Positions 1 through 64,000 of a stretch of DNA of 64,000 bases are shown in pieces. Where the stretch lies: positions 437,001-501,000 of the forward strand of contig NZ_JAIWOU010000001.1 in the NCBI RefSeq assembly GCF_021295395.1, in the 5' to 3' direction. This DNA is from Komagataeibacter sp. FNDCR2. GTDB lineage: Bacteria > Pseudomonadota > Alphaproteobacteria > Acetobacterales > Acetobacteraceae. Under the pieces are notes generated by a model. It was not told where the DNA came from, did no database searches, and worked only from the letters and a program-made list of their open reading frames with translations. Each line of letters begins with the position of its first letter. Within the stretch, counting starts at the first letter, position 1. Position numbers and translations under genes: made by a program.

Positions 1-309
1 CTGGCCGCCGCCGCCGTGCGCTGCGTGAACGGGCAGATGCAGGGCCGCCTTCTGTTCGAGGATGACAGCCAGATTGCCCGCGCGCGCAAGATGAACCCCG
101 ATGCCGATCCGTCGCGCAAGCTGGCGCTGGAAGACATGGCCCGTGGCGACGTGCTGTTCTCCGCCACCGGTGTGACGGGCGGCGCGCTGCTGCGCGGTGT
201 CCACCGGACGGGTGGGCGCACGGTCACGCATTCGCTGGTCATGCGCTCCAAGTCCGGCACCATCCGGTTTGTTGAAGGCCAGCACGACTACCAGACCAAA
301 AACTGGTGA
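1..309 (+). CDS. glpX: Fructose-1,6-bisphosphatase class II, C-terminal part
   Basis: The gene is cut by the window start; the frame is open from base 1. The visible 102 residues match the C-terminal part of GlpX, a cytosolic metal-dependent phosphatase that converts fructose-1,6-bisphosphate to fructose-6-phosphate in gluconeogenesis. Family-typical stretches are GQMQGRLLF near the start, RGDVLFSATGVTGG in the middle and THSLVMRSKSGT near the end. A class II aldolase starts 51 bp downstream on the same strand, so the two probably form a gluconeogenic operon. The N-terminal part and the true start lie outside the window. Confidence 0.88.
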   Translation: MAAAAVRCVNGQMQGRLLFEDDSQIARARKMNPDADPSRKLALEDMARGDVLFSATGVTGGALLRGVHRTGGRTVTHSLVMRSKSGTIRFVEGQHDYQTKNW

Positions 310-360
310 TCATTTCATCCGTTGCATAACAATAATAATAAACAGCAATAGGGAAACGAC

Positions 361-1479
361 ATGACTGACAAAGCGGGCCCCCACTCCGTCCGTCTGGCCC
401 TGAAGCCCGGTGTGGTGACCGGGGCGGATTATCGTCGTCTGGTTGAAACCTGCCGCGACGAGGGGTACGCGCTGCCCGCCGTCAATGTCGTTGGCACCAA
501 CAGCATCAATGCCGTGCTGGAAGCCGCCGCGCGCAACCGGTCGGATGTCATTATCCAGCTATCCAACGGCGGGGCGCGGTTTTACGCGGGGGAGGGCCTG
601 AAGGACGCCGATCAGGCCCGGCTGCTGGGCGCGGTGGCCGCCGCGCGTCATGTCCATACCGTGGCGGCGGCTTACGGCGTATGCGTGATCCTTCATACCG
701 ATCATGCCGACCGCAAGCTGCTGCCGTGGGTTTCCGCACTGGTGGACGCCAGTGCGCAGGCGGTGCAGGAAACGGGTCGGCCCCTGTTCTCATCGCACAT
801 GATCGACCTTTCAGCCGAACCGCTGGATGAAAATATTGCCGAATGCGCCCGCTTCCTGCGCCGCATGGCCCCGCTTGGCATCGGTCTTGAAATCGAGCTG
901 GGCGTAACGGGCGGCGAGGAAGACGGCGTGGGCCATGACGTGGATGATGGCGCGGAGAACGCCCATCTTTATACCCAGCCCGAGGATGTGCTCAAGGCCT
1001 ATCAGGCGCTCTCACCGCTGGGTTTTGTCACCATCGCCGCCTCCTTTGGCAACGTGCATGGCGTTTACGCGCCGGGCAATGTCAAGCTGCGCCCCGAAAT
1101 CCTGCGCAATTCGCAGGCCGCGGTGGCCCAGGCCGTCGGGCGCGGCGACAGGCCGCTCGCACTGGTGTTTCACGGTGGGTCAGGCTCCGAACCGGGCAAG
1201 ATTACCGAGGCCGTGTCCTACGGTGTGTTCAAGATGAATATTGATACGGACATCCAGTTCGCCTTCGCCGGCAGTATCGGCCACTATGTCATGGAACATG
1301 CCGAGGCCTTCAGCCACCAGATCGCCCCTTCCACCGGCAAACCGACCAAGAAGCTGTATGACCCGCGCAAGTGGCTGCGGGTGGGCGAGACCGGCATTGT
1401 GGCCCGGCTGGAGCAGGCTTTTTCCGACCTGGGGGCGACGGGGCGCAGCGTGGCGCAGGCAGACATGGGCGTGGAGTAA
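361..1479 (+). CDS. fbaA: Class II fructose-bisphosphate aldolase
   Basis: This 372-residue protein is a zinc-dependent class II aldolase that interconverts fructose-1,6-bisphosphate with dihydroxyacetone phosphate and glyceraldehyde-3-phosphate. The motif HTDHAD (about residues 119-124) supplies metal and catalytic residues; FHGGSGS and NIDTD further on are the usual phosphate-binding and C-terminal signatures. The length fits the longer, class IIA-like group. The ATG follows a purine-rich AGGGAAACGAC leader. It lies between glpX and a DeoR regulator that starts 9 bases after its stop, which suggests an operon for triose/hexose phosphate metabolism with its own regulator. Gene symbol is by family, not by alignment. 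Confidence 0.88.
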   Translation: MTDKAGPHSVRLALKPGVVTGADYRRLVETCRDEGYALPAVNVVGTNSINAVLEAAARNRSDVIIQLSNGGARFYAGEGLKDADQARLLGAVAAARHVHTVAAAYGVCVILHTDHADRKLLPWVSALVDASAQAVQETGRPLFSSHMIDLSAEPLDENIAECARFLRRMAPLGIGLEIELGVTGGEEDGVGHDVDDGAENAHLYTQPEDVLKAYQALSPLGFVTIAASFGNVHGVYAPGNVKLRPEILRNSQAAVAQAVGRGDRPLALVFHGGSGSEPGKITEAVSYGVFKMNIDTDIQFAFAGSIGHYVMEHAEAFSHQIAPSTGKPTKKLYDPRKWLRVGETGIVARLEQAFSDLGATGRSVAQADMGVE

Positions 1480-1487
1480 CAGGCGTC

Positions 1488-2246
1488 GTGTCAGCGGAAG
1501 AACGCCACAGGGAAATCACCGCTCTGGTGCGCAGCCAGGGCTATATGTCGAACGAGGAACTGGCCCAGAGGCTGAATGTCGCGGTCCAGACCATTCGCCG
1601 CGATGTCAACCAGTTGGCGCGGCGCGGCGTGGTCGCGCGACATCATGGGGGGGCGGGGCTCGTCTCCTCGGTGGAGAATATCGCCTATTCGGAGCGGCAG
1701 GTTCTCAACCGCCGGGCCAAGGAGGCCATTGGCCAGCTCGCGGCCCGGCTGGTGCCGGATAATTCATCGCTGTTCATAAGTATCGGCACCACAACGGAAG
1801 CCTTCGCCAAGGCATTGCGGCGGCACAAGGCGTTGCGGGTCATTACCAACAACCTGCATGTGGCAAGCCCGTTATCCGCGCAGACGGATTTTCAGGTTAT
1901 TGTAACGGGTGGGCTGGTACGTTTCTATGATGGCGGTATTACCGGATCGGCCGCCAGTACGTTTATCGAGCAGTACCGCACGGATTTCGCGGTGATCGGC
2001 GTAAGCGGGATTGAGGAAGACGGCACGCTGCTGGATTTCGATGCCGATGAGATCAGCGTAACCCAGGCCATGATGCGCAATGCCCGGCGTGTCTATCTGG
2101 TGGCGGACCAGACCAAATTCGGCCGTCGCCCGATGGGGCGGGTGGGGCATCTTTCACATATCCACGGCTTTTTTACCGACCAGCAGCCCTCCGAACGGAT
2201 ATGCGCCATGCTGCGTGAACATGGTGTGGAGTTGCATGTCGCATAA
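1488..2246 (+). CDS. DeoR/GlpR-family transcriptional regulator
   Basis: The protein has an N-terminal DeoR-type helix-turn-helix (SNEELAQRLNVAVQTIRRDV, about residues 20-39) followed by a sugar-phosphate-sensing domain with the usual VTGG element. The chosen start is a GTG at 1488, preceded by GGAGTAA, because the HTH sits about 20 residues from it as in the family; a longer frame reading back to 1371 overlaps the aldolase gene and is less likely. The 252-residue length is normal. Its position behind glpX and the aldolase suggests it represses or senses a phosphorylated C3 or C6 sugar, but the ligand cannot be read from sequence. Confidence 0.85.
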   Translation: MSAEERHREITALVRSQGYMSNEELAQRLNVAVQTIRRDVNQLARRGVVARHHGGAGLVSSVENIAYSERQVLNRRAKEAIGQLAARLVPDNSSLFISIGTTTEAFAKALRRHKALRVITNNLHVASPLSAQTDFQVIVTGGLVRFYDGGITGSAASTFIEQYRTDFAVIGVSGIEEDGTLLDFDADEISVTQAMMRNARRVYLVADQTKFGRRPMGRVGHLSHIHGFFTDQQPSERICAMLREHGVELHVA

Positions 2247-2271
2247 AGCCGGAAACCGTCAGAAATTCTGG

Positions 2272-2838
2272 TCAGGCGCTGAGATGCTGGTACAGAATTG
2301 TTGATCCAATGACGATCAGCGCCATTCCCCCCAGTACTTCGGCATAACGGCCGATATAGGCACTGGCATGTTTGCCCAGCATCACGCCCAGCGTGGCCAC
2401 GACCGTCGTGACCGCGCCGATGACAAGACATGCGGTAATGATGTTGACCTGCATGACCGCAAGGCTGACACCGACCGCGGTCGCATCAATACTGGTTGCC
2501 AGCGCCGTTGCGACCAGGCGTAACGCGCTGGCGCTTTTGGCGGCGTCCGTTGCCGGGGTTTCGTTTTTCAGGGCCGCATGGATCATGTGGCCGCCCACGC
2601 CCAGCAGCAGGAAGAAGGCGATCCAGTGGTCAACGGCGGCGATCCAGTTGCTCAGCGCCAGCCCGATGGCCCAGCCGATGGCAGGGGTGATCGCCTCGAA
2701 AAAACCGAATACGGCCCCCACGCGCAGCGCGTCGATCCAGCGGTTGCGCTGGTTGGTGGCGCCCTTGCCAATGGCGGCGGCAAAAGCATCAACCGACAGG
2801 CTTGCGCCAAGTGCGCCAAGCGTAAGGACACCAGTCAT
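2272..2838 (-). CDS. mntP: Manganese efflux pump MntP
   Basis: This 188-residue membrane protein has the length of E. coli MntP and about six hydrophobic segments. Two repeated half-motifs, SVDAFAAAIGKG near residue 16 and SIDATAVGVSLA in the second half, carry the conserved membrane aspartates of the family. It exports Mn2+ across the inner membrane. I prefer the ATG at 2838, with GGGATG about nine bases upstream; a GTG at 2847 is possible. It is a single gene convergent with the DeoR gene. Its leader contains a yybP-ykoY manganese riboswitch, which independently supports the assignment. Confidence 0.9.
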   Translation of the reverse strand: MTGVLTLGALGASLSVDAFAAAIGKGATNQRNRWIDALRVGAVFGFFEAITPAIGWAIGLALSNWIAAVDHWIAFFLLLGVGGHMIHAALKNETPATDAAKSASALRLVATALATSIDATAVGVSLAVMQVNIITACLVIGAVTTVVATLGVMLGKHASAYIGRYAEVLGGMALIVIGSTILYQHLSA

Positions 2839-2909
2839 CGTGTTCACATCCCAAGGCCGTCAACCGAACGATGCGACCCACCTCTGGCCATAAGGGAGGC
2901 GGGGCATCG

Positions 2910-3023
2910 TTGGTCTTGCCGGGCAAGGTCTGCTGACCTGCTGCCACCGCCACGGACCGCCCTGTTGAACGGGCCGAGGATGTTGACGGTGGCCCCGCAC
3001 GGGCGGGTGGCTACTCCCCAAGA
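2910..3023 (-). promoter_or_regulatory. yybP-ykoY manganese riboswitch upstream of mntP
   Basis: On the minus strand the leader begins TTGGGGAGTAGCC, continues after a GC-rich stem with CACCGTCAACATCCTCGG, and closes with GGTCAGCAGACC and GGCAAGACC. These are the conserved L1, L3 and closing elements of the yybP-ykoY aptamer, known to bind Mn2+ and switch on mntP-type exporters. It ends about 70 bases before the mntP start, leaving room for an expression platform. Recognised by eye; no covariance model was run. Confidence 0.85.
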
Positions 3024-3033
3024 ATGACGTCCT

Positions 3034-3062
3034 CTTATAGCGCCCGGTCCCGCAGGGCAATG
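3034..3062 (-). promoter_or_regulatory. Probable promoter of the mntP riboswitch transcript
   Basis: The minus strand reads CATTGC, a 17-base spacer, then TATAAG (plus 3034-3039). The predicted transcription start is close to 3027, a few bases before the conserved GGGGAGTAG of the riboswitch, which is where such a leader should begin. Confidence 0.45.
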
Positions 3063-3163
3063 CCATTTTGTAAGGAATTGAAGCCGGTAGCGTGCGGGCG
3101 GGAGGCTATGCGGGGTTGGCGCGCCCGTGTTCGCAGCACGCCGGCACGTGGCCGTGGTGCGGA

Positions 3164-4765
3164 TCAGGCAGGCACGAGTGCGCAATCCCTGGCGGGTAGC
3201 AGGGGGGGCGGGGCCTGCCAGCGCCCATGCGCGACATCCTCGATCTCCCGATCGATCTCATTGATGACCTGCCGCGAAAAGGGGCCGAGATGCAGGTAGA
3301 GTGCGCTTGTCATGACCACATAGGGCAGTGCCTTCGGATTATGCAGGGCGCAGTCCAGCATCATGCGCCAGAATTGTCCCGCCGTTCCGGGCCCCGCGCG
3401 GTGAATGCGCAAGAGAAGCCGCATGAAGCTGCGGAGATCCCCCTTCACCATCCGGTGGCTGCGCTTACGCCCAAGCAGTCGGCCCATCCGGCGCACACGA
3501 CCGAAATAGGCGACGGGATCATAGATCGCCGCAAGCACGGTCCTGTAGTCATTCAGCACGTCGCGACGTGGCCGCTTCGTCTCGAAATTCAGCCCGGCGG
3601 TGCACTGATCGCCCGATTGCGTCTGTTCGCTACCGGAAAACAGGCGTCCTTCGGCCAGCAGGCGGCGTGTAAGCTGGGTTGTAGGCAGGGCGTAGAGCAG
3701 GCCGACCATGCAGACCGGAATCGCCGTATCCTCGATGCATTCGATCATGCCGGGCGCGACGCTGCCCTTTTCACTGTCGAAGCCCACGATGAAGCCGGCA
3801 TTGACGAAAATCCCGGCCTTATGGATCGTCTCGATGCTCTGTTGCAGGCTGCGCCTTGTGTTCTGCTTTTTCTGCATGAGCACGAGGGAGTCCGTATCCG
3901 GGCTTTCGATACCCACGAATATGGCGAAGAAATTGGTATCTGACAGGCTGCGCAGCAGCTCGGGATCATCGGCCAGGTTGATCGATGCCTCGGTTGAAAA
4001 CTCGAAGGGAAATTTCTTCTCCTCCTGCCAGCGTTTCAGATCCGGCAGGAATTTCTTCAGCGCCTTTTTATTACCAATCAGGTTGTCATCAACAAAATCG
4101 ACATGCCCACGATAGCCCAGCGCGTACAGCGCATCGAGTTCGGCCATGACCTGTTCATTCGTCTTGGTGCGTGGCACCCGGCCATATAGCTCGATAATGT
4201 CGCAGAATTCGCAACTGAACGGGCATCCGCGCGAGAACTGGACGCCGACATGCAGGTACTGGTCCAGCTTCAGCAGGTCGAAGCGGGGCAGCGGGCTTTT
4301 TGTGACATCCGTCTTGCCCATCGGCGCCTCGAACACGCCCTGCCGCACGCCGCTGCGCCAGGCGGCGATGAAATCATCCATGATCTCCTCGGCTTCGCCC
4401 AGAACCTGAAAATTCGCGGCGCTGTAGAGAGACGGGCTGGAGGTGACATCGGGGCCGCCAACCACCACCGGCTTGTCGCAGGCACGGCACATTTCGATAA
4501 TGTGGAGGGTATCGTTTCTCTGTGGCAGCATGCCGCCGGTCATCACGATGTCGGCCCAGCCGAAATCCTGATCGGTCAGAAGTTCGGTGTTACGGTTGAC
4601 CAGCCTGATCTCCCAGCTTTTCGGGAGGAGGGCGGCGACGGTAATCAGACCAAGTGGGGCCGCCGGGTAGCGCGCACCGGCCAGATCGCAGGCTTCCTTG
4701 TAATTCCAGAACGAGTTCGCGTTGAAGAGCGGGAAAACCATCAGGACCTTGCATGTGTCGGTCAT
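3164..4765 (-). CDS. B12-binding radical SAM protein (DUF4070 type, HpnP-like)
   Basis: The 533-residue protein has an N-terminal cobalamin-binding domain (GGPDVTSSP near residue 105), a radical SAM core with the CxxxCxxC cluster motif in SRGCPFSCEFCDII near residue 180, and a C-terminal DUF4070-like region (YDPVAYFGRVRRMGRLLG). Such enzymes use SAM and methylcobalamin to methylate unreactive carbons. The sequence resembles HpnP, the hopanoid C-2 methylase, as I remember it, and acetic acid bacteria make hopanoids, but the DUF4070 group holds other enzymes and no hpn gene is adjacent. The class is sure, the substrate is not. The start follows AGGATTCCG. It is monocistronic. Confidence 0.8.
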   Translation of the reverse strand: MTDTCKVLMVFPLFNANSFWNYKEACDLAGARYPAAPLGLITVAALLPKSWEIRLVNRNTELLTDQDFGWADIVMTGGMLPQRNDTLHIIEMCRACDKPVVVGGPDVTSSPSLYSAANFQVLGEAEEIMDDFIAAWRSGVRQGVFEAPMGKTDVTKSPLPRFDLLKLDQYLHVGVQFSRGCPFSCEFCDIIELYGRVPRTKTNEQVMAELDALYALGYRGHVDFVDDNLIGNKKALKKFLPDLKRWQEEKKFPFEFSTEASINLADDPELLRSLSDTNFFAIFVGIESPDTDSLVLMQKKQNTRRSLQQSIETIHKAGIFVNAGFIVGFDSEKGSVAPGMIECIEDTAIPVCMVGLLYALPTTQLTRRLLAEGRLFSGSEQTQSGDQCTAGLNFETKRPRRDVLNDYRTVLAAIYDPVAYFGRVRRMGRLLGRKRSHRMVKGDLRSFMRLLLRIHRAGPGTAGQFWRMMLDCALHNPKALPYVVMTSALYLHLGPFSRQVINEIDREIEDVAHGRWQAPPPLLPARDCALVPA

Positions 4766-5270
4766 TATGACGGAATCCTTTGATTTGCCTCCTCTTCACG
4801 ATCGAAAGGGCCTCCCTGGTTGACGGCAGGGCACATGCGGACGGACTGATCCATCTCTGGCAAAACGGCGATATTCCGGCAAACGGTCGTCATATGGATC
4901 TTCCATCAGGATGTAAGGAGCGTTCCTACACCCACAGCCCCATAATAGCGATAGAAAGGGGGGACGACGTAAAGGCACCCGACGACTGCGGAACTTGCAT
5001 GCGTGGTTCCCGTTGAATGCTTACCTTCTTCCCCATGTCCGGCTGTGGTATGGGCAAGGAAATATTTGAAAAGAACGTCGATTCATCATGATACGCCTGA
5101 TATGTTACTTCCCAGGTAAAGTGATAGGTCTCGATTCCAGAATATTTTCCTATTGCAGAACTTTCATTTGTTCAATTCCAGGCTCACGTAAAAATAATCT
5201 CCAGATTAACGAATCACTAACGCTTTTAATGAAATGGTAACCTTTAGCGTTTCAAATCCGGAATGGAACG
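4766..5270. other. AT-richer divergent intergenic region
   Basis: This 505-base spacer separates the radical SAM gene from the cysteine-free protein cluster. It turns AT-rich after about 5040. Close to the downstream gene there is an imperfect inverted element with arms AACGCT and AGCGTT around an AT-rich loop (5219-5250), which could be an operator. No convincing coding region or RNA was seen here. Confidence 0.4.
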
Positions 5271-6281
5271 ATGACAACGATCAGTGCGCTTCGGGCGACC
5301 GATAATTATCTTTCGCTTTCGACGGTTGCTGAAGATGCCGCGCAGACCGGCACGACATCGCTTACGAACAGTTCAGGTTCCCGGACCCCGGCGGCTTCCA
5401 TTTCGGATTCCCTCAGCCTTTCAGCGGAAGCGACGGTGGCGCTGACCGGAGCGACCGGCACGTCGATGGATCCGCAGGTCGCTTATTACGCCCAGTTCTT
5501 TCCCACGCGTTCGGGTGCGGGGACAATTTTCGGTGAAAATATTCTCGATCCCGCTGCGACAACCCTCTCGACGGGGCTGAGCGGTCCCGAGATTGCAAAG
5601 GCCGCGCGCGCCAGCATGGACGCGGAATATTCTTCCATGACCGCCAGCGGACAAGCTTTCGATTTCAATAGCGGCGTTGACTGGAATACGCTCATGTCCG
5701 GTCTGGACCGAACCGCACTGGCCGCGGTGTCATCCGATCAGGATGGACTGTTTTCCAAGGATGAACAGGACATGGCGCAATCCCTCATGCTTCAGGAAGA
5801 ACAGTTCGCCATAGGCAATTACGCCGGCCCCCTGAACCTTGAATCAAAATTCGTATCCCAGCCCCCCAGCGGGCAGGGGTATTCCTTCGATTCAAGTGAT
5901 GCGATGGTCTCGGATACGTCGAATATTACTTATGCCGATATTGCCCTTTCGGAAAATTTGAGCAGCTACCTCGACAAAGCCGGGAATTACGAAAAAAGCA
6001 CCGTTCAATGGGCCTTTGGTCGCGCGTCAGTACAGACCCAGTACGAGGAAGACATGGACGCCGCAAAACAGCCTTACGATCCACAATATATCAGTAACCT
6101 GTCGATTGTTGGTATGTTGAGTGAGTTGATGAAGAATGCCCAGAAAATACATGTCGGCACTGATCCGTCCGTACTGAATACCACCGACCTGTTGAATGAA
6201 AAATGGGCAAAGGGCCATGAAGCCGCGATCGAAGATGCGCTGGTCAGTACACGCAAGGAACTAGGCCTATCTGGAAACTGA
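5271..6281 (+). CDS. Hypothetical Ser/Thr-rich protein, first of a cysteine-free cluster
   Basis: I do not recognise this 336-residue protein. It has no cysteine, no hydrophobic segment and no Sec signal; residues 1-65 are Ser/Thr/Ala-rich low complexity. Around residue 160 a stretch DQDGLFSKDEQD resembles an EF-hand-like calcium loop, but a single loop is weak evidence. Lack of cysteine and a disordered Ser/Thr-rich N-terminus are features of flagellar or type I secreted proteins, so export without a cleaved signal is possible. Two further cysteine-free genes follow on the same strand, 29 and about 267 bp apart. Codon use is normal for the window, so it appears to be a real gene. Confidence 0.6.
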   Translation: MTTISALRATDNYLSLSTVAEDAAQTGTTSLTNSSGSRTPAASISDSLSLSAEATVALTGATGTSMDPQVAYYAQFFPTRSGAGTIFGENILDPAATTLSTGLSGPEIAKAARASMDAEYSSMTASGQAFDFNSGVDWNTLMSGLDRTALAAVSSDQDGLFSKDEQDMAQSLMLQEEQFAIGNYAGPLNLESKFVSQPPSGQGYSFDSSDAMVSDTSNITYADIALSENLSSYLDKAGNYEKSTVQWAFGRASVQTQYEEDMDAAKQPYDPQYISNLSIVGMLSELMKNAQKIHVGTDPSVLNTTDLLNEKWAKGHEAAIEDALVSTRKELGLSGN

Positions 6282-6310
6282 TCCAGATCACCAATCGGGA
6301 CACTTTAGCG

Positions 6311-7111
6311 ATGCTCGTTTCCACAACGTCCACCCAAACCGGCACCTATCCATCCGCGACCGATAACGTGGCGAATGATGGTACTGTCTCTTCCCCGGTC
6401 GGACAGGCGCAACAGGCGAATACGTCTTCCGTCGTGATAACGATTTCGCAGGCCGGTCTCGATTTTCTGGCGGGGTCGTCATCTTCCGATGACAGTACAG
6501 CCCTGGCATCCGCGCAGGACGCCCTGTCACGGGTGGGCCAGCTTCCCCGTTCCAACCAGCAGGACGCCCGGGCAGAGGCGGAACAGCGGATTGACAATAT
6601 CAAGGCGCAGATGCGTCAGCTCATGGACATGAAGGCCCTCCTTTCGCCCAAGGCGCTGGCTCTGGAACTGTCGCAGCTTGCCCGCCAGCTCGCCGCCGCC
6701 GTGGAGCAATATGCCCAGAGCGGCGGAACCAGCAGCGCTACCACCACTACCGCCGCGGTGGGCAGCGTGGCGGTAGCCGCGCCACAGGTGACCTCCCTGA
6801 ACATGTCGGGAGCCAACCAGAGCGCAACGGACGACGGAAGGGAGCAGGGCGCGCAGCAAGGGGAAACGGACAGCGCAGGCGATGGCTCCAGTTCCGCGTC
6901 CAGACAGACACCAGTCAAGGCAGAGTCATCCGGCGCCACGACAGATGACAGCCAGGATTTTCAGCAGACCGTGCGGGGTCTGGCCAGCCAGATTAAGGCG
7001 CTTCTCCACGAAAGCATGGAGCATCTGATAAAGCAGGGCGCGACATCTGATAGCAATATCCAGACTACCCAGAACGCTGTCGATACCGTCAATCAAGCAC
7101 CTTCCACATAA
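6311..7111 (+). CDS. Hypothetical Ser/Thr/Gln-rich coiled-coil protein
   Basis: This 266-residue protein is not recognised. It has disordered Ser/Thr/Gln-rich ends and a central helical, probably coiled-coil segment (about residues 75-135) rich in Ala, Gln, Leu and charged residues, for example RAEAEQRIDNIKAQMRQL. No cysteine, membrane segment or Sec signal was found. It starts 29 bases after the preceding gene and is probably cotranscribed. The pattern of a helical core flanked by disorder is seen in secretion substrates, chaperones and flagellar hook-length type proteins, none of which can be assigned here. Confidence 0.6.
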   Translation: MLVSTTSTQTGTYPSATDNVANDGTVSSPVGQAQQANTSSVVITISQAGLDFLAGSSSSDDSTALASAQDALSRVGQLPRSNQQDARAEAEQRIDNIKAQMRQLMDMKALLSPKALALELSQLARQLAAAVEQYAQSGGTSSATTTTAAVGSVAVAAPQVTSLNMSGANQSATDDGREQGAQQGETDSAGDGSSSASRQTPVKAESSGATTDDSQDFQQTVRGLASQIKALLHESMEHLIKQGATSDSNIQTTQNAVDTVNQAPST

Positions 7112-7378
7112 ATATAAACATAAGTTATTTAAATAAATGATGAACCGCGGGGATTTACCTGGCGCGGTCAATTCAATGTAAAATTTCCGGAAAAAGCTTT
7201 TTAAAAAACGAATTTCAACCGTGACGGATCCTACAGGAAAGCCGAACATATTCCCTTGTGCCTGACTCTTGGAAACTTTCATTGATACACAGGCCAATGT
7301 GAAATATTAATGGTAGGGTATCATGGCCCACCGAAGCATGGTTTTGTACCATCATTATTCAACGGGAAGTTACAGGCA

Positions 7379-7825
7379 ATGAGTATTGGTAGCGTATCTT
7401 CGATTATCGGGAATGCCGCGCAATATCTCTCCGGTTCGACCACGGAACATACGGGTGACAGCCAATCCGGTTCCGTCGATTTCAGCAATATCTCGGCACA
7501 GAAGCTGCAGGACGTGAATGAGGAACTGACGCAGCAGGGGAAAATTACATTCCGCCAGAGTGGTGAACTGTCGCTGATGGACGGATGGGCGCTCAGGGGA
7601 GTGAATAATGGCCAGCTTCGGCAGTCACCCACCGGCACGCTTGATGCCTATTCCCTGCTCGATACCATGATCAAATATCAGGAATCCAATGGTATTGGTG
7701 ATGTAGGGTCCACGGTTGCTTCCCTGTCCGGATTAAAGGAAACACTTGAAAATTACGCAGGCACTACCACGGAAGACACAGCAGCAGCCCGGCAGGTGGA
7801 CAGCCAGCAGGAACTTGGGGACTGA
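7379..7825 (+). CDS. Hypothetical small cysteine-free protein
   Basis: The protein has 148 residues when started at the ATG at 7379 (MSIGSVSSIIGN), which follows CGGGAAGTTACAGGCA; a longer reading from 7310 runs into AT-rich leader sequence and is less likely. It is polar, Ser/Thr/Gln-rich at both ends, without cysteine or membrane segments, and not recognised. It is the third member of a same-strand group of cysteine-free proteins, but the 267-base AT-rich spacer suggests its own promoter. A short stem (CCGGAT/ATCCGG, 7834-7848) follows its stop. Confidence 0.55.
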   Translation: MSIGSVSSIIGNAAQYLSGSTTEHTGDSQSGSVDFSNISAQKLQDVNEELTQQGKITFRQSGELSLMDGWALRGVNNGQLRQSPTGTLDAYSLLDTMIKYQESNGIGDVGSTVASLSGLKETLENYAGTTTEDTAAARQVDSQQELGD

Positions 7826-8087
7826 GGTAATGGCCGGATAAAATCCGGAAGCATGTCCCTGGATGACATTACGCCTTTCGTTTCCGTGTCCATGCATAAT
7901 CCGTTCAGGTGCTTCGCTATCGGTATTTCCTGTCCTGACAGGATATTGTCTCCTTCGGTGCCATTACCGATGGGGCGCGTAGGCATGCGGGGGCGGTTTG
8001 CCCTATAAAGGCATGGGAAAAAAGCGGACAACATTTCCACCTCCCTTTTGCTGGAGGTTTATCCGCGACATATGACAGGAGAAACAG

Positions 8088-8870
8088 ATGTCAGGACATG
8101 CACGCCCGGACAGGGATTTCACGGGCGGTCGGATAAGGAATAAGGTTGCCGTAATCACCGGGGCCGCCAGCGGTATGGGACGGGCCACGGCGGAGCGCTT
8201 TGCCGCCGAGGGGGCGCAACTGGTTCTTGCGGATCTGGATCAGGAAAAGCTGGATACCGTCGTGGGCGAACTGGCCGCGCAGGGCAGCGAGGTGCTGGGG
8301 GTTGCGGGCGATGTTGCCAGCGAGGCCGATGTCCAGCGCCTGATGAACGAGGCCGTCCGTCGTTTTGGCAGGATCGACATCCTGGTTGCCAATGCAGGCG
8401 TCATTCCCGAGGCCGATCTGGCTTCCGCCACTGTGGATCTGTGGGACCATACCATGGCCGTGGATGGGCGCGGCATGTTCCTGAGCTGCAAATACGCGGC
8501 TGCCGAGATGGTGAAGGCCGGACAGGGCGCTATTGTCTGCCTGTCGTCAATTTCCGCATTCGCGGGCCAGAAGGGACAGGCCGTGTATGGCCCGGCGAAG
8601 TTTGTGGCCTCCGGCCTGACCAAACATCTGGCGATCGACCTTGCCGACAAGGGCATACGGGTCAACGCGGTCGCCCCCGGTACAATCGATACGCCCGCCG
8701 TGGCCAAAATGGGCAAGGAAGGAATTGAGAAGGTCGTTTCCATGCATCCGCTTGGCCGGATGGGGCGACCGGAAGAAGTCGCCAGCGCCATCCTGTTTCT
8801 TGCATCTGACGAGGCCTCTTTCATCACCGGTGCGGTTCTGCCTGTCGATGGTGGCTATCTCGCGCAATAA
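8088..8870 (+). CDS. SDR-family oxidoreductase (3-oxoacyl-ACP reductase type)
   Basis: A 260-residue classical short-chain dehydrogenase. The Rossmann glycine motif TGAASGMG is near residue 27, NAG near residue 104, the catalytic Ser in CLSSIS and the YxxxK motif in YGPAKF near residue 170. It would reduce a keto group or oxidise an alcohol using NAD(P)H; Asp-Leu-Asp after the second strand favours NAD(H). The substrate is unknown. The start follows CAGGAGAAACAG. A strong hairpin right after the stop ends the transcript, so this is probably a single gene. A second SDR follows about 150 bp downstream. Confidence 0.85.
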   Translation: MSGHARPDRDFTGGRIRNKVAVITGAASGMGRATAERFAAEGAQLVLADLDQEKLDTVVGELAAQGSEVLGVAGDVASEADVQRLMNEAVRRFGRIDILVANAGVIPEADLASATVDLWDHTMAVDGRGMFLSCKYAAAEMVKAGQGAIVCLSSISAFAGQKGQAVYGPAKFVASGLTKHLAIDLADKGIRVNAVAPGTIDTPAVAKMGKEGIEKVVSMHPLGRMGRPEEVASAILFLASDEASFITGAVLPVDGGYLAQ

Positions 8871-8883
8871 AAGTTTTTAGGTA

Positions 8884-8905
8884 CCGCCTTTTCCTGAAAA
8901 GGCGG
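8884..8905 (+). terminator. Terminator-like hairpin of the dispersed repeat family
   Basis: CCGCCTTTT and AAAAGGCGG form a 9-bp perfect stem with a four-base loop, 13 bases after the SDR stop. The flank AAAAGTTTTTAGGTA upstream recurs in related form elsewhere in the window, so this is both a terminator and a copy of a repeated element. Confidence 0.65.
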
Positions 8906-9023
8906 CATCTCCCTGCCGCAACTGCCACACCATCCGGTTGTTTGGGTGGGGCAGGCTACAGTGTTGTTCAACAGGGCATTTTGTGTACGATGCCCCCTGC
9001 TTCATTCATTGCGGGAGAATACC

Positions 9024-9812
<789 letters not shown>

Positions 9813-9852
9813 CAGCGTGCATGGGCCGGACGGGTGCGGAAGAAAAATCACG

Positions 9853-10674
9853 TTGAAAACAGCACTTATCATTCTTAACCGTCCGGAAGATGCGGCGGGC
9901 CTTCTTGCCGTCGGGCTGGACGTGGTTGCGCGGGCGGGCGGTGCGGCACTGAATGTGCTGGCCGCGCGTGAACCGCCCGAGGATACGATCCTGCCCACCG
10001 AGGAAATGCTCACGGACCGGACACGGGCGCAGATACGCGCAACACAACGGCAATGGGCCGACAGCCTCCATGCCTGTTTTCATGACTGGCTGACAGCAGG
10101 CCGGGCGGATGGCGCGATAGGGAACGTGGAGGTCAACTGGCTGGACCCGGAAATTTCGGTCACCCGCATGATGCAGGCTTATGCCAGCGAGGCCGACCTG
10201 ATCGTGCTTGGCTTTCCGCAACCCCATGACAGTGACCAGAAGCGCCGGGCCGTTCATGCCGCAATCTTCGATTCCGGGCGTCCGGTCGTATTCGTGCCCC
10301 CCGGCTGGAACCGTCCCGCAGGGCGCAATATCCTGCTTGCATGGAAGGATACCACGTCGTGCCGCCGGACGGTGCGTTCGGCGCGCCCCATCCTTGCGGC
10401 CGCACGTGATGTGGCGGTCTTACGGGCGGATACGGATACGCCGTCCGTCCTGACGGACCTGCTGGCTGGCGTTGTGGCCCGCTACCTGCCACCGCTCGAT
10501 GATGGTGCGCCAGAAGACGTAACCAGGGTCATCCTGCGCCAGTGTCGTGACAATGGGTGCGACCTGCTGGTGATGGGGGGATATACGCATGGCGCGCTCT
10601 ATAACCGTCTTGTGGGGAGTGTTACGCAGGATATTCTGGAATGTGGGGAAATCCCTGTTTTCCTGCAACATTGA
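9853..10674 (+). CDS. Universal stress protein (UspA family)
   Basis: The 273-residue cytosolic protein has the C-terminal Usp nucleotide-binding signature GGYTHGALYNRLVGSVTQDIL (split here: GGYTHGALYNR, then LVGSVTQDIL), typical of ATP-binding Usp proteins. Its length suggests two Usp-like halves, the first diverged. I prefer a TTG start at 9853 after GGAAGAAAAATC because the first beta strand (KTALIIL) then begins at residue 2; an ATG at 9817 would add twelve residues. It lies between an SDR gene and a fluoride channel gene, all on the same strand with short gaps. Role in stress is inferred from family only. Confidence 0.78.
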   Translation: MKTALIILNRPEDAAGLLAVGLDVVARAGGAALNVLAAREPPEDTILPTEEMLTDRTRAQIRATQRQWADSLHACFHDWLTAGRADGAIGNVEVNWLDPEISVTRMMQAYASEADLIVLGFPQPHDSDQKRRAVHAAIFDSGRPVVFVPPGWNRPAGRNILLAWKDTTSCRRTVRSARPILAAARDVAVLRADTDTPSVLTDLLAGVVARYLPPLDDGAPEDVTRVILRQCRDNGCDLLVMGGYTHGALYNRLVGSVTQDILECGEIPVFLQH

Positions 10675-10717
10675 AGGCATGGCCAGGACACAACCCTAAC
10701 GGGGAAGGAGGACGATA

Positions 10718-11125
10718 TTGGATTTGGACAGATTGCGCGTAACCCTGTGGATTGCGGCAGGGGGCGCATTGGGCACGGTCGGGCGGTACTGGGTCGGCAT
10801 CTGGATGGCGCGGTGGAGCCAGAGCCTGCCATGGGGCACGATCGCGATTAACGTGACCGGGTCTTTCGCCATTGCATTTTTTGGCACGCTGACCACATCG
10901 GCCGGGCGGTACCCTGTTTCGGATCTGGGCCGTCTCTTTTTCATGGTCGGCATATGCGGGGGTTACACCACGTTTTCCTCGTTCACATTGCAGACACTTG
11001 ACCTGCTGCGTGGGGGCGCGCCGGGCCGGGCGCTGCTTAATATCGGTCTTTCAATCGTGCTGGGCATGCTGTCGGTTTCCGCCGGATACATGATGGCCGC
11101 ACGCCTGAATCAGGGAGCCGTATAG
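10718..11125 (+). CDS. crcB: Fluoride-specific ion channel FluC/CrcB
   Basis: This 135-residue protein has four hydrophobic segments and the family motifs GTIAINVTGSF in the second helix and GGYTTFSSFT in the third, which line the fluoride pore. FluC forms a dual-topology dimer in the inner membrane and lets toxic fluoride leave the cell. The start is a TTG at 10718 behind a strong GGGGAAGGAGG ribosome site. It follows the universal stress protein gene by 43 bases. No crcB-type fluoride riboswitch was seen in that short gap, so regulation would have to come from further upstream. Confidence 0.9.
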   Translation: MDLDRLRVTLWIAAGGALGTVGRYWVGIWMARWSQSLPWGTIAINVTGSFAIAFFGTLTTSAGRYPVSDLGRLFFMVGICGGYTTFSSFTLQTLDLLRGGAPGRALLNIGLSIVLGMLSVSAGYMMAARLNQGAV

Positions 11126-11199
11126 GAACCCCCTGTTTGACTGTCCGTTACTGACAGATATGTGCGTAATGCCCATTCCATTACTGGAGATCCCCCCAA

Positions 11200-11373
11200 A
11201 TGCCATGGACAGCCGATGACGCCCCAACGCATACGCATAAAGCAACAACGGCACACCTGCGGGAACTGTGGGCAAAGGTTGCCAATGAGTGTCTGGAACG
11301 AACGGGTAATGAAGGCCGCGCCATCCGCGAGGCCAATGCCGTTGTGGCCCGTAACGCGGGGGAGACAACGTAA
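11200..11373 (+). CDS. Small conserved hypothetical protein (57 aa)
   Basis: A short gene encoding 57 residues starting MPWTADDAPTHTHKATT and ending in ANAVVARNAGETT. The pattern MPW..DA..HT.KA.....LWA.VAN..LE.TG.EG.AIR.ANA is, as I recall, that of a widespread small alphaproteobacterial protein found singly in many genomes and of unknown function. It is hydrophilic and helical, with no signal or membrane segment. TGGAGA lies about ten bases before the ATG. An overlapping frame at 11162 contains a CxxC pair but lacks a family pattern and was rejected. Confidence 0.7.
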   Translation: MPWTADDAPTHTHKATTAHLRELWAKVANECLERTGNEGRAIREANAVVARNAGETT

Positions 11374-11484
11374 CTGACATTATGATCTGGTTGGTGTGGA
11401 GTTATGTTCTTTTTTGAAAAAAAGAACCAAAAAACTTTTATTTGTATTAAAAAAAATTCCCATGCAATATTCTCCAGATAATAA

Positions 11485-11550
11485 GAAGTTTTTGGTGAAG
11501 CTTTTTTCAAAAAGCTTCAGGAAACGCTACCTTTTGAAAAAAGTGGTACC
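11485..11550. repeat. Dispersed double stem-loop repeat, copy 2
   Basis: AAGTTTTTGGTGAAGC begins a block with a perfect 11-bp stem, TGAAGCTTTTT and AAAAAGCTTCA (11496-11519), followed by CAGGAAACGC and a weaker stem built on TACCTTTTGAAAAAAG. The same modules occur at 8871-8905 and 19127-19190 in different order or state. The surrounding 11.39-11.59 kb segment is the AT-richest part of this region and holds no convincing gene. Confidence 0.6.
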
Positions 11551-11593
11551 CAAATACATTTGTTGTTTAAAAGAATTCTTATTTCTCAATTGA

Positions 11594-11626
11594 AATGGAA
11601 GCCCGGTGTCATTTCGGGCTTCCATT
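11594..11626 (-). terminator. Hairpin terminator after the small membrane protein genes
   Basis: AATGGAAGCCCG and CGGGCTTCCATT form a perfect 12-bp stem with a nine-base loop. It lies 12 bases beyond the stop of the 45-residue membrane protein on the minus strand, so it probably ends that transcript. Confidence 0.65.
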
Positions 11627-11637
11627 CATGGCTTTCA

Positions 11638-11775
11638 TCACCCAAAGAAGATCAGCGCGGTTGACAGCGCGAAGGCGGCAGCCAGAAGCGCGGGGGCAAT
11701 AATGTCCCATCTGTCAAGCCGCCCGGTCTGTGATGCGCCAGAATTATTATGCTGGCGCCGAGAGTACATCCACAT
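11638..11775 (-). CDS. Small single-span membrane protein (45 aa)
   Basis: A 45-residue reading frame starts MWMYSRRQHNN and ends in one hydrophobic helix, IIAPALLAAAFALSTALIFFG, at the extreme C-terminus. GGAGA sits seven bases upstream of the ATG and a perfect hairpin follows the stop, so signals at both ends support a real gene. Function is unknown; such proteins often associate with larger membrane complexes. A similarly built 35-residue protein lies 59 bases upstream on the same strand. Confidence 0.6.
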   Translation of the reverse strand: MWMYSRRQHNNSGASQTGRLDRWDIIAPALLAAAFALSTALIFFG

Positions 11776-11834
11776 GGTAGGTCTCCATTAACGCAAGTAT
11801 CAGGGCGTATCAGGATGGTCTGTTTACGTTCATT

Positions 11835-11942
11835 CTATATAAAAATGAACGATAACCACAGGGCCAGTGTCAGCATGACAATGCCTATTCCGACCCAGTT
11901 CATCATATCCGATTTTGAGCGGTACTGTGTTCCCATAGCCAT
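11835..11942 (-). CDS. Very small single-span membrane protein (35 aa)
   Basis: The frame starts MAMGTQYRSKSDMMN and ends with a hydrophobic helix WVGIGIVMLTLALWLSFIFI reaching the C-terminus. A strong GTGGAGG ribosome site five bases before the ATG decides this start over longer readings back to 12059. The layout, short charged N-terminus then one terminal helix, is the same as the neighbouring 45-residue protein, so the pair may be a two-gene unit. Function unknown. Confidence 0.55.
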   Translation of the reverse strand: MAMGTQYRSKSDMMNWVGIGIVMLTLALWLSFIFI

Positions 11943-12061
11943 GGCAACCTCCACCTCGGGGGGAATATTCCTCCGATACCGCGGATGTGGGGATGGGGGC
12001 ATGTATTGAAAAGGGCAGGGAATGGCCGCAATAGGCTGGCTGGCCTGAACACCGATCACAT

Positions 12062-12101
12062 ATTCGGTATCGCGTTATATAATTCGGTATCGCGTTATAT
12101 A
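12062..12101. repeat. Perfect 20-bp tandem duplication
   Basis: ATTCGGTATCGCGTTATATA is present twice head to tail (12062-12081, 12082-12101), with no mismatch. It lies upstream of the small membrane protein genes and just past the stop of the DUF1493 gene. Confidence 0.9.
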
Positions 12102-12124
12102 ATGATGTAAACAGGGATGGCCTG

Positions 12125-12580
12125 CTACTTTCCTTTGCGGATACGTGAAAACCATCCGGGCTTTTTGGGCGGCGGGGGATAGACTTCCGTGCCGGCAAGG
12201 GATTCAAGGCGTACGGAATCCCATCTTCCATCATCAATTGCCTGTTGAAGCATGGTTAATGTGAGCGGAACCGTCGTTGGCTTGGGTGCAGGTTTGCCCA
12301 GCAGAAGCTGCCAGATCAGGAATCTGAATAACCTGAATAATAAGTCGGGTATAATCAGGAAAACCAGAAAAGGTGGCGTCTCATGGCGGAAATAACGACA
12401 AAAATCAAAATCTCCTGTATCTATATGGAAATTGTCAATATATGACACTATTAAACAGTGAGCATCATATCCATCCAGACTTAGATCTTCTACTATACGT
12501 GTTGAAAGCTGAATTTCGGATTCAGAAAGCCTTTCTTCAAATATTAAAAAACTTTTGAAATCATCTGAAAGGGTATGCAT
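12125..12580 (-). CDS. DUF1493 family protein
   Basis: This 151-residue protein shows the DUF1493 pattern, EDLSLDGYDAHCLI then FHIDTGDFDFCRYF (about residues 31-65), resembling an acyl-carrier-like fold of unknown function. A hydrophobic segment (residues 68-95, PPFLVFLIIPDLLFRLFRF) follows, then a Pro/Lys-rich tail ending PPPPKKPGWFSRIRKGK. The gene is clearly richer in A and T than its neighbours, suggesting recent acquisition or weak selection. DUF1493 proteins in enterobacteria often occur in tandem with a partner; none is seen here. The start is an ATG within AT-rich sequence without a strong ribosome site. Confidence 0.65.
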   Translation of the reverse strand: MHTLSDDFKSFLIFEERLSESEIQLSTRIVEDLSLDGYDAHCLIVSYIDNFHIDTGDFDFCRYFRHETPPFLVFLIIPDLLFRLFRFLIWQLLLGKPAPKPTTVPLTLTMLQQAIDDGRWDSVRLESLAGTEVYPPPPKKPGWFSRIRKGK

Positions 12581-12722
12581 ATTAAAAAATATCCTGTCTT
12601 TGACTTGGATATACGATTATATTGTAAATAATATTCATAAATCGCTGATTGAAAAAAATAAAAGTTTTTTGGGTGTCGTGGATTACGCCCCGCGGTGCCT
12701 GCGAACGGATATGTCCTGATAT

Positions 12723-13157
12723 TCAGGACAGACACCGGCGCTCATGTGGCGTTACGACATCCGCCAGTGTGTAGCCATTCAGTACCGTCATGAACGAACC
12801 CAGCGCCTCGCCCAATGCGCCACGTAACCGGCAGGCATCCGCCAGAAGACACGGCGTATTGTCCTTTGCGCCTTCAGGCTGCTGGCAGCCAACCAGCGCC
12901 ATGTCTTCCTCGGTATAGCGTACGACATCACCAATGCGGATCTGATCGGCAGGGCGGGCAAGGCGCAGGCCGCCGCCGCGCCCACGCACGGTTTCGATAA
13001 AACCACCAAGGCCAAGCCGGTGGATGATCTTCATCAGATGATTTTCCGAAATACCATACGCGGTCGCGATTTCACGGATTGAGGACAGGCGTTCGGTGTG
13101 AACCGCCAGGTACATCAATGTTCTCAGCGCATAGTCGGTATGAAGGGTCAGTCTCAT
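12723..13157 (-). CDS. nsrR: Nitric-oxide-sensing Rrf2 regulator NsrR
   Basis: A 144-residue Rrf2-family protein with an N-terminal winged helix (TDYALRTLMYLAVH, then SENHLMKIIHRLG) and three cysteines (GCQQP near residue 90, then TPCLLADAC near 101-106) spaced as in NsrR, where they bind an Fe-S cluster that nitric oxide destroys. Cluster loss relieves repression. It is divergent from the flavohaemoprotein gene hmp, the classic NsrR target, with two NsrR-type palindromes between them. IscR has a different cysteine spacing and context. The assignment is strong because domain, cysteines, neighbour and operators agree. Confidence 0.9.
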   Translation of the reverse strand: MRLTLHTDYALRTLMYLAVHTERLSSIREIATAYGISENHLMKIIHRLGLGGFIETVRGRGGGLRLARPADQIRIGDVVRYTEEDMALVGCQQPEGAKDNTPCLLADACRLRGALGEALGSFMTVLNGYTLADVVTPHERRCLS

Positions 13158-13163
13158 GGCCTA

Positions 13164-13186
13164 AAGATATACAGGCTTGACATCTT
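13164..13186. promoter_or_regulatory. NsrR-type operator 1 (imperfect)
   Basis: AAGATAT, nine bases, ACATCTT: a 23-bp site matching the NsrR consensus with one changed half-site position. It starts seven bases from the nsrR start codon and overlaps TTGACA (13177-13182), a consensus -35 for hmp. Confidence 0.7.
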
Positions 13187-13203
13187 TTTCCAGAGGGTAT
13201 TGA

Positions 13204-13226
13204 AAGATGTGCGTAACTTACATCTT
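13204..13226. promoter_or_regulatory. NsrR-type operator 2 (perfect arms)
   Basis: AAGATGT, nine bases, ACATCTT: a perfect 7-bp inverted repeat in the 23-bp NsrR layout, 11 bases before the hmp start codon. Centre-to-centre distance to operator 1 is 40 bp, so both could be occupied together. Confidence 0.85.
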
Positions 13227-13237
13227 AGGAGTAAAAC

Positions 13238-14449
13238 ATGGCTGCTCCCCTGGACGACGCGACCCGTTCCATCATCAAGGCCTGCGTGCCCGTGCTGGAA
13301 GCGCACGGCGTTGCGATTACAACGGAAATGTACCGCCGCCTGCTGGCGAACCCGGATATCCGTGATCTGTTCAATATGTCCCATCAGAAGGATGGCGAGC
13401 AGCCGCGCGCCCTGGCGCTGGCGGTGCTGGCCTATGCCAGGCATATTGATAACCTGGCCGTTCTTGGCGGAATGGTCGAACGCATTGCTGAAAAGCATGT
13501 GGGCCTGAACATCCTGCCTGAGCATTACCCCTTTGTAGCGGAGGCGCTTCTGGGTGCGATTTCCCATGTGCTCGGGGATGCCGCGACACCGGAAATTCTG
13601 GACGCGTGGGGAAAGGCCTACTGGTTCCTGGCGCATATCCTGATCGGGCGTGAAAAGGAAATCTATCACGCACATGAGGCCGCACCGGGCGGCTGGGCCG
13701 GCTGGCGCCCGTTCCGTGTCCAGCGCCGTGTAAAGGAGAGTGAGACGGTCACGTCCTTTGAACTGGTGCCTGTCGATGGGCGTCCGGTCATGCGGCATGT
13801 GCCGGGGCAGTACCTCAGCTTCCGGCTCGATGTGCCGGTGCATGGGTCGCAACGCCGCAATTACAGCATTTCCTCCGCGCCCGATAATGGCGCCTACCGC
13901 ATCAGCGTACGGCGGATTCCCGGCGGTGTCGTATCTGAATGGCTGCATGACACGGTAGGGGAAGGGACGGAGCTACAGGTTTCCGCCCCCGCTGGTGATT
14001 TTGTGCTGGACAACCCGGCTACGCCCGCGATCGTGCTGCTGAGCGCCGGTGTGGGCCTGACGCCGCTCATGTCCATGCTGGATACGCTTATGGAACGCGA
14101 CGACGCGCCCGCCATCCATTACGTGCATGCGACACGCAGCCCCCAGACCGAGGCGTTCGGCAGGCACATCCGCAAGCTGGCGGCGAGCGGGCGGATCCGG
14201 CATGATGTTTTCTACAGTCGTGAATCCGCACCCGACACGGCGGCGGATACCGGCACGACGCAGCATGCGGGCCGTCTTTCTCCCACATGGCTCAAGGCGC
14301 AGGCACGACCGGACAGTGTCTATTACATCTGTGGGCCGGACGCCTTCATGCGTGAGATGGTGGAGGTGCTCAGGGCCGCTGGCGTACCGGATGAAGCGGT
14401 CCGCTTCGAGTTCTTCGGTTCGGCGGCGGATGCCGAACTGGCTGCCTGA
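13238..14449 (+). CDS. hmp: Flavohaemoprotein, nitric oxide dioxygenase
   Basis: The 403-residue protein has an N-terminal globin domain (residues 1-140, proximal His in AEKHVGLNI near residue 86), a FAD-binding domain with RRNYSISSAP near residue 208, and an NAD-binding domain with SAGVGLTPLMSML near residue 268 and ICGPDAFMREM near the end. It turns NO and O2 into nitrate in the cytosol. The ATG follows TAGGAG. It is divergently transcribed from nsrR, with paired NsrR operators overlapping its promoter, so it should be induced by nitric oxide. Confidence 0.95.
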   Translation: MAAPLDDATRSIIKACVPVLEAHGVAITTEMYRRLLANPDIRDLFNMSHQKDGEQPRALALAVLAYARHIDNLAVLGGMVERIAEKHVGLNILPEHYPFVAEALLGAISHVLGDAATPEILDAWGKAYWFLAHILIGREKEIYHAHEAAPGGWAGWRPFRVQRRVKESETVTSFELVPVDGRPVMRHVPGQYLSFRLDVPVHGSQRRNYSISSAPDNGAYRISVRRIPGGVVSEWLHDTVGEGTELQVSAPAGDFVLDNPATPAIVLLSAGVGLTPLMSMLDTLMERDDAPAIHYVHATRSPQTEAFGRHIRKLAASGRIRHDVFYSRESAPDTAADTGTTQHAGRLSPTWLKAQARPDSVYYICGPDAFMREMVEVLRAAGVPDEAVRFEFFGSAADAELAA

Positions 14450-14467
14450 GGCGCGCCTTATGACCGT

Positions 14468-14499
14468 GGCTTCCGGTGGATCATGATCCGCCGGAAGCC
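14468..14499 (+). terminator. Hairpin terminator after hmp
   Basis: GGCTTCCGG and CCGGAAGCC form a 9-bp stem that continues inward with a GGATC/GATCC pairing after one mismatch, 18 bases past the hmp stop. No strong T-run follows. Confidence 0.5.
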
Positions 14500-14577
14500 G
14501 CCAGCCCGCATGCACCGCATGGGGGGAAGCACCACGGCGCCTTAATCCGTGGGCACATGCATCATGACCGGGGGGCG

Positions 14578-14739
14578 TTACCAGCGGCGTCCCGGTCCAT
14601 GCCGATAGGGCCCCGGCCCGCCATAAGGGCGGTCATACCCCCCATGCCAGCCGCGATGGTGGTGATAACGTGGCCCGTAGCAGCCCGAGACGGACAGCAG
14701 GAGCGCGCAGACGACAAGTCTTGTGAAAGTCTGGTTCAT
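14578..14739 (-). CDS. Small His/Gly/Pro-rich lipoprotein (53 aa)
   Basis: The protein has a short signal peptide with a lipobox, LLSVSGC (Cys at residue 20), followed by a 33-residue tail rich in His, Gly, Tyr and Pro (YHHHRGWHGGY). It should be lipidated and anchored on the periplasmic side. A strong GGAGGCCGTC ribosome site decides the start at 14739. The His-rich tail could bind metal, and the iron uptake genes lie just beyond, but this is inference. A second 53-residue lipoprotein with almost the same ribosome-site context is at 32224-32385. Confidence 0.7.
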   Translation of the reverse strand: MNQTFTRLVVCALLLSVSGCYGPRYHHHRGWHGGYDRPYGGPGPYRHGPGRRW

Positions 14740-14844
14740 GACGGCCTCCTTGCCTGTGCGGGTGGCAACGCCGTAGCCGGGGAAAGGTTTGGGTCGCGGG
14801 GACACCTGCCAGCATGATTTGACATTGCGAACCAATCGCATTAT

Positions 14845-14863
14845 TTGGGTAGATATTACCCAA
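14845..14863. promoter_or_regulatory. Perfect palindrome at the cupredoxin/FTR1 promoter
   Basis: TTGGGTA GATAT TACCCAA is a perfect 7-5-7 inverted repeat ending ten bases before the cupredoxin start. It lies just downstream of TTGACA (14818-14823) and overlaps the likely -10 TATTTG (14842-14847), so binding would block transcription. A second palindrome, TGCGA accaa TCGCA, lies in the promoter spacer (14826-14840). Confidence 0.6.
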
Positions 14864-14873
14864 TGGATGAACC

Positions 14874-15215
14874 ATGCGAATTTCATTTCCCCAAATAATT
14901 CTTGCATCGGTGCTGGTGGCCGCATCCACAACCGCGCATGCCCTGGAACCGGTCCATCTGGAAGTGAAGGACCATCACTTCACGCCCGATCATTTCACGG
15001 TGCCGGCCGGGCAGCGGTTTATCATTGAACTGGTAAATCATGACGATACGGTCGATGAATTCGAAAGCTATGACCTGAAATTTGAAAAAATCGTTGTTCA
15101 GGGCGGGACGATTTCGGTCCATGCCGGGCCGCTGCATCCCGGCACCTATAAATTCTTTGATGATTATCACCCCGATAGTGCCACCGGCACCGTCACTGTA
15201 ACGGAAGCACCCTGA
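14874..15215 (+). CDS. Periplasmic cupredoxin-domain protein of an FTR1 iron uptake system
   Basis: This 113-residue protein has a cleavable signal peptide (residues 1-23, ending TTAHA) and a small cupredoxin-like domain with VKDHHFTPDHFTVPAG and a C-terminal PGTYKFFDDYHPDSATG. It is like the EfeO N-terminal cupredoxin domain and similar proteins that accompany FTR1 permeases, where they are thought to bind or oxidise ferrous iron. The usual Cys copper ligand is absent. The permease gene starts two bases after this stop, so the two are cotranscribed. Confidence 0.8.
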   Translation: MRISFPQIILASVLVAASTTAHALEPVHLEVKDHHFTPDHFTVPAGQRFIIELVNHDDTVDEFESYDLKFEKIVVQGGTISVHAGPLHPGTYKFFDDYHPDSATGTVTVTEAP

Positions 15216-15216
15216 T

Positions 15217-16047
15217 ATGCTGGGCAGTCTGCTGATCGTTTTCCGTGAAGTCATGGAAGCCGGATTGATCGTGGGGATCGTACTGGCGGCAACGCAGGGC
15301 ATTCCCTTTCGCGGGCGCTGGATTGCGGGTGGCATCGGGGCGGGTGTGCTGGGCGCCGGGGTTCTCGCGCTGTTTGCCGGGGCGTTGTCACAGGCGCTGT
15401 CCGGCAACGGGCAGGATGTTTTCTCGGCGGTGATCCTGTGCCTCGCAGTGGTGATGCTGAGCTGGCATATCATCTGGATGGCCCGGCATGGCCGCGAGAT
15501 GGCACGGGACATGAAGGCGGTCGGGGCCGCGGTCGCCAGTGGCAGCCGCTCGCTGTTCGCCATGGCTGTCGTCGTCGCGGTCGCCGTTCTGCGCGAAGGG
15601 ATGGAGGTGGTGCTGTTCCTTTACGGCATCGCCATTTCCAGCGGGACCGGGCCGGTGCCGATGCTGATCGGGGGTGTTCTTGGGGTTCTGGCCGGTGCGG
15701 GACTGTCCTGGGCGCTGTACCGCGGGCTGGTCGTCATTCCGTTGAACCGCCTGTTTGCCGTAACCGGCCTGCTGGTCACGTTCCTTGCGGCGGGCATGGC
15801 CAGTCAGGCCGCCGCCCTGCTGGCCAGCGACGACCTGCTGCCCGCGCTGGGCTATGACATATGGGATTCCTCGTGGCTGCTGTCGGATGGCAGCATGCTC
15901 GGTCGGGCCGCAAAGGCGCTGTTCGGTTATTCGGACCGGCCCACGGGCATCCAGCTACTGGCCTGGGCAGGCACCTGTATCGTGCTGACTGTCATGGGGC
16001 ATATGGTGCGCCACCGCCCCACCGCCAGGGTCGCTCAGTCTTCCTGA
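15217..16047 (+). CDS. FTR1-family iron permease
   Basis: This 276-residue inner-membrane protein has about seven hydrophobic segments and the two family glutamate motifs: FREVMEAGL near residue 10 and LREGMEVVL near residue 126, matching the REGLE signatures that bind iron in yeast Ftr1p and bacterial EfeU. It would import iron supplied by the cupredoxin protein encoded just upstream. There is no Dyp-type peroxidase (EfeB) in the neighbourhood, so this is a minimal two-gene system. Expression is probably governed by the palindrome at 14845-14863. Confidence 0.88.
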   Translation: MLGSLLIVFREVMEAGLIVGIVLAATQGIPFRGRWIAGGIGAGVLGAGVLALFAGALSQALSGNGQDVFSAVILCLAVVMLSWHIIWMARHGREMARDMKAVGAAVASGSRSLFAMAVVVAVAVLREGMEVVLFLYGIAISSGTGPVPMLIGGVLGVLAGAGLSWALYRGLVVIPLNRLFAVTGLLVTFLAAGMASQAAALLASDDLLPALGYDIWDSSWLLSDGSMLGRAAKALFGYSDRPTGIQLLAWAGTCIVLTVMGHMVRHRPTARVAQSS

Positions 16048-16236
16048 CGCGCGATCATTCCGGTGGGTGCGCCCAGGGCGCGCACACCGGGATCCTGTCC
16101 CGTATCAGACGGTGCATCCGTCCCCATGCGGAACGGGAGCATAATTCTGGATATGTTTTTGTGCGGCCCGGTCATTTCATCCCAGCGCGGGGAGACTTAT
16201 CTGTAGCGGATAAGAGGGTGGTGCAAGGAAGCCGGA

Positions 16237-17094
16237 ATGCTGTCGTTTCTGAACAGGGGCGCGAATTTCTCCTTTGGGGAGATCGCCTATCCACGCGGGG
16301 GAGCGTTCCGGGTTGCCGGGCAGCCCTATGCGTGGATCCTGCTGCTGGAGACCGGGTCCATGCACACGCTCATCGACGGGCGCGAGCACGGGCTTGAGGC
16401 AGGGGAATGTGGCCTGTTCGTAAACTGGGAGGGACGGGCCTCGTTCTACGCACCGGGCAGCCATGTGCGCTGGTGTGAAACGCCGCTCCTGCCCGGTCAC
16501 CCCGCAAGCGGTGGCATGATTGCCGAATGCATGCCCGCATCATCGCGCATGCGGACCCTGTTCCGTGAGGGGCTGGGATGCGGGCTTGTCCGCTCGCCCG
16601 AAGCCGATCTCCTGCGCAACGCACTGGGTGAGGCGCTGTTTGCCGCGTGGCGGTTTGAAACCGGGCGGGAGGACACCCCCCTCGTGCCCGAAGGGCTGGG
16701 GAAAGTGCGCGCCTATGTCGAGGCGCATTATTTCGAACCCCTCGACCTGCCGCGCCTTGCGGCGGTGTGGGGGGTGACGCCGCCACATCTGGTGGCGTCC
16801 TTTCGCCGGTATTTCGGCACAACCCCCATGCGCCATGTGTGGGACGTGCGCACGCAGGCGGCCATCCGCATGATCCTGCGCACGGATATGCCACTGGCGA
16901 GCATTGCCGAACTGTGCGGTTACAGTTCGCCGTTCCATCTTTCACGTCTGGTGCGGCGCATGACCGGGCTGTGCCCGCGCGACCTGCGGCAACGGGGCAC
17001 GCACCAGCCGGGATCCGTGGAAACGGGGAACGCAACCCGCACATTGAACGAAACATCTTCCGCCATCAGCAGGGATCAGTCCTATGTCTCATGA
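16237..17094 (+). CDS. AraC-family transcriptional regulator
   Basis: The 285-residue protein has an N-terminal cupin-like sensor half (residues 1-130) and a C-terminal AraC domain with two helix-turn-helix units, LPRLAAVWGVTPPHLVASFRR near residue 170 split as LPRLAAVWGV and TPPHLVASFRR, then SIAELCGYSSPFHLSRLVRR near residue 225. Its stop overlaps the start of the downstream oxygenase gene by 11 bases, implying translational coupling and a regulatory link. The inducer is unknown. Confidence 0.85.
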   Translation: MLSFLNRGANFSFGEIAYPRGGAFRVAGQPYAWILLLETGSMHTLIDGREHGLEAGECGLFVNWEGRASFYAPGSHVRWCETPLLPGHPASGGMIAECMPASSRMRTLFREGLGCGLVRSPEADLLRNALGEALFAAWRFETGREDTPLVPEGLGKVRAYVEAHYFEPLDLPRLAAVWGVTPPHLVASFRRYFGTTPMRHVWDVRTQAAIRMILRTDMPLASIAELCGYSSPFHLSRLVRRMTGLCPRDLRQRGTHQPGSVETGNATRTLNETSSAISRDQSYVS

Positions 17095-17995
17095 CATTCC
17101 GGTTATTGACATTACGCGCCTGAGGGAAGGCAACCACGCGGAGCATCTGGAAATCGCGGCGGCCCTTGGTCGCGCCTGCCGTGAAACCGGGTTCTTCTAC
17201 ATTACCGGCCACGGGGTGGATCCCGCGCTGTCGCGCAGCGTGTTCGATGCGTCGCGCGTGCTGTTCGCCCTGCCGGATGAGGAAAAGGAACACATCGCGC
17301 GCAGCAGGGTGGGACATAACCGTGGCTATGTCGGCTTGGGCGTGGAGCGGCTGGATACCGCCGCGCTGCCGGACCGCAAGGAAGCTTTCAACATAGGCCG
17401 GGAGGCAGCTGGCGAACCCGCCAATGCGTGGCCCGACATACCGGGCTGGCGGGATCTCATGCTGGATTATTTCGCCGCCTGCCAGACGGTCGGGGCCGCG
17501 CTGCACCGGGCCTTCGCGCTTGATCTGGGTGTGGCGGAGGATTTCTTTGCCGATAAATTCCGCCATCCCATGGCGACCCTGCGGCTGCTGCATTACGGCG
17601 CGGCGGAACCGCACGGTGCTGATGACGCGCCGGGCGCGGGGGCGCATACGGATTATGGCAACGTGACCATTCTGGCGGTGGATGGCGTGGCCGGGCTTCA
17701 GGTGCGCCCGCGTGGTGGCGACTGGATCGATGCCCCGATGATACCGGGCGCGTTTGTCTGCAATATCGGGGATTGCCTGATGCGGTGGAGCAATGACGTT
17801 TATGTCTCGACACCGCACCGGGTGCTCCAGCCCGCCAGTGAACGCTACTCCGTCGCCTTCTTCCTGGATCCGGACGCCGATGCGGTTGTCGCGCCGATCA
17901 TCACCCGTTCCGGCGATGCGCCGCATTACCCGCCCATTACGGGGGCTGACTACCTGCGCGAACGGCTGGCGGCGACATACGGCCACGCGGCCTGA
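17084..17995 (+). CDS. Isopenicillin-N-synthase-family Fe(II)/2-oxoglutarate oxygenase
   Basis: This 303-residue protein has an N-terminal DIOX_N region (ETGFFYITGHGV near residue 36) and a C-terminal double-stranded beta-helix with the HxD iron motif GAHTDYGN near residue 187, the distal His in STPHRVLQP near residue 245 and RYSVAFF with the 2-oxoglutarate-binding Arg near 256. Such enzymes hydroxylate or desaturate small molecules in the cytosol; the substrate is unknown. It overlaps the AraC gene. A paralogue lies at 42541-43515 in a nucleobase gene cluster, a hint that this one may act on a related heterocycle. Confidence 0.85.
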   Translation: MSHDIPVIDITRLREGNHAEHLEIAAALGRACRETGFFYITGHGVDPALSRSVFDASRVLFALPDEEKEHIARSRVGHNRGYVGLGVERLDTAALPDRKEAFNIGREAAGEPANAWPDIPGWRDLMLDYFAACQTVGAALHRAFALDLGVAEDFFADKFRHPMATLRLLHYGAAEPHGADDAPGAGAHTDYGNVTILAVDGVAGLQVRPRGGDWIDAPMIPGAFVCNIGDCLMRWSNDVYVSTPHRVLQPASERYSVAFFLDPDADAVVAPIITRSGDAPHYPPITGADYLRERLAATYGHAA

Positions 17996-18052
17996 AGGGG
18001 TAACGGCAGCGGGGGCAGGAATGGCATGATACTTGCTTGAATACCGTAAATG

Positions 18053-18727
18053 ATGCCACCACACGTTCATGGACCGTGCTCCATTCTGGAACTTCTGGAA
18101 GGGGAGGAAGCAAGGCCGCTGCGGGCGGCCTTCCAGATGGTGGCGTTCGACCGGGGGCAACTGCTGACCAACCCTGATGATACGGACTACATATTCATTG
18201 TCAAAACAGGCCGCCTGCGCGCCTTCCTGCTGGCGTTCGATCGGGAACTGAGCCTCGCCTACCTGCGGCGGGGCGACATGTTCAGCACCCATACCCGGTT
18301 GCAGATGGAAGCAAGCGAGTTTACGCAGGTCTTCATGGCCCGCCGTTCCGCCATCGAGCGGATATCGGCGGATCACCCGGCACTCCAGCATGCCCTGATC
18401 CATGGTCTCGCGCGGGTTCTGGGCCAGACCATCACCCTGCTGGAGGATCTGGCCTTCCATCATGCCAGGGGGCGGATTGCCCGTTACGTGCTGCGCTGCG
18501 CGGCGCAGGCGGGTGTCGGGCCACAGCGCGGGGCGGTCGTGCCGCTGACACTGGGCATGGAGGAAATGGCCATGCTGCTGGGCACGACGCGGCAGACGGT
18601 CTCGACCGAATTCAACGCCATGATACGCGAGGGCGCGTTTTCACGCGCGGGGCGGGGGTATCTTCGCCTGGGCGAGGTCGCCCTGCTGAAGAACTGGGCC
18701 AGCGGGGAGGCGACGGAACTGAACTGA
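18053..18727 (+). CDS. cooA: CooA-like haem CO sensor, Crp/Fnr family
   Basis: The 224-residue protein has a CRP-type sensor domain, a dimer helix and a C-terminal helix-turn-helix (GTTRQTVSTEFNAMIREG). It aligns without gaps around the haem site of Rhodospirillum CooA: GDMFSTH here against GDMFCMH, so the proximal His (CooA His77) is kept at residue 80 while Cys75 is Ser78. Starting at the second of two adjacent ATGs gives MPP, matching the N-terminal Pro2 that CooA uses as the ligand displaced by CO. The flank RLRAFLLAFDRELSLAYL is also CooA-like. There is no Fnr-type cysteine cluster. It lies 57 bases past the oxygenase gene and upstream of cowN. Confidence 0.82.
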   Translation: MPPHVHGPCSILELLEGEEARPLRAAFQMVAFDRGQLLTNPDDTDYIFIVKTGRLRAFLLAFDRELSLAYLRRGDMFSTHTRLQMEASEFTQVFMARRSAIERISADHPALQHALIHGLARVLGQTITLLEDLAFHHARGRIARYVLRCAAQAGVGPQRGAVVPLTLGMEEMAMLLGTTRQTVSTEFNAMIREGAFSRAGRGYLRLGEVALLKNWASGEATELN

Positions 18728-18737
18728 CTGGCCGTTA

Positions 18738-18753
18738 TGTCGGGCATCTGACA
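18738..18753. promoter_or_regulatory. CooA-type operator upstream of cowN
   Basis: TGTCG GGCATC TGACA fits the CooA consensus TGTCR-N6-YGACA. Its centre is at 18745.5. A class II activation layout, with the centre at -41.5, would put the transcription start near 18787 and the -10 near CACATT (18775-18780), 29 bases before the cowN start codon. Confidence 0.75.
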
Positions 18754-18815
18754 GACAGCACGCGCGCGGCGTTTCACATTCCTCATCCGGCTCAGGAAAG
18801 TTAAGGTGAGTGGAG

Positions 18816-19091
18816 ATGTCCGAACAGATTGATAGATATGTCAGCTTCAGGAATGTCGAATGGGAACGCAGGACAGCCGAAGTCTTCGGCCTGCTGCAAC
18901 CGCATTTCGATACGAAGACCAGCCCGTTTTGGGAATACTTCCTGAAACAGCGCGTCATCGCCCATTATCAGGGGCTGGACGACCTGCGGGTCCTGCACAA
19001 TTTCCTGCCGACGCTGAAGGATATTCTCGAAGATCTGGACGATGACGCGGCATTGAGCAAGCTGGAGGAGCTTGAGGTTCTCTGTATGTAG
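18816..19091 (+). CDS. cowN: CowN, CO-protection protein for nitrogenase
   Basis: The 91-residue protein carries the CowN pattern: DRYVSF near the N-terminus, SPFWEYFLKQR in the middle, and LEDLDDDAALSKLEELE close to the end with a terminal CM. CowN is known from Rhodospirillum and Gluconacetobacter diazotrophicus as a small cytosolic protein that keeps nitrogenase working in the presence of carbon monoxide. The ATG at 18816 is preferred; a GTG at 18810 is in frame. It is preceded by a CooA-type box and the CooA-like gene and followed by a hairpin with a T-run. No nif gene is in the window. Confidence 0.85.
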   Translation: MSEQIDRYVSFRNVEWERRTAEVFGLLQPHFDTKTSPFWEYFLKQRVIAHYQGLDDLRVLHNFLPTLKDILEDLDDDAALSKLEELEVLCM

Positions 19092-19126
19092 GAAGCTGTT
19101 TGAATAACGAATGAATAAGAAACCAT

Positions 19127-19190
19127 AAAAGTTCCTGGATGCCGCCTTGCTTCAAAAAGGCGGCGTTTTTCCGAAGCCTTTTGAAAAAAC
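19127..19190. repeat. Dispersed double stem-loop repeat, copy 3; also cowN terminator
   Basis: After ATAAAAGTTCCTGGAT comes GCCGCCTT and AAGGCGGC (19141-19164) followed by GTTTTT, a good intrinsic terminator 49 bases after cowN. The second module, GAAGCCTTTTGAAAAAACCTTC, follows. This is the module order of copy 2 reversed. Confidence 0.65.
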
Positions 19191-19237
19191 CTTCAGCAGA
19201 TATTTCCTGAGCGGGTGATTTCAAACAGCTTCCCGGA

Positions 19238-19447
19238 ATGCCGGGCCGACCCAGCGCATGGCGCTGGAGGGGAAGGCGCGATGCGCTACCTGCGGCCGCT
19301 GGATATTTTGTAAAATCCGTACATGCTTCGCGCGCCGGAACGGGCTATTTCACCACCGGCACGATAATCGACACGGGTGACATGGCGGTCCTGTTCAGGC
19401 CCTTGAAAAACCATGTCATCCGTTCTGGCCCCAGTTTGGGGCAATAG
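19238..19447 (+). pseudogene. Possible relic of an SDR C-terminus
   Basis: A 69-codon frame includes GTGYFTTGTIIDTGDMAVL, which resembles the C-terminal end of SDR proteins (TG..ID..GG..L). The part before it does not fit an SDR and there is no clear start signal. This may be decayed sequence; the similarity is short and could be chance. Confidence 0.25.
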
Positions 19448-19467
19448 GCGCTGGAGACGCGATTATA

Positions 19468-19629
19468 TTACTTTTTCCGCCATTCCAGGTCTTCAACAGG
19501 CGGTTCGAACTTGTTCATGATGTAATCTTTTTCGTCGATTTCATCTTCCCTTTCCCCATTGAGCACGACAATCCGGTTGTCCTTGCCATCGTGGCCACGA
19601 ACGCGCCACAGACCTGTCCATTTAGACAT
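19468..19629 (-). CDS. Small conserved-looking hypothetical protein (53 aa)
   Basis: The frame encodes 53 highly charged residues, starting MSKWTGLWRVRGHDGKDNR and ending PPVEDLEWRKK. TGAGGTAAGCC precedes the ATG. It is not recognised by family. The composition, with many Asp, Glu, Lys and Trp residues and no hydrophobic segment, suggests a small soluble protein, perhaps an SH3-like or OB-like fold beginning with a GLWRVRG strand. It is convergent with cowN and stands alone. Confidence 0.55.
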   Translation of the reverse strand: MSKWTGLWRVRGHDGKDNRIVVLNGEREDEIDEKDYIMNKFEPPVEDLEWRKK

Positions 19630-20146
19630 GGCTTACCTCATCATGTTTATAAAAATACAAGATAATACATGGGATACAAGTACTAACTCACGATGAATAG
19701 TGTTCCTATATTGGATTGTGTCAACGTCGGGCGTTACATGACTGCCGTGTGCCCACGGCATTTATAATGGAACGATTTATGCAAGGGCGACCCACCCTGT
19801 CGCACCGTCCCCAACCCGCCCATGCCGGATAATGGGGAATATCCGCCATAAAGCCCGTATCACGGGCTTTGTCCGGCCCCCGATCCCGTGCCTTCCATGG
19901 TGGAAAATGTCGTGAATGGGCCGGGACAGGAGCCGGATTGTCGGAAAATACGTTCGTAAACGGACAAACGGGAAGGGGGCCGCGCATCCGGTCCCGACCA
20001 TTATTTTTCCGAAACCGGAGGGACGTCCCCCACGTTGCGGGAAATTCAAGGTTTCCAAATTTGGCGTATCGACTTTCCGTTCAGCACTTATGGTCATGGG
20101 GGTTCCGGTATTTTTACAAAAACCGCTCACACCCCGGAAAGGGACC
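19630..20146. other. Intergenic region upstream of wrbA
   Basis: This 517-base stretch has no gene I can support. It contains AAAGCCCGT atc ACGGGCTTT (19850-19870), a perfect 9-bp hairpin that may be a terminator, and a 10-bp palindrome CCAAATTTGG (20055-20064) about 80 bases before wrbA that could be an operator. Frames crossing it on both strands lack start signals and family features. Confidence 0.4.
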
Positions 20147-20749
20147 ATGACAATGCCAAAAGTTCTTGTTCTTTACTATTCTTCCTACGGCCATGTGGAA
20201 ACGATGGCCCACGCGGTGGCGGAAGGCGTGCGCGCGGCGGGGCTGGAAGCCGATGTCAAGCGGGTGCCCGAACTGGTGCCTGATGAGGTCGCGGCCGCGC
20301 ACCATTTCAAGACCGGGCAGGCCGCCCCCATCGCCACGCCCCGTGAACTGCCGGATTACGATGCCATCATCGTCGGCGCGCCCACCCGGTTTGGACGCCT
20401 GCCCGCCCAAATGGCGAATTTCTGGGACCAGACAGGCGGCCTGTGGCTGAAGGGCGGGCTTGTGGGCAAGGTCGGGGCCGTGTTTACCTCCACCGCGTCC
20501 CAGCATGGCGGGCAGGAGACGACGCTCTACTCCCTCATGTCGAACCTGCTGCACCACGGCATGGTCATAAGCGGCCTGCCCTACAGCTTTCAGGGGCAGC
20601 TCAGGCTGGATGAGGTCACGGGCGGCTCACCCTACGGCGCAAGTACCATTGCCGGTGGGGACGGTTCCCGCCAGCCCAGCGGCAACGAACTCGAGGGCGC
20701 GAAATTCCTGGGCCAGCACGTGGCGGACCTGACCCGGAAACTGGCTTGA
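20147..20749 (+). CDS. wrbA: NAD(P)H:quinone oxidoreductase WrbA
   Basis: The 200-residue flavodoxin-like protein has the FMN phosphate loop [12 protein letters not shown] near residue 10, [13 protein letters not shown] near residue 75 and [12 protein letters not shown] near residue 115, all WrbA hallmarks. It reduces quinones by two electrons in the cytosol and so avoids semiquinone radicals. The ATG at 20147 follows CCGGAAAGGG and gives the standard family length; an upstream in-frame ATG at 19916 would add 77 unconserved residues. It is convergent with a LysR gene and separated from it by a strong hairpin. Confidence 0.9.
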
Positions 20750-20756
20750 CCGGCAT

Positions 20757-20780
20757 GCCCCCGGAAGCCATTCCGGGGGC
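20757..20780. terminator. Bidirectional terminator hairpin between wrbA and the LysR gene
   Basis: GCCCCCGGAA and TTCCGGGGGC form a perfect 10-bp stem with a four-base loop, midway between two converging stop codons. Confidence 0.6.
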
Positions 20781-20798
20781 GTGTCCATAAGCTGGCCG

Positions 20799-21719
20799 TC
20801 AGCCTTCCCCGCTTGCCCACGGGGGATGTTCGAACGCCGTGACAAGATAATCCAGGAACGCGCTGACCCGCATCGGGCGCAACGGGCTTCCCGCCATAAC
20901 CAGGTAAAGCGCGATGGGGGGCGCTTCCCATTCCGGTAACAGGCGTTCGAATTCCCCCGACCGCAGGCCATCTCCCACCATGAATTCGGGAAACAGCCCG
21001 AAGCCCAGCCCGGCCTGAAGGGCTGGCAGGAAAGCCTGCGCGTTATCGGCCCGGAAACGCGATGTCTGGGACAGGACGAATTCCTTGCCGGTTTTCTCCT
21101 GCCGCAGCCGGATCATGCCCGGAGCCGACGTATTGGTATAGACAAAGCTCTTTTCCCCCTCCAGCTGCCGGGGATGGGCCGGTCGTCCGATCCGTTCGCA
21201 ATATTGCGGACTGGCCACCAGCACGAGACGGACGGGGCACAGGCGGCGCGCGCGGAGTGCTGAATCCGCCAGCGCGGCAATGCGCAGCGCCACGTCATAG
21301 CCCTGCGCCACAAGATCGACCACGGCGTCGCTAAAGTCGATGTCGATGTCGATTTCGGGGTAACGGACCAGAAAATCAGGCAGCAGCGGGGCCAGGTGCC
21401 GCATGCCGAACGTTATGGGCGCCGTGACCCGGATCAGCCCCGAGGGGCGCTGCGTTTCGCCACGGGCCTGTGTCTCGGCGGTTTCGGCTTCCGCAAGGAT
21501 CCTGTTGGCATGCCCCAGCAGGAGCCGCCCCGTCTCCGTAAGTGACATGTGGCGGGAATTGCGATTGAAAAGGGCAACCCCCAGCGCCTGCTCCAGCCGG
21601 CTGACCGCCTTTGAAACCGTGGGTTTGGAAAGCTGGATGTCCTCCGCCGCGCGGGCGAAGGAGCCCAGTTCCGCAACCTTGGCGAAGATCGCCCATGCTT
21701 CAAAATCTGGCAGTCTCAT
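20799..21719 (-). CDS. LysR-family transcriptional regulator
   Basis: The 306-residue protein has the LysR winged helix at its N-terminus (GSFARAAEDIQLSKPTVSKAVSRLE, given here as GSFARAAEDIQLSKP then TVSKAVSRLE, residues 19-43) and a periplasmic-binding-protein-like effector domain. The ATG at 21719, behind AGGATAAC, is chosen because the HTH begins at the usual distance; a longer frame to 21983 overlaps the divergent pirin gene. It is divergent from pirin and convergent with wrbA, both redox-linked, so it probably controls pirin and perhaps wrbA in response to quinones or electrophiles. Confidence 0.87.
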   Translation of the reverse strand: MRLPDFEAWAIFAKVAELGSFARAAEDIQLSKPTVSKAVSRLEQALGVALFNRNSRHMSLTETGRLLLGHANRILAEAETAETQARGETQRPSGLIRVTAPITFGMRHLAPLLPDFLVRYPEIDIDIDFSDAVVDLVAQGYDVALRIAALADSALRARRLCPVRLVLVASPQYCERIGRPAHPRQLEGEKSFVYTNTSAPGMIRLRQEKTGKEFVLSQTSRFRADNAQAFLPALQAGLGFGLFPEFMVGDGLRSGEFERLLPEWEAPPIALYLVMAGSPLRPMRVSAFLDYLVTAFEHPPWASGEG

Positions 21720-21914
21720 GAATGTTATCCTGAGAAATGATGCAACCGGATCATTTCCATAGCTTATCTGCCTGTTCCCTGTCGTCCCCCATGTGGTGAG
21801 CCGGAATATGTTCAAAACAGAAACCATGGCTTTCCATGATTTCCATATACGACACATTCGCTCCGGCGGTAATTTAGCGATCAGAAACAGGATTACCGAA
21901 CAGGAGCAGGTATC

Positions 21915-22616
21915 ATGATCGAAATCCGTCCTTTTGACCGTCTGGGCCACGCGGATCATGGCTGGCTGGATGCGCGCCATCATTTCTCATTCGCGGATTA
22001 TCACGACCCGGCGCGGATGAACTGGGGCGCGCTGCGTGTCTGGAATGATGACATTATCGCACCGGGCACCGGCTTTGGCGCCCATCCCCACCGGAACATG
22101 GAAATCATCACCTATATCCGCGAGGGCGCGATCACGCATCAGGACAGCCTGGGCAACACGGGCCGGACCGAAGCGGGGGATGTTCAGGTCATGTCGGCCG
22201 GGACCGGCATCCGCCATAGTGAATATAACCGCGAGAACGTGGCGACACGGCTGTTCCAGATCTGGATCCTGCCCGACCGCACGGGGCATGCCCCTTCATG
22301 GGGCACGCGCGCCTTCCCCAGGGCGGAGCGGGCCGGGCAGTTCGTGGTCCTGGCCTCGGGCAGGCCGGATGATGGGGATGCCCTTCCGATCCATGCCGAT
22401 GCCCGCGTCCTGGGCGTGACGCTGGGGAAGGGGGAGAGCGCTACGTACCCCCTTGGCGCGGAAAGGCTGGGCTATCTGGTCGTGGCGAAAGGGGCGGTGG
22501 AGGTTGAGGGCCATACCATCGGTGAAGGGGATGGCGCGGCCATTTCCGCGACCGAAACGCTTTCGCTGCGCGCAGTGGCGGATGCGGAAGTGGTCGTGGT
22601 CGATACGGTCGCCTGA
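21915..22616 (+). CDS. Pirin-family protein (YhaK type)
   Basis: A 233-residue bicupin. The N-terminal cupin carries the metal-binding pattern FGAHPHRNMEIITY near residue 58 and GIRHSEYN near residue 100; these residues bind iron or another metal in pirins. Some family members have quercetinase activity and others are redox-sensitive regulators. The ATG follows CAGGAGCAGGTATC. It is divergent from a LysR regulator, with about 195 bases between the start codons, a common arrangement. No partner gene follows. Confidence 0.88.
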   Translation: MIEIRPFDRLGHADHGWLDARHHFSFADYHDPARMNWGALRVWNDDIIAPGTGFGAHPHRNMEIITYIREGAITHQDSLGNTGRTEAGDVQVMSAGTGIRHSEYNRENVATRLFQIWILPDRTGHAPSWGTRAFPRAERAGQFVVLASGRPDDGDALPIHADARVLGVTLGKGESATYPLGAERLGYLVVAKGAVEVEGHTIGEGDGAAISATETLSLRAVADAEVVVVDTVA

Positions 22617-22641
22617 CGCTGCGCCCAAGGGGGAACATCAC

Positions 22642-22686
22642 GGGGGGGGGGGGGGAACATCGCGATCACGCGCCGATGTTCCCCCC
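22642..22686. terminator. Poly-G tract and 13-bp terminator hairpin
   Basis: Fourteen consecutive G residues (22642-22655) lead into GGGGGGAACATCG, which pairs perfectly with CGATGTTCCCCCC (stem 22650-22662 and 22674-22686). The hairpin adjoins the stop codon of the converging AraC-type gene and lies 34 bases beyond the pirin stop, so it may terminate both. Confidence 0.6.
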
Positions 22687-23727
22687 TTATTTCATGTTCT
22701 GCTTTCGATAGGCGCGGGGGGACAGGCCGCTCCATTTGCGAAAGGCGCGGCTGAACGCGCTCGTTTCCGTATAGGCCAGCGCCATGGCGATCTCGCTTAT
22801 GTCATGGCTGGTGCTGGTCAGGTAGCGCAGGGCCTCGGCATGGCGTGTTTCCTCCAGTATGGCGGAATAGGTCAGGTTTTCCTGCGCCAGCCGGCGCTGG
22901 AGTGTCCATGGTGGCAGGCCCATGCGGCGGGCGATATCCACGAACTCGATATGGCCGACCGCCAGCGCGCTGCATATATGTTCGGTCAACTGCCTGTGTA
23001 ACGGGCTGCTGGCAGGCGCGTCCTGTCCCCCCCCGGCGAGCGAAATGAGCGAGGACCGCACGACCTTCAGCAGGGACGGGTTCGCATTCGGCATGGGAAT
23101 GTCCGTGCCTTCCTCCCGGAATACGAGCGCATTGGTCTTCTGTCCAAAGCGCACGGGGGCCTGAAACGCATCGGCGTGTTCATGGGCCTGTTCGGGGCGG
23201 CCATGGGCAAAATGTATTTCTTCCGGCGCCCAGCCCGGCCCCAGGGCGTGGCGCAGGACATTGCAGAACATGCCCATGGTCAGTTCCGCATCATGGCGCC
23301 GCTGGATTATTCGCGGGTCTTCGATGGCATATTCAAGATGGAGCAGGCCATTGCGGCGGACCAGCCCGGTGCGGGTATGGGCCTGATGATAACCGAAATG
23401 CGATGCGAGATTCGCCACGGCGTCGGCCAGCGTGGGGGAAAGAAGCGCCACATACCCGATCAGGCCAAGCATGTCGGGGCGGAACTGCTGGCCGAAGCGC
23501 AGGCCGATATTGCCATCATGTGTGTCGATCGCCGCTTCGCTGAACAGGCGGCAATAGGCGCTGAGATCCAGCTTTTCCGTGGGAAGGGCGAACTGCCGCG
23601 TTGACAGTCCGGCCCGCCCGGCAATGCGGTCGATATCACCCCCGCTTCTGGCAATGAACTGTTCAACGCCATGTGCGGCGGCGGCCAGCACCATGGCGGT
23701 GCCATCCGGTCTTGATGCATGAACCAT
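22687..23727 (-). CDS. AraC-family regulator of the ethanolamine genes
   Basis: The 346-residue protein has an N-terminal arabinose-binding-like domain of the OruR/ArgR type (residues 20-210) and a C-terminal AraC domain with two helix-turn-helix units, the second in ISEIAMALAYTETSAFSRAF near residue 313, followed by KWSGLSPRAYR. It is divergent from eutB and about the length of EutR, the ethanolamine-responsive AraC activator of enterobacteria, so the same role is likely although the sensor domain belongs to another subgroup. A 27-bp inverted repeat in the shared promoter region could be its site. Confidence 0.82.
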   Translation of the reverse strand: MVHASRPDGTAMVLAAAAHGVEQFIARSGGDIDRIAGRAGLSTRQFALPTEKLDLSAYCRLFSEAAIDTHDGNIGLRFGQQFRPDMLGLIGYVALLSPTLADAVANLASHFGYHQAHTRTGLVRRNGLLHLEYAIEDPRIIQRRHDAELTMGMFCNVLRHALGPGWAPEEIHFAHGRPEQAHEHADAFQAPVRFGQKTNALVFREEGTDIPMPNANPSLLKVVRSSLISLAGGGQDAPASSPLHRQLTEHICSALAVGHIEFVDIARRMGLPPWTLQRRLAQENLTYSAILEETRHAEALRYLTSTSHDISEIAMALAYTETSAFSRAFRKWSGLSPRAYRKQNMK

Positions 23728-23866
23728 GAATGCTCCGCTCGGCAGTCTGTCTGTGCCCTATATCCGATAAGATGGATTGTGCGAAATTGTTAAAACTTTG
23801 TTCCCCCCGGTCAAGTCATCATCACTTCGCCATGGTTATTATTACGATAACGAATGATTTCCCGGC

Positions 23867-23893
23867 TCCTGTCATGGCCCGGTCATGACAGGA
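23867..23893. promoter_or_regulatory. Perfect inverted repeat before eutB
   Basis: TCCTGTCATG GCCCGGT CATGACAGGA is a 10-7-10 perfect inverted repeat, ending 26 bases before the eutB start. It is a candidate operator for the divergent AraC-type regulator or a leader hairpin. Confidence 0.5.
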
Positions 23894-23919
23894 CCGACCC
23901 ATTATCCGGATAGAGTTCC

Positions 23920-25320
23920 ATGGGATTTCACGCCACGTTCTGCGGGGAGACATACAGCTTCCCCGACCTTGCGACCCTGCTGGCCGTCGCCTCCCCGCCA
24001 CGGTCGGGAGATGTGCTGGCGGGGCTGGGGGCCACGTCGGATGTGCAGCGTATCGCCGCGCGGCATGCGCTGGCGGATGTGCCGCTTGAAACCTTCCTGC
24101 ACACGGCGCTCGTGCCGTATGAGGATGATGAGGTCACGCGCCTGATCATCGACAGCCATGACCGGGCGGCCTTCGCCCCGATCTCGCACATGACCGTGGG
24201 CGATTTCCGTGACTGGCTGCTCTCGCACGCGGCGGACGGGCCGGCACTGCCGGCACTGCCGGCACTGGCGGCGGTGGCGGCGGGGGTAACGCCGGAAATG
24301 GCGGCTGCGGTCAGCAAGATCATGCGCAATCAGGATCTGATGGCGGTCTCGGCCAGAATTCGCGTGGTCACCCGTTTCCGTAACACGATCGGCCTTGCCG
24401 GGTGCCTTGCCTCGCGGCTGCAGCCCAATCATCCGACCGACGACCTCAAGGGCATAGCCGCCTCCACCCTTGATGGCCTGCTTTACGGGATGGGTGATGC
24501 CGTCATCGGGATCAATCCGGCCACGGACAATGTGGCGACCGGCATGGCGTTGCTGGACATGCTCGACCACGCGCGCCGCCGCTACGAAATTCCCACCCAG
24601 ACCTGCGTGCTGACCCACGTGACCAACACGATCGAGATGATGAACCGGGGGGCGGCCGTGGATCTGGTGTTCCAGTCCATAGCCGGAACGCAGAAGGCGA
24701 ATGAAGGCTTCGGCATCAGTCTCGCCACCTTGAAGGAGGCGCATGACGCCGCCCGCGGCCTGCATCGCGGCACCATCGGCAATAACGTGATGTATTTCGA
24801 AACCGGGCAGGGGGCGGCCCTGTCCGCTGGCGCGCATCACGGTCTGGACCAGCAGACAGTCGAAACCCGCGCCTATGCCGTGGCGCGTGCGTTCGAGCCG
24901 CTTCTGGTCAATACGGTGGTGGGGTTCATCGGGCCGGAATACCTGTATGACGGCAAGCAGATCACCCGCGCCGCGCTGGAAGATCATTTCTGCGCCAAGC
25001 TGCTTGGCGTCCCCATGGGGTGCGACGCCTGTTACACCAATCATGCCGAAGCCGATCAGGATGACATGGACAACCTCATGGTGCTGCTGGGGGTCGCCGG
25101 GATTTCGTTCCTGATCGGCGTGCCGGGCGCGGATGACATCATGCTCAATTACCAGAGCCTGTCGTTTCATGACATCATGACGCTGCGCCGCATGCTCCGG
25201 CTTGACCCCGCGCCCGAATTCGCCGCGTGGCTGGAACGGATGGGGCTGTATGACGCGAAATCGGGGCAGATGCGCGAACTCGCGCCGGGCCAGACCCGCC
25301 TTGGCCAGTTGATCGCCTGA
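23920..25320 (+). CDS. eutB: Ethanolamine ammonia-lyase large subunit
   Basis: The 466-residue protein is the TIM-barrel catalytic subunit of adenosylcobalamin-dependent ethanolamine ammonia-lyase, which splits ethanolamine to acetaldehyde and ammonia. The length matches the family (about 450-465). Recognisable blocks include GLAGCLASRLQPNHPTDD near residue 155, DAVIGINPATDN near 195 and GCDACYTNHAEADQDD near 367. eutC begins two bases after the stop and a permease follows, giving a complete uptake and cleavage operon. No microcompartment shell, EutA reactivase or aldehyde dehydrogenase gene is nearby. Confidence 0.95.
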   Translation: MGFHATFCGETYSFPDLATLLAVASPPRSGDVLAGLGATSDVQRIAARHALADVPLETFLHTALVPYEDDEVTRLIIDSHDRAAFAPISHMTVGDFRDWLLSHAADGPALPALPALAAVAAGVTPEMAAAVSKIMRNQDLMAVSARIRVVTRFRNTIGLAGCLASRLQPNHPTDDLKGIAASTLDGLLYGMGDAVIGINPATDNVATGMALLDMLDHARRRYEIPTQTCVLTHVTNTIEMMNRGAAVDLVFQSIAGTQKANEGFGISLATLKEAHDAARGLHRGTIGNNVMYFETGQGAALSAGAHHGLDQQTVETRAYAVARAFEPLLVNTVVGFIGPEYLYDGKQITRAALEDHFCAKLLGVPMGCDACYTNHAEADQDDMDNLMVLLGVAGISFLIGVPGADDIMLNYQSLSFHDIMTLRRMLRLDPAPEFAAWLERMGLYDAKSGQMRELAPGQTRLGQLIA

Positions 25321-25321
25321 C

Positions 25322-26107
25322 ATGGACACGAAAAAACCCATTTCCGTGCCGCCGGATGATGCATGGAGCGAACTGCGCCACCTCACGCGCGCGCGTATCG
25401 GCATCGGGCGGAGTGGCACCGCGCAGCGCACGCGCGATGTGCTGGCCTTCCAGGGCGCGCACGCCCTTGCGCGGGACGCCGTCCATACTGCGCTGGATAT
25501 TGCCGCCATGCGTGCGCAACTGGCCCCTGAAGATGCGATTGTCGTGGCCAGCCGGGCGCCTGACCGGCCCACCTATCTCCGCCGCCCCGATCTGGGCCGC
25601 AGGCTGGATGAAGGCAGCCGTGCCCGCCTGCGTGAAGGCGCATGGGACGTGGTGTTCGTGGCGGGCGATGGCCTTTCGGCCGTGGCGGTGCAGAATGGCG
25701 CGGTCCCCCTGTTCCATGCGATGCGCGAGCGTCTTTCCGGTTGGGCGGTCGCGCCGCTGGTCATCGCCACCCAGGCCCGCGTGGCGCTGGGTGATGAAAT
25801 CGCGGTTGCAACCGGCGCGCGCATGGTCGTCATGATGATTGGCGAGCGCCCGGGCCTGAGTGTTGCCGACAGCATGGGGGTTTACCTGACCTATGCCCCC
25901 CATGTCGGTTGCCCGGATTCAGCGCGTAACTGCCTGTCCAACATCCACCCCCATGGGCTGTCGATACCGCAGGCGGCGGACAGGCTGGCATGGCTGATGC
26001 GCGAGGCGCGCCGCCTGTCACTGACCGGGGTCGGCCTGAAGGATGCGGCCCCGCAGGAACACATCCACCATGCAGGCATCTCCTCCATCGAAAAAGGATC
26101 ACGGTAA
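25322..26107 (+). CDS. eutC: Ethanolamine ammonia-lyase small subunit
   Basis: The 261-residue protein is the small subunit that binds the nucleotide part of cobalamin and forms the active (alpha-beta) complex with EutB. Family signatures include LRHLTRARIGIGRSG near residue 17, VVFVAGDGLSAVAV near residue 111, and ISNIHP-like NCLSNIHPHGL near residue 203. It is translationally coupled to eutB and its stop abuts the start of the permease gene. Confidence 0.93.
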   Translation: MDTKKPISVPPDDAWSELRHLTRARIGIGRSGTAQRTRDVLAFQGAHALARDAVHTALDIAAMRAQLAPEDAIVVASRAPDRPTYLRRPDLGRRLDEGSRARLREGAWDVVFVAGDGLSAVAVQNGAVPLFHAMRERLSGWAVAPLVIATQARVALGDEIAVATGARMVVMMIGERPGLSVADSMGVYLTYAPHVGCPDSARNCLSNIHPHGLSIPQAADRLAWLMREARRLSLTGVGLKDAAPQEHIHHAGISSIEKGSR

Positions 26108-27457
26108 ATGAGCAGTAGCCCAACCCATCTGAGCAAGTCACTGGGTGCGTTCCATCTGTGGGGTATTGCTGTCGGACTGGTCATATCCGGTGAATATTTT
26201 GGCTGGAGCTATGGCTGGGCGACTGCCGGTACCCTTGGTTTTCTGGTGGCCACCGTGTTCGTGGCCCTCATGTACACGGCGTTCATCTTCAGTTTTACGG
26301 AACTGACCTGCTCCATTCCGCATGCGGGGGGGCCGTTTACGTACAGCGCCCGCGCGCTGGGGCCCCTTGGCGGGCTTGTCGCGGGCCTTGCGACACTGGT
26401 GGAGTTCATCTTTGCGCCACCGGCCATCGCGCTGGCCATCGGGGCCTACCTGAATGTGCAGTTTCCCACCCTTTCGCCACAGGTCGCGGCCCTTGGGGCC
26501 TACCTGATCTTCATGGCGCTGAACATCGTGGGCGTGCGGATCGCGGCGACGTTCGAACTGTTCATTACCGTCGCGGCCATTATCGAACTGCTGGTCTTCA
26601 TGGGGGTGGTGGCGCCCGCGTTCTCATGGGGGAATTTCCTGCATGATGGCTGGGGCAGCGCGCCGCATTTCGGCTGGGAAGCGATGGGGGGTATTTTCGC
26701 CGCCATTCCCTTCGCCATCTGGTTCTTCCTTGCCATTGAAGGGGTCGCCATGGCGGCGGAGGAAGCGCGTGACCCCAGGCGCGCCATTCCGGCGGCCTAT
26801 ATTGCCGGTGTGCTGACACTCGTGACGCTGGCCTTCGGTGTCATGCTGTTCGCTGGCGGGGTGGGGGACTGGCATGCGCTGGCCAACCTCAATGACCCGC
26901 TGCCCCAGGCCATGAAACGTGTGGTGGGCGCGCATAGCGACTGGTTGCACATGCTGGTCTGGCTTGGGCTGTTCGGGCTGGTTGCGTCGCTGCATGGCAT
27001 CATCATGGGCTATGCCCGGCAGATGTTCGCGCTGGCGCGGGCCGGTTTCCTGCCTTCGGTGCTGGGGCGTATCCATCCGCGCTTCCATACGCCCTATGCC
27101 GCGACGCTGGCTGGCGGCGCCATCGGGATCGCGGCCATTTTTTCCGATAACGTGATTTCGATCAACGGCCAGTCACTGACCGCGACGCTGGTGACGATGT
27201 CGGTCTTCGGGGCGCTGACCATGTATGTGTTCAGCATGGTCAGCCTGTTCCGCCTGCGCCGCACGGAACCGGATCTGGCACGCAGTTATCGCGCGCCGCT
27301 ATACCCGGTCCTGCCCGCGATCGCGCTGGGTGGCGCGCTGATCGCACTGACCGCCGTCATTTACTATAATGTCGAGATATTCTGCATCTATCTCGGCCTC
27401 ATGGCGGTGCTGACGACCGTATTCATGGCGCGCTCGCGCAAGGTCCGCGCCGCCTGA
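26108..27457 (+). CDS. eat: Ethanolamine permease (APC superfamily)
   Basis: A 449-residue membrane transporter with about twelve hydrophobic helices. The opening FHLWGIAVGLVISGEYFGWSY (given as FHLWGIAVGLV then ISGEYFGWSY) is typical of Eat-type ethanolamine permeases of the amino acid/polyamine/organocation superfamily. Helix 6-8 contains IEGVAMAAEEARDPRRAIP, the usual APC loop. It starts directly after the eutC stop, confirming the substrate by context. A 22-bp palindromic terminator follows the stop, before the porin gene. Confidence 0.9.
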   Translation: MSSSPTHLSKSLGAFHLWGIAVGLVISGEYFGWSYGWATAGTLGFLVATVFVALMYTAFIFSFTELTCSIPHAGGPFTYSARALGPLGGLVAGLATLVEFIFAPPAIALAIGAYLNVQFPTLSPQVAALGAYLIFMALNIVGVRIAATFELFITVAAIIELLVFMGVVAPAFSWGNFLHDGWGSAPHFGWEAMGGIFAAIPFAIWFFLAIEGVAMAAEEARDPRRAIPAAYIAGVLTLVTLAFGVMLFAGGVGDWHALANLNDPLPQAMKRVVGAHSDWLHMLVWLGLFGLVASLHGIIMGYARQMFALARAGFLPSVLGRIHPRFHTPYAATLAGGAIGIAAIFSDNVISINGQSLTATLVTMSVFGALTMYVFSMVSLFRLRRTEPDLARSYRAPLYPVLPAIALGGALIALTAVIYYNVEIFCIYLGLMAVLTTVFMARSRKVRAA

Positions 27458-27465
27458 ACCCTGTC

Positions 27466-27487
27466 CGGACTGCCCGCGGGCAGTCCG
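27466..27487 (+). terminator. 22-bp perfect palindrome between permease and porin genes
   Basis: CGGACTGCCCG and CGGGCAGTCCG form a perfect palindrome followed by TCTTTCCCCC, nine bases past the permease stop. It likely ends or thins out the eut transcript before the porin. Confidence 0.6.
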
Positions 27488-27528
27488 TCTTTCCCCCATA
27501 TGTTTTTTCCGATCAGGAACTGTCCCGA

Positions 27529-28953
27529 ATGGCTGAAACAAACCATGCGCCTGTAAACGCGCGTTCATTTTCCGGGCTTTTTGGCCTGTGCATGCTGGCC
27601 TTTCCCGCCGGGGGGACGGCCCTGGCCCAGACCCCGGATATTCCGACGGAAGTGGAACGCCCCCTGGAAGCGACCGAACCGGTGGAGGAAGCAACCCCCG
27701 CCCCCGTAACGGGCAATATCTTCCACCCCCGTCCAGGCCACGCCCGCACCTACTGGGACGGGCTGGAAGGCCATGTGCAGATCGAGGCCGGCATTTCGGG
27801 CAACCCCTGGACCCGCTCGGGCCGCAACTTCGGCCAGTTCTATACCGACCGCGCCAATACGGTCACGATGAACCAGATCATGGGTTCGCTCTCGCATGCC
27901 GTCACCGATGTCGGGCATGGCTACGGCCTGGGTTTCGTGATCGAGGCGATGTACGGTTCGGACGCACGTTTCGACCCGACGGCAGGGATGGGGTCGGGAT
28001 CGCTGACCGGGCTGTACCAGTGGGTGCCGACACAGGTCCATCTGGATGCCCACCTGCCATGGATCTACCGGCGCGGGATCGATGTGCAGATCGGGCAGAT
28101 GTACGGCCTGCTGGGATCGGAAGGCACGCCCGCGACGGCGCGGCCCTTCTATACCTTCAACTATGCTTCCGACTATATCGTCCCGTTCGAGACGGTCGGT
28201 ATTGTCGCGACCATGCACCTGACGCGGACCATGGACTGGATACTGGGCGTGGACGCCGGTAATTCCACCACGTTCGGCGCGTATGGGAACAATAACAAGC
28301 CCAAGGGCTATTTCGGGTTTTCATGGAACAACCTGATGCATGGCAAGCTGAACCTGCATGCCATCGGCCATTTCGGCCCGCAGGGCAATAATGGCCGCTC
28401 CATCAGTGGCGGCGGCTGGACCAGCGTGGGTCTTGGCCGCAGCGCCAACCACCTGATGCAGTATAACGGTGACATCATGGCCACGTACCATGTCAATGAC
28501 CGGATCACGCTGACGGTGGACGGCACCTACCTGCATGATGACGCCCTGCGCGACGATGCCTATGGCATCAGCAGTTATGTGGCGTGGGACATCCGCCCGT
28601 GGCTGACATTCAATGCGCGTGGCGAAATCTTCCGTGACAATACCGGCGGCGTCATTACGGAATATGCGAGCTTCACCTCTTTCACCAAATCCATCACCAA
28701 CCAGCCCTTTCCGTACTATGCGGCCCCGCCCACAACCTATGGCGCGCTGACGCTGGGCGTGTCCTACCGGCCGGAGTTCATCAACCGCCGGATGTCGCTG
28801 GGCAAGCTGACCATCCGCCCCGAAATCCGTCTGGACAAGTCCCTCAACGGCACGCGACCCTTCAACCAGTCCGGCACGACGGCCAATCCCATTGTAAACA
28901 ATGGCACGAACAACATGCTCTGGTTCAGTTGTGACGCCATCTGGTCGTTCTGA
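27529..28953 (+). CDS. Outer-membrane beta-barrel porin (BBP2/OmpL-like)
   Basis: The 474-residue protein has an N-terminal signal (hydrophobic GLFGLCMLAFPAGG, cleavage after ALA near residue 34), a short Pro/Glu-rich linker, then a long region of alternating amphipathic strands, for example GYGLGFVIEAMYGSDARF, and a C-terminal aromatic residue (AIWSF) typical of Bam-assembled barrels. It matches the putative beta-barrel porin-2 family. It follows the ethanolamine permease and may let ethanolamine or related amines cross the outer membrane; this is inferred from position only. The hairpin pair after the stop ends the transcript. Confidence 0.78.
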   Translation: MAETNHAPVNARSFSGLFGLCMLAFPAGGTALAQTPDIPTEVERPLEATEPVEEATPAPVTGNIFHPRPGHARTYWDGLEGHVQIEAGISGNPWTRSGRNFGQFYTDRANTVTMNQIMGSLSHAVTDVGHGYGLGFVIEAMYGSDARFDPTAGMGSGSLTGLYQWVPTQVHLDAHLPWIYRRGIDVQIGQMYGLLGSEGTPATARPFYTFNYASDYIVPFETVGIVATMHLTRTMDWILGVDAGNSTTFGAYGNNNKPKGYFGFSWNNLMHGKLNLHAIGHFGPQGNNGRSISGGGWTSVGLGRSANHLMQYNGDIMATYHVNDRITLTVDGTYLHDDALRDDAYGISSYVAWDIRPWLTFNARGEIFRDNTGGVITEYASFTSFTKSITNQPFPYYAAPPTTYGALTLGVSYRPEFINRRMSLGKLTIRPEIRLDKSLNGTRPFNQSGTTANPIVNNGTNNMLWFSCDAIWSF

Positions 28954-28963
28954 AAACGGCGGC

Positions 28964-29066
28964 TAGAGCAATTCCACTGAACTCTGGCTCAGTGGATCTG
29001 CTCTAACTCATTGTTTATCGAGCATCTTCACCAGTTTGAATGTGTCCATTCAAACTGGATATGCTC
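28964..29066. repeat. Two related REP-like stem-loops ending in TGCTCTA
   Basis: Element 1 (28964-29005) pairs TAGAGCA with TGCTCTA around an inner CCACTGA/TCAGTGG stem. Element 2 (29020-29066) pairs GAGCAT with ATGCTC around a perfect 12-bp CCAGTTTGAATG/CATTCAAACTGG stem. They lie between converging genes and probably act as terminators; the shared outer AGAGCA motif suggests a repetitive extragenic family. Confidence 0.65.
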
Positions 29067-30334
29067 TAGCCCTCCAGCAACGATACGGCGGTGGCGAAGC
29101 TGGGGGCCAGCGGGAGCAGGGGCGTGATCGTGGCCTGCCAGGCATGGTACAGGTCCGCCTTGCCCTCGTAAACAACGGCGGAAGGCTGGTTATGCCGGTC
29201 CAGCTCCTGTATCCACCCGCCGCGCCTGCGGTCGATCATGAAGGTGTCGATATAATCCCATATGGTGCGGTACCAGTGCTCATAATACTGGTGGCCGGTC
29301 CGCTTCAGTAACGCGGCGGCGGCGGTCATGGCTTCCGCCTGGCACCAGTGGGGGCGGTTATGGACCACCGGCTTTCCATCCCAGTCGATCGTATAAAGCA
29401 GGCCGGGCGCGCCATCACGCGCCCAGCCGGTTTTCATGCCGCACTGGAACAGGGCCGTCGCATCTTCCAGCAACCATGCGGGCGCATGTCCCTGCGCGCG
29501 CAGAAGGGCGGCCTCCAGCTTGAGCAGAAGATGTGACCATTCCACAAAATGGCCGGGAGTCATGCCGTAAGGGTGCAGGGCGTCGGTAGGGCTGTCACGA
29601 TGATAGTCCCTGAGCAGCACCCAGTCTCGACTGTAATGCTCCGGTACGTGGTAGCCAGCATTACGGGCCAGATCGTGGATGAAGCGCTCCACAATGCGCA
29701 GGGCCCTGTGCCGCCATACCGGATCGCCCGTAACATCGGCCACCGCCATGCAGGTCTCGACCGAATGCATGTTGGCGTTGGCGCCACGGTAGTCTTCTTC
29801 ATCCGACCAGTCAGATGCGAAGCTTTCCCGGAAAACGCCTTCCTCCTCGCTCCAGAAATGCTGATGCCAGATCGTCAGCGCGCGGGTCAGCAGGTCGCGG
29901 GCCCCCGGCACATCGGCCACCGTGGCGGAAGATGCGGCCAGGGCCACGAAACTGTGGAGATAGGCCTGTTTGCGGGCGTTTTCAGGTGGCATGCCGTTGT
30001 GGGAGGGGCCAGGAAACCATCCGCCATGCGCGTGGTCCGCCAGTGGGCCGAGCAGGGAGGCCACGCCATGCGCCGCAAGGGGGCCGCAGCCGGGAAGCCC
30101 CCGTCCCGCCGCCACGGCATAGACATGGGTCATGCGCGCGGTCAGCGTACTATCGGCGGTGGCGCCGGGCTGGAGCATCCCGTCATCATCCAGCGCGGCG
30201 AAACCGTCCCGCACGCGGGCGGCCTTGGAAAAATCCAGCAGGCGCTGGCCCTGCATATCGAGCCAGCGGCGATGCGGCGCCAGACGCAGCCATGACGAAA
30301 CAGGCAGCATCAGCGCGGGCAAGGGTTCAGCCAT
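29066..30334 (-). CDS. AGE-family epimerase/isomerase
   Basis: The 422-residue protein belongs to the N-acylglucosamine 2-epimerase / mannose isomerase group with an (alpha/alpha)6 barrel. Recognisable pieces are NANMHSVETCMAVADVTGD near residue 192, with catalytic-type His, HFVEWSHLLLKLE near residue 263 and WCQAEAMTAAAAL near residue 330. Such enzymes isomerise free sugars such as mannose and fructose, or N-acetylhexosamines, in the cytosol. Its start overlaps the stop of an upstream SDR gene by eight bases, so the two are cotranscribed. The sugar cannot be assigned. Confidence 0.85.
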   Translation of the reverse strand: MAEPLPALMLPVSSWLRLAPHRRWLDMQGQRLLDFSKAARVRDGFAALDDDGMLQPGATADSTLTARMTHVYAVAAGRGLPGCGPLAAHGVASLLGPLADHAHGGWFPGPSHNGMPPENARKQAYLHSFVALAASSATVADVPGARDLLTRALTIWHQHFWSEEEGVFRESFASDWSDEEDYRGANANMHSVETCMAVADVTGDPVWRHRALRIVERFIHDLARNAGYHVPEHYSRDWVLLRDYHRDSPTDALHPYGMTPGHFVEWSHLLLKLEAALLRAQGHAPAWLLEDATALFQCGMKTGWARDGAPGLLYTIDWDGKPVVHNRPHWCQAEAMTAAAALLKRTGHQYYEHWYRTIWDYIDTFMIDRRRGGWIQELDRHNQPSAVVYEGKADLYHAWQATITPLLPLAPSFATAVSLLEG

Positions 30335-31187
30335 TGATGATCATGCCGCCATTGACATGCAGGGTCTGCCCGGTCACGTAGGAGGAGTCCCGTGCCGCCA
30401 GATAGACATAGGCAGGCCCAAGCTCGCTGGGCTGGCCAATGCGCCCCAGTGGCGTTTTCTTGCCCATGTCAGCCACCGACTGCGGGTCGACCGGTCCCCA
30501 ACTGGCAGGTTGCAGGGGGGTCCAGACCGGGCCGGGTGCTACCGCGTTGACACGGATGCCCTTTGGCGCAAGCTGAAGGGCGAGGGCGCGGGTAAACCCC
30601 ATTTCGGCCGCCTTGGTCGTGGTATAGGCGACAAGGGACTGGTTACCCGCGAATGCATTGATCGAGGATGTATTGATGATGGTGCTGTCTTTTCCAAAAT
30701 GCGGCAGGGCGGCGCGCGTCATGTAAAAATAGCCGTTGATGTTTACATCCATATGACGCTGCCAGACCTCATCGGTAATATCGGTCAGGTCTTCGCTCAC
30801 GTACTGGACGCCTGCATTATTGACCAGAATATCAAGGCCGCCGAATGCCTTGACCGTCTGGCTGACCGCGTCATCGCACACGGTGCTGCGTGAGACATCA
30901 CCCCGTATGGCAAGGGCCCGTACCCCCTCGGCCTGGGCCAGACGGACCGTTTCATTCGCGTCTTCATCTTCTTCCAGATAAAGGATGGCCACATCCGCGC
31001 CCTCGCGCGCAAAATGCAGCACGGCGGCGCGCCCGATGCCACTGTCGCCACCCGTAACAAGCGCCCTGCGGCCCTTCAGCTTGCCGCTGCCACGGTAGTC
31101 GGCGCGTATATGTTCGGCCGGGGGGTCCATCAGCCGTTCCACACCGGGCTGATGCGGCTGGCTCTGGGGTGGAATGGAAGAGGTCAT
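30327..31187 (-). CDS. SDR-family oxidoreductase (YghA/glucose-dehydrogenase type)
   Basis: A 286-residue classical SDR with an N-terminal extension of about 40 residues typical of the YghA/general stress group. TGGDSGIG is near residue 47, NNAGVQ near 126, catalytic Ser in INTSSINAF near 170 and YTTTKAA near 184. LYLEEDED after the second strand suggests NAD or dual specificity. It precedes an AGE-family sugar epimerase in the same operon, suggesting action on a sugar or sugar-derived aldehyde. The start follows GGAGAGCTGAAT. Confidence 0.85.
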   Translation of the reverse strand: MTSSIPPQSQPHQPGVERLMDPPAEHIRADYRGSGKLKGRRALVTGGDSGIGRAAVLHFAREGADVAILYLEEDEDANETVRLAQAEGVRALAIRGDVSRSTVCDDAVSQTVKAFGGLDILVNNAGVQYVSEDLTDITDEVWQRHMDVNINGYFYMTRAALPHFGKDSTIINTSSINAFAGNQSLVAYTTTKAAEMGFTRALALQLAPKGIRVNAVAPGPVWTPLQPASWGPVDPQSVADMGKKTPLGRIGQPSELGPAYVYLAARDSSYVTGQTLHVNGGMIING

Positions 31188-31472
31188 ATTCAGCTCTCCG
31201 GCATGACTGTTGAAACAAGCGACCCGGACGGGGCATATGCAAAGTCAACGTGATGAAGGCGAAGTCTGTTGCATCCAATCTGCCCTGCATGCTGCTGGGC
31301 ACCGCAGGACAGGACGACGGATAGCCCTGTCGTGACGTTCACGCCGAACTTGCGCAGCCCGGGTTAAGATAGGGTGAAGGCGGATGCCGGCCGATCGGAT
31401 CGTGCCTGACTTCAGGCGAACAGAACCGGTTTCGCCCCGTTATCCCTTTTCAACAGGGAGGCATGATGACAC

Positions 31473-32168
31473 ATGATCGCTGGAACCTGGCACCAACTGG
31501 CTGACCTGCTTGCTGCTTTCGTGCTGTCGGCCATGATCGGGCTTGAACGGGAGTTCCGCCAGAAAAGCGCGGGTATGCGCACCCATGCGCTGGTTGGGCT
31601 GGCTGCCGCCCTGATCATGCTCGTATCAAAATATGGTTTTGGTGATGTTCTGGTGGCCGGAAAGGTGATTCTCGACCCCTCCCGTATTGCGGCGCAGGTG
31701 GTGTCGGGCATCGGGTTTATTGGCGGTGGCGTCATTTTCATGCGGCGCGACGCCGTGCGGGGCCTGACAACGGCGGCGTCCGTCTGGCTGACCGCGGCTG
31801 TGGGCATGGCCTGCGGCGCGGGACTGATTGAACTCGCCCTTGCCGCGACCGCCGCCCATTTCATCATCATGTTCGTCTTTCCCTGTTTTACCCGCCTGCT
31901 GCCGCAGGAGCGTCCGTTACAGACACGACTGGATGTTTCCTATACCGATGGCATGGGAATCCTCCGCCATATTCTTGTGGCCTGCACCCGGCTGCGTTTT
32001 GCGGTCGATCAGGTGCATATCGCGCAGGGCGGGGACTCTCATGCTCCCATCGTGACGCTGACAATGCAGGTGAAGGGAAAGCGCCCGGTGTCCCACCTGA
32101 TCGCGGCCCTGACAACGATCGAGGGTGTGCAGAGCGTCGGAACGACCGGGGACGAAGGGCTGGATTAA
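31473..32168 (+). CDS. MgtC/SapB-family membrane protein
   Basis: The 231-residue protein has about four or five N-terminal membrane helices with GLEREFRQKSAGMRTHALVG near residue 23 and GIGFIGGGVIFMRRDAVRGL near residue 77, both MgtC signatures, and a soluble C-terminal ACT-like domain. MgtC proteins help growth at low Mg2+ or acid pH and can modulate the F-type ATPase. GGGAGG lies somewhat far (13 bases) from the ATG. It is a single gene on the plus strand, divergent from the SDR operon. Confidence 0.85.
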   Translation: MIAGTWHQLADLLAAFVLSAMIGLEREFRQKSAGMRTHALVGLAAALIMLVSKYGFGDVLVAGKVILDPSRIAAQVVSGIGFIGGGVIFMRRDAVRGLTTAASVWLTAAVGMACGAGLIELALAATAAHFIIMFVFPCFTRLLPQERPLQTRLDVSYTDGMGILRHILVACTRLRFAVDQVHIAQGGDSHAPIVTLTMQVKGKRPVSHLIAALTTIEGVQSVGTTGDEGLD

Positions 32169-32223
32169 GGACAGGATTCAATCATGGCCAGACGCGACAG
32201 GGCATGGTCTGGCGGGGGCGGGA

Positions 32224-32385
32224 TCAATGGTCGATATGCGGTCCACGGCCCCAATGCTGGTCCGTGTTCCTGTACTGATTGCGGTCTTCATGTCCGTTGC
32301 CAGCATTGTCCCGATAGGCATGACGGCACCCCGTGGCGGAGATGGCCAGGACAAGAATGGCAAGGAGTTGTAAGGTCTGGCGCAT
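32224..32385 (-). CDS. Small lipoprotein (53 aa)
   Basis: The frame encodes MRQTLQLLAILVLAISATGC, a signal peptide with lipobox cysteine at residue 20, followed by a 33-residue polar tail rich in His, Asn, Arg and Asp (RHAYRDNAGNGHEDRNQYR). ACAGGAGGCCGTG precedes the ATG. Length, cysteine position, His-rich tail and ribosome-site context closely mirror the lipoprotein at 14578-14739. The function is unknown; metal binding or stress envelope roles are possible. Confidence 0.65.
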   Translation of the reverse strand: MRQTLQLLAILVLAISATGCRHAYRDNAGNGHEDRNQYRNTDQHWGRGPHIDH

Positions 32386-32546
32386 CACGGCCTCCTGTAA
32401 TGGCGCCTGAACGCGGATGGAACAGGGGAGTTTTACGTGCTTTTATAGGCACGGTCCGTAATGGCGGAGAGCAGGTGACAGGGGGATACCGGGAAAGTTC
32501 GGAAGTACTGATCCCGCCCAGTTCTTCCCGCCAGCACGGCGCAGGA

Positions 32547-33116
32547 TTACTGATGGGAAAGCATCGCATCACCCGCATGGTCATGGGCCTGCGCGTCCAG
32601 CCATGCGTGAACGGCCCTGACAAGGGCGGGGCGTGTTGTTGTATAGATAATCCTCCCGCCCGCCGGGAGCTGGGCATATTCCACATGCAGGTTTGCGGCG
32701 CCGGACGCCATTTCGGCCATACCCGGCATGGAAGGACCATGAATATGCGCGGGCGTGCCATAATCACCATGCGCGCGGCGTTCGGCCTCCGTTTTCAGGT
32801 GAGTCCTGATAAGCGCGATCTGGGTCACATCCCCATCGGTGGAGACGACGTCCTGCTCCCCACCATTGGGCATGGGCGTGAAAATATGCAGCGAGCGCGT
32901 CAGGTCGAACGGCATGGAGGACGCGCCCATATGGTGGTGCATCATCATGTCATGCATGGCGGCGTTTCCCTTGCCCTCCATCATGGGGCAGTTCGGGTGC
33001 ATTTCGTGCATCTGCTCCATCATGGTGTCGTCAGCCAGGGCGGGTAAGGGGGAATTGCCGACTGCCAATACGAAAAGGGCGATGACCGCAGCGGAGAAAC
33101 CGGACTTTCCTGACAT
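32547..33116 (-). CDS. Met/His-rich periplasmic protein, often misnamed aspartate carbamoyltransferase
   Basis: The 189-residue protein has a signal peptide (residues 1-29, ending PALA), then a Met/His-rich segment with MMEQMHEMHPNCPMM and MHDMMMHHHMG (residues 33-64), then a conserved domain: TQIALIRTHLKTEAERRAHG, AHIHGPSMPGMAEM and VRAVHAWLDAQAHDH. I recall the last domain from periplasmic proteins near copper and heavy-metal genes that databases sometimes label aspartate carbamoyltransferase without reason. The Met/His stretch suggests copper binding. No copper pump or oxidase gene is adjacent. Confidence 0.65.
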   Translation of the reverse strand: MSGKSGFSAAVIALFVLAVGNSPLPALADDTMMEQMHEMHPNCPMMEGKGNAAMHDMMMHHHMGASSMPFDLTRSLHIFTPMPNGGEQDVVSTDGDVTQIALIRTHLKTEAERRAHGDYGTPAHIHGPSMPGMAEMASGAANLHVEYAQLPAGGRIIYTTTRPALVRAVHAWLDAQAHDHAGDAMLSHQ

Positions 33117-33283
33117 CTTTTCTTCCTCATGGAGTCTGATGGGAGCGGGGATGCGGCATCATATCGCCGACCCAATGAGCTACCACGCGCCATGACCGTC
33201 CATCTATCTGGAATTTCCGGACAGGTGGAACATGAAATCCCGAATAACTGAAACTGGTGCCGGGCCTCTATCTGCCGGACGAC

Positions 33284-33360
33284 TGGTTGTATAGGCAGCA
33301 TTTGAAGCTGCGGCCTTCAGATTATGGACCTGACGAGCTACCGGACTGCTCTACCCTACA
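33284..33360 (-). tRNA. tRNA-Met-like gene with CAU anticodon, atypical
   Basis: The minus strand folds as a complete cloverleaf. Acceptor TGTAGGG pairs with CTATACA (one G-A mismatch, one G-U), D stem is GAGC/GCTC, anticodon stem TCAGG/TCTGA with loop TCCATAA (anticodon CAU), T stem GCAGC/GCTGC with TTCAAAT loop, and ACCA is encoded. It resembles initiator-type tRNA-Met in the D and anticodon arms, but position 33 is C instead of the near-universal U. It may be a functional odd tRNA or a decaying copy. Confidence 0.55.
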
Positions 33361-33530
33361 TCAAGCGCCGCGACGGCCTGCGCACCAGTATCACCAATGG
33401 AGATAGGGACGGTCGCGAAGTGGGTATTTTGGGGCAGGTACAAGCCGGAAACACTGTACGGATTTTGCACGGATCACAGTGCCAAGCCGTGAACGCAGGC
33501 GAACGCTAATGGACTGCCCCTTACAAGGCA

Positions 33531-33574
33531 AAACCCCCGGCAACATACCATATATGGCAGTTTACCGGGGGTTT
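33531..33574 (-). terminator. Hairpin terminator after tRNA-Val
   Basis: AAACCCCCGG and CCGGGGGTTT pair with a 24-base loop and, on the minus strand, end in TTTT. It lies 14 bases beyond the tRNA-Val 3' end. Confidence 0.6.
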
Positions 33575-33587
33575 CTTTCAAAACGGA

Positions 33588-33662
33588 TGGTGGGCGCAAC
33601 AGGGATTGAACCTGTGACCCCTACCATGTCAAGGTAGTGCTCTACCGCTGAGCTATGCGCCC
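33588..33662 (-). tRNA. tRNA-Val (GAC anticodon)
   Basis: The minus strand reads GGGCGCATAGCTCAGCGG and on to GCGCCCACCA. Acceptor GGGCGCA pairs with TGCGCCC, the anticodon arm is CTACC TTGACAT GGTAG with anticodon GAC, and the T arm CACAGGTTCAATCCCTGTT contains TTCAATC. The 3' CCA is encoded. All stems pair. Confidence 0.95.
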
Positions 33663-33842
33663 ACCATCCGTTTCGGTGAAGTGGCTTTTACGCATCCTTT
33701 CAGGGGGATGCAACCCCCCATTTGAAAAAAATCGCATTGACCGCAAAGCTGCCGCCTGCGCCAATAGGGACATGGGTTTTCCTGCTTTCCTGTATGTCGC
33801 CGTTATGGGCTATCCGGGGCCGCTGTGTCGGGGCGGGTCGGC

Positions 33843-34706
33843 ATGACCGATGGTGTGGTTCCGCCTTTTTTCATCCATGTGCCCTCGGGGGGGCAGGCCC
33901 CGGTTATTGTGGCGTCACCGCATTCCGGGCGGCATTATATGCCCGAATTCCTGAACATGTCGCGTCTTGACGCGCTTGCGCTGCGGCGGAGCGAGGACTG
34001 TTACGTTGACAGGCTGTTTGAAGGGGTGACGGAGCAGGGGGCCACGCTGCTGCATGCGACATTTCCCCGCGCCTACTGCGATGCCAACCGTGAGGCGTGG
34101 GAGCTTGACCCCACCATGTTTCGTGATCCGCTGCCCCACTGGTGTAATACGACAAGCAGCAAGGTCCGGGCCGGGTTTGGCACCATTGCGCGGATCGTCT
34201 CACGCGATGGACCGATCTATCCGCGTCCGCTCCCTTTCAGCGAGGCTGAAACGCGTATCCGCACCTGCTGGCAACCTTATCATGATGCGCTGTCACGGCT
34301 GGTGCAGGAGAATATGGAGCGCCATGGCTGCTGCATCCTGCTCGATGCCCATTCCATGCCCGCCCCCCGCAGGCGACAGGCCAACCTGCCGGATTTCGTG
34401 CTGGGCAACGCATGGGGGACCGCCTGCACACCTCACCTGACCGCCCTGGTGGAGCGGAAGCTTGTCGCCCATGGCTATACCGTGGCCCGTAACGTGCCCT
34501 TTGCGGGGGGATTTGTAACCCGTCATTACGGCCGCCCCCGGCGGGGCGTGCAGGCTCTCCAGCTTGAAATCAGCCGGGCGCTGTACATGGATCAGGCCAG
34601 CCTGCAACCCCATGGGGGATTTGAGACGCTACAGGCGGTCCTGACCGACCTTGTCGCCAGCATCGTGCAGTATGGTGGCATGCTGGAGCAGCAGGCAGCG
34701 GAATAG
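33843..34706 (+). CDS. N-formylglutamate amidohydrolase family protein
   Basis: The 287-residue protein has the family opening VIVASPHSGRHYMPEF near residue 20, a central LLDAHSMPAP near residue 164 with metal-binding Asp and His, and LEISRALYMD near residue 242. The family hydrolyses N-formyl-L-glutamate to formate and glutamate in histidine breakdown, but many members outside hut clusters have unknown substrates, and no hut gene is present. The ATG at 33843 is preferred over an upstream GTG at 33825. It converges on the yidB gene and is separated from it by a strong hairpin. Confidence 0.82.
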   Translation: MTDGVVPPFFIHVPSGGQAPVIVASPHSGRHYMPEFLNMSRLDALALRRSEDCYVDRLFEGVTEQGATLLHATFPRAYCDANREAWELDPTMFRDPLPHWCNTTSSKVRAGFGTIARIVSRDGPIYPRPLPFSEAETRIRTCWQPYHDALSRLVQENMERHGCCILLDAHSMPAPRRRQANLPDFVLGNAWGTACTPHLTALVERKLVAHGYTVARNVPFAGGFVTRHYGRPRRGVQALQLEISRALYMDQASLQPHGGFETLQAVLTDLVASIVQYGGMLEQQAAE

Positions 34707-34710
34707 GGAT

Positions 34711-34731
34711 GGCCCGGACACTGTCCGGGCC
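34711..34731. terminator. Bidirectional terminator hairpin
   Basis: GGCCCGGAC and GTCCGGGCC form a perfect 9-bp stem with loop ACT between the converging amidohydrolase and yidB genes. Confidence 0.6.
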
Positions 34732-34740
34732 GGATGGATG

Positions 34741-35103
34741 TTACGCCGTTCCGGGCGGTACGCTGCCCTGCGGGGTCTGGGCATTGACGGCTTCGGGCAG
34801 CAGATGGGCGAGTACGGGCAGGATGGTCGCAGCGGGCAGGCCGGTTTTGTCGATCATGGCCTGGACCTGCTGGTTATCGAGCAGCGTACGCAGTTCATCG
34901 GTGGTGATGGGCAGGTTATGGCCATCCCCAATCCACGAGCGGACCTTGTCTCCCAGACCGGCCTGTTCCGCCTGCGCCAGCAGGGTGTTGATGGTATCGG
35001 GTGTCAGGAATCGGGCCAGATAGGCATGCACCTGCTGCGACAGGCCCGTCGCACCGGCCAGTTCGCCCAGCTTGCCCATTACATCGTCAAAGATACCGCT
35101 CAT
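34741..35103 (-). CDS. YidB family protein (DUF937)
   Basis: A 120-residue soluble protein with the DUF937/YidB pattern: GLSQQVHAYLARFLTPDTINTLL early on, GLGDKVRSWIGDGHNLPIT near residue 50 and ALPAATILPVLAHLLPEAVN near residue 88 (read here as LPAATILPVLAHLLPEAV). The family is common, small and of unknown function. The start follows GAAAGAAAGCACC on the minus strand. It lies downstream of a probable small RNA and a Nudix gene. Confidence 0.8.
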   Translation of the reverse strand: MSGIFDDVMGKLGELAGATGLSQQVHAYLARFLTPDTINTLLAQAEQAGLGDKVRSWIGDGHNLPITTDELRTLLDNQQVQAMIDKTGLPAATILPVLAHLLPEAVNAQTPQGSVPPGTA

Positions 35104-35186
35104 GGTGCTTTCTTTCCTGTCTGCCAGGTTGCGGGACCGATTGGTACGGCCTGATGTATTTATAGGAGCTTCGTAAAGTTCAGGAT

Positions 35187-35265
35187 AAAAAAAAGCGGTG
35201 CATAAGCACCGCTGAGTTTAGGGAGGAAACGTCCAAGAAGCAGTTGCACAAGGCAGGTCTGCTCC
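35187..35265 (-). ncRNA. Probable small RNA with anti-Shine-Dalgarno motif (suhB/alpha-r14-like)
   Basis: On the minus strand a TTGACA box (35295-35300) and a CATAAG/GCATAA box (35271-35277) predict a transcript starting near 35265. It contains two CU-rich segments, notably TTTCCTCCCTAAAC, able to pair with ribosome sites, and ends in GCGGTGC ttat GCACCGC followed by eight T. The TTCTTGGACGTTTCCTCCC block recalls alphaproteobacterial alpha-r14/suhB RNAs as I remember them. It may also be made as the 3' end of the Nudix mRNA. Confidence 0.6.
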
Positions 35266-35283
35266 TCTCCCTTATGCTAAACC

Positions 35284-36000
35284 TCACGCGGATGTGTCAA
35301 CAAAAAAAGCGGAGGATGCACGCCGCGCCTGATACATATGCCACGAAAGCAGGGTTTTCGCGTCCGTCATGCCAATGCCCGGCACATCCGCAAGGTCGAT
35401 GACACGCAGGCGGATATGTTCATGTTCGCTGGCTAGTCCGGTCTGGCGCCCCGCAAGGCTGCGGGCCAGGGATTCGTCAATGTCCAGTTCGGCGTAATAC
35501 AGGCCGATGGCTTCGTCACATCCACCGGGCGAGAGCCAGACATGCGTCAGTTCCGTCAGGTCGCGCTCACAGACCTGAAGGTCGGCCCCGACTTCCTCCG
35601 AAAGTTCACGCAGCGCGGTGCTGACGAACCGCCCGCCATCCAGCATGCCCGCCGGTAGTGCCAGCAGGTCGGGCCGGGCTATGGGCACGCGGGCTTCGCG
35701 GGTCAGAATGGTGCGGTCCGGGTACCCGGGGCACCTGAGAACCAGCAGCACCGATACGGAATCCCCACGCAGCAGGGCAAGCCCTGGTACGGGCTGTCCG
35801 CCATTCAGGGCGTCGGCTTCGACCATGATGAAGCCCATCCGCGTGCCGAAGGTCACGGCGTCCCGCACCAGCACATGGCGCAGGGTGAAACGTGCGCGCA
35901 TGCCCTCATACCAGCGGCGGAAATGGGGGGCCGCCAGCACGCGCGCGCGTAGTTCCGCGTCGATGCCGGGGGCAAAGGAAATATTGTCCATAACGTCCAT
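35284..36000 (-). CDS. Nudix-family hydrolase with a degenerate Nudix box
   Basis: The 238-residue protein has an ADP-ribose-pyrophosphatase-like Nudix fold: the box reads GMLDGGRFVSTALRELSEEVGA near residue 117 (shown as GMLDGGRF then STALRELSEEVGA), keeping the catalytic REL.EE.G but lacking the first Glu and being one residue shorter than the standard. An Nudix substrate selectivity region with HVWLSPGGCDEAIGLYYAEL follows. It would cleave a nucleoside diphosphate sugar or similar compound. It lies 39 bases downstream of a glycosyltransferase gene on the same strand, consistent with a role in sugar-nucleotide turnover. Confidence 0.75.
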   Translation of the reverse strand: MDVMDNISFAPGIDAELRARVLAAPHFRRWYEGMRARFTLRHVLVRDAVTFGTRMGFIMVEADALNGGQPVPGLALLRGDSVSVLLVLRCPGYPDRTILTREARVPIARPDLLALPAGMLDGGRFVSTALRELSEEVGADLQVCERDLTELTHVWLSPGGCDEAIGLYYAELDIDESLARSLAGRQTGLASEHEHIRLRVIDLADVPGIGMTDAKTLLSWHMYQARRASSAFFVDTSA

Positions 36001-36039
36001 CCGGCTCCTGCCTTGCCTGCGCCGGGTGCCGCTCCGGCC

Positions 36040-38997
36040 TTAATCGTGTGTGAACAGGGTGTCCATGATCCCCGCGATACGAAGGCGATAGTCCTGCGGG
36101 TCATGTTCGGCGGCGATGCGGATGAGCGCGTTCTCGCGCACCGTGTCCCACAATGCGCGGTCATGATACAGCCGGATGACCTGCCGCGCAAAGGCGCCCG
36201 GGTCGGTCACATCGGCGCACAGCATGTCATGTCCGTCCTGCCAGCCTGCCTGCCGGCACAATAGCGGCGATCCGACCACGGGCAGGCCGTTGGCCGCCGC
36301 CGCGTGCAGTTTATGGGCGATGCCAGCGGCAAAACGGGTGGGGGCGATGAATACGCGGTGTTGGTCGTAAACAGGGGCAGTGTCTTCCACCCGGCCCAGC
36401 ATGCGTACATTGGGGTGCTGGCGCAGCGGGCCAAGGTCCACGCGCGGGTTCACGTAGCCGCACACGCTGAAGCGGAAATCCGGCCCCAGTTCGGCCACCA
36501 GCAGGGGCAGGACCTCCGCGCTGAACCAGGCCAGCGAGTCCAGGTTGGGCGCGTCCCTGTCATGCACCGCGCCAAGGAACAGGATGTCGCGCCGCTGTTC
36601 CCACCCTGGCCCGGTCGCGCGCGGTGTCAGCGCGTGGCCCAGCACGGATACATTGTCAAATCCGGCCCCGCGCAGCAGGCGGGCTTCGGTCTCGTTCACC
36701 GTCACCACCCGGCGGGCCAGGAAAAGCGGGCGCAGTTCGTGTTCCAGCCGCAGGGCGAATGGCTGCTCCGGTGTCGTGCCGCGCAGATGGTGCTGGCTCT
36801 CGTCGCGGCAGGCGGCAAGGGCTTCGGTATCGACCACGATGCGGTCCGCCGGGATGGCGGAGGCGGCATTGTTCATGATTTCCGCAAGGCGCGCGGCATT
36901 GTGCGTGCGCGCGATCCACACCGCATCGAAACACCCGCTGCGGCCATGCAGGAAATCCGCCAGATCCGCCTGTTCGCGGTCATGTATGACCTCGACATCG
37001 GGGGGAAAGGCGGCGGCGATGGTGGCCGCGTCCTCAATGGGACGGAAGACGGGATAGACCGTGACCCGATAACCCAGCGCGGCCAGCCCGGTGATAATGT
37101 CGTTCGAGCGGGTAAAGCCGGAACCCAGATAGCGCAGCGGCAGCCTGTCCTCGATGAACAGGACATGGCCGCGCCCGCTATCGGCATGGCGCGCACGCGC
37201 CTGTAGGGGGGCATGGCGCAGGGGCCTGCGGCGCAGGGCGCCTGCGTGCCTGCGGGTGAATACCGTGCTGTTGCGCGCGATCAGCCGTGATGCGCTGGTG
37301 GCGTCCGACGTGGCGCATTCATAATGCACGAGACAGATGGCCGGGTCATATATGATGCGGTAGCCCAGCGCGCGGATGCGCATGCACAGGTCGGTTTCCT
37401 CGAAATACGCAGGGGCAAAGCTCTCATCAAATCCGTCGAGCACCTGGAGTATCTCGGTGCGGACCATCAGGAACACACCGGAACAGAAATCCACCGTGCG
37501 CATGAAGCCCGCCTCGGGCACTGCCGGGTGGGCGTCGCGCATGTAGCCCTGCACCGATCCGTCGCGCCAGATGATGCTGCCTGCTTCTTGCAACATGCCA
37601 TGGGTCCGGACCACGCGACCGCCCACCGCGCCGGTCGTCTCCGCCGCCATGAGGCGTGAGAGCGCATTGGCCACCGCGCCGTATTGCAGGTCCACATCAT
37701 TGTTCAGGTAAAGTGTCGCAGGCGCGCGCGCATGGCGCAGGGCCGCGTTGCAGCCGCGCACGAAGCCGATATTGCCCGCGTAGCGCAGCACCTCGATACC
37801 CTTTACATGCCGCTCGATGCCAGCCACGCCATCGCGCGACCCGGAATCCACCACGATGACCTGCATCGCCCCATGATGGTTCGCCCGCAGCGAGGCCAGC
37901 GTGGACATGGTCATTTCAAACTGGTTATGCGCGACGATGATGACGCTGAGCGCGGGCGGGCCCTCGTTACTGAAATCAATGCGCCCGTCAAGCAGCAGCG
38001 GCAGGCGCATGGCGCACATGTGGCGGAACAGGGCACGGGCCTGCTCCTCGGTTACCGGGGGCGGGGCCGGCGGGCGCAGGTCGGGACGGGTGGAAAGGTA
38101 GTGGCCAAATCCGTCACGCGCGCGGCCTGTGGCAAGGTCGGCCTGGATTGCGGGGTCACGCAGGTAGCCCGCCAGATCCAGCGCCGAGCAGGGCTTGCGC
38201 TGTTCATGCACCCCATCCTTCAGGAAATGGGCATAGCCGTTGCGTAACGCCCCGCTTTCGATCGCGGCCAGCACGTCCGGATTGACCGCGGCATAAAAGG
38301 ATTCGGAAAAGAATGGGCCGGGGTCGAACGCCATGGGCGTGGCGTTGCACAGGTAATGGTGCAGGGCGGACACAAAGCGGCCCTGCGTTACCTCCGCCTG
38401 CATGGCGGGATAGGTGGCGCGGTACCATTCGGCATCGAAATAAAGCGACAGGGACTGCCATGGCAGTTCCGCCATGCCGCGCAGCAGGTAATCCACAAAC
38501 GGATGCGCCGCCGTGTCTGGCCCGGCGGCATGGGGCAGGGCGGCAAGATAGGCGGCGGGGTCGAAAAAACACGATCCGCTGCGCATTTCCCCATCACCCA
38601 CGCGCAGGTAATGGTCATAGCCGTTGCGGTAGCCCCCCGCCGCCAGCATGGCCGGGGTGATGTCGGCATAGGCCGCGCGATAGGCGTGTTCATCAAACAG
38701 CCAGTGGGGGCTGTGGGTGTGCAGCCCCGTGGTCAGGTAATGGTCAAATCCGCTGCGCCATGTGCCCTGCGCCACATGACGGGCCACATCGGGGTAGGTG
38801 GTGAGGTACCATTCCTCATCAAAAAACGGATTGGGGGAATGGCGCAGGGCCGCGCCATGGTCGGCATAGAAATCATGAACCTGTTCGTCCGGTATGCCCA
38901 TGAGATCCAGAACCGGCGCATAACGGGCACGATACCACGCGGGGTCGAAACCGGTCCATCGGGCAGCCATTTCCGCATTACCCGGGGAAACAGCCAT
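36040..38997 (-). CDS. Large bifunctional glycosyltransferase (GT2 plus GT4-like) with N-terminal repeats
   Basis: The 985-residue protein has three parts. Residues 15-310 hold seven degenerate repeats of about 40 residues on the pattern F(D/S)..(W/A)Y...YPD......G....GF.HYL..G. Residues about 340-600 form a GT2 domain, with LSVIIVAHNQFEMTMSTLAS, a nucleotide-sugar motif LNNDVD and a later FEETDLCMRIRALGYR. Residues about 640-985 form a GT-B, GT4-like domain ending FIAPTRFAAGIAHKLHAAAANGLP (shown in two parts: FIAPTRFAAGIAHKL, HAAAANGLPVV). It likely builds a surface polysaccharide or glycan. No signal or membrane segment is seen. Confidence 0.82.
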   Translation of the reverse strand: MAVSPGNAEMAARWTGFDPAWYRARYAPVLDLMGIPDEQVHDFYADHGAALRHSPNPFFDEEWYLTTYPDVARHVAQGTWRSGFDHYLTTGLHTHSPHWLFDEHAYRAAYADITPAMLAAGGYRNGYDHYLRVGDGEMRSGSCFFDPAAYLAALPHAAGPDTAAHPFVDYLLRGMAELPWQSLSLYFDAEWYRATYPAMQAEVTQGRFVSALHHYLCNATPMAFDPGPFFSESFYAAVNPDVLAAIESGALRNGYAHFLKDGVHEQRKPCSALDLAGYLRDPAIQADLATGRARDGFGHYLSTRPDLRPPAPPPVTEEQARALFRHMCAMRLPLLLDGRIDFSNEGPPALSVIIVAHNQFEMTMSTLASLRANHHGAMQVIVVDSGSRDGVAGIERHVKGIEVLRYAGNIGFVRGCNAALRHARAPATLYLNNDVDLQYGAVANALSRLMAAETTGAVGGRVVRTHGMLQEAGSIIWRDGSVQGYMRDAHPAVPEAGFMRTVDFCSGVFLMVRTEILQVLDGFDESFAPAYFEETDLCMRIRALGYRIIYDPAICLVHYECATSDATSASRLIARNSTVFTRRHAGALRRRPLRHAPLQARARHADSGRGHVLFIEDRLPLRYLGSGFTRSNDIITGLAALGYRVTVYPVFRPIEDAATIAAAFPPDVEVIHDREQADLADFLHGRSGCFDAVWIARTHNAARLAEIMNNAASAIPADRIVVDTEALAACRDESQHHLRGTTPEQPFALRLEHELRPLFLARRVVTVNETEARLLRGAGFDNVSVLGHALTPRATGPGWEQRRDILFLGAVHDRDAPNLDSLAWFSAEVLPLLVAELGPDFRFSVCGYVNPRVDLGPLRQHPNVRMLGRVEDTAPVYDQHRVFIAPTRFAAGIAHKLHAAAANGLPVVGSPLLCRQAGWQDGHDMLCADVTDPGAFARQVIRLYHDRALWDTVRENALIRIAAEHDPQDYRLRIAGIMDTLFTHD

Positions 38998-39060
38998 TAT
39001 ATATTCCTGTCCCTGTCATGTCCGGGACAGCATGGGCACGAAAGGTTAATTTTTGATTGG

Positions 39061-39561
39061 CTACGCGGGGCTGACCGGGGCAGCGGGCGCGGATATTTCG
39101 GCCACGCGCGCATCCACCACCTTTTGCGCATCCGCCGGGGCAAGGCAGACCACCAGCCCCCGATCGCCCGCGTTGATATAGACCCGTGGCTGCGCCATGG
39201 CCGTGCTGGACAGGACCACGGGCAGTGGCGTGGCCTGCCCGAAGGGGCTGGTGCCGCCGGAGCGGAAGCCGGTCAGTCCGGCCGATTTTTCCGGGCTCAT
39301 CATCCGCGCGTTCCGGCCGCCGAACAGGGCGGCGACCTTTTTGAAGTTCACCTTGTGATCGGCGGGCACCACAAGACAGACGGGTGTCGTACGGTCCACT
39401 TCCACCACCAGCGTCTTGAGCACGCAGGCCGGATCCACCCCGATGGAAGATGCCGCCTGCATGCCGATCAACCCGCCCCCCGGTGCGTATTCATAGTCAT
39501 GCACCGAAAACGCCACGCCACTGGCCGAAAGGAATTCGGTGGCCTTCGTCCGTCCTGTCAC
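39061..39561 (-). CDS. ybaK: YbaK/EbsC-type aminoacyl-tRNA deacylase
   Basis: The 166-residue protein belongs to the YbaK/ProX editing family: DPACVLKTLVVEVD with the catalytic Lys near residue 48, LVVPADHKVNFKKVAALFGG, and the substrate loop GTSPFGQATPLP near residue 108. It hydrolyses mischarged Cys-tRNA(Pro) in the cytosol. It is between the glycosyltransferase gene and the DUF1275 gene on the same strand, but no functional link is apparent. The ATG follows GGAGCATGAAGCGTG. Confidence 0.85.
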   Translation of the reverse strand: MTGRTKATEFLSASGVAFSVHDYEYAPGGGLIGMQAASSIGVDPACVLKTLVVEVDRTTPVCLVVPADHKVNFKKVAALFGGRNARMMSPEKSAGLTGFRSGGTSPFGQATPLPVVLSSTAMAQPRVYINAGDRGLVVCLAPADAQKVVDARVAEISAPAAPVSPA

Positions 39562-39683
39562 GCTTCATGCTCCCTGTTTTCGGCATCAGATGTAATATGG
39601 CACCGGGTGACATTCAACTGCACGCGAACAGAAAGCATGCAAGAGCTTCGCACGGGCCCTTCCTGAAGAAGGGAAGGCTGAAA

Positions 39684-40391
39684 TCATCCCTCTCGCATGC
39701 TCCGCACCACTGTCGGCAGCGCCAGCACGATCAACGTCACCCCCATAAGGGTCAGCCCCATAACCCCGCAGCGTATATAAAGCGCCACCCCCCCGATCCC
39801 CCCAAGGCCGAAGGACAGGATGATCGCGCCATGCAGCCGCAGGCGCTCGCGCACACGGGCAAGCGTCTCCCCCGCGTGGCGGTGTTCGAGCCACTGGCCC
39901 AGTTCAATGCCGAAATCGGTCAGCATGCCGGTCATATGCGTGGTACGCACCCGTGCGCCGGAAATATGGGTGACCGTGGCGTTCTGCAACCCCATGAGGA
40001 AACTCAGCCCATAGGCCAGCATCCATGCCGTCTGTTCCAATGGCAGTATTTCGGCCAGCACGCCAAGACCGGCCAGCAGGGCGCCCTCCAGCACGATCCC
40101 GCAGGCATAGACCGCATGCACCCCCCGCCTGTGCCCGGCATTGACCAGCAGCGTTGCCGCGACGCCCCCGCCAATAAACGCGCCGATCAGCCCCAGGCAG
40201 GATACCAGCGCCAGTTTCCCGTCCGCCGTCAGGCTGGTGGCCAGCGCGGACAGGTTGCCGGTCATGTTGGCGCAATAATACCCCACGCTCAGGAACCCCG
40301 TCACGTTGATGGCGCCCGCCATGGCCGCCAGCGTGCAGCCAAGCCGCAGGTCGGTCCCGATATTGCGCGATGTCCCTTCGTGAACCAGCAT
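39684..40391 (-). CDS. DUF1275 (YoaK-type) membrane protein
   Basis: The 235-residue protein has about six or seven hydrophobic helices with the DUF1275 signatures AGAINVTGFLSVGYYCANMTGN near residue 26 (read as AGAINVTGFLSVGYYC then ANMTGN) and GLQNATVTHISGARVRTTHMTG near residue 140 (GLQNATVTHISG then ARVRTTHMTG). The function is unknown; it is an inner-membrane protein. I start at the ATG at 40391 because the longer frame back to 40583 adds a Cys-rich N-terminus that no family member has. The start follows TTGGGAAT. Confidence 0.82.
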   Translation of the reverse strand: MLVHEGTSRNIGTDLRLGCTLAAMAGAINVTGFLSVGYYCANMTGNLSALATSLTADGKLALVSCLGLIGAFIGGGVAATLLVNAGHRRGVHAVYACGIVLEGALLAGLGVLAEILPLEQTAWMLAYGLSFLMGLQNATVTHISGARVRTTHMTGMLTDFGIELGQWLEHRHAGETLARVRERLRLHGAIILSFGLGGIGGVALYIRCGVMGLTLMGVTLIVLALPTVVRSMREG

Positions 40392-41102
40392 ATTCCCAAG
40401 TTTCGCCTGTGCGGGAAGGCAGTTACCCGCAATCTCACTTCCCCATCCCGCCGAAGGGACGGGGTGACAGGGCAGCGCATGGCCACACCCCGCATGGAAG
40501 CTGCCGCCCCGACTGTTATGACATGATGCCACGGGGCACGATGCCACGCAACGGCCCGGTGACAGGCGGAATGTGAAGCGCATATTGATGTGAAGGATTA
40601 AATATCCGCAATATCAAGGTGTCATCTCCGGCGTTCGATCATCCGCCGGAAGGTGATGCGGCGTTATTTACTGATGGTCGGGTGGAGGGGCATGGACCGG
40701 GAATCCCTGTAAACGACAGCAACATTGCGAACTATAAACCACAATATATAACCATATATCCACAAATTGTGGAAAATATGCAATATACTGATAATTATTT
40801 AGGTTATGTTTCCGGAATGGTTTGAGTATTATATTTATTTAAAGTATTATTACCAAAATTTCCTGATGAAAATTCCGGAATCAATAAATGTTATTTATTT
40901 GTAACTTGTGTTTATTTTAAGGTTTCTTTCATAAAATCCACATATCTATACATGTGGACATGCCCGTTCCATAGTGGCATGGTCCGCCGGAAGCCATGGG
41001 CAGATCAGTGCGGGTGATGAGTGAATGACGACAGTTCCAGCCAGGGATCAGGGAAAAAGAGCCGTTCCGCCCGTCTCGCGGCTGGAATGGTATGGTTAAG
41101 TA
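40392..41102. other. Long AT-rich intergenic region with two TCCACA palindromes
   Basis: This 711-base region holds no gene I can support. It contains TCCACAA a TTGTGGA (40759-40773), a perfect palindrome, and TCCACAT atctatac ATGTGGA (40937-40958), with the same core. The stretch 40700-40960 is far more AT-rich than the rest of the window. It is the promoter region of the downstream amidohydrolase operon and possibly of the divergent DUF1275 gene. Confidence 0.45.
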
Positions 41103-42464
41103 ATGATTGACCTCCTGATCCGCAATGCCTGGCTGTATATCGACCGGGGCTGGGAAATCCCCGATGGCTGGATCGCCATAAGCGGCGGCAGGGTCCATGG
41201 CGTTGGCGGCCCCGAACTGCCCTGCCCACAGGCGCGGCGCGTCATTGACGCACGGGGGCGGCTGGTCACGCCCGGCCTTGTCAACGCGCACCATCACATG
41301 TGGCAGAATCTCACACGCGCCTATGCGCCGGTTACGCGTAGCACCCTGTTCACATGGCTTGAAAAGCTTTTCCCGCTCTGGGCCATGCTGGATGCCGATG
41401 CGGTGTACCTGGCCACTTATGTCGGCATGGTGGAACTGCTGCTGGGTGGCTGCACCACGGCCATGGACCAGCTTTACGCGCACCCGGTGCCCGGCCTGAC
41501 GGATGCGCAGTTCCGCGCCGCGCGTGACGTCGGGCTACGTTTTTACGCCACGCGTGGCAGCATCACCCGCACGGTGGAGGAGAGGGGCCTCGCCCCCGCC
41601 GCGATCGTGCAGGATGAGGAGACCGTCCTGGCCGACTGCGAACGGCTGGTCCGCCTCTATCACGACCCCCGTCCCGGCGCGATGGGACGGGTGGCGCTGG
41701 GGCCGGCGGCGCTGTATCTGGTGTCCGAGCGGATCATGCGTGAATCCGTCATCATGGCCGAACGGAACAACCTGCGCCTGCATACCCACCTGGCCGAGGA
41801 TGTGGATGAGGACGAATACTGCCTGAACGTCTATGGCTGCACCCCCACCGAATATCTGGAGCATCTGGGCTGGGCCACGCCGCGCACGTGGCTCGCGCAT
41901 TACATCTATGCCGCCCCGACCGAGATCGAGCGCCTGGCCCGCGCGGGCGTGGCCGTGGTGCAGTGCCCCGGCGCGGACATGCTGACCGGCGGCGGCAGCG
42001 CCGATGCGACGGCCCTGCGCGCGCGCGGCATTCATGTGGGGGTGGGGAGCAATGGACCGGCTTCGAACGATACCGCCTCGATGTGGATGGAAACGCGCAA
42101 CGCGATGCTGCTGGGCCGTATCCAAAACGGACCGGAATCCATGGGCGCGCGCGATGCGCTGGACATGGCGACCCGTGGCAGCGCCGCCTGCCTGGGGTGG
42201 GCGGATGAGATCGGCCATCTCTGCCCCGGCGCCTGCGCCGATCTGGTGGTCTGGCATATGAGTGATGTCGCGCTGGCCGGGGCCGTGACCGATCCGGTCG
42301 AGGCATGGCTGCGCTGTGGTCCCGCCGTGGCGCATACCACTATTGTCAATGGCTGCGTGCTGGTGGAAAACTGTGAACCCCGGCAGACGGGGCTGGCCGA
42401 TGTCCTGCGCGCGCATGCCGTGCAGGCACGCCGGATACAGGAGGCGGGACGACTGAACGACTGA
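41103..42464 (+). CDS. 8-oxoguanine-deaminase-like amidohydrolase
   Basis: The 453-residue protein is an amidohydrolase-superfamily TIM barrel of the hydroxydechloroatrazine/8-oxoguanine deaminase group. Metal ligands are in VNAHHHMWQN near residue 61, LHTHLAED near residue 222, and the later His and Asp in LAHYIYA and GVGSNGPASND. The lengthy TRAYAPVTRSTLFTWLEKLF loop is typical of that group. It would deaminate an oxidised purine, for example 8-oxoguanine to urate. It heads a same-strand cluster with a Fe(II)/2OG oxygenase, an alpha/beta hydrolase and a BMP-type binding protein. Confidence 0.82.
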   Translation: MIDLLIRNAWLYIDRGWEIPDGWIAISGGRVHGVGGPELPCPQARRVIDARGRLVTPGLVNAHHHMWQNLTRAYAPVTRSTLFTWLEKLFPLWAMLDADAVYLATYVGMVELLLGGCTTAMDQLYAHPVPGLTDAQFRAARDVGLRFYATRGSITRTVEERGLAPAAIVQDEETVLADCERLVRLYHDPRPGAMGRVALGPAALYLVSERIMRESVIMAERNNLRLHTHLAEDVDEDEYCLNVYGCTPTEYLEHLGWATPRTWLAHYIYAAPTEIERLARAGVAVVQCPGADMLTGGGSADATALRARGIHVGVGSNGPASNDTASMWMETRNAMLLGRIQNGPESMGARDALDMATRGSAACLGWADEIGHLCPGACADLVVWHMSDVALAGAVTDPVEAWLRCGPAVAHTTIVNGCVLVENCEPRQTGLADVLRAHAVQARRIQEAGRLND

Positions 42465-42471
42465 TTACAGG

Positions 42472-42508
42472 CCATGCGCGGCCTGCCACGGGGGTGGCCC
42501 GCGCATGG
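42472..42508 (+). terminator. GC-rich hairpin between amidohydrolase and oxygenase genes
   Basis: CCATGCGCGG and CCGCGCATGG form a perfect 10-bp stem around a partly paired 17-base loop. There is no T-run, so it could attenuate or protect the transcript instead of ending it. Confidence 0.45.
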
Positions 42509-42540
42509 TGGAATGGACAAACCGGGGGAAGAAAGAAGGA

Positions 42541-43515
42541 ATGACTGAACAGTCACGCGCTGCGGCATGGCAGGGGTTGCCTGTCATATCTGTAGCGGGC
42601 CTGAGCGCGCCATCGCGCGCCCGGCGGGAAGAAGTCGGGGCGGCGCTGCATGTCGCCTGTCGCGACATGGGTTTTTTCTACTGTATCGATCACGGCGTAC
42701 CGGCCGATCTGATCGCGGCGGTCTTCGCGCAATCCCGCGCGTTCTTCGCCCTGCCCGGGGCGGAGAAGGAAGCCCTTAACAAGAACCGCTCCACCTGCAA
42801 CCGTGGCTATGAACCGCTGCGTGACCAGACGCTGGAACCCGGCGCGCCGCCGGACCTGAAGGAAGGGTTCTATATCGGCCCTGAAAAACCGCTGGACGAT
42901 CCCGCCGTGCTGGCCGGGCGCTTCAATCAGGGACCGAACCAGTGGCCACAGGACATGCCGGAATTCCATCGGGTCATGATGGAATACAGCGCCGCCATGA
43001 CCGAACTGGGCGAGCGACTGATGCGCGGCATCGCGCTCTCGCTCGGCCTGGACGAGGAGTATTTCGCCACCTTCTGCCACGACCCGCTCACCACGCTGCG
43101 CCTGCTGCATTACCCGCCCCAGCCGGCAAAGGCCCCACCGGGGCAGAAAGGCGCGGGCGCGCATACCGATTTCGGCGGCCTGACGCTTTTGTTGCAAGAT
43201 GGCAGCGGCGGCCTTCAGGTCCGTGCGCCAGATGGCGAATGGCTGGACGCCACGCCCATTCCGGGCAGTTTCGTCATCAACCTGGGGGACATGATCTCGC
43301 GCTGGACCAACAACCGCTACCGCTCCACGCTGCACCGGGTCATCAATACCTCGGGCCATGAACGGTATTCGGTACCGTTTTTCCATACCGGCAATCCCGA
43401 TCTGGTGGTGTCCTGCCTGCCGGGCTGTCTTGAGCCGGGGGAAAGCCCGCTCTGGCCCCCCGTCACGGTGGAGGATCACCTGCGCACCATGTACGACCGG
43501 ACCTATGGCCGATGA
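42541..43515 (+). CDS. Isopenicillin-N-synthase-family Fe(II)/2-oxoglutarate oxygenase
   Basis: This 324-residue protein has the DIOX_N opening DMGFFYCIDHGVPADLI near residue 42 and a beta-helix core with GAHTDFGGLTLLLQDG near residue 205 (HxD), distal His in STLHRVINTS near residue 264 and RYSVPFF with the 2OG-binding Arg. The ATG at 42541, after AAAGAAGGA, is preferred to one at 42505. Its stop overlaps the start of the hydrolase gene (ATGA). Context suggests hydroxylation of a purine or pyrimidine derivative, not antibiotic synthesis. It is a paralogue of the oxygenase at 17084-17995. Confidence 0.85.
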   Translation: MTEQSRAAAWQGLPVISVAGLSAPSRARREEVGAALHVACRDMGFFYCIDHGVPADLIAAVFAQSRAFFALPGAEKEALNKNRSTCNRGYEPLRDQTLEPGAPPDLKEGFYIGPEKPLDDPAVLAGRFNQGPNQWPQDMPEFHRVMMEYSAAMTELGERLMRGIALSLGLDEEYFATFCHDPLTTLRLLHYPPQPAKAPPGQKGAGAHTDFGGLTLLLQDGSGGLQVRAPDGEWLDATPIPGSFVINLGDMISRWTNNRYRSTLHRVINTSGHERYSVPFFHTGNPDLVVSCLPGCLEPGESPLWPPVTVEDHLRTMYDRTYGR

Positions 43516-44279
43516 GCGGGACATCCGGTTCCACGCCCGTCATCCTCATCCACGGCGCATGGCAGGGAAGCTGGGCATGGCAGCCCTTTCTGGCCGCGTG
43601 GGCGCGGCGCACCGATATTCCCGCCCATGCGGTTGACCTGCCGGGCAACGGGGTGGACGCAACCCCGGCGCGGGATGCGACGCTGGCGGGGTACGTGGCG
43701 CATGTGGCCGGTATCATGGACACTCTCGGCCAGCCCGTGACCCTTGTGGCCCATTCGGGCGGCGGGGTGGTGGCCTCCGCCGTGGCCGAGCGTTTTCCGG
43801 ACCGCGTGCGCGGCATTGCCTATCTGGCGGGCATGATGCTGCCTGATGGCATGGGCTTCGGGCAGGTCGTGGAACGGATGCTGCCCGACCATCCGGCGGC
43901 GTCGGGCATCAACCCCTACCTGAACTGGCCGGAACCGGGTGTGGTCTCCGTCGTTCCGCCCGAGGCGGCGGTCGCCATCTTCCTGCATGACTGCCCGCCT
44001 GACGTGGCCATTGCCGCATCGCGCAGGCTTACCCCGCAGGGTCTGGGTGGGCTGGATCTGCGCGCGCGCCTGACCCCCGAACGCTTTGGCACGGTGCCGC
44101 GCCTGTATGTCGAGGCGACGCAGGACCGCTCCGTCATCCTGCCCGTGCAGCGCCACATGCAGGCCCTTGTGCCCGGCGCGCGGGTTGTCAGCATGCCTAC
44201 CGGCCACGCCCCGCAGGTGGCGGATCCGGAGGGTACGGTTGCGCATATTCTTCCCTTTGCACAAGGAGCGGGCGCATGA
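43512..44279 (+). CDS. Alpha/beta hydrolase
   Basis: The 255-residue protein opens with VILIHGAWQGSWAWQPFLA and has the nucleophile elbow VAHSGGGVVAS near residue 78 (Ser), an acid in LYVEATQDRSV near residue 205 and a C-terminal His in PTGHAPQVADPE near residue 235. This is a serine hydrolase of the esterase/salicylate-esterase subgroup; the substrate is unknown. It is translationally coupled by 4-base overlaps both to the oxygenase before it and the binding protein after it, so it should take part in the same pathway, perhaps opening a ring product or ester. Confidence 0.83.
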   Translation: MSGTSGSTPVILIHGAWQGSWAWQPFLAAWARRTDIPAHAVDLPGNGVDATPARDATLAGYVAHVAGIMDTLGQPVTLVAHSGGGVVASAVAERFPDRVRGIAYLAGMMLPDGMGFGQVVERMLPDHPAASGINPYLNWPEPGVVSVVPPEAAVAIFLHDCPPDVAIAASRRLTPQGLGGLDLRARLTPERFGTVPRLYVEATQDRSVILPVQRHMQALVPGARVVSMPTGHAPQVADPEGTVAHILPFAQGAGA

Positions 44280-45424
44280 TCCTGCCACGCAGACGCCTGC
44301 TTGCCGGTGCCGGAGCGGTGGCCTCCACCGGCTTTCTCCCGCGTCCCGGCCTTGCGGCGGCGCCCGCCGGAACCGAAGCGATCCTGGAAGCACTGGCCAC
44401 CCCCTATGCCAACCTGCCCCCCTTGCCCCCGGTGGCGGAGGAAGACGCCCTGGTGGCCATGGGTTACGTCGGCCCGACCAGTGATGGCGGCTGGACCGAA
44501 ATGCACCATGTCGCCCTGCAGGCGGTGCGCAGGACATTCCCGAAACTGCGCACGGTTTATGTGGAAAGCGTGCCCTATTCCGCCGATGCGACCCGTCTTT
44601 TGCGCGAATTCGTGGCCGAAGGCGCGCAGATGATCATGACTGGCGCGGATTATGGTGATTTCCTGACCGATGTGGCCGCCCGCGCGCCGGACACCGCCTT
44701 CGTACAGTGTGATGGCCGGGCCGTGCGGCGCAATGTAAGCTGGTATTACATCGCGCACTGGTATGTCAGCTACGTGATTGGCGTGACGGCGGGGCTGCTG
44801 AGCAAGACGGGCAAGCTGGGCTTTATCGGCGCGTTCCCGCTGCCCTCGGCCTATGCCGGGTCCAATGCGCTGCTTATGGGCGCGCGCACCATCAACCCCG
44901 ATGCGACGATGCAGGTCATCACCATCAATGCCTGGTTCGATCCGCAGGCCGCCATACAGGCCGCCAACGCACTGGCGGACAAGGGATGTGACTTCCTGTT
45001 CGGTATCATGGACGAGGCAGGCTACCTGCATGTGGCGCAGGAACGCGGGCTGTGGGCGGCGATGTGGAACAAGGACATCCGCCAGTTCGGGCCGGATGCC
45101 TATGTGGCCTCGGTCGTGCTTGATTTCGCGCAGTTCTATATTTCCCAGATCCGCGCCCGTCTGGCGGGCACATGGCGGCCAGTCCCCCATATGCTGAAAA
45201 TGGGGGAGGGCGTGGACCGTGACCCCTGGGGCCGCCGCGTGCCGCAGGAAGTCCGTGAAAAGGCCGACAGCGTGCGCACACGCATCATGAACGGGTGGTC
45301 ACCCTTCGTCGGTCCCCTGCGCGACCAGCACGGCACGCAGCGCCTTGCCCCGGGTGAGGTCATGAACGACCTTGAACTCTACCACTGGAACTGGGCGCTG
45401 GAGGGGGTGAGCGGGCTGCCATAG
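44276..45424 (+). CDS. BMP-family substrate-binding protein with Tat signal
   Basis: The 382-residue protein begins with a Tat-type leader, PRRRLLAGAGAVASTGF, processed near LAAAPA at residue 28. The mature part has the basic membrane protein (BMP/PnrA) pattern: GYVGPTSDGGWTEMH near residue 65, GKLGFIGAFPLPSAYAGSNA near residue 178 and NAWFDPQAAIQAANALADKG near residue 220. BMP proteins bind purine nucleosides or related ligands for ABC importers. No permease or ATPase gene is adjacent, so it must pair with components elsewhere. It ends the operon and faces the guanine-deaminase-like gene. Confidence 0.83.
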   Translation: MILPRRRLLAGAGAVASTGFLPRPGLAAAPAGTEAILEALATPYANLPPLPPVAEEDALVAMGYVGPTSDGGWTEMHHVALQAVRRTFPKLRTVYVESVPYSADATRLLREFVAEGAQMIMTGADYGDFLTDVAARAPDTAFVQCDGRAVRRNVSWYYIAHWYVSYVIGVTAGLLSKTGKLGFIGAFPLPSAYAGSNALLMGARTINPDATMQVITINAWFDPQAAIQAANALADKGCDFLFGIMDEAGYLHVAQERGLWAAMWNKDIRQFGPDAYVASVVLDFAQFYISQIRARLAGTWRPVPHMLKMGEGVDRDPWGRRVPQEVREKADSVRTRIMNGWSPFVGPLRDQHGTQRLAPGEVMNDLELYHWNWALEGVSGLP

Positions 45425-45437
45425 GAACAGGAAGCGG

Positions 45438-46811
45438 TTACAACACCGCTCCATGCGCCCGGCGTCCGCCCACCCAGACGGTGCGGATGTTGGGGCGCCC
45501 CATATTGCACAGAACCTGCTGGGCAATATCCTCGGGCGCGTAGTCGCTGTCCCCATCGGGGAGGAGCATGATATTGCTGCCCGGCGCCGCGCGGTCGATC
45601 AGGAGGGCGTCAAACGCCATGCCCGCCTCAAGCTGTCCCGCCGCGATATCAAGTGCGGCGGTGCCGCCGCGTGTGGCCAGCCACAACCCCTCCGCAAAGG
45701 TCAGGCGTGCACCGGGACGGCCGCGCCGCCGTGGGGGCAGGGCGGGATCATTGCCGGTATCCAGCATGCGCGCGGCGGTAACCGCCATGGCGGCGTTGAG
45801 GGCCACGGAAGGCGAATATCCCCCCGATATATCCGTGCCCAGCCCCACATGCACTCCCGCCTGCCATGCCTGCCGCAGGGGCAGCACCGCCCCGGCGAAA
45901 TAGGCGTTGGATAACGGACAATGCGCAATGCTCGCGCCGCGTGCCTGCACCAGCGCCATGTCATCGGCACTCATGAAGCACGAATGGGCCAGCACGGTGC
46001 TACGCCGCAGCAGCCCGAAGCGGTCCAGCGCCACGGTATCGTTCACCCCCATGCGCTGGTGGACGTAATCATGCTCCCAGTCACTTTCGGAGCAATGGGT
46101 CTGGATCAGGCAGTCCTCCACCGCTGCAAGCGCGCCAAGCCCGTGCAGCAGGCCATCGGTACAGGCGGGAATGAAGCGCGGGGTCACCATGGGGCGCACC
46201 AGTCCGCGTTCGTTGCCCGGCAGGGCGCGCACGGCATGGATGAACCGGCGTGAGGCAGCCAGCGCCTGCTCGATGGACGGATTACGATAGTCCGCCGGGC
46301 ACAGGGCGGGGTCATCCATCGCCACCAGCCCCACATGCGCCCGCAGGCCATGGCGCAGGCAGGTACGGGCCAGAACCAGACTGCTTTCTTCATGTATGGT
46401 GGCAAAAAATACCGCCGTGGTGGTGCCATTGGCCAGCAGGGTGGTGACCATCTGCTCATAAACCGGGGCGGCAAAAGCCGGATCGGCAAAGCGGGCCTCA
46501 AGCGGAAAGGTGCGCTGCTCCAGCCATTCGCGCAGCGGCAGGTCCAGCGCGCGCCCCATCTGCGGCCACTGGGGGGCATGGACATGCAGGTCGGCAAAGC
46601 CGGGCATGAGCAGTTGCACGGGCGTGAGGTCATGCACGGGCATGCCGCTACGTGCCGCTTCATCCAGCATGGCGGTGGCAGCGGGTGTGTCCGCCCCATG
46701 GGTCGCCACAATCAGGCCATCAGCTCCCACATGCAGCACCCGGCGCTCCATGGTGACATGCCGGGCGCTGGCGGGATTGAGGACATGCCCGCGTATGACA
46801 AAATCATCCAT
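45438..46811 (-). CDS. Guanine-deaminase-like amidohydrolase
   Basis: The 457-residue protein is an amidohydrolase with HxH in FADLHVHAPQWPQMGRAL near residue 66, a typical guanine deaminase block (LPLREWLEQRTFPLEARF near 85), IQTHCSES near 228, LAHSCFM near 268 and GLGTDISGG near 317. It would convert guanine to xanthine with zinc in the cytosol. The ATG at 46811 is preferred to a TTG at 46838. It converges with the 41.1-45.4 kb nucleobase cluster, 13 bases between stop codons. Confidence 0.85.
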   Translation of the reverse strand: MDDFVIRGHVLNPASARHVTMERRVLHVGADGLIVATHGADTPAATAMLDEAARSGMPVHDLTPVQLLMPGFADLHVHAPQWPQMGRALDLPLREWLEQRTFPLEARFADPAFAAPVYEQMVTTLLANGTTTAVFFATIHEESSLVLARTCLRHGLRAHVGLVAMDDPALCPADYRNPSIEQALAASRRFIHAVRALPGNERGLVRPMVTPRFIPACTDGLLHGLGALAAVEDCLIQTHCSESDWEHDYVHQRMGVNDTVALDRFGLLRRSTVLAHSCFMSADDMALVQARGASIAHCPLSNAYFAGAVLPLRQAWQAGVHVGLGTDISGGYSPSVALNAAMAVTAARMLDTGNDPALPPRRRGRPGARLTFAEGLWLATRGGTAALDIAAGQLEAGMAFDALLIDRAAPGSNIMLLPDGDSDYAPEDIAQQVLCNMGRPNIRTVWVGGRRAHGAVL

Positions 46812-46982
46812 GTGGTCCCGGCCCTTATCTGTTACCAATCCGGTCCTTTATGGCCGCAATGGCGCATCCTGTACAGCCCGAAACAGGAGCAGGGGCATAA
46901 AGCCCGGGGCAGGCGGAGGGGCGGAATATAGGGTGATGGGAAAAACCCTTTTAAACACAGCGGGAATTACGAAACGCAGGTT

Positions 46983-47029
46983 TTTTCCACAGGGTTATCT
47001 TTCCGACTATCCCCGGAATCTGTGGATAA
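46983..47029. other. Pair of facing DnaA-box-like sequences
   Basis: TTTTCCACA (46983-46991) and TGTGGATAA (47021-47029, reverse complement TTATCCACA, a perfect DnaA 9-mer) face each other 29 bases apart in a short intergenic region between the guanine deaminase gene and the cupin gene. There are no origin-associated genes nearby. Confidence 0.35.
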
Positions 47030-47074
47030 GACGGGCAGGGTCAGGAGATCCTGAAGCCGTTTTTCCGCCCGGTC

Positions 47075-47623
47075 CTAACGATAGCGACATGGCTGGTTGA
47101 TAACCGGCGCATTGGCGGACTGGATGACCATGAGCGTGACCGGCCCATCGCCCATATTGCCCGCGTCATGGCCTTTCCTGCCCTTATAGGGGCCGGTTTT
47201 CATGGGGCGTACGTTCTGGTCCTCTCCAAACAGGATGTCGCCGGAGCCCATTACCACACGGGTGCCGTCCATCGCCTGCACATACCAGCTCCCCCGCAAC
47301 GGCACGATCCATTGCGGCTTCGGGTCAGGGTGCCATGTGCCGTTCCAGTGCGCGGGCTGCACCGTGATCATGATGGTCGCCAATTGCTGCGGCATGGGAT
47401 CCTGCCACTGGGGGCCTGCGGGGGGCGACATGCTTTTGAGGAAGAAATCATGTACCGGGCAGGTGGAAATATGGCTTATCCCTTTGTCATCCGTCCATAA
47501 ATGCCGGTAGAACCGCTGCGGTGCGTCCGGCATGGGGGCTGGCGGGGCTGGGGATGCCGCAAGGGCGGGTAGCGCCAGTGCGGACAGCAGGCCAGCGGAC
47601 AGCAGCATGGGGCGGATAAGCAT
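47075..47623 (-). CDS. Periplasmic cupin-domain protein
   Basis: The 182-residue protein has a signal peptide (MLIRPMLLSAGLLSALALPA then LAASPAPP) and a single cupin barrel: MITVQPAHWNGTWHPDPKPQW near residue 88 (MITVQPAHWNGTWHPDP), WIVPLRGSWYVQAMDG near residue 108 and GDILFGEDQN. The His residues in NGTWHP are the probable metal ligands. Exported cupins of this type are not well characterised. The ATG at 47623 is chosen because the signal peptide starts there. Confidence 0.72.
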   Translation of the reverse strand: MLIRPMLLSAGLLSALALPALAASPAPPAPMPDAPQRFYRHLWTDDKGISHISTCPVHDFFLKSMSPPAGPQWQDPMPQQLATIMITVQPAHWNGTWHPDPKPQWIVPLRGSWYVQAMDGTRVVMGSGDILFGEDQNVRPMKTGPYKGRKGHDAGNMGDGPVTLMVIQSANAPVINQPCRYR

Positions 47624-47722
47624 GGCGATCCTCTTCGCTCCGGGCCGGGGACCTGTCGTCCCGGCTACGTGCCCCCGGAAAACGGGTGGACAGGGAAGGG
47701 GACGATACAACATGTTTTCCCA

Positions 47723-48271
47723 TCAGGCTGGAATGTAAAATTCTCCCGTCGTGCCAGGAAACGCCACATTGGCCCGATCTCTCCACACAAACCGCACTTT
47801 CAGGGAACACCCCAGAGTCCGCGCCGCGTGACTGATCGCACGCCATGCGCCATTGGCATCCTGTCCCTGTACGGAAATATCTACATCGGCGAGGTGCCTG
47901 TAACCTTCATCTGTCTTTAAGCCTTTTACGAACCTTACGGCCATATTTTTCTGCAGGTCATCCTTGTTCATGGCTGCTCTGGCGACTTTTCTTACAAACA
48001 GATTCAGTAATCCGTTCCATGTAGTTTCAGACCGGAGCGGGGGCTTTCCATCAATTTCAACATTGATCAGCTTGGTGTGGGTCAGGTCGGGCGGGGTAAA
48101 CGGATTGAAACAGGTTACATTATTTTCGATATTTCTGCCTCCGTCTGTCTTTGTCTTTTCGTAATTATCAAGAATTTTATTGATAACACTTTCTATGGTG
48201 TCCACCAGAGGTTCCGCATGTTCCTGCAATCTGGAGAAAGTTCTGTCGGTTAATTCTATCATTGGCGCCAT
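47723..48271 (-). CDS. Conserved hypothetical protein of AT-richer composition
   Basis: This 182-residue soluble protein starts MAPMIELTDRTFSRLQEHAEP and has an N-terminal helical pair resembling a small ribbon-helix-helix-like or dimerisation unit, a Thr/Asp/Pro linker (TPPDLTHTKLINVEIDGKP) and a C-terminal domain with YRHLADVDISVQGQDANGAW and KVRFVWR. I have the impression of a family linked to restriction or mobile modules, but cannot name it. The gene is AT-richer than its neighbours and stands alone, which fits horizontal acquisition. Confidence 0.55.
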   Translation of the reverse strand: MAPMIELTDRTFSRLQEHAEPLVDTIESVINKILDNYEKTKTDGGRNIENNVTCFNPFTPPDLTHTKLINVEIDGKPPLRSETTWNGLLNLFVRKVARAAMNKDDLQKNMAVRFVKGLKTDEGYRHLADVDISVQGQDANGAWRAISHAARTLGCSLKVRFVWRDRANVAFPGTTGEFYIPA

Positions 48272-48435
48272 TTCGATGATTCCCGTTCCAGTCTACGTAA
48301 AAGCCTTATACTGCGGTAGGTGGAAATAGGCAACCATTTCCATCATTTCGTTTATCCTGAAATTTTCCGGATATTCCCGTTGGTTTTAGCCTATAGCCAC
48401 TTATCGCGCTCTCGCCGTAAACTGGGTATCTTCCT

Positions 48436-49566
48436 TTACGGCACGGATGGTGTCGCGCCGTAGGTCAGGCGATAGATCGCGCCTGACTGGTCATCGCTGA
48501 TCAGCATGCTGCCATCGGGCAGGGGCTGTACGTCCACCGGGCGGCCCCATGCGTTCTGGCCCTGCCGGAAGCCGCTTACCAGCACGGTGGGCGGCTGTGG
48601 CACGCCATTCGCGCCGAAATGGACCGTCACCACCTGATACCCCGCAAGCTGGCTGCGGTTCCAGGATCCATGTTCGGCAATCATGATGTTGCCGCGATAG
48701 GCGGCGGGAAACTGGCGGCCTTCATAAAACCGCAGTCCCAGCGCCGCGACATGCGCCCCCAGCAGCAGGGCGGGCGGTGTGAATTCGCTGCATGCGCGCC
48801 GCCTGCCGAATTGCGGGTCCGGCACATTGCCCTGATGGCAGTAGGGATAGCCAAAGGACTGACCCACCCTGTCCAGCCGGTTGAGTTCATCGGCCGGCAC
48901 GTCATCGCCCATGTTGTCGCGCCCGTTATCGGTAAACCAGAGGGTATCCGTTCCCTCCCGCCACGTCAGGCCGACCGAGTTGCGGATGCCGAACGCCACG
49001 TCGCGCCGGTCCGTGCCATCGGGGGCCATGCTGATGATACGGCCGAACTCATGCCCTACATCGCAGATGTTGCACGGCGCGCCGATGGGCACATACAGCC
49101 GGTCATCCGGCCCGAAGGCGATGAATTTCCATGAATGGTCACCCGGCCTGTACGGCAGTTCCGCCCCCACGGGTTCGGGCCGGGGTGGCGCGTCGAGATG
49201 GTTTTCAATATCGCGCAGCACCACGATGCGATCCATGTCCGACACATACAGATCCCCCCCATGGAAGGCCACGCCCACGGGCAGGTTCAGCCCGTGGGCA
49301 ATGGTGCGGACCCTGACCGGGCCACTGCCGTCAATCCCGCTCAAGGCATAGACCCTGCCGACACCCATGCTGCCCACGAAAAGGGTGCCCCGCGCCCCGA
49401 CCGCCATCTCACGCGCGCCGGGCACCTGATCGGAAACAAGGCTGACATGAAAGCCCGGCGGCGCGCGCAACAGGTCCACGGGCACGGCGGCCCGCGCGAT
49501 GACGGGCATCATGACCAGCGGCACCAGACATGACTGCACGGCGCGGGAAAGAAGGGAACATGTCAT
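48436..49566 (-). CDS. PQQ-dependent sugar dehydrogenase (glucose/sorbosone dehydrogenase type)
   Basis: The 376-residue protein has a signal peptide (residues 1-26, ending IARA) and a six-bladed beta-propeller of the soluble glucose/sorbosone dehydrogenase family: GTLFVGSMGVGRVYAL near residue 55, FGPDDRLYVPIGAPCNIC near residue 150 and ISDDQSGAIYRLTYG near the end. It oxidises an aldose or aldehyde in the periplasm with PQQ. Such enzymes are abundant in acetic acid bacteria. The ATG at 49566 follows AAGGAGACCCGTC. Substrate is not predictable. Confidence 0.82.
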   Translation of the reverse strand: MTCSLLSRAVQSCLVPLVMMPVIARAAVPVDLLRAPPGFHVSLVSDQVPGAREMAVGARGTLFVGSMGVGRVYALSGIDGSGPVRVRTIAHGLNLPVGVAFHGGDLYVSDMDRIVVLRDIENHLDAPPRPEPVGAELPYRPGDHSWKFIAFGPDDRLYVPIGAPCNICDVGHEFGRIISMAPDGTDRRDVAFGIRNSVGLTWREGTDTLWFTDNGRDNMGDDVPADELNRLDRVGQSFGYPYCHQGNVPDPQFGRRRACSEFTPPALLLGAHVAALGLRFYEGRQFPAAYRGNIMIAEHGSWNRSQLAGYQVVTVHFGANGVPQPPTVLVSGFRQGQNAWGRPVDVQPLPDGSMLISDDQSGAIYRLTYGATPSVP

Positions 49567-49612
49567 GACGGGTCTCCTTACCCGCACATGCCTCCACCCG
49601 CGCGGGGCGGGA

Positions 49613-52141
49613 TCAGGACAGGATGCGGCATATTTTCTCGGCCAGGGCGGTGGCGCAGTAGGGTTTGCGTTCCATCGGCACATCATGCAGGTCGGTGGGA
49701 ATAAGGGTGCGGTCGGCATAGCCGGTGGCGAAAATGAAGGGCACCCCACGTTCGCGCAGCGCGCGGGCGATGGAAATGGAATTCTCCCCGCCCAGGTTCA
49801 CATCCAGTATCGCCACATCCGGCACGCGCGCGTTGATGGCCTTCAGCGCCTCATACACCGAGGCCACGGTGCGGACCTTGCCGATCCGTGTTTCCTCGAT
49901 CGCCTGTTCCGCCTCCATCGCGATCAGGAACTGGTCCTCCACCAGCAGGATATCGGCGTTACGCACGTTTTTCTCCGTCGCGGCAACAGGTGGGGGGGCC
50001 GGATCCGCCCCGGCCCCGATCCGGGTGGCCGGGGCCATGCTGATATGGCGAGCGGGCAGGTTCAGCGTTACATGCAGTCCCGCGGGCCGGAAATCGACCT
50101 GCGCGGTGCCCCCCAGTTCATGCGGGAAGCCACGCAGGATCAGCACGGAGCCAAAGCCACGGCGGCTGGGGGCGGTGACCGTGGGGCCGCCGGTCTCGCA
50201 CCATGTTATGCGCCATTCATCGCGCGCCGGGTCATAGGCCCAGTCCAGGTCCAGCCGACCGCGCGGCTGTTGCAGCGCGCCGTATTTGACCGCATTGGTG
50301 GCCAGTTCATGCACCACCAGCGCCAGCACCGACAGCGCCTGGCCCGTCAGCCATATCCGCGGGCCGGTGCAGGTCACGAACGAGCGCTCCCGGTAGGGCG
50401 CCAGTTCGGCATCCAGCAGGGCGTGCAGCAGGCCGCCGCCCTCGCCCCGCACGGCCTGATCATGCGCCAGCGCCAGGGCGCGGATACGCCCGCGCAGGCG
50501 CTCCACATGCTGGTCGGCCGTGGTGTCGGGGGCCAGGGGCTGGCTGACCAGTGACTGCACCACCGACAGGATGTTCTTGACCCGGTGGTTCAGTTCCTCG
50601 TTCAGCATGCGCTGGCGCAGGTCAGCGGTGGCGCGTTCACGGAGCTGTAGCTGGTGGTACGCGCCCATGACCTCGATCAGCGCGGAGCGGACCAGGGTGG
50701 CGGCCTCCATTTCCTCCGCCGCCCAGGGCAGGCTTTCATGCGTGACCTGCTGGGTCCAGATCTCGATATTGTTGCGGGGGCCGAAATACCCGTCCTCCGC
50801 CGTGGCGGGGGCGGAGACATGCGGGGCGACGCCCCATTTCAGGGTCCGTACCACCTCGCGGCGGAATACCAGCAGGTAATCCCCCGGCTGGGAGGAGATC
50901 GGCACGATCATCATGCCCGCCGCCTGCGCCACATAACGCGCGGCGTCGGGTATGAGCGCGCTCAGCCTGCTGGTATGCCAGATCTGCGTGCCCGCATGGG
51001 TACGCGCCAGTTCCAGCAGGCTGTCCATGGCGTCTGCCGGGGGGTGCGCGCCGCTATAGGTCCAGCGCCCTCCCACCCATAACGCCGCGCCATCGCACTG
51101 CACGAAGATCAGCATCTCCTTCAGGTGGCCCATGAGATAGGCGGGCATGTCCGCCACCGGGGCCGCGCCCTTCAGGAATGTCTCGATCAGCGCATGGGTC
51201 TGGCGCGTCATGGCCAGCCGCTTGGTCCGCAGCAGGTTGGTGATCTGGAGCGACAGGAATTCTCCAAACATGCGCGCGACAATGCGCTCGCTCATGTTCA
51301 GCACGCGCGCGCTGTAATGATGGCAGGCGATCATGCCCCATAGCTGGCCATCCACCATGAGCGAGACCGACAGGGAGGACTGCACCCCCATGCCGCGCAG
51401 ATATTCGCAATGGCTGGGCGCGACCTGGCGCAGATGGGTATGGGACAGGTCGGGCGGGGCCATGCCGGGCGGAGAGACCACCGGCACGGGTGGGGCGGAT
51501 ATGTCCGTGATGATGCGGATGAGGTTGGTGCTGTACAGCCTGCGGGCGGGTGCGGGCATGTCGCTGGCGGGAAAATGCTGCCCCAGGAAACTTTCAAGGT
51601 CGGGGCCGTGGTGTTCGGCTTCCACCTTGCCTGACCCATCGGTTGCGAAACGGTAGAGCATCACGCGGTCATAACGCAGCACCCCGGCGAAAAGCCGGAC
51701 CACGGTACGGAAAAGCTGCCCGAATTCCGAAATCTCGCGGATGCGGTCGATCATGGTGCGCAGCAGGGACAGATAGGCCCCGTCGCGCTCCACGCCCACG
51801 GCGGGCTCCCATTCCAGCATGATCTCGCCGCCCGCCGTGTGGATCGCCACGTCGTAGCATCCGCCAGCGGGCAGATCCTGCCCGAAAACCAGGGCAGGGC
51901 GGCGATGCGCCTCCCGGTGGGTGGCCAGCGCGTTACGGATATTGTGGGTGGCCTCGCGGCCGATCACGTCGCGCAGGGCCATCCCCGCTGTCAGGTTGGC
52001 GACACCAAGCTGGGCCGGCGCGTTGGCCGACCAGCGCAGGATCCGCTCCAGCCGCCCGTCACAGGCCAGCAGCCAGCCATGGGGCTGGATGCCCTCGGCC
52101 ACCATCGGCGCGCTGCCGGGCATATTATGGCTGGCGACCAT
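49613..52141 (-). CDS. Phytochrome-like HWE histidine kinase with C-terminal receiver domain
   Basis: The 842-residue cytosolic protein reads PAS2-GAF-PHY-kinase-receiver. GIQPHGWLLAC is the PAS2 knot signature; FPASDMPAPARRLY and APSHCEYLRGMGV are GAF phytochrome motifs with the conserved His. LNEELNHRVKNILSVVQSL is the HWE/HisKA_2 phosphoacceptor site, HELATNAVKYGAL the ATP-binding site, and VAILDVNL the receiver Asp. The N-terminal Cys that binds biliverdin (CD.EPIH.PG) is replaced: Met occupies that position. The start at 52141 is uncertain; a longer frame reaches 52255. No haem oxygenase gene is close by. Confidence 0.85.
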   Translation of the reverse strand: MVASHNMPGSAPMVAEGIQPHGWLLACDGRLERILRWSANAPAQLGVANLTAGMALRDVIGREATHNIRNALATHREAHRRPALVFGQDLPAGGCYDVAIHTAGGEIMLEWEPAVGVERDGAYLSLLRTMIDRIREISEFGQLFRTVVRLFAGVLRYDRVMLYRFATDGSGKVEAEHHGPDLESFLGQHFPASDMPAPARRLYSTNLIRIITDISAPPVPVVSPPGMAPPDLSHTHLRQVAPSHCEYLRGMGVQSSLSVSLMVDGQLWGMIACHHYSARVLNMSERIVARMFGEFLSLQITNLLRTKRLAMTRQTHALIETFLKGAAPVADMPAYLMGHLKEMLIFVQCDGAALWVGGRWTYSGAHPPADAMDSLLELARTHAGTQIWHTSRLSALIPDAARYVAQAAGMMIVPISSQPGDYLLVFRREVVRTLKWGVAPHVSAPATAEDGYFGPRNNIEIWTQQVTHESLPWAAEEMEAATLVRSALIEVMGAYHQLQLRERATADLRQRMLNEELNHRVKNILSVVQSLVSQPLAPDTTADQHVERLRGRIRALALAHDQAVRGEGGGLLHALLDAELAPYRERSFVTCTGPRIWLTGQALSVLALVVHELATNAVKYGALQQPRGRLDLDWAYDPARDEWRITWCETGGPTVTAPSRRGFGSVLILRGFPHELGGTAQVDFRPAGLHVTLNLPARHISMAPATRIGAGADPAPPPVAATEKNVRNADILLVEDQFLIAMEAEQAIEETRIGKVRTVASVYEALKAINARVPDVAILDVNLGGENSISIARALRERGVPFIFATGYADRTLIPTDLHDVPMERKPYCATALAEKICRILS

Positions 52142-52468
52142 ACGCCACGGCAGCCCCCTTCGGGAATGCGGGGCATGACGGTCGATCCAGCATCGTATAT
52201 CCGCACCGGGCTCGTTCTTCGTGCTGGTCCGGTCTGTGCGATACGCCCACGTCACCCACCATAAAACGGCTCCTGCATGCGGAACCGGCGGGGTTGGTCA
52301 TCCACCACCCGCGAGGGTCCGCCCCACGCTTCATGCCGCCGGAATCGCATATCCGTAATTATGAATTACACGGAAATGACCCCGGCGATGAAGCGGCGTT
52401 AACATACCGTCAATGTTCTGGGAGACTCCGATCACATTTATGTGGCCAGCGGGGGAGTCGACCGGCGC

Positions 52469-52600
52469 CTATTCATCCTGCCCATAAAAAAAGTCCAGAA
52501 CCCAAACGGCAAGCCGCATGACAGCCCATATGCACAAGCACAACACAATCGCGTTACGCGCGACGATCGTGGTCTGGTGAAAGGCATCATATCCGGTCAT
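52469..52600 (-). CDS. Small single-span membrane protein (43 aa)
   Basis: A frame of 43 residues starts MTGYDAFHQTTIVARNAIVL and has one hydrophobic helix (residues 15-37, NAIVLCLCIWAVMRLAVWV) and an acidic end FFYGQDE. TATGGAGCGCCA before the ATG is a fair ribosome site. Not recognised. Its size and single helix fit a small regulatory or complex-stabilising membrane protein, but a chance frame cannot be excluded. Confidence 0.45.
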   Translation of the reverse strand: MTGYDAFHQTTIVARNAIVLCLCIWAVMRLAVWVLDFFYGQDE

Positions 52601-52947
52601 TGGCGCTCCATACCCGCTATATTCCCGGTCCGTGCACGGGTGGGCATTATGGGCGGCAGGCGCGGGCCGTCGCAATACATATCATTGCGACGGCAGCGTG
52701 GATAACGGGCTGGTGCGACAGCGTAGTACCGTAATGCACGGCTGGCGGGTTGCGGAGCATCCTCATATATGCATCATTTGTACAATAATTTTTATCCATA
52801 TACATCTCTTATACCGTTTGTTAATAGGAATGAGCCTATGCAGTTCCATGCTGGCGGCGCCAATTACAGTGATTACAGGTATTCATGCGGAAATCACATT
52901 TCAGTCCCGTCCCGCGCGTTGCCGAGTAGCCGGAGCCCTGTGGCCAG
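52601..52947. other. Promoter region of the DosP-like gene
   Basis: This 347-base spacer becomes AT-rich from about 52740 to 52840 and contains likely promoter sequence for the downstream phosphodiesterase gene. I saw no clear operator, RNA or gene. Confidence 0.4.
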
Positions 52948-55503
52948 ATGCCCCGTGACATGATGGATGAATCCCAGATAACAGTCCTGCCTGCGCTGGA
53001 ACAGACCATCATTGCCGTTGTCATCATTGATGAGAACAATACGGTCACCTTCTTCAACAAGGCGGCGGAAAATCTGTGGCGCTGCACCCGGCAGGATGTG
53101 ATCGGGCGCAACGTGAACGTGCTGGTGCCGCGTAATATCCGCGCCTCGCATGATGAACTGGTCCGGCACAACCGCATATCCGGCGCCAACCGCATCGTCG
53201 GCACCAGCCGGGAAGTGCAGGTCGAACGCTTTGACGGCACCACGTTCTGGGCCAACCTGTCGCTCTCGCGCATCGCGGTGGGGGGCAAGATCGGCTACAT
53301 GGCGCTGATCCGCGATATTTCACAGGAAGTGGATGACCGCGAGAAAATCCGCCTGCTGTCGCTCGTGGTGCGCGAGACCGACCGGGGCGTGGCCATTCTT
53401 GACCCGGAATTCCGCATCATCTACGTCAACCGCGCCTTCAGCGACATTTTCGGCTCCAGCCCCGAACAGGTGACCGGCCATGGGCTTTCTGTCATCCTGT
53501 CGGGTGACGCGACGGATATGGACGTCCTGAACAGGCTGCATGAGAGCGCGCGCACCGCCCGCGGCTGCGTGGTGGAAATCCGTGCCCGCCACGCCACCGG
53601 GCGCGACATATGGGTATCCGCCGCGATGAACCCCGTAGTCGGCAGGGAAGGCGAGATCGAGAACATCGTGGTGGTGCTGACCGACATTACCGAGCAGTAT
53701 TTCCTCGACAGCCTGCAACGCGACACCCTGGCCGCGATTTCAAGCCATCTGGGCCTGCATGAAGTCATGGACTTCATCTGCCGCCGCATCGAACGCCACC
53801 TGCCCGACATCATGCCCGCCATCTATCTTGCGGAACAGGATGAGCGGCTGAAATGCGTGGGTCGCGCCAGCCTGCCGCTTTCGCTGGTCGAAGTATATGA
53901 CGGGCAGCCCATCAGCCCCGATTCCGCCTGCTCGGGCCAGGCGGCCAGCACCGGCATGATCGTGCAATGCCGGGACATCGCCACCGACCCCCACTGGCGG
54001 CATGTGCGCGCGGCCACGGTGCATAACGGCATAAAGGCGGCCATCGCGACCCCCATCATCATGCGCGACAACCGTGTGGCGGGCGTGTTCACCTGTTATT
54101 CGCGCACCAATGCCGAACCCGATGCGGCGTGCCAGAAAGCGGTGGCCACCAGCCTGCACCTGTGCACCCTCGCCATCGAGCGTTACGAGACGGAAGAGCA
54201 TATCAGCCGCCTGTCGGATTTCGATATGCTGACCGGCCTGCCCAACAGCCGCTGGCTGCGCCAGAACATGGCCCGCCTGCTGCGCCGCCCCGGTCGCGGC
54301 CACCTGATGCTGATGACGGTGGGAATGGACGGGTTCAAGCATATCAACGACCTGTTCGGGCATACGGCGGGCGATGAGCTGATCGCGCATATCGGCAATA
54401 CGCTGCGTGAGACCATCAACCCCGACGATACGCTGGTACGCAGCGGCGGCGACCAGTTCACCATCGTGACCAGTGGCGAGCAGCAGCATGCCACCACCCT
54501 TGGGGCCGCCATCCTGCGTGCGCTGGAAACGCCCGCCAGTATTGGCGATGTACGTGTCAACCTGGCCGCGAGCCTTGGCATAGCCGTCTATCCCGAAAAT
54601 GGGGAAGACGGGGATACCCTGCTGAAAAACGCCGAAAGCGCAATGTTCCAGGCCAAGGCCGAAGGGGGCGGGCGCTGCTGCTTCTTCAGCCAGAGCATGA
54701 ACCAGCAGGCCAGTGACCGGCTGATCCTGGCCGCGGCCCTGCGCGAAGCGATCGCCCATGACCGCCTGCGCCTGTTCTACCAGCCACAGGTCGATGCACG
54801 CACCGGCCGCATGTACGGGGTGGAAGCACTTTCCCGCTGGACGGATGAGACGCTTGGCTTTGTCTCTCCAGCGCGCTTCATTGCCGTGGCGGAGGAAACC
54901 GGACAGATCGAGACCATAGGCAAATGGTCGCTACGCGTGGCGTGCGAGCAGATGGCGCAGTGGATCAGGGATGGCGTGGATGTGCCGATCGTCTCGGTCA
55001 ATCTGTCGCCGCTGCATTTCCGTGACGAGGCGCTGCCCCGGTTCGTGGGGGAGCTCCTGAAGGAAACCGGAATTCCCCCGAACCGCCTGACCATCGAAAT
55101 TACCGAAAGCACCATGATCGACAACTATGAGCGCACCATTCACATGGTCCAGACTCTGCGCGACATGGGGGTTGGCATATCGATGGATGATTTCGGCACG
55201 GGCTTTTCCAGCCTGTCCAGCCTTGCGGGGCTGCCAGTGAACGAAATGAAGATCGACCGCAGCTTCATGCAGGGGCTGGAAAGCATAGAAAAAGTGCGCG
55301 CCGTGGTCATGGCGGCGGTACGCATCGGCCAGAGCCTGGGCATGACCGTGGTGGCCGAAGGCGTGGAGCATGAGGAGCAGCGCCGCCTGCTGGCGGAAAT
55401 GGATTGCGACGTACTCCAGGGCTACATGTTCTCCAAGCCTCTCCCGCCAGAGGAACTGAATGCCTGGCTCGCCGCCTACCACCCTGTCGCACTGGCTTCG
55501 TAA
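52948..55503 (+). CDS. DosP-like oxygen-sensing c-di-GMP phosphodiesterase (PAS-PAS-GAF-GGDEF-EAL)
   Basis: The 851-residue protein follows E. coli DosP domain for domain. PAS-A (ALEQTIIAVVIIDENNTVTF on) keeps the haem-binding His in ELVRHNRISG (near residue 71) and Arg in SREVQ, but has Thr where DosP has the distal Met. A second PAS, a GAF (residues about 260-410), then GGDEF and EAL follow. The GGDEF site is SGGDQF and the first metal Asp is lost (VGMDGF), so it is not a cyclase; the EAL site is intact (VEALSRW, NLSPLHF, EITEST, DDFGTGFSS). It is similar to the Komagataeibacter AxPDEA1 type. It degrades c-di-GMP under O2 control, so it should limit cellulose synthesis. Confidence 0.88.
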   Translation: MPRDMMDESQITVLPALEQTIIAVVIIDENNTVTFFNKAAENLWRCTRQDVIGRNVNVLVPRNIRASHDELVRHNRISGANRIVGTSREVQVERFDGTTFWANLSLSRIAVGGKIGYMALIRDISQEVDDREKIRLLSLVVRETDRGVAILDPEFRIIYVNRAFSDIFGSSPEQVTGHGLSVILSGDATDMDVLNRLHESARTARGCVVEIRARHATGRDIWVSAAMNPVVGREGEIENIVVVLTDITEQYFLDSLQRDTLAAISSHLGLHEVMDFICRRIERHLPDIMPAIYLAEQDERLKCVGRASLPLSLVEVYDGQPISPDSACSGQAASTGMIVQCRDIATDPHWRHVRAATVHNGIKAAIATPIIMRDNRVAGVFTCYSRTNAEPDAACQKAVATSLHLCTLAIERYETEEHISRLSDFDMLTGLPNSRWLRQNMARLLRRPGRGHLMLMTVGMDGFKHINDLFGHTAGDELIAHIGNTLRETINPDDTLVRSGGDQFTIVTSGEQQHATTLGAAILRALETPASIGDVRVNLAASLGIAVYPENGEDGDTLLKNAESAMFQAKAEGGGRCCFFSQSMNQQASDRLILAAALREAIAHDRLRLFYQPQVDARTGRMYGVEALSRWTDETLGFVSPARFIAVAEETGQIETIGKWSLRVACEQMAQWIRDGVDVPIVSVNLSPLHFRDEALPRFVGELLKETGIPPNRLTIEITESTMIDNYERTIHMVQTLRDMGVGISMDDFGTGFSSLSSLAGLPVNEMKIDRSFMQGLESIEKVRAVVMAAVRIGQSLGMTVVAEGVEHEEQRRLLAEMDCDVLQGYMFSKPLPPEELNAWLAAYHPVALAS

Positions 55504-55511
55504 CCAACCAT

Positions 55512-55535
55512 CCCGTGCCCCCCCCGGCACGCGGG
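55512..55535 (+). terminator. GC-rich hairpin after the DosP-like gene
   Basis: CCCGTGCC and GGCACG-GGG pair around a C-rich loop nine bases past the stop. There is no T-run, so termination strength is uncertain. Confidence 0.4.
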
Positions 55536-55552
55536 ACGGGGCGCGTGAAACA

Positions 55553-55584
55553 CGCTATCAGATACACCATTATATCTGACAGCG
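55553..55584. promoter_or_regulatory. Inverted repeat immediately upstream of nagA
   Basis: CGCT a TCAGATA, eight bases, TATCTGA c AGCG: 12-bp arms with one mismatch, 15 bases from the GTG start and right before the GGGGGAA ribosome site. It could be an operator or a hairpin that controls translation. Confidence 0.5.
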
Positions 55585-55599
55585 GGGGAATACGAGCGC

Positions 55600-56703
55600 G
55601 TGAATATTGATGGCCATATAGTCCTGCCTGACCGGATCATGCCCGGGTGCCTCACGTTTGATACTACAATAGAGGAAATGCACCCCGTAGCCGAGGTGCC
55701 GGAGCGGTATATCCTGCCCGGTTTTATCGACGGGCACGTGCACGGGGGCGACGGCGCGGACATGATGGATGGCGTGGACGCGATCCGCCATATGGCGCTG
55801 TTCCATATGGCGCATGGCACCACCACGCTGCTGCCCACCACCATTACCGCGCCATGGAACGATATCATGGCGGCGCTGCATGCGGTGGCCGAGGTCATGC
55901 GCACCGGCATCCCGGATGGGCCGGATATTGCGGGCGCGCATCTGGAAGGGCCATTCATAAGCCCGCATCGCCTTGGGGCGCAGCCGCCCTTTGCGCTGGC
56001 GCCCACGCCCGCGCGGGTCCGCGCCGTAATCGACACGGGCGCGGTACGGGTCGTGACCCTGGCCCCGGAAACGGAACATGCCCAGACCGCCATTACCGAG
56101 TTCGTGCAGGCGGGAATAGGGGTCAGCATTGGCCATACACTGGCCGATTACGAACAGACCGAGCGCACCCTGTGCCGTATCTGCGGGGCAGGGGGGAAAG
56201 TGGGCGGCACGCATCTGTTCAACGCCATGCCCGGCATCATGGCGCGCGCGCCGGGGCCGGTCACGGCGCTGATGTGCAGCGATGCCGCCTATGCCGAGAT
56301 GGTGTTCGACACCCACCATGTCCATCCCGCGCTGTTCCGTCTGGCCCATCGCACCATGGGCGGACGGCTGGTGTTCGTAACTGATGCCATGCGCGCCACC
56401 GGTGCTGGCGATGGCCCCAGCGAACTGGGCGGACAGGCCGTGATGGTGGCCGATGGCGTCGCCCGCCTGCCCGATGGCACGCTGGCGGGCAGTGTGCTGA
56501 CACTGGACGCGGCCCTGCGCAACGCCGTGCGGGCCGGAGCCTCGCTGCCCCAGGCGGCGGGACTGGTCAGCACGCACGCGGCCAACTGGCTGGGGCTGCA
56601 TGACCGTGGCGCGCTGCTGCCCGGACGACGGGCGGATTTCGTGGTCATGGGGCCTGACCTCAGGGTGCGGGAAGTCTGGGTGGCCGGGCGACGCCGCGCC
56701 TGA
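55600..56703 (+). CDS. nagA: N-acetylglucosamine-6-phosphate deacetylase
   Basis: The 367-residue amidohydrolase has the NagA motifs FIDGHVHGGDGADMMDG near residue 46 (metal HxH), AHLEGPFISPHRLGA near residue 115, SIGHTLADYEQ near residue 173 and HLFNAMPGI near residue 205. It removes acetate from GlcNAc-6-phosphate in amino sugar use and wall recycling. The start is a GTG at 55600 after GGGGGAA. No nagB or PTS gene is adjacent. It lies between a c-di-GMP phosphodiesterase and a helicase gene without obvious functional connection. Confidence 0.88.
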   Translation: MNIDGHIVLPDRIMPGCLTFDTTIEEMHPVAEVPERYILPGFIDGHVHGGDGADMMDGVDAIRHMALFHMAHGTTTLLPTTITAPWNDIMAALHAVAEVMRTGIPDGPDIAGAHLEGPFISPHRLGAQPPFALAPTPARVRAVIDTGAVRVVTLAPETEHAQTAITEFVQAGIGVSIGHTLADYEQTERTLCRICGAGGKVGGTHLFNAMPGIMARAPGPVTALMCSDAAYAEMVFDTHHVHPALFRLAHRTMGGRLVFVTDAMRATGAGDGPSELGGQAVMVADGVARLPDGTLAGSVLTLDAALRNAVRAGASLPQAAGLVSTHAANWLGLHDRGALLPGRRADFVVMGPDLRVREVWVAGRRRA

Positions 56704-56856
56704 ACCGGGCCGCGAATATGGTGCGCGCGCATATACGGCAGGGTGGTGAGGGGGGCTGTTTTTTCTGGCCGACCGCCGTGGCGCGTCCTATTACTTTCCC
56801 GCTTCCGCCGCCTGCATGAAGGATCTGACCCACCCCATGCCTTTCGCCCCGCCATA

Positions 56857-58179
56857 ATGTCACGCACCGTCCTGACCGCGTGCCAGGAACGCGCGCTGAA
56901 CGAGATTCTGGCCGCGCGTGGGGTCTCGGCCACGCACCTGCTGACCGGCTATGCGGGCACGGGCAAGACCACGCTCATGCAGCAGGTCGCCCGCGCGCTG
57001 CGCAAAAGCGGGGCGGAAGTCATGTTTACCGCCGCCACCCACAAGGCCACCGCCGTGCTGCGCGCCCGCGTGGGCAATCTGGCCCCGTGCCGGACCATCC
57101 ATAACGTGCTTTCGCTCCAGCCCGGCGCGCAGGACGGGCGCGAGATCCTGCAACGCGCCGACCGGCCCGAGCCGATCACGGCGGATGTCATCATTATTGA
57201 TGAATGCAGCATGGTCGGCTCCGAACTCATGCGCTGGGTGCGCGATCTCGTGCCCGACCGTTTCGTGCTGTTCGTGGGTGACCCGGCGCAGCTTCCCCCG
57301 GTGGGGGAGGCAATCAGCCCGTCCTTCGCCATCCGCTCGGCCTCGCACCTGCAGACGGTGGTGCGGCAGGCCGCCGACAACCCGCTGGTCGCGGCCGCGA
57401 CCACCATCCGCGAAAGTCAGGGCGGCCCGCTGGACTGGTCGTGGTGCCGGGCCAACCATCATAACGGGGCGGGGCTGTTCATGCCCCGCACGCCCGATGA
57501 GTGGATGCGCCGGGCCTTCACATCGGATGAATTCCGCGCCGATAGCGATGCCTTCCGCTACCTGTGCTGGACCAATGCGCGGGTCGAGGCAGTAAACCGC
57601 ATGGTGCGCCAGTGGGTGCATGGCGGGGATACGCCCACGCCCTTCGTGGCGGGGGAGCGGGTCATCGCCCGCGCCCCGGTGCTGGACACGGAGGGGCGGC
57701 GCGTGGTCATCGCCACCAATGAGGAAGCCGAGGTTGTTGATATCCGCCCCGGCATGCTGCGCCATGCCTTTCCCGCCACGTCGAAGGTGGCGGGGTGGCG
57801 CACGGAACTGCCGGTCCATGACGTGATCCTGCGCACGCTGGCGGGGGAGGAAGCGGCCGTGCCCATCCTGCGTCCCGGCGCGGATATGGGGGCGGTGGAA
57901 CGTCGGCTGAAGCAAGAAGCTGCACAGGAGCGCGCACGCTGGCAGCACCGCTTCGTGTTCCGCCGGGGGATCGGGCGGTTGCAGGCGGTTTACGCCATGA
58001 CCGTGCATACCGCGCAGGGCAGCACGTTCAGGCGGGTCTTCGTGGATGTGGGCGACATCACCCGCCGCGCCGCGACCAGCGTGCTGGAGACGCAGCAGCT
58101 CCTCTATGTCGCGGCGACACGCCCCGCCCATGCCATGATCCTGACCGGCCTGTCCCCCCATGGGCAGGAAATATCGTGA
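56857..58179 (+). CDS. RecD-like superfamily 1 DNA helicase / AAA ATPase
   Basis: The 440-residue protein has Walker A GYAGTGKTTL near residue 29, Walker B VIIIDECSMVG near residue 112, motif III GDPAQLPPVGE near residue 143, and a UvrD_C_2-type motif VYAMTVHTAQGSTF near residue 378 followed by YVAATRP. This is the layout of short RecD2-like or Dda-like 5'-3' helicases. I start at the ATG at 56857; an upstream in-frame start at 56743 adds 38 residues without conserved sequence. It stands between nagA and a TPR gene. Confidence 0.83.
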   Translation: MSRTVLTACQERALNEILAARGVSATHLLTGYAGTGKTTLMQQVARALRKSGAEVMFTAATHKATAVLRARVGNLAPCRTIHNVLSLQPGAQDGREILQRADRPEPITADVIIIDECSMVGSELMRWVRDLVPDRFVLFVGDPAQLPPVGEAISPSFAIRSASHLQTVVRQAADNPLVAAATTIRESQGGPLDWSWCRANHHNGAGLFMPRTPDEWMRRAFTSDEFRADSDAFRYLCWTNARVEAVNRMVRQWVHGGDTPTPFVAGERVIARAPVLDTEGRRVVIATNEEAEVVDIRPGMLRHAFPATSKVAGWRTELPVHDVILRTLAGEEAAVPILRPGADMGAVERRLKQEAAQERARWQHRFVFRRGIGRLQAVYAMTVHTAQGSTFRRVFVDVGDITRRAATSVLETQQLLYVAATRPAHAMILTGLSPHGQEIS

Positions 58180-58262
58180 AGGTCATGGCCCTGTCCCGGC
58201 CCAGCGTGGTCTAATACCGCCAGCCCGGTTTTGAATTCAGCAGATAACAGGTTTCGTACGTC

Positions 58263-59726
58263 ATGGCGCATGATGCATCCGTTCCCACATCCCTCCCGGC
58301 GTCCGGGCCGCTCAGGCCCGCTGGCCCGCGCCACGGGGCAAGTGGCGAGGCGCTCCAGCTTGCAGGCCGTCTGGAGGAAGCGGCCGATGCCTACCGCGCC
58401 ACACTGGCCCATACCCCCGATGACGCCCGCACCCTGAGCAATTACGGCGGGCTCATGACCACGCTCGGCCATTTCGAGCAGGCGCACGCCCTGGTCTCGC
58501 GCGCGCTCACGCTTGACCCGGCGCTGACGGATGGGTGGTGCAACCTTGGCAATGCCCTGCTCCAGCTCCAGCGTTATGATGAAGCGATTGCCGCGTACCG
58601 TGAATGCCTGGGGCGCAACCCCGAACATGCCCTTGCCATCAGCAATCTGGGCGTGGCACTCGACCAGCGTGGTGAGCATGACATGGCGCGGAAATTCCAT
58701 GCCGCCGCCGCCCGGCTCGCACCCAATAATGCGCTGATCCGTACCAACCTCGCCCTGTCCTTTCTGGCGGCGGGGGATTACCTGAACGGTTTCCGGGAAT
58801 ATGAATGGCGGTGGAATACCTACCATTCGCGCACCCGCGCCATGGATACGCCGCAATGGAAGGGGGAGGCGTTTGCGGGCCGGACCCTGCTCATCCATAC
58901 CGAAGGCGGGTTTGGGGACATGATCCAGTTCTCGCGCTTCATTCCCCTTGCCGCCGCGCGTGGCGGGCGTACGATCGTGCGGGTGCGCGCCCCGCTCCTA
59001 TCCCTGCTCAGGCGCTCGTTCCCGGACCAGACATTCATGACGGAAGAGGACCCCGTACCCGCGCACGACCTCCAGTGTCCGGTTCTCAGCCTGCCATTCG
59101 CGCTGGGCACGACAGTGGAGACCATACCCGGGGCCGGCGGCTTTCTGGTAGCCGACCCGGAGAAGGTTGCGTTCTGGCACGAAAAGCTCGCGGCGGATGC
59201 GCCATCGGGCAACGGGGCGAAACGCCCGGTACGGATTGGTCTGGTATGGGCGGGCGCCCCGCACCCCGAAGTCCGTGCCGTCGAACAGGCCAACCGCCGT
59301 CGCTCCACAACGCTGGAAACCTTCGCCCCCCTTGGCCGCGTGGTTTCAGGCAGTGTGTTCTACAGCCTTCAGGTCGGCCCGGAGGGCCTGCAGGCCCAGA
59401 CCCCGCCCCCGGGCATGAAACTGATCGACCATACCGCCCTGCTGCATGACTTCAGCGATACGGCGGCCATGGTCTGCGCGCTGGATCTGGTGGTGGCGGT
59501 GGATACGTCGACCGTTCATGTGGCGGCAGGGCTGGGGCGGCCGGTATGGATGCTTTCGCGCTATGACCAGTGCTGGCGCTGGATTACGGGCCGCACCGAC
59601 TCCCCATGGTATGACAGCCTGCGTATTTACCGCCAGGACCGGCCCCTCGACTGGTCCGGCCCGATAAGGCGTATCCGCGCGGGGCTGAAGGTATTTGCCC
59701 GCGCGCTCCGCGCCGGTGGGGCATAA
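58263..59726 (+). CDS. TPR-repeat protein with C-terminal glycosyltransferase-like domain
   Basis: The 487-residue protein has about four tetratricopeptide repeats in residues 25-175 (DDARTLSNYGGLMTTLGHFE, TDGWCNLGNALLQLQRYDEA, HALAISNLGVALDQRGEHD), then a GT9/GT-B-like domain with TEGGFGDMIQFSRFIPLA near residue 216, RIGLVWAGAP near 323 and VAVDTSTVHVAAGLGRPVWM near 410. This combination is common in acetic acid bacteria and is thought to glycosylate proteins or build exopolysaccharide. No signal peptide. The start follows AACAGGTTTCGTACGTC, a poor ribosome site. Confidence 0.8.
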   Translation: MAHDASVPTSLPASGPLRPAGPRHGASGEALQLAGRLEEAADAYRATLAHTPDDARTLSNYGGLMTTLGHFEQAHALVSRALTLDPALTDGWCNLGNALLQLQRYDEAIAAYRECLGRNPEHALAISNLGVALDQRGEHDMARKFHAAAARLAPNNALIRTNLALSFLAAGDYLNGFREYEWRWNTYHSRTRAMDTPQWKGEAFAGRTLLIHTEGGFGDMIQFSRFIPLAAARGGRTIVRVRAPLLSLLRRSFPDQTFMTEEDPVPAHDLQCPVLSLPFALGTTVETIPGAGGFLVADPEKVAFWHEKLAADAPSGNGAKRPVRIGLVWAGAPHPEVRAVEQANRRRSTTLETFAPLGRVVSGSVFYSLQVGPEGLQAQTPPPGMKLIDHTALLHDFSDTAAMVCALDLVVAVDTSTVHVAAGLGRPVWMLSRYDQCWRWITGRTDSPWYDSLRIYRQDRPLDWSGPIRRIRAGLKVFARALRAGGA

Positions 59727-60323
59727 GCCCGGTCAGATCACGGCGTATTGTCCGCCCATGGGGAACGACCATGCCCCAGGGGACGTTTATGGTGGTATAT
59801 GTGCGCGACGCATTACAATATCGACGCATTCGTGCAGTAATGGGTCCTGTTTCTTGTTATAATGTTTTTGGATGTATGATTTCAGTATTAATCAAATGTT
59901 AAATAATTTTAAATACACGCAATGTTACGATTTCTGGTACGCAATATGACTATAATGAGCCTGCTCATCCCATATTGTATGAATTTTGTATGAAATATAA
60001 ATGGTGGCGTGGAGGCGGTTATATTGTCTGCGCGCATGGTTTTCATAAACGACGCAACACCAGTCTGGAGCACCCTGGTCCTGTCACGAGCAATGCCAAT
60101 CCATAACGCCATTCAGCGCGGCCCATGCCCCCGCCCCCATGGGGGAACATGCTTTTCCGGAATGTCGGGGCCGCGTGATGGCGGGCATGATCTCCACCCC
60201 GGCGGCGCCTATGGTCGGCGCTGGCGGCACGGCCCCCGCCCGTAGGGATGCGATGCCGCCCGGCCTGGGGCCACCCTGTCCATGATCCCGGCCGCGCGGT
60301 GAGATCGATGCCAAGATGATAGT
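59727..60323. other. Gene-poor intergenic region
   Basis: This 597-base stretch is AT-rich from about 59800 to 60010, then GC-rich with several Pro/Gly-like frames that lack ribosome sites. No gene, tRNA or clear repeat was found. It must carry the promoter of the downstream GGDEF/EAL gene. Confidence 0.4.
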
Positions 60324-62612
60324 ATGAAAGACCGTATGCAGATGCGCGAGCTTACCACCCTTACCGCCGACATCCTGCTGCCCGCTCTTCAGCAGGCGAT
60401 TGACGCCATTGTCATTTTTGATGAACGCAACGAGATCGTGTTTTACAACGCCGCGGCCGAGACGCTGTGGGGCCTGTCCCGTGCCGAGGTCATGGGCCGC
60501 GATGTGGCGTGCCTGATCCCGCTATGCATGCGCCATGAACACGACCGACACGCCAGCCGGACCGTGGAAGACAGCCTGAACCAGATACCGGGCACGACGC
60601 GGGAAATCGCGTTTACCCGCGCGGATGGCGAGCATGTCTGTGGTGAACTGTCCCTGTCGCGCGTGCGGATGGGGGAAGGGGGGCATACCTACCATGTCGG
60701 GGTGATCAAAAACATTACCGAGGAAATGCGCCGCACCCGGACACTCAACCTTCAGGCCGAAGTGATCCAGGCCCTGACCGGTGACATGCCGCTGGACGAT
60801 ATCGGGCACCTGATCTGCCGCAAGGTGGAATCCTTCCTGCCGGACAGTATCGCCACCCTCATGTTCGTGGAGGGGGAACATACCCACTGGCGCGTGATCT
60901 CCACCCCCGCACTGCCACGGCGCATCCGCGATGCGCTGGAAAGCACCGTGCCCACCCCCGCCGACAGGGAAAAGCTCGTTACCACCCCATCCCATGCCGG
61001 GCGGCTGGCGTGGGATAACTGCCAGTCCATCTGCCGCTCGCTGGGGCTGCGCTCGTGCTACGCAACGCCCGTGCAGGCGGCGGACGGGCAGGTAGTGGGG
61101 GTTTTCGCGCTCTACCTGCGCGAGGGCAACCGCTTCGGTTCATGGCCGCAGCGGCTGGTGGGGGCGTGCGCGCCATTCTGCGCGCTGGCGCTGGAGCGAC
61201 AGGCCACCCGCGCGCAGATCACGCAGCTCGCGCGTCATGATCCGCTGACCGGCCTGCTCAACCGCGCGGCCCTGCACCATGTGCTGACCGATATGATCGC
61301 ATGCTCGGTCAACCGCAGCTTTGCCGTGTTCATAATCGACATCAACCGCTTCCGCGATATCAACGACACGCTGGGCCATGTGCAGGCCGACCAGTGCCTG
61401 GTCGAGATCGCCGGTCGTCTGCGTGTCGCCGTGCGGGGGGGCTGCGTCATCAGCCGCTCGGGCGGGGATGAGTTCGTGGTGGTGGTGCCCGACTGCGCGG
61501 GCGAACAAATTCCTGCCATGGCCCACGACCTGCTGACCGCTCTGGGCCAGCCACTGCATATCGACCACAACAAGCTGACGCTTACATGCAGCATCGGCAT
61601 CAGCACCTTTCCGCTCAACGGGCCGGATAGTGAATCCATGCTTGGCCATGCCGATACCGCCATGCGGCAGGCGCGCAGGGACCGGCGCGGCGGCTTCCGC
61701 ATGGCCATTCCGGCGCGCAACCACATGGCGCAGGACCGGCTGGTGCTGGGGGCCGCACTGCGCGATTCACTGGCGCATGGCCTGCTGCAGCTGCATTACC
61801 AGCCGCAGGTGCGCACCGGTACGCTGGCGCTCAGCGGGGTGGAGGCGCTGGCGCGCTGGCATCATCCCCGCCTGGGTGACATCTTTCCCACCCGCTTCAT
61901 CGCCGTGGCGGAGGAAACCGGACAGGTCGAGGCCATCGGCCACTGGGCGCTGGGGGAAGCCTGCCGCCAGATGGCGCGGTGGGACCGGGATGGCGTGCAT
62001 GTGCCCACCATTGCGGTGAACCTGTCGGCCGTGCATTTTCGCAACCGGAGCCTGCCTGCCTATATCGCCGGGCTGCTGAAGGCATATGACCTGAAGCCCG
62101 CGCGGCTGACGGTGGAAATTACCGAAAGCGTGATGATGGGAGACCACCCCGATACGGAGGAAGTGCTTCAGTCCATCCGTAATCTGGGGTGCGGGCTGTC
62201 GATGGATGATTTCGGTACGGGTTATTCCTCGCTCTCGCGCCTGACGCATCTGCCGCTGACCGAAATCAAGATGGACCGCAGCTTCATCACCAATCTGGAA
62301 CATGACCGCAATGAGCGGGCCGTGGCCATGGCTGTGATCGAGATCGGGCGGCGGCTGGGCATGACGGTGGTGACGGAAGGGGTGGAGACCCCGCGCCAGT
62401 GCGCCCTGCTGGAAGAACTGCACTGCGATGTGATGCAGGGCTACCTGTTTGGCGAGGCGCTGACGGCGGACGGGATGGCACAGTGGGTGCGCCGTGGCGG
62501 CGCGGCGGCGACCCGCGGGGTTCCCCCCACGCACGTACCCCCACATGCCATGAAAAAAATCGTCCCCACTGCCGCCCCGACCACGGTGGATCCACCAGCC
62601 ATCCGGCCCTGA
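60324..62612 (+). CDS. PAS-GAF-GGDEF-EAL c-di-GMP protein, DosP/AxDGC-like
   Basis: This 762-residue protein has one DosP-like PAS domain (LPALQQAIDAIVIFDERNEI near residue 17), a GAF (about residues 150-290), a GGDEF domain with intact RSGGDEFVVV and first metal Asp (FIIDINRF), and an EAL domain with VEALARW, NLSAVHF, EITESV and DDFGTGYSS intact. The PAS lacks the DosP haem His, having Arg at that position, so it probably senses something else or uses a different ligand. Both enzymatic sites look usable, so net activity cannot be predicted. It is a paralogue of the protein at 52948-55503 with the second PAS missing. Confidence 0.85.
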   Translation: MKDRMQMRELTTLTADILLPALQQAIDAIVIFDERNEIVFYNAAAETLWGLSRAEVMGRDVACLIPLCMRHEHDRHASRTVEDSLNQIPGTTREIAFTRADGEHVCGELSLSRVRMGEGGHTYHVGVIKNITEEMRRTRTLNLQAEVIQALTGDMPLDDIGHLICRKVESFLPDSIATLMFVEGEHTHWRVISTPALPRRIRDALESTVPTPADREKLVTTPSHAGRLAWDNCQSICRSLGLRSCYATPVQAADGQVVGVFALYLREGNRFGSWPQRLVGACAPFCALALERQATRAQITQLARHDPLTGLLNRAALHHVLTDMIACSVNRSFAVFIIDINRFRDINDTLGHVQADQCLVEIAGRLRVAVRGGCVISRSGGDEFVVVVPDCAGEQIPAMAHDLLTALGQPLHIDHNKLTLTCSIGISTFPLNGPDSESMLGHADTAMRQARRDRRGGFRMAIPARNHMAQDRLVLGAALRDSLAHGLLQLHYQPQVRTGTLALSGVEALARWHHPRLGDIFPTRFIAVAEETGQVEAIGHWALGEACRQMARWDRDGVHVPTIAVNLSAVHFRNRSLPAYIAGLLKAYDLKPARLTVEITESVMMGDHPDTEEVLQSIRNLGCGLSMDDFGTGYSSLSRLTHLPLTEIKMDRSFITNLEHDRNERAVAMAVIEIGRRLGMTVVTEGVETPRQCALLEELHCDVMQGYLFGEALTADGMAQWVRRGGAAATRGVPPTHVPPHAMKKIVPTAAPTTVDPPAIRP

Positions 62613-62646
62613 GACACGCCCGCCGGGCAGAGGAAGCCAAAACGCC

Positions 62647-64000
62647 ATGCCTTTCAAACATGACGACCGACTGCGTGCGCTGACCCACAAGGATTCCGAT
62701 TTCTGGGCTGATGTTGTCGATAACGTGCTGATTGTCGCGATTACCGACGCACGTGGGGTGATTACCTACGTAAACGACCGCTTCTGCGAGACCAGCCACT
62801 ATAGTCGCGCCGAACTGCTGGGCGCCACGCACCGTATCGTCAATTCCGGCTACCATGACGCCAGTTTCTTCCGTCAGATGTATCGCACCCTGCGCGCGGG
62901 AGAGATCTGGCGGGGCAATATCTGCAACCGGGCCAAGGACGGCACGCTGTACTGGGTGGCTACCACCATCATGCCCAAGCACAACGCGCTGGGTGCGATC
63001 GAGGGTTATGTCGCCACGCGCTTCGAGATAACCGAACTCATGAACGTGCGCGACAGGCTCCGCTCGCTTGCCGCGACCGACCCGCTGACCGGGCTGTTCA
63101 ACCGGGGCGGCTTCAACACCGTGCTTCAGGCGGCGGTGGACGCCAGGGCGCAGGATATTGCCCGGCCCATCTGGCTGGTCATGTTCGACCTCGACGGTTT
63201 CAAGCAGGTCAATGACATCCACGGCCACCACGCGGGCGATGTCGTGCTGAAGGTCATTGGCCGCCGCCTGCGTGAAATCATACACCCCGAAGATGCTGCC
63301 TGCCGGCTGGGCGGGGATGAATTCGGCCTTGTCATCAGCCACACATTTGCCCGGTTCACGCCCGAAGCCCTGCTGGAGCGGCTGCTGGCGGCCCTTGCGG
63401 CCCCGATCGAGATTGGTGGCGGCACCGTGGTCAGCGTGTCCGGCAGTGTGGGGGTAACACCGGTCGAGACACATGAATCCGCCGAGGCACTGCAGAAAAA
63501 CGCCGATGTGGCGCTCTATGCCGCCAAGCGCGCTGGCGGCAACCAGGCGCGCATGTTCGACATCGCCCTGCACCAGCAGAGCATAGAACGCACACAGATT
63601 CTGGCCGATGCCCGGCTGGGGGTGGAGCGTGACCAGTTCGAACTCTATTACCAGCCCATCGTGAACCTGCACACGGGCCGGTGTGACCAGATCGAGGGGC
63701 TGCTGCGCTGGCACCACCCGCAGCGCGGGCTACTGGCGGCGGAAAGCTTCCGTGACGTATTTGCCGATGCGGCGCTGGCGCAGGCCATGAGCCCCCGGCT
63801 GGTCCGGGCCTTCCGTGATGACATGCGGCTATGGGCGAACAGCCTTGCCACCTGTCCCAGCCTGACCCTCAACCTCTCCCGGCTGGACCTGCTCAATATC
63901 GGCTTCCAGCGTGATCTGGAGGCCGAGATCAGCCAGCAGGGCGGCAGCACGGGGGATTACGTGCTGGAAATTTCAGAATGCGTGCTGGCGGCGGGCCGTT
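62647..64000 (+). CDS. PAS-GGDEF-EAL protein with Aer-like PAS, cut by the window end
   Basis: The frame is open from the ATG at 62647 (after GGCAGAGGAAGCC) to the last base, 451 residues. Its PAS domain (VITYVNDRFCETSHYSRAEL, then GEIWRGNICNRAKDGTLYWV) resembles FAD-binding Aer/NifL PAS domains, with the Trp in the GEIWRG segment. GGDEF is intact (CRLGGDEFGLV, with FDLDGFKQVND), so diguanylate cyclase activity is likely. The EAL motif is EGL (IEGLLRWHHP), so the phosphodiesterase half may be inactive. It follows the previous gene by 34 bases and is probably in the same operon; the end lies outside the window. Confidence 0.85.
   Translation, partial: MPFKHDDRLRALTHKDSDFWADVVDNVLIVAITDARGVITYVNDRFCETSHYSRAELLGATHRIVNSGYHDASFFRQMYRTLRAGEIWRGNICNRAKDGTLYWVATTIMPKHNALGAIEGYVATRFEITELMNVRDRLRSLAATDPLTGLFNRGGFNTVLQAAVDARAQDIARPIWLVMFDLDGFKQVNDIHGHHAGDVVLKVIGRRLREIIHPEDAACRLGGDEFGLVISHTFARFTPEALLERLLAALAAPIEIGGGTVVSVSGSVGVTPVETHESAEALQKNADVALYAAKRAGGNQARMFDIALHQQSIERTQILADARLGVERDQFELYYQPIVNLHTGRCDQIEGLLRWHHPQRGLLAAESFRDVFADAALAQAMSPRLVRAFRDDMRLWANSLATCPSLTLNLSRLDLLNIGFQRDLEAEISQQGGSTGDYVLEISECVLAAGR

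What the first reader, a model, noticed from the sequence alone, without database searches (positions are those of the whole stretch)
18053..19091. Compact CO-sensing unit: CooA-like regulator, CooA box and cowN
The regulator at 18053 keeps the CooA haem His (residue 80), the N-terminal MPP that supplies the CO-displaced ligand, and a CooA-like recognition helix, and its neighbour is CowN, the protein that protects nitrogenase from CO. In Rhodospirillum the CowN response is CO- and CooA-linked, so regulator and target are here side by side in an acetic acid bacterium. No nif or CO dehydrogenase gene is in the window.
Basis: partly seen in the sequence, partly recalled or inferred. Interest (0 to 1): 0.85.

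Follow-up and report, generated by a model that had tools for sequence, protein, structure and literature searches.

The report
CooA–cowN carbon monoxide alarm for nitrogenase
A nitrogen-fixing acetic acid bacterium carries a gene for a likely haem-based carbon monoxide sensor right beside the gene it probably switches on, which helps the nitrogen-fixing enzyme to work despite carbon monoxide; the pair is real, but the same pair is already described in a close relative.

Summary
The protein at 18053-18727 groups with the CooA proteins of R. rubrum and Carboxydothermus (100/100 against three Crp-type outgroups) and keeps haem His80. The gene at 18816-19091 passes the CowN model (94 against a cut-off of 48 bits). 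A CooA box lies between them at 18738-18753. The genome has a nif cluster with nifA and rpoN about 0.93 Mb away. No CO dehydrogenase was found. The arrangement is already published for Gluconacetobacter diazotrophicus, with cowN induced under nitrogen fixation and further by CO (PMC8047169): a new member of a known kind.

Additions: (1) cooA has a sigma-54 promoter at fixed distance from the conserved start codon in six acetic acid bacteria, predicting a 5-nt leader. (2) The cowN promoter is box + 21 bp + a -10-like hexamer; an extended site occurs once in this genome and upstream of cowN in 8 of 8 CooA genomes searched. (3) The "overlapping NifA site" reported for G. diazotrophicus follows automatically from the CooA consensus; no sigma-54 core follows it here. 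Best model: an AND gate, sigma-54 → cooA, then CooA·CO → cowN.

The parts
18022..18037 (+). sigma-54 (-24/-12) promoter TGGCATGATACTTGCT of cooA
   Evidence: only exact match in the window (1 match in 60 first-order Markov sequences of 64 kb; with one mismatch 2 against 2.39 expected, so not significant at that setting); GG and GC at the same distance from the start codon in 6 of 6 acetic acid bacteria
18048..18052 (+). predicted 5-nt leader of cooA (transcript start about 18048)
   Evidence: inference from -24/-12 spacing; no Shine-Dalgarno-like stretch at usable distance, by eye; not measured
18053..18727 (+). cooA: CO-sensing Crp/Fnr-type regulator, 224 aa, haem His80, Ser78 at the place of R. 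rubrum Cys75
18738..18753 (+). CooA box TGTCGGGCATCTGACA, 10 bp after the cooA stop codon
   Evidence: fits the published consensus; TGTC-N8-GACA upstream of cowN in 11 of 11 loci next to cooA and 0 of 7 from genomes without a found CooA
18775..18780 (+). -10-like hexamer CACATT, 21 bp after the box
   Evidence: at this spacing: CAYAYT in 7 of 11 loci, TATACT in G784, TAGGAC in two, TAGGGT in one
18816..19091 (+). cowN, 91 aa, protein that sustains nitrogenase under CO
   Evidence: NF033689 94.1 bits against cut-off 48; PF20543 71.1 against 27
19137..19168 (+). likely intrinsic terminator after cowN (hairpin with T run)
   Evidence: RNA fold of 19095-19175

Best explanation
This is a CooA-cowN unit that protects the cell's molybdenum nitrogenase from carbon monoxide. 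Proposed working: (1) under nitrogen limitation, RNA polymerase with sigma-54 and an enhancer-binding activator, most likely NifA, transcribes cooA from 18022-18037, the transcript starting about five bases before the start codon; (2) CooA binds haem through His80 and probably its N-terminal amine; (3) CO displaces the N-terminal ligand and CooA binds the box at 18738-18753; (4) it recruits ordinary sigma-70 polymerase from a class II position (box centre about -41.5) and turns on cowN; (5) CowN protects nitrogenase. The cowN promoter is the only place in this genome with the extended site. As no obvious terminator separates the genes, read-through from the cooA promoter could give CO-independent basal cowN expression, as seen in a relative. 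Shown here: gene identities, clade, box, promoter layouts and their conservation, co-occurrence with nif. Inferred: every binding and transcription step.
For: CooA identity: PDB matches, clade 100/100, fold, His80 and the shorter loop after it in all nine CooA-side rows but none of three outgroups. CowN. nifH, D, K, E, N, V, B, nifA and rpoN over their cut-offs in the same genome. cowN in 10 of 397 family genomes, all 10 among the 19 of 397 with nifH over the cut-off. CooA in 7 of those 19, and all 7 have cowN. Box upstream of cowN in 11 of 11 loci with CooA and 0 of 7 without. Extended pattern once in this genome and upstream of cowN in 8 of 8 CooA genomes; reversed-pattern control 0 in all eight. 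Sigma-54 element. Published for G. diazotrophicus: cowN up 30-fold in nitrogen fixation, more with CO, no CO effect with ammonium, as the two-step gate predicts.
Against: No exact NifA site (TGT-N10-ACA) lies in the 260 bp upstream of cooA in any of the six species, so the activator is unproven. The strict sigma-54 element was not found within 200 bp upstream of four more distant CooA genes (G143, G123, G337, G784), and in G143 a CooA-type box lies there instead, so the sigma-54 step may hold only for the six-species group. Identity to the solved CooA proteins is only 32-35%, so CO specificity is not assured. R. rubrum Cys75 is Ser here. G367, same genus, has nifH but neither cowN nor CooA; 3 of 10 cowN genomes in the family sample lack CooA; 9 of 19 nifH genomes lack cowN, so the unit is not needed for nitrogen fixation as such. 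The hexamer is a weak -10 in most species. Four of the thirteen extended-pattern hits besides one per genome at cowN lie elsewhere (in G215, G247, G143 and, twice, G324: five in all).
Confidence: 0.85

Rival explanations
1. The site at 18738-18753 is also, or mainly, a NifA upstream activator sequence, so that NifA acts directly on cowN, as suggested for G. diazotrophicus.
For: The site fits TGT-N10-ACA and the paper proposes interplay. cowN rises 30-fold in nitrogen fixation without added CO. Three loci (G. diazotrophicus, G247, G143) have a loose YGG-N10-GC match overlapping the box, and G143 has a further GG-N10-GC between box and cowN.
Against: Any TGTC-N8-GACA site is automatically a TGT-N10-ACA site, so the overlap carries no information. 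8 of 11 loci, this window among them, have no YGG-N10-GC from 10 bp before the box to the cowN coding start. None of the seven cowN loci from genomes without a found CooA has TGT-N10-ACA in about 360 bases upstream; three of those genomes have nifH.
Confidence: 0.12
2. The regulator senses something other than CO, for example NO or redox state, although it is CooA-like.
For: Only 32-35% identity to solved CooA proteins; Ser instead of Cys75; a flavohaemoprotein gene lies 3.6 kb upstream.
Against: CooA clade with full support, His80, CooA-type loop and box, and a neighbour that protects from CO.
Confidence: 0.08
3. The pair is a relic with no present function.
For: cowN is absent from 12 of 14 sampled genomes of the genus; CooA was sought in only three of these, the nifH-bearing ones, and is in two.
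Against: Both frames are intact, the promoters are conserved over six species, and nif genes are present.
Confidence: 0.04

Closest known systems
Gluconacetobacter diazotrophicus algH-cooA-cowN (PMC8047169; passages and section 5 seen)
   Same: cooA followed by cowN, CooA 80% identical, box in the same place, sigma-54 element at the same distance from the start codon
   Different: a 2-oxoglutarate oxygenase gene instead of algH precedes cooA here; N-terminus MPP instead of MSA
Rubrivivax gelatinosus cooA-cowN (PMC4257681; passages seen)
   Different: strain CBS also oxidises CO, with RcoM as the putative regulator of those genes; CO oxidation genes were not found in the present genome
Rhodobacter capsulatus cooA-cowN (Hoffmann 2014; not held; title seen in a reference list and two statements seen second-hand in PMC8047169, the rest recalled)
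   Same: cowN responds to CO and nitrogen status; from recall NifA controls cooA and CooA controls cowN
   Different: from recall the genes lie by nifHDK and the species has a second, iron-only nitrogenase; here the unit is 0.93 Mb from nif
Rhodospirillum rubrum CooA (PDB 1ft9)
   Same: fold, haem His, recognition helix
   Different: 35% identical; Cys75 is Ser here; it controls CO oxidation genes, which were not found here

Membership tests
CooA | groups with known CooA proteins in a Crp/Fnr tree | tested here: met
   100/100 against three Crp-type outgroups, 12 rows; a first tree of 15 rows, with a long Fnr branch and a GAF-fused domain, gave 90/93 for the wider set and did not make the labelled CooA rows one group
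CooA | proximal haem His (R. rubrum His77) | tested here: met
   His80 in the aligned column; Ile or Leu in the three outgroups
CooA | N-terminal residue reaching the haem as second ligand | tested here: inconclusive
   MPP in five of six acetic acid bacteria, MSA in the sixth; residues 1-7 of the model have pLDDT under 50
CooA | Cys75, ferric-state ligand of R. rubrum | tested here: not met
   Ser78 in all eight rows of A1; Cys in both solved CooA proteins. From recall it is missing in other accepted CooA proteins, so not treated as defining
CooA | haem binding and CO-dependent DNA binding | not testable with these tools
   needs purified protein
CowN | passes the curated CowN models | tested here: met
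   94.1 against 48 bits, 71.1 against 27
CowN | occurs with nitrogenase | tested here: met
   all 10 cowN genomes in the 397 of the family sample have nifH over the cut-off
CowN | sustains nitrogenase under CO | not testable with these tools
   shown for the G. diazotrophicus protein (PMC8047169, abstract part and passages)

The most novel reading that the evidence does not exclude
cooA in acetic acid bacteria is made from a nearly leaderless sigma-54 transcript: the -24/-12 promoter is locked at a fixed distance from the start codon, leaving about five bases of leader. This would couple sigma-54 control to leaderless translation for a sensor whose first residue is itself the signal-sensing haem ligand; and with only cowN carrying the extended CooA site in this genome, the sensor would be a dedicated one-target CO alarm.
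Probability: 0.4. Interest if true: 0.45.

Novelty: new member of a known kind. Interest (0 to 1): 0.3.

Why it matters
It extends CO protection of nitrogenase to another acetic acid bacterium and gives a precise promoter layout that separates the two inputs: sigma-54 on cooA, CooA on cowN. It questions an inference in print, since the CooA consensus contains the NifA consensus and the reported overlap is no evidence by itself for direct NifA control. It also offers a small, apparently dedicated CO sensor-promoter pair, and a clean case for testing sigma-54-driven near-leaderless translation.

Tried and rejected
A wider CooA regulon: six exact boxes in the genome, this one included, against 1 for the reversed pattern. 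Those at C1:430041, 488989 and 685133 fall inside long frames; 303650 lies upstream of a frame that looks like a TonB-type receptor (by eye); 1401389 lies about 300 bp upstream of a protoglobin chemotaxis protein. Only the cowN site carries the extended pattern. That pattern gave 13 hits in 8 genomes: 8 at cowN and 5 elsewhere. One identical 39-base sequence accounts for hits in G215, G247 and G324, with G324's further hit overlapping it on the other strand; it looks like part of an insertion sequence (by eye). The fifth, in G143, lies in GC-rich DNA. I set these five aside as not CooA promoters without a test.

CO dehydrogenase: nickel type absent (the control genomes ring in 5 of 14, 2 over the cut-off). 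The three molybdenum hydroxylases found by PF02738 are a xanthine dehydrogenase and two others, far below the CO dehydrogenase cut-offs.

NifA site upstream of cooA: no exact one in six species; own and K. melaceti have a one-mismatch match at nearly the same place in the oxygenase gene, the others elsewhere or none. Sigma-54 element in four more distant CooA genes: no strict match within 200 bp.

Trees: one search was poorly resolved. For one search I dropped 4 of its 15 rows (L007 and L009, near copies; the own-genome Fnr-like row L052; the GAF-fused domain L064) and added GlxR, giving 12. L064 is thus not placed by the second tree, and G784 L061 was labelled CooA-side there though unlabelled in the first.

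My first expression for cowN upstream regions caught only 3 of 11 loci; it was replaced. L051 (G438), missed, was scanned. The CooA profile search of the phylum scored at most seven candidates a genome, so its 2 of 398 may be low. The G507 hit (5.9e-16) was not counted as CooA because it groups with the outgroups.

Papers: Kerby and Roberts 2011 and Hoffmann 2014 are not held. PMC6925177 mentions neither CooA nor CowN. Searching cowN, Komagataeibacter, Acetobacter and nitrogen fixation gave 24 papers, 12 listed, none of the listed with both cowN and Komagataeibacter. On leaderless sigma-54 transcripts I saw one search listing (10 of 28 shown) and passages of PMC4842269; this does not show that none is in print.

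Full report
What is there. The window lies in an assembly of 3.29 Mb in 5 contigs. Its CooA is closest to that of Komagataeibacter melaceti among the loci fetched (83-84% identical). At 18053-18727 lies a Crp/Fnr-type regulator of 224 aa and at 18816-19091 a 91-aa CowN. Of the neighbouring start codons at 18050 and 18053 only the second is kept in all six acetic acid bacteria compared; A. lambici and G. diazotrophicus lack the first.

Is the regulator CooA? Its best solved relatives by sequence are CooA of R. rubrum (1.2e-32) and of Carboxydothermus (1.2e-30); the best chain that is not CooA has 1.7e-11. With a profile of eight relatives the gap is 176 and 174 against 73 bits. In a tree of 12 rows the nine CooA-side rows, both solved proteins among them, are separated from GlxR and two Crp-type outgroups with 100/100. 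An earlier tree of 15 rows was weaker: the 12-row side had 90/93, and the labelled CooA rows did not form one group because L061 and a GAF-fused domain fell among them. His80 aligns with the haem His of all nine CooA-side rows, the outgroups having Ile or Leu, and the loop after it is shorter than in the outgroups. R. rubrum Cys75 is Ser here and in all eight rows of A1. An AlphaFold model (mean pLDDT 86; residues 1-7 and 221-224 under 50) has CooA entries as its four best Foldseek hits by E-value; by TM-score 2hkx is best at 0.84, while 2fmy and 1ft9 give 0.51-0.53 with large rmsd and several cAMP-bound Crp structures give 0.70-0.77. I take this for domain movement between on and off states, which is inference. 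Haem binding is untested.

Nitrogen fixation. The genome has nifH and nifD, K, E, N, V, B, nifA and rpoN over their curated cut-offs, about 0.93 Mb from this locus. In 397 genomes of the family, cowN is in 10 and nifH over the cut-off in 19, and all 10 cowN genomes are among the 19 (Fisher p 4e-15, which ignores relatedness). Nine nifH genomes have no cowN. Of the 14 genomes of the genus in that sample 3 have nifH and 2 have cowN; G367 has nifH without cowN or CooA. CooA was found in 7 of the 19 nifH genomes and each of the 7 has cowN; G076, G258 and G395 have cowN without a found CooA. In the class cowN is in 5 of 385 genomes, and in the phylum a CooA-type match below 1e-25 in 2 of 398, both next to cowN. 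No nickel CO dehydrogenase was found, and none of three molybdenum hydroxylases reaches a CO dehydrogenase cut-off. CO oxidation is thus an unlikely target.

The pair travels as a unit. AraC-type and 2-oxoglutarate oxygenase genes lie upstream here and, by eye, in K. melaceti; other genes are upstream in G. diazotrophicus, A. lambici and the Acetobacter MAG (by eye); G123 and G337 have the two genes divergent. What stays is cooA with cowN.

The cowN promoter. A box fitting the published consensus lies 10 bp after the cooA stop codon. Of 11 cowN loci next to a CooA gene (10 from the family and G784 from elsewhere in the phylum) all 11 have TGTC-N8-GACA upstream of cowN; of 7 cowN loci from genomes without a found CooA none has it. 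Several of the 11 are close relatives, so the Fisher p of 3e-5 is too favourable. The hexamer 21 bp after the box is CACACT, CACATT or CATACT in seven, TATACT in G784, TAGGAC in two and TAGGGT in G143. This spacing puts the box centre at about -41.5, the class II position of Crp-type activators (established knowledge). The extended pattern TGTC-N8-GACAGAC-N18-YA occurs once in this genome and upstream of cowN in 8 of 8 CooA genomes searched; the reversed pattern occurs in none; five further hits lie elsewhere in four of the other genomes. The pattern was drawn from most of these same sites, so its presence at cowN is no independent test; its rarity elsewhere is.

NifA at cowN? The G. diazotrophicus paper reads the same place as an overlapping NifA site and infers interplay (passage). 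Since TGTC-N8-GACA is by construction TGT-N10-ACA, the overlap proves nothing. 8 of 11 loci, this window among them, have no YGG-N10-GC between the box region and cowN; G. diazotrophicus, G247 and G143 have a loose match overlapping the box. None of the seven cowN loci without CooA has TGT-N10-ACA in about 360 bases upstream. I conclude that the site belongs to CooA.

The cooA promoter. TGGCATGATACTTGCT at 18022-18037 is the only exact match to the sigma-54 pattern in the window; one exact match arose in 60 Markov sequences of the same length, though with one mismatch allowed the count, 2, is no more than the 2.39 expected. The GG and GC stand at the same distance from the conserved start codon in all six acetic acid bacteria, while much of the sequence between has diverged. 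The predicted transcript start is about 18048, five bases before the start codon, and no Shine-Dalgarno-like stretch is in reach (by eye). This suggests a near-leaderless transcript; it is a prediction. No exact NifA site lies in 260 bp upstream in any of the six, so the activator is open. Four more distant CooA genes show no strict sigma-54 element; G143 has a CooA-type box upstream of cooA itself, 59 bases before its first possible start. The paper already suggests RpoN dependence of cooA in G. diazotrophicus.

Mechanism. Nitrogen limitation makes CooA through sigma-54; CO activates CooA; CooA turns on cowN. This AND gate predicts no CO effect in ammonium, as measured in G. diazotrophicus (section 5). 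The 30-fold rise without added CO may come from read-through from the cooA promoter, as no run of four T lies between the genes, or from endogenous CO or another role, as the authors suggest.

Verdict. Observation confirmed, interpretation supported, novelty low because the same pair in the same order is published in a close relative. The additions are the promoter anatomy, the single extended site in the genome, the point about NifA, and the near-leaderless prediction.

Noticed in passing
L064:1480-3264 (G143, minus strand): A 594-aa protein joins a GAF domain to a CooA-like sensor and Crp-type helix-turn-helix, beside a gene that looks hypB-like by eye (hydrogenase maturation); possibly a gas or haem sensor with a second input domain.
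   Followed up: partly
L043, about 59 bases before 6749 (G143): A CooA-type box also lies upstream of cooA itself in G143, which would suit autoregulation instead of the sigma-54 control seen in the acetic acid bacteria of the window's group.
   Followed up: partly
window 13238-16047: Flavohaemoprotein (NO dioxygenase), cupredoxin and FTR1/EfeU-like iron permease genes in a row on the same strand, upstream of the CooA unit.
   Followed up: partly
window 19468-19629 (minus strand): A 53-aa frame downstream of cowN is kept nearly unchanged in K. melaceti but a motif search did not find it in the other four named loci.
   Followed up: partly
L028:10704-12371 and C1:1401389-1401404: A protoglobin chemotaxis receptor near the nif cluster with an exact CooA-box-like site about 300 bp upstream, without the extended promoter layout.
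   Followed up: partly
G367 (same genus; L047): Has nifH and, by eye, nifDK, but neither cowN nor CooA, so close relatives differ in CO protection of nitrogenase.
   Followed up: no
L017, L019, L020, L048-L051: Seven cowN loci in genomes where no CooA was found; what controls cowN there (for example RcoM) was not examined.
   Followed up: no
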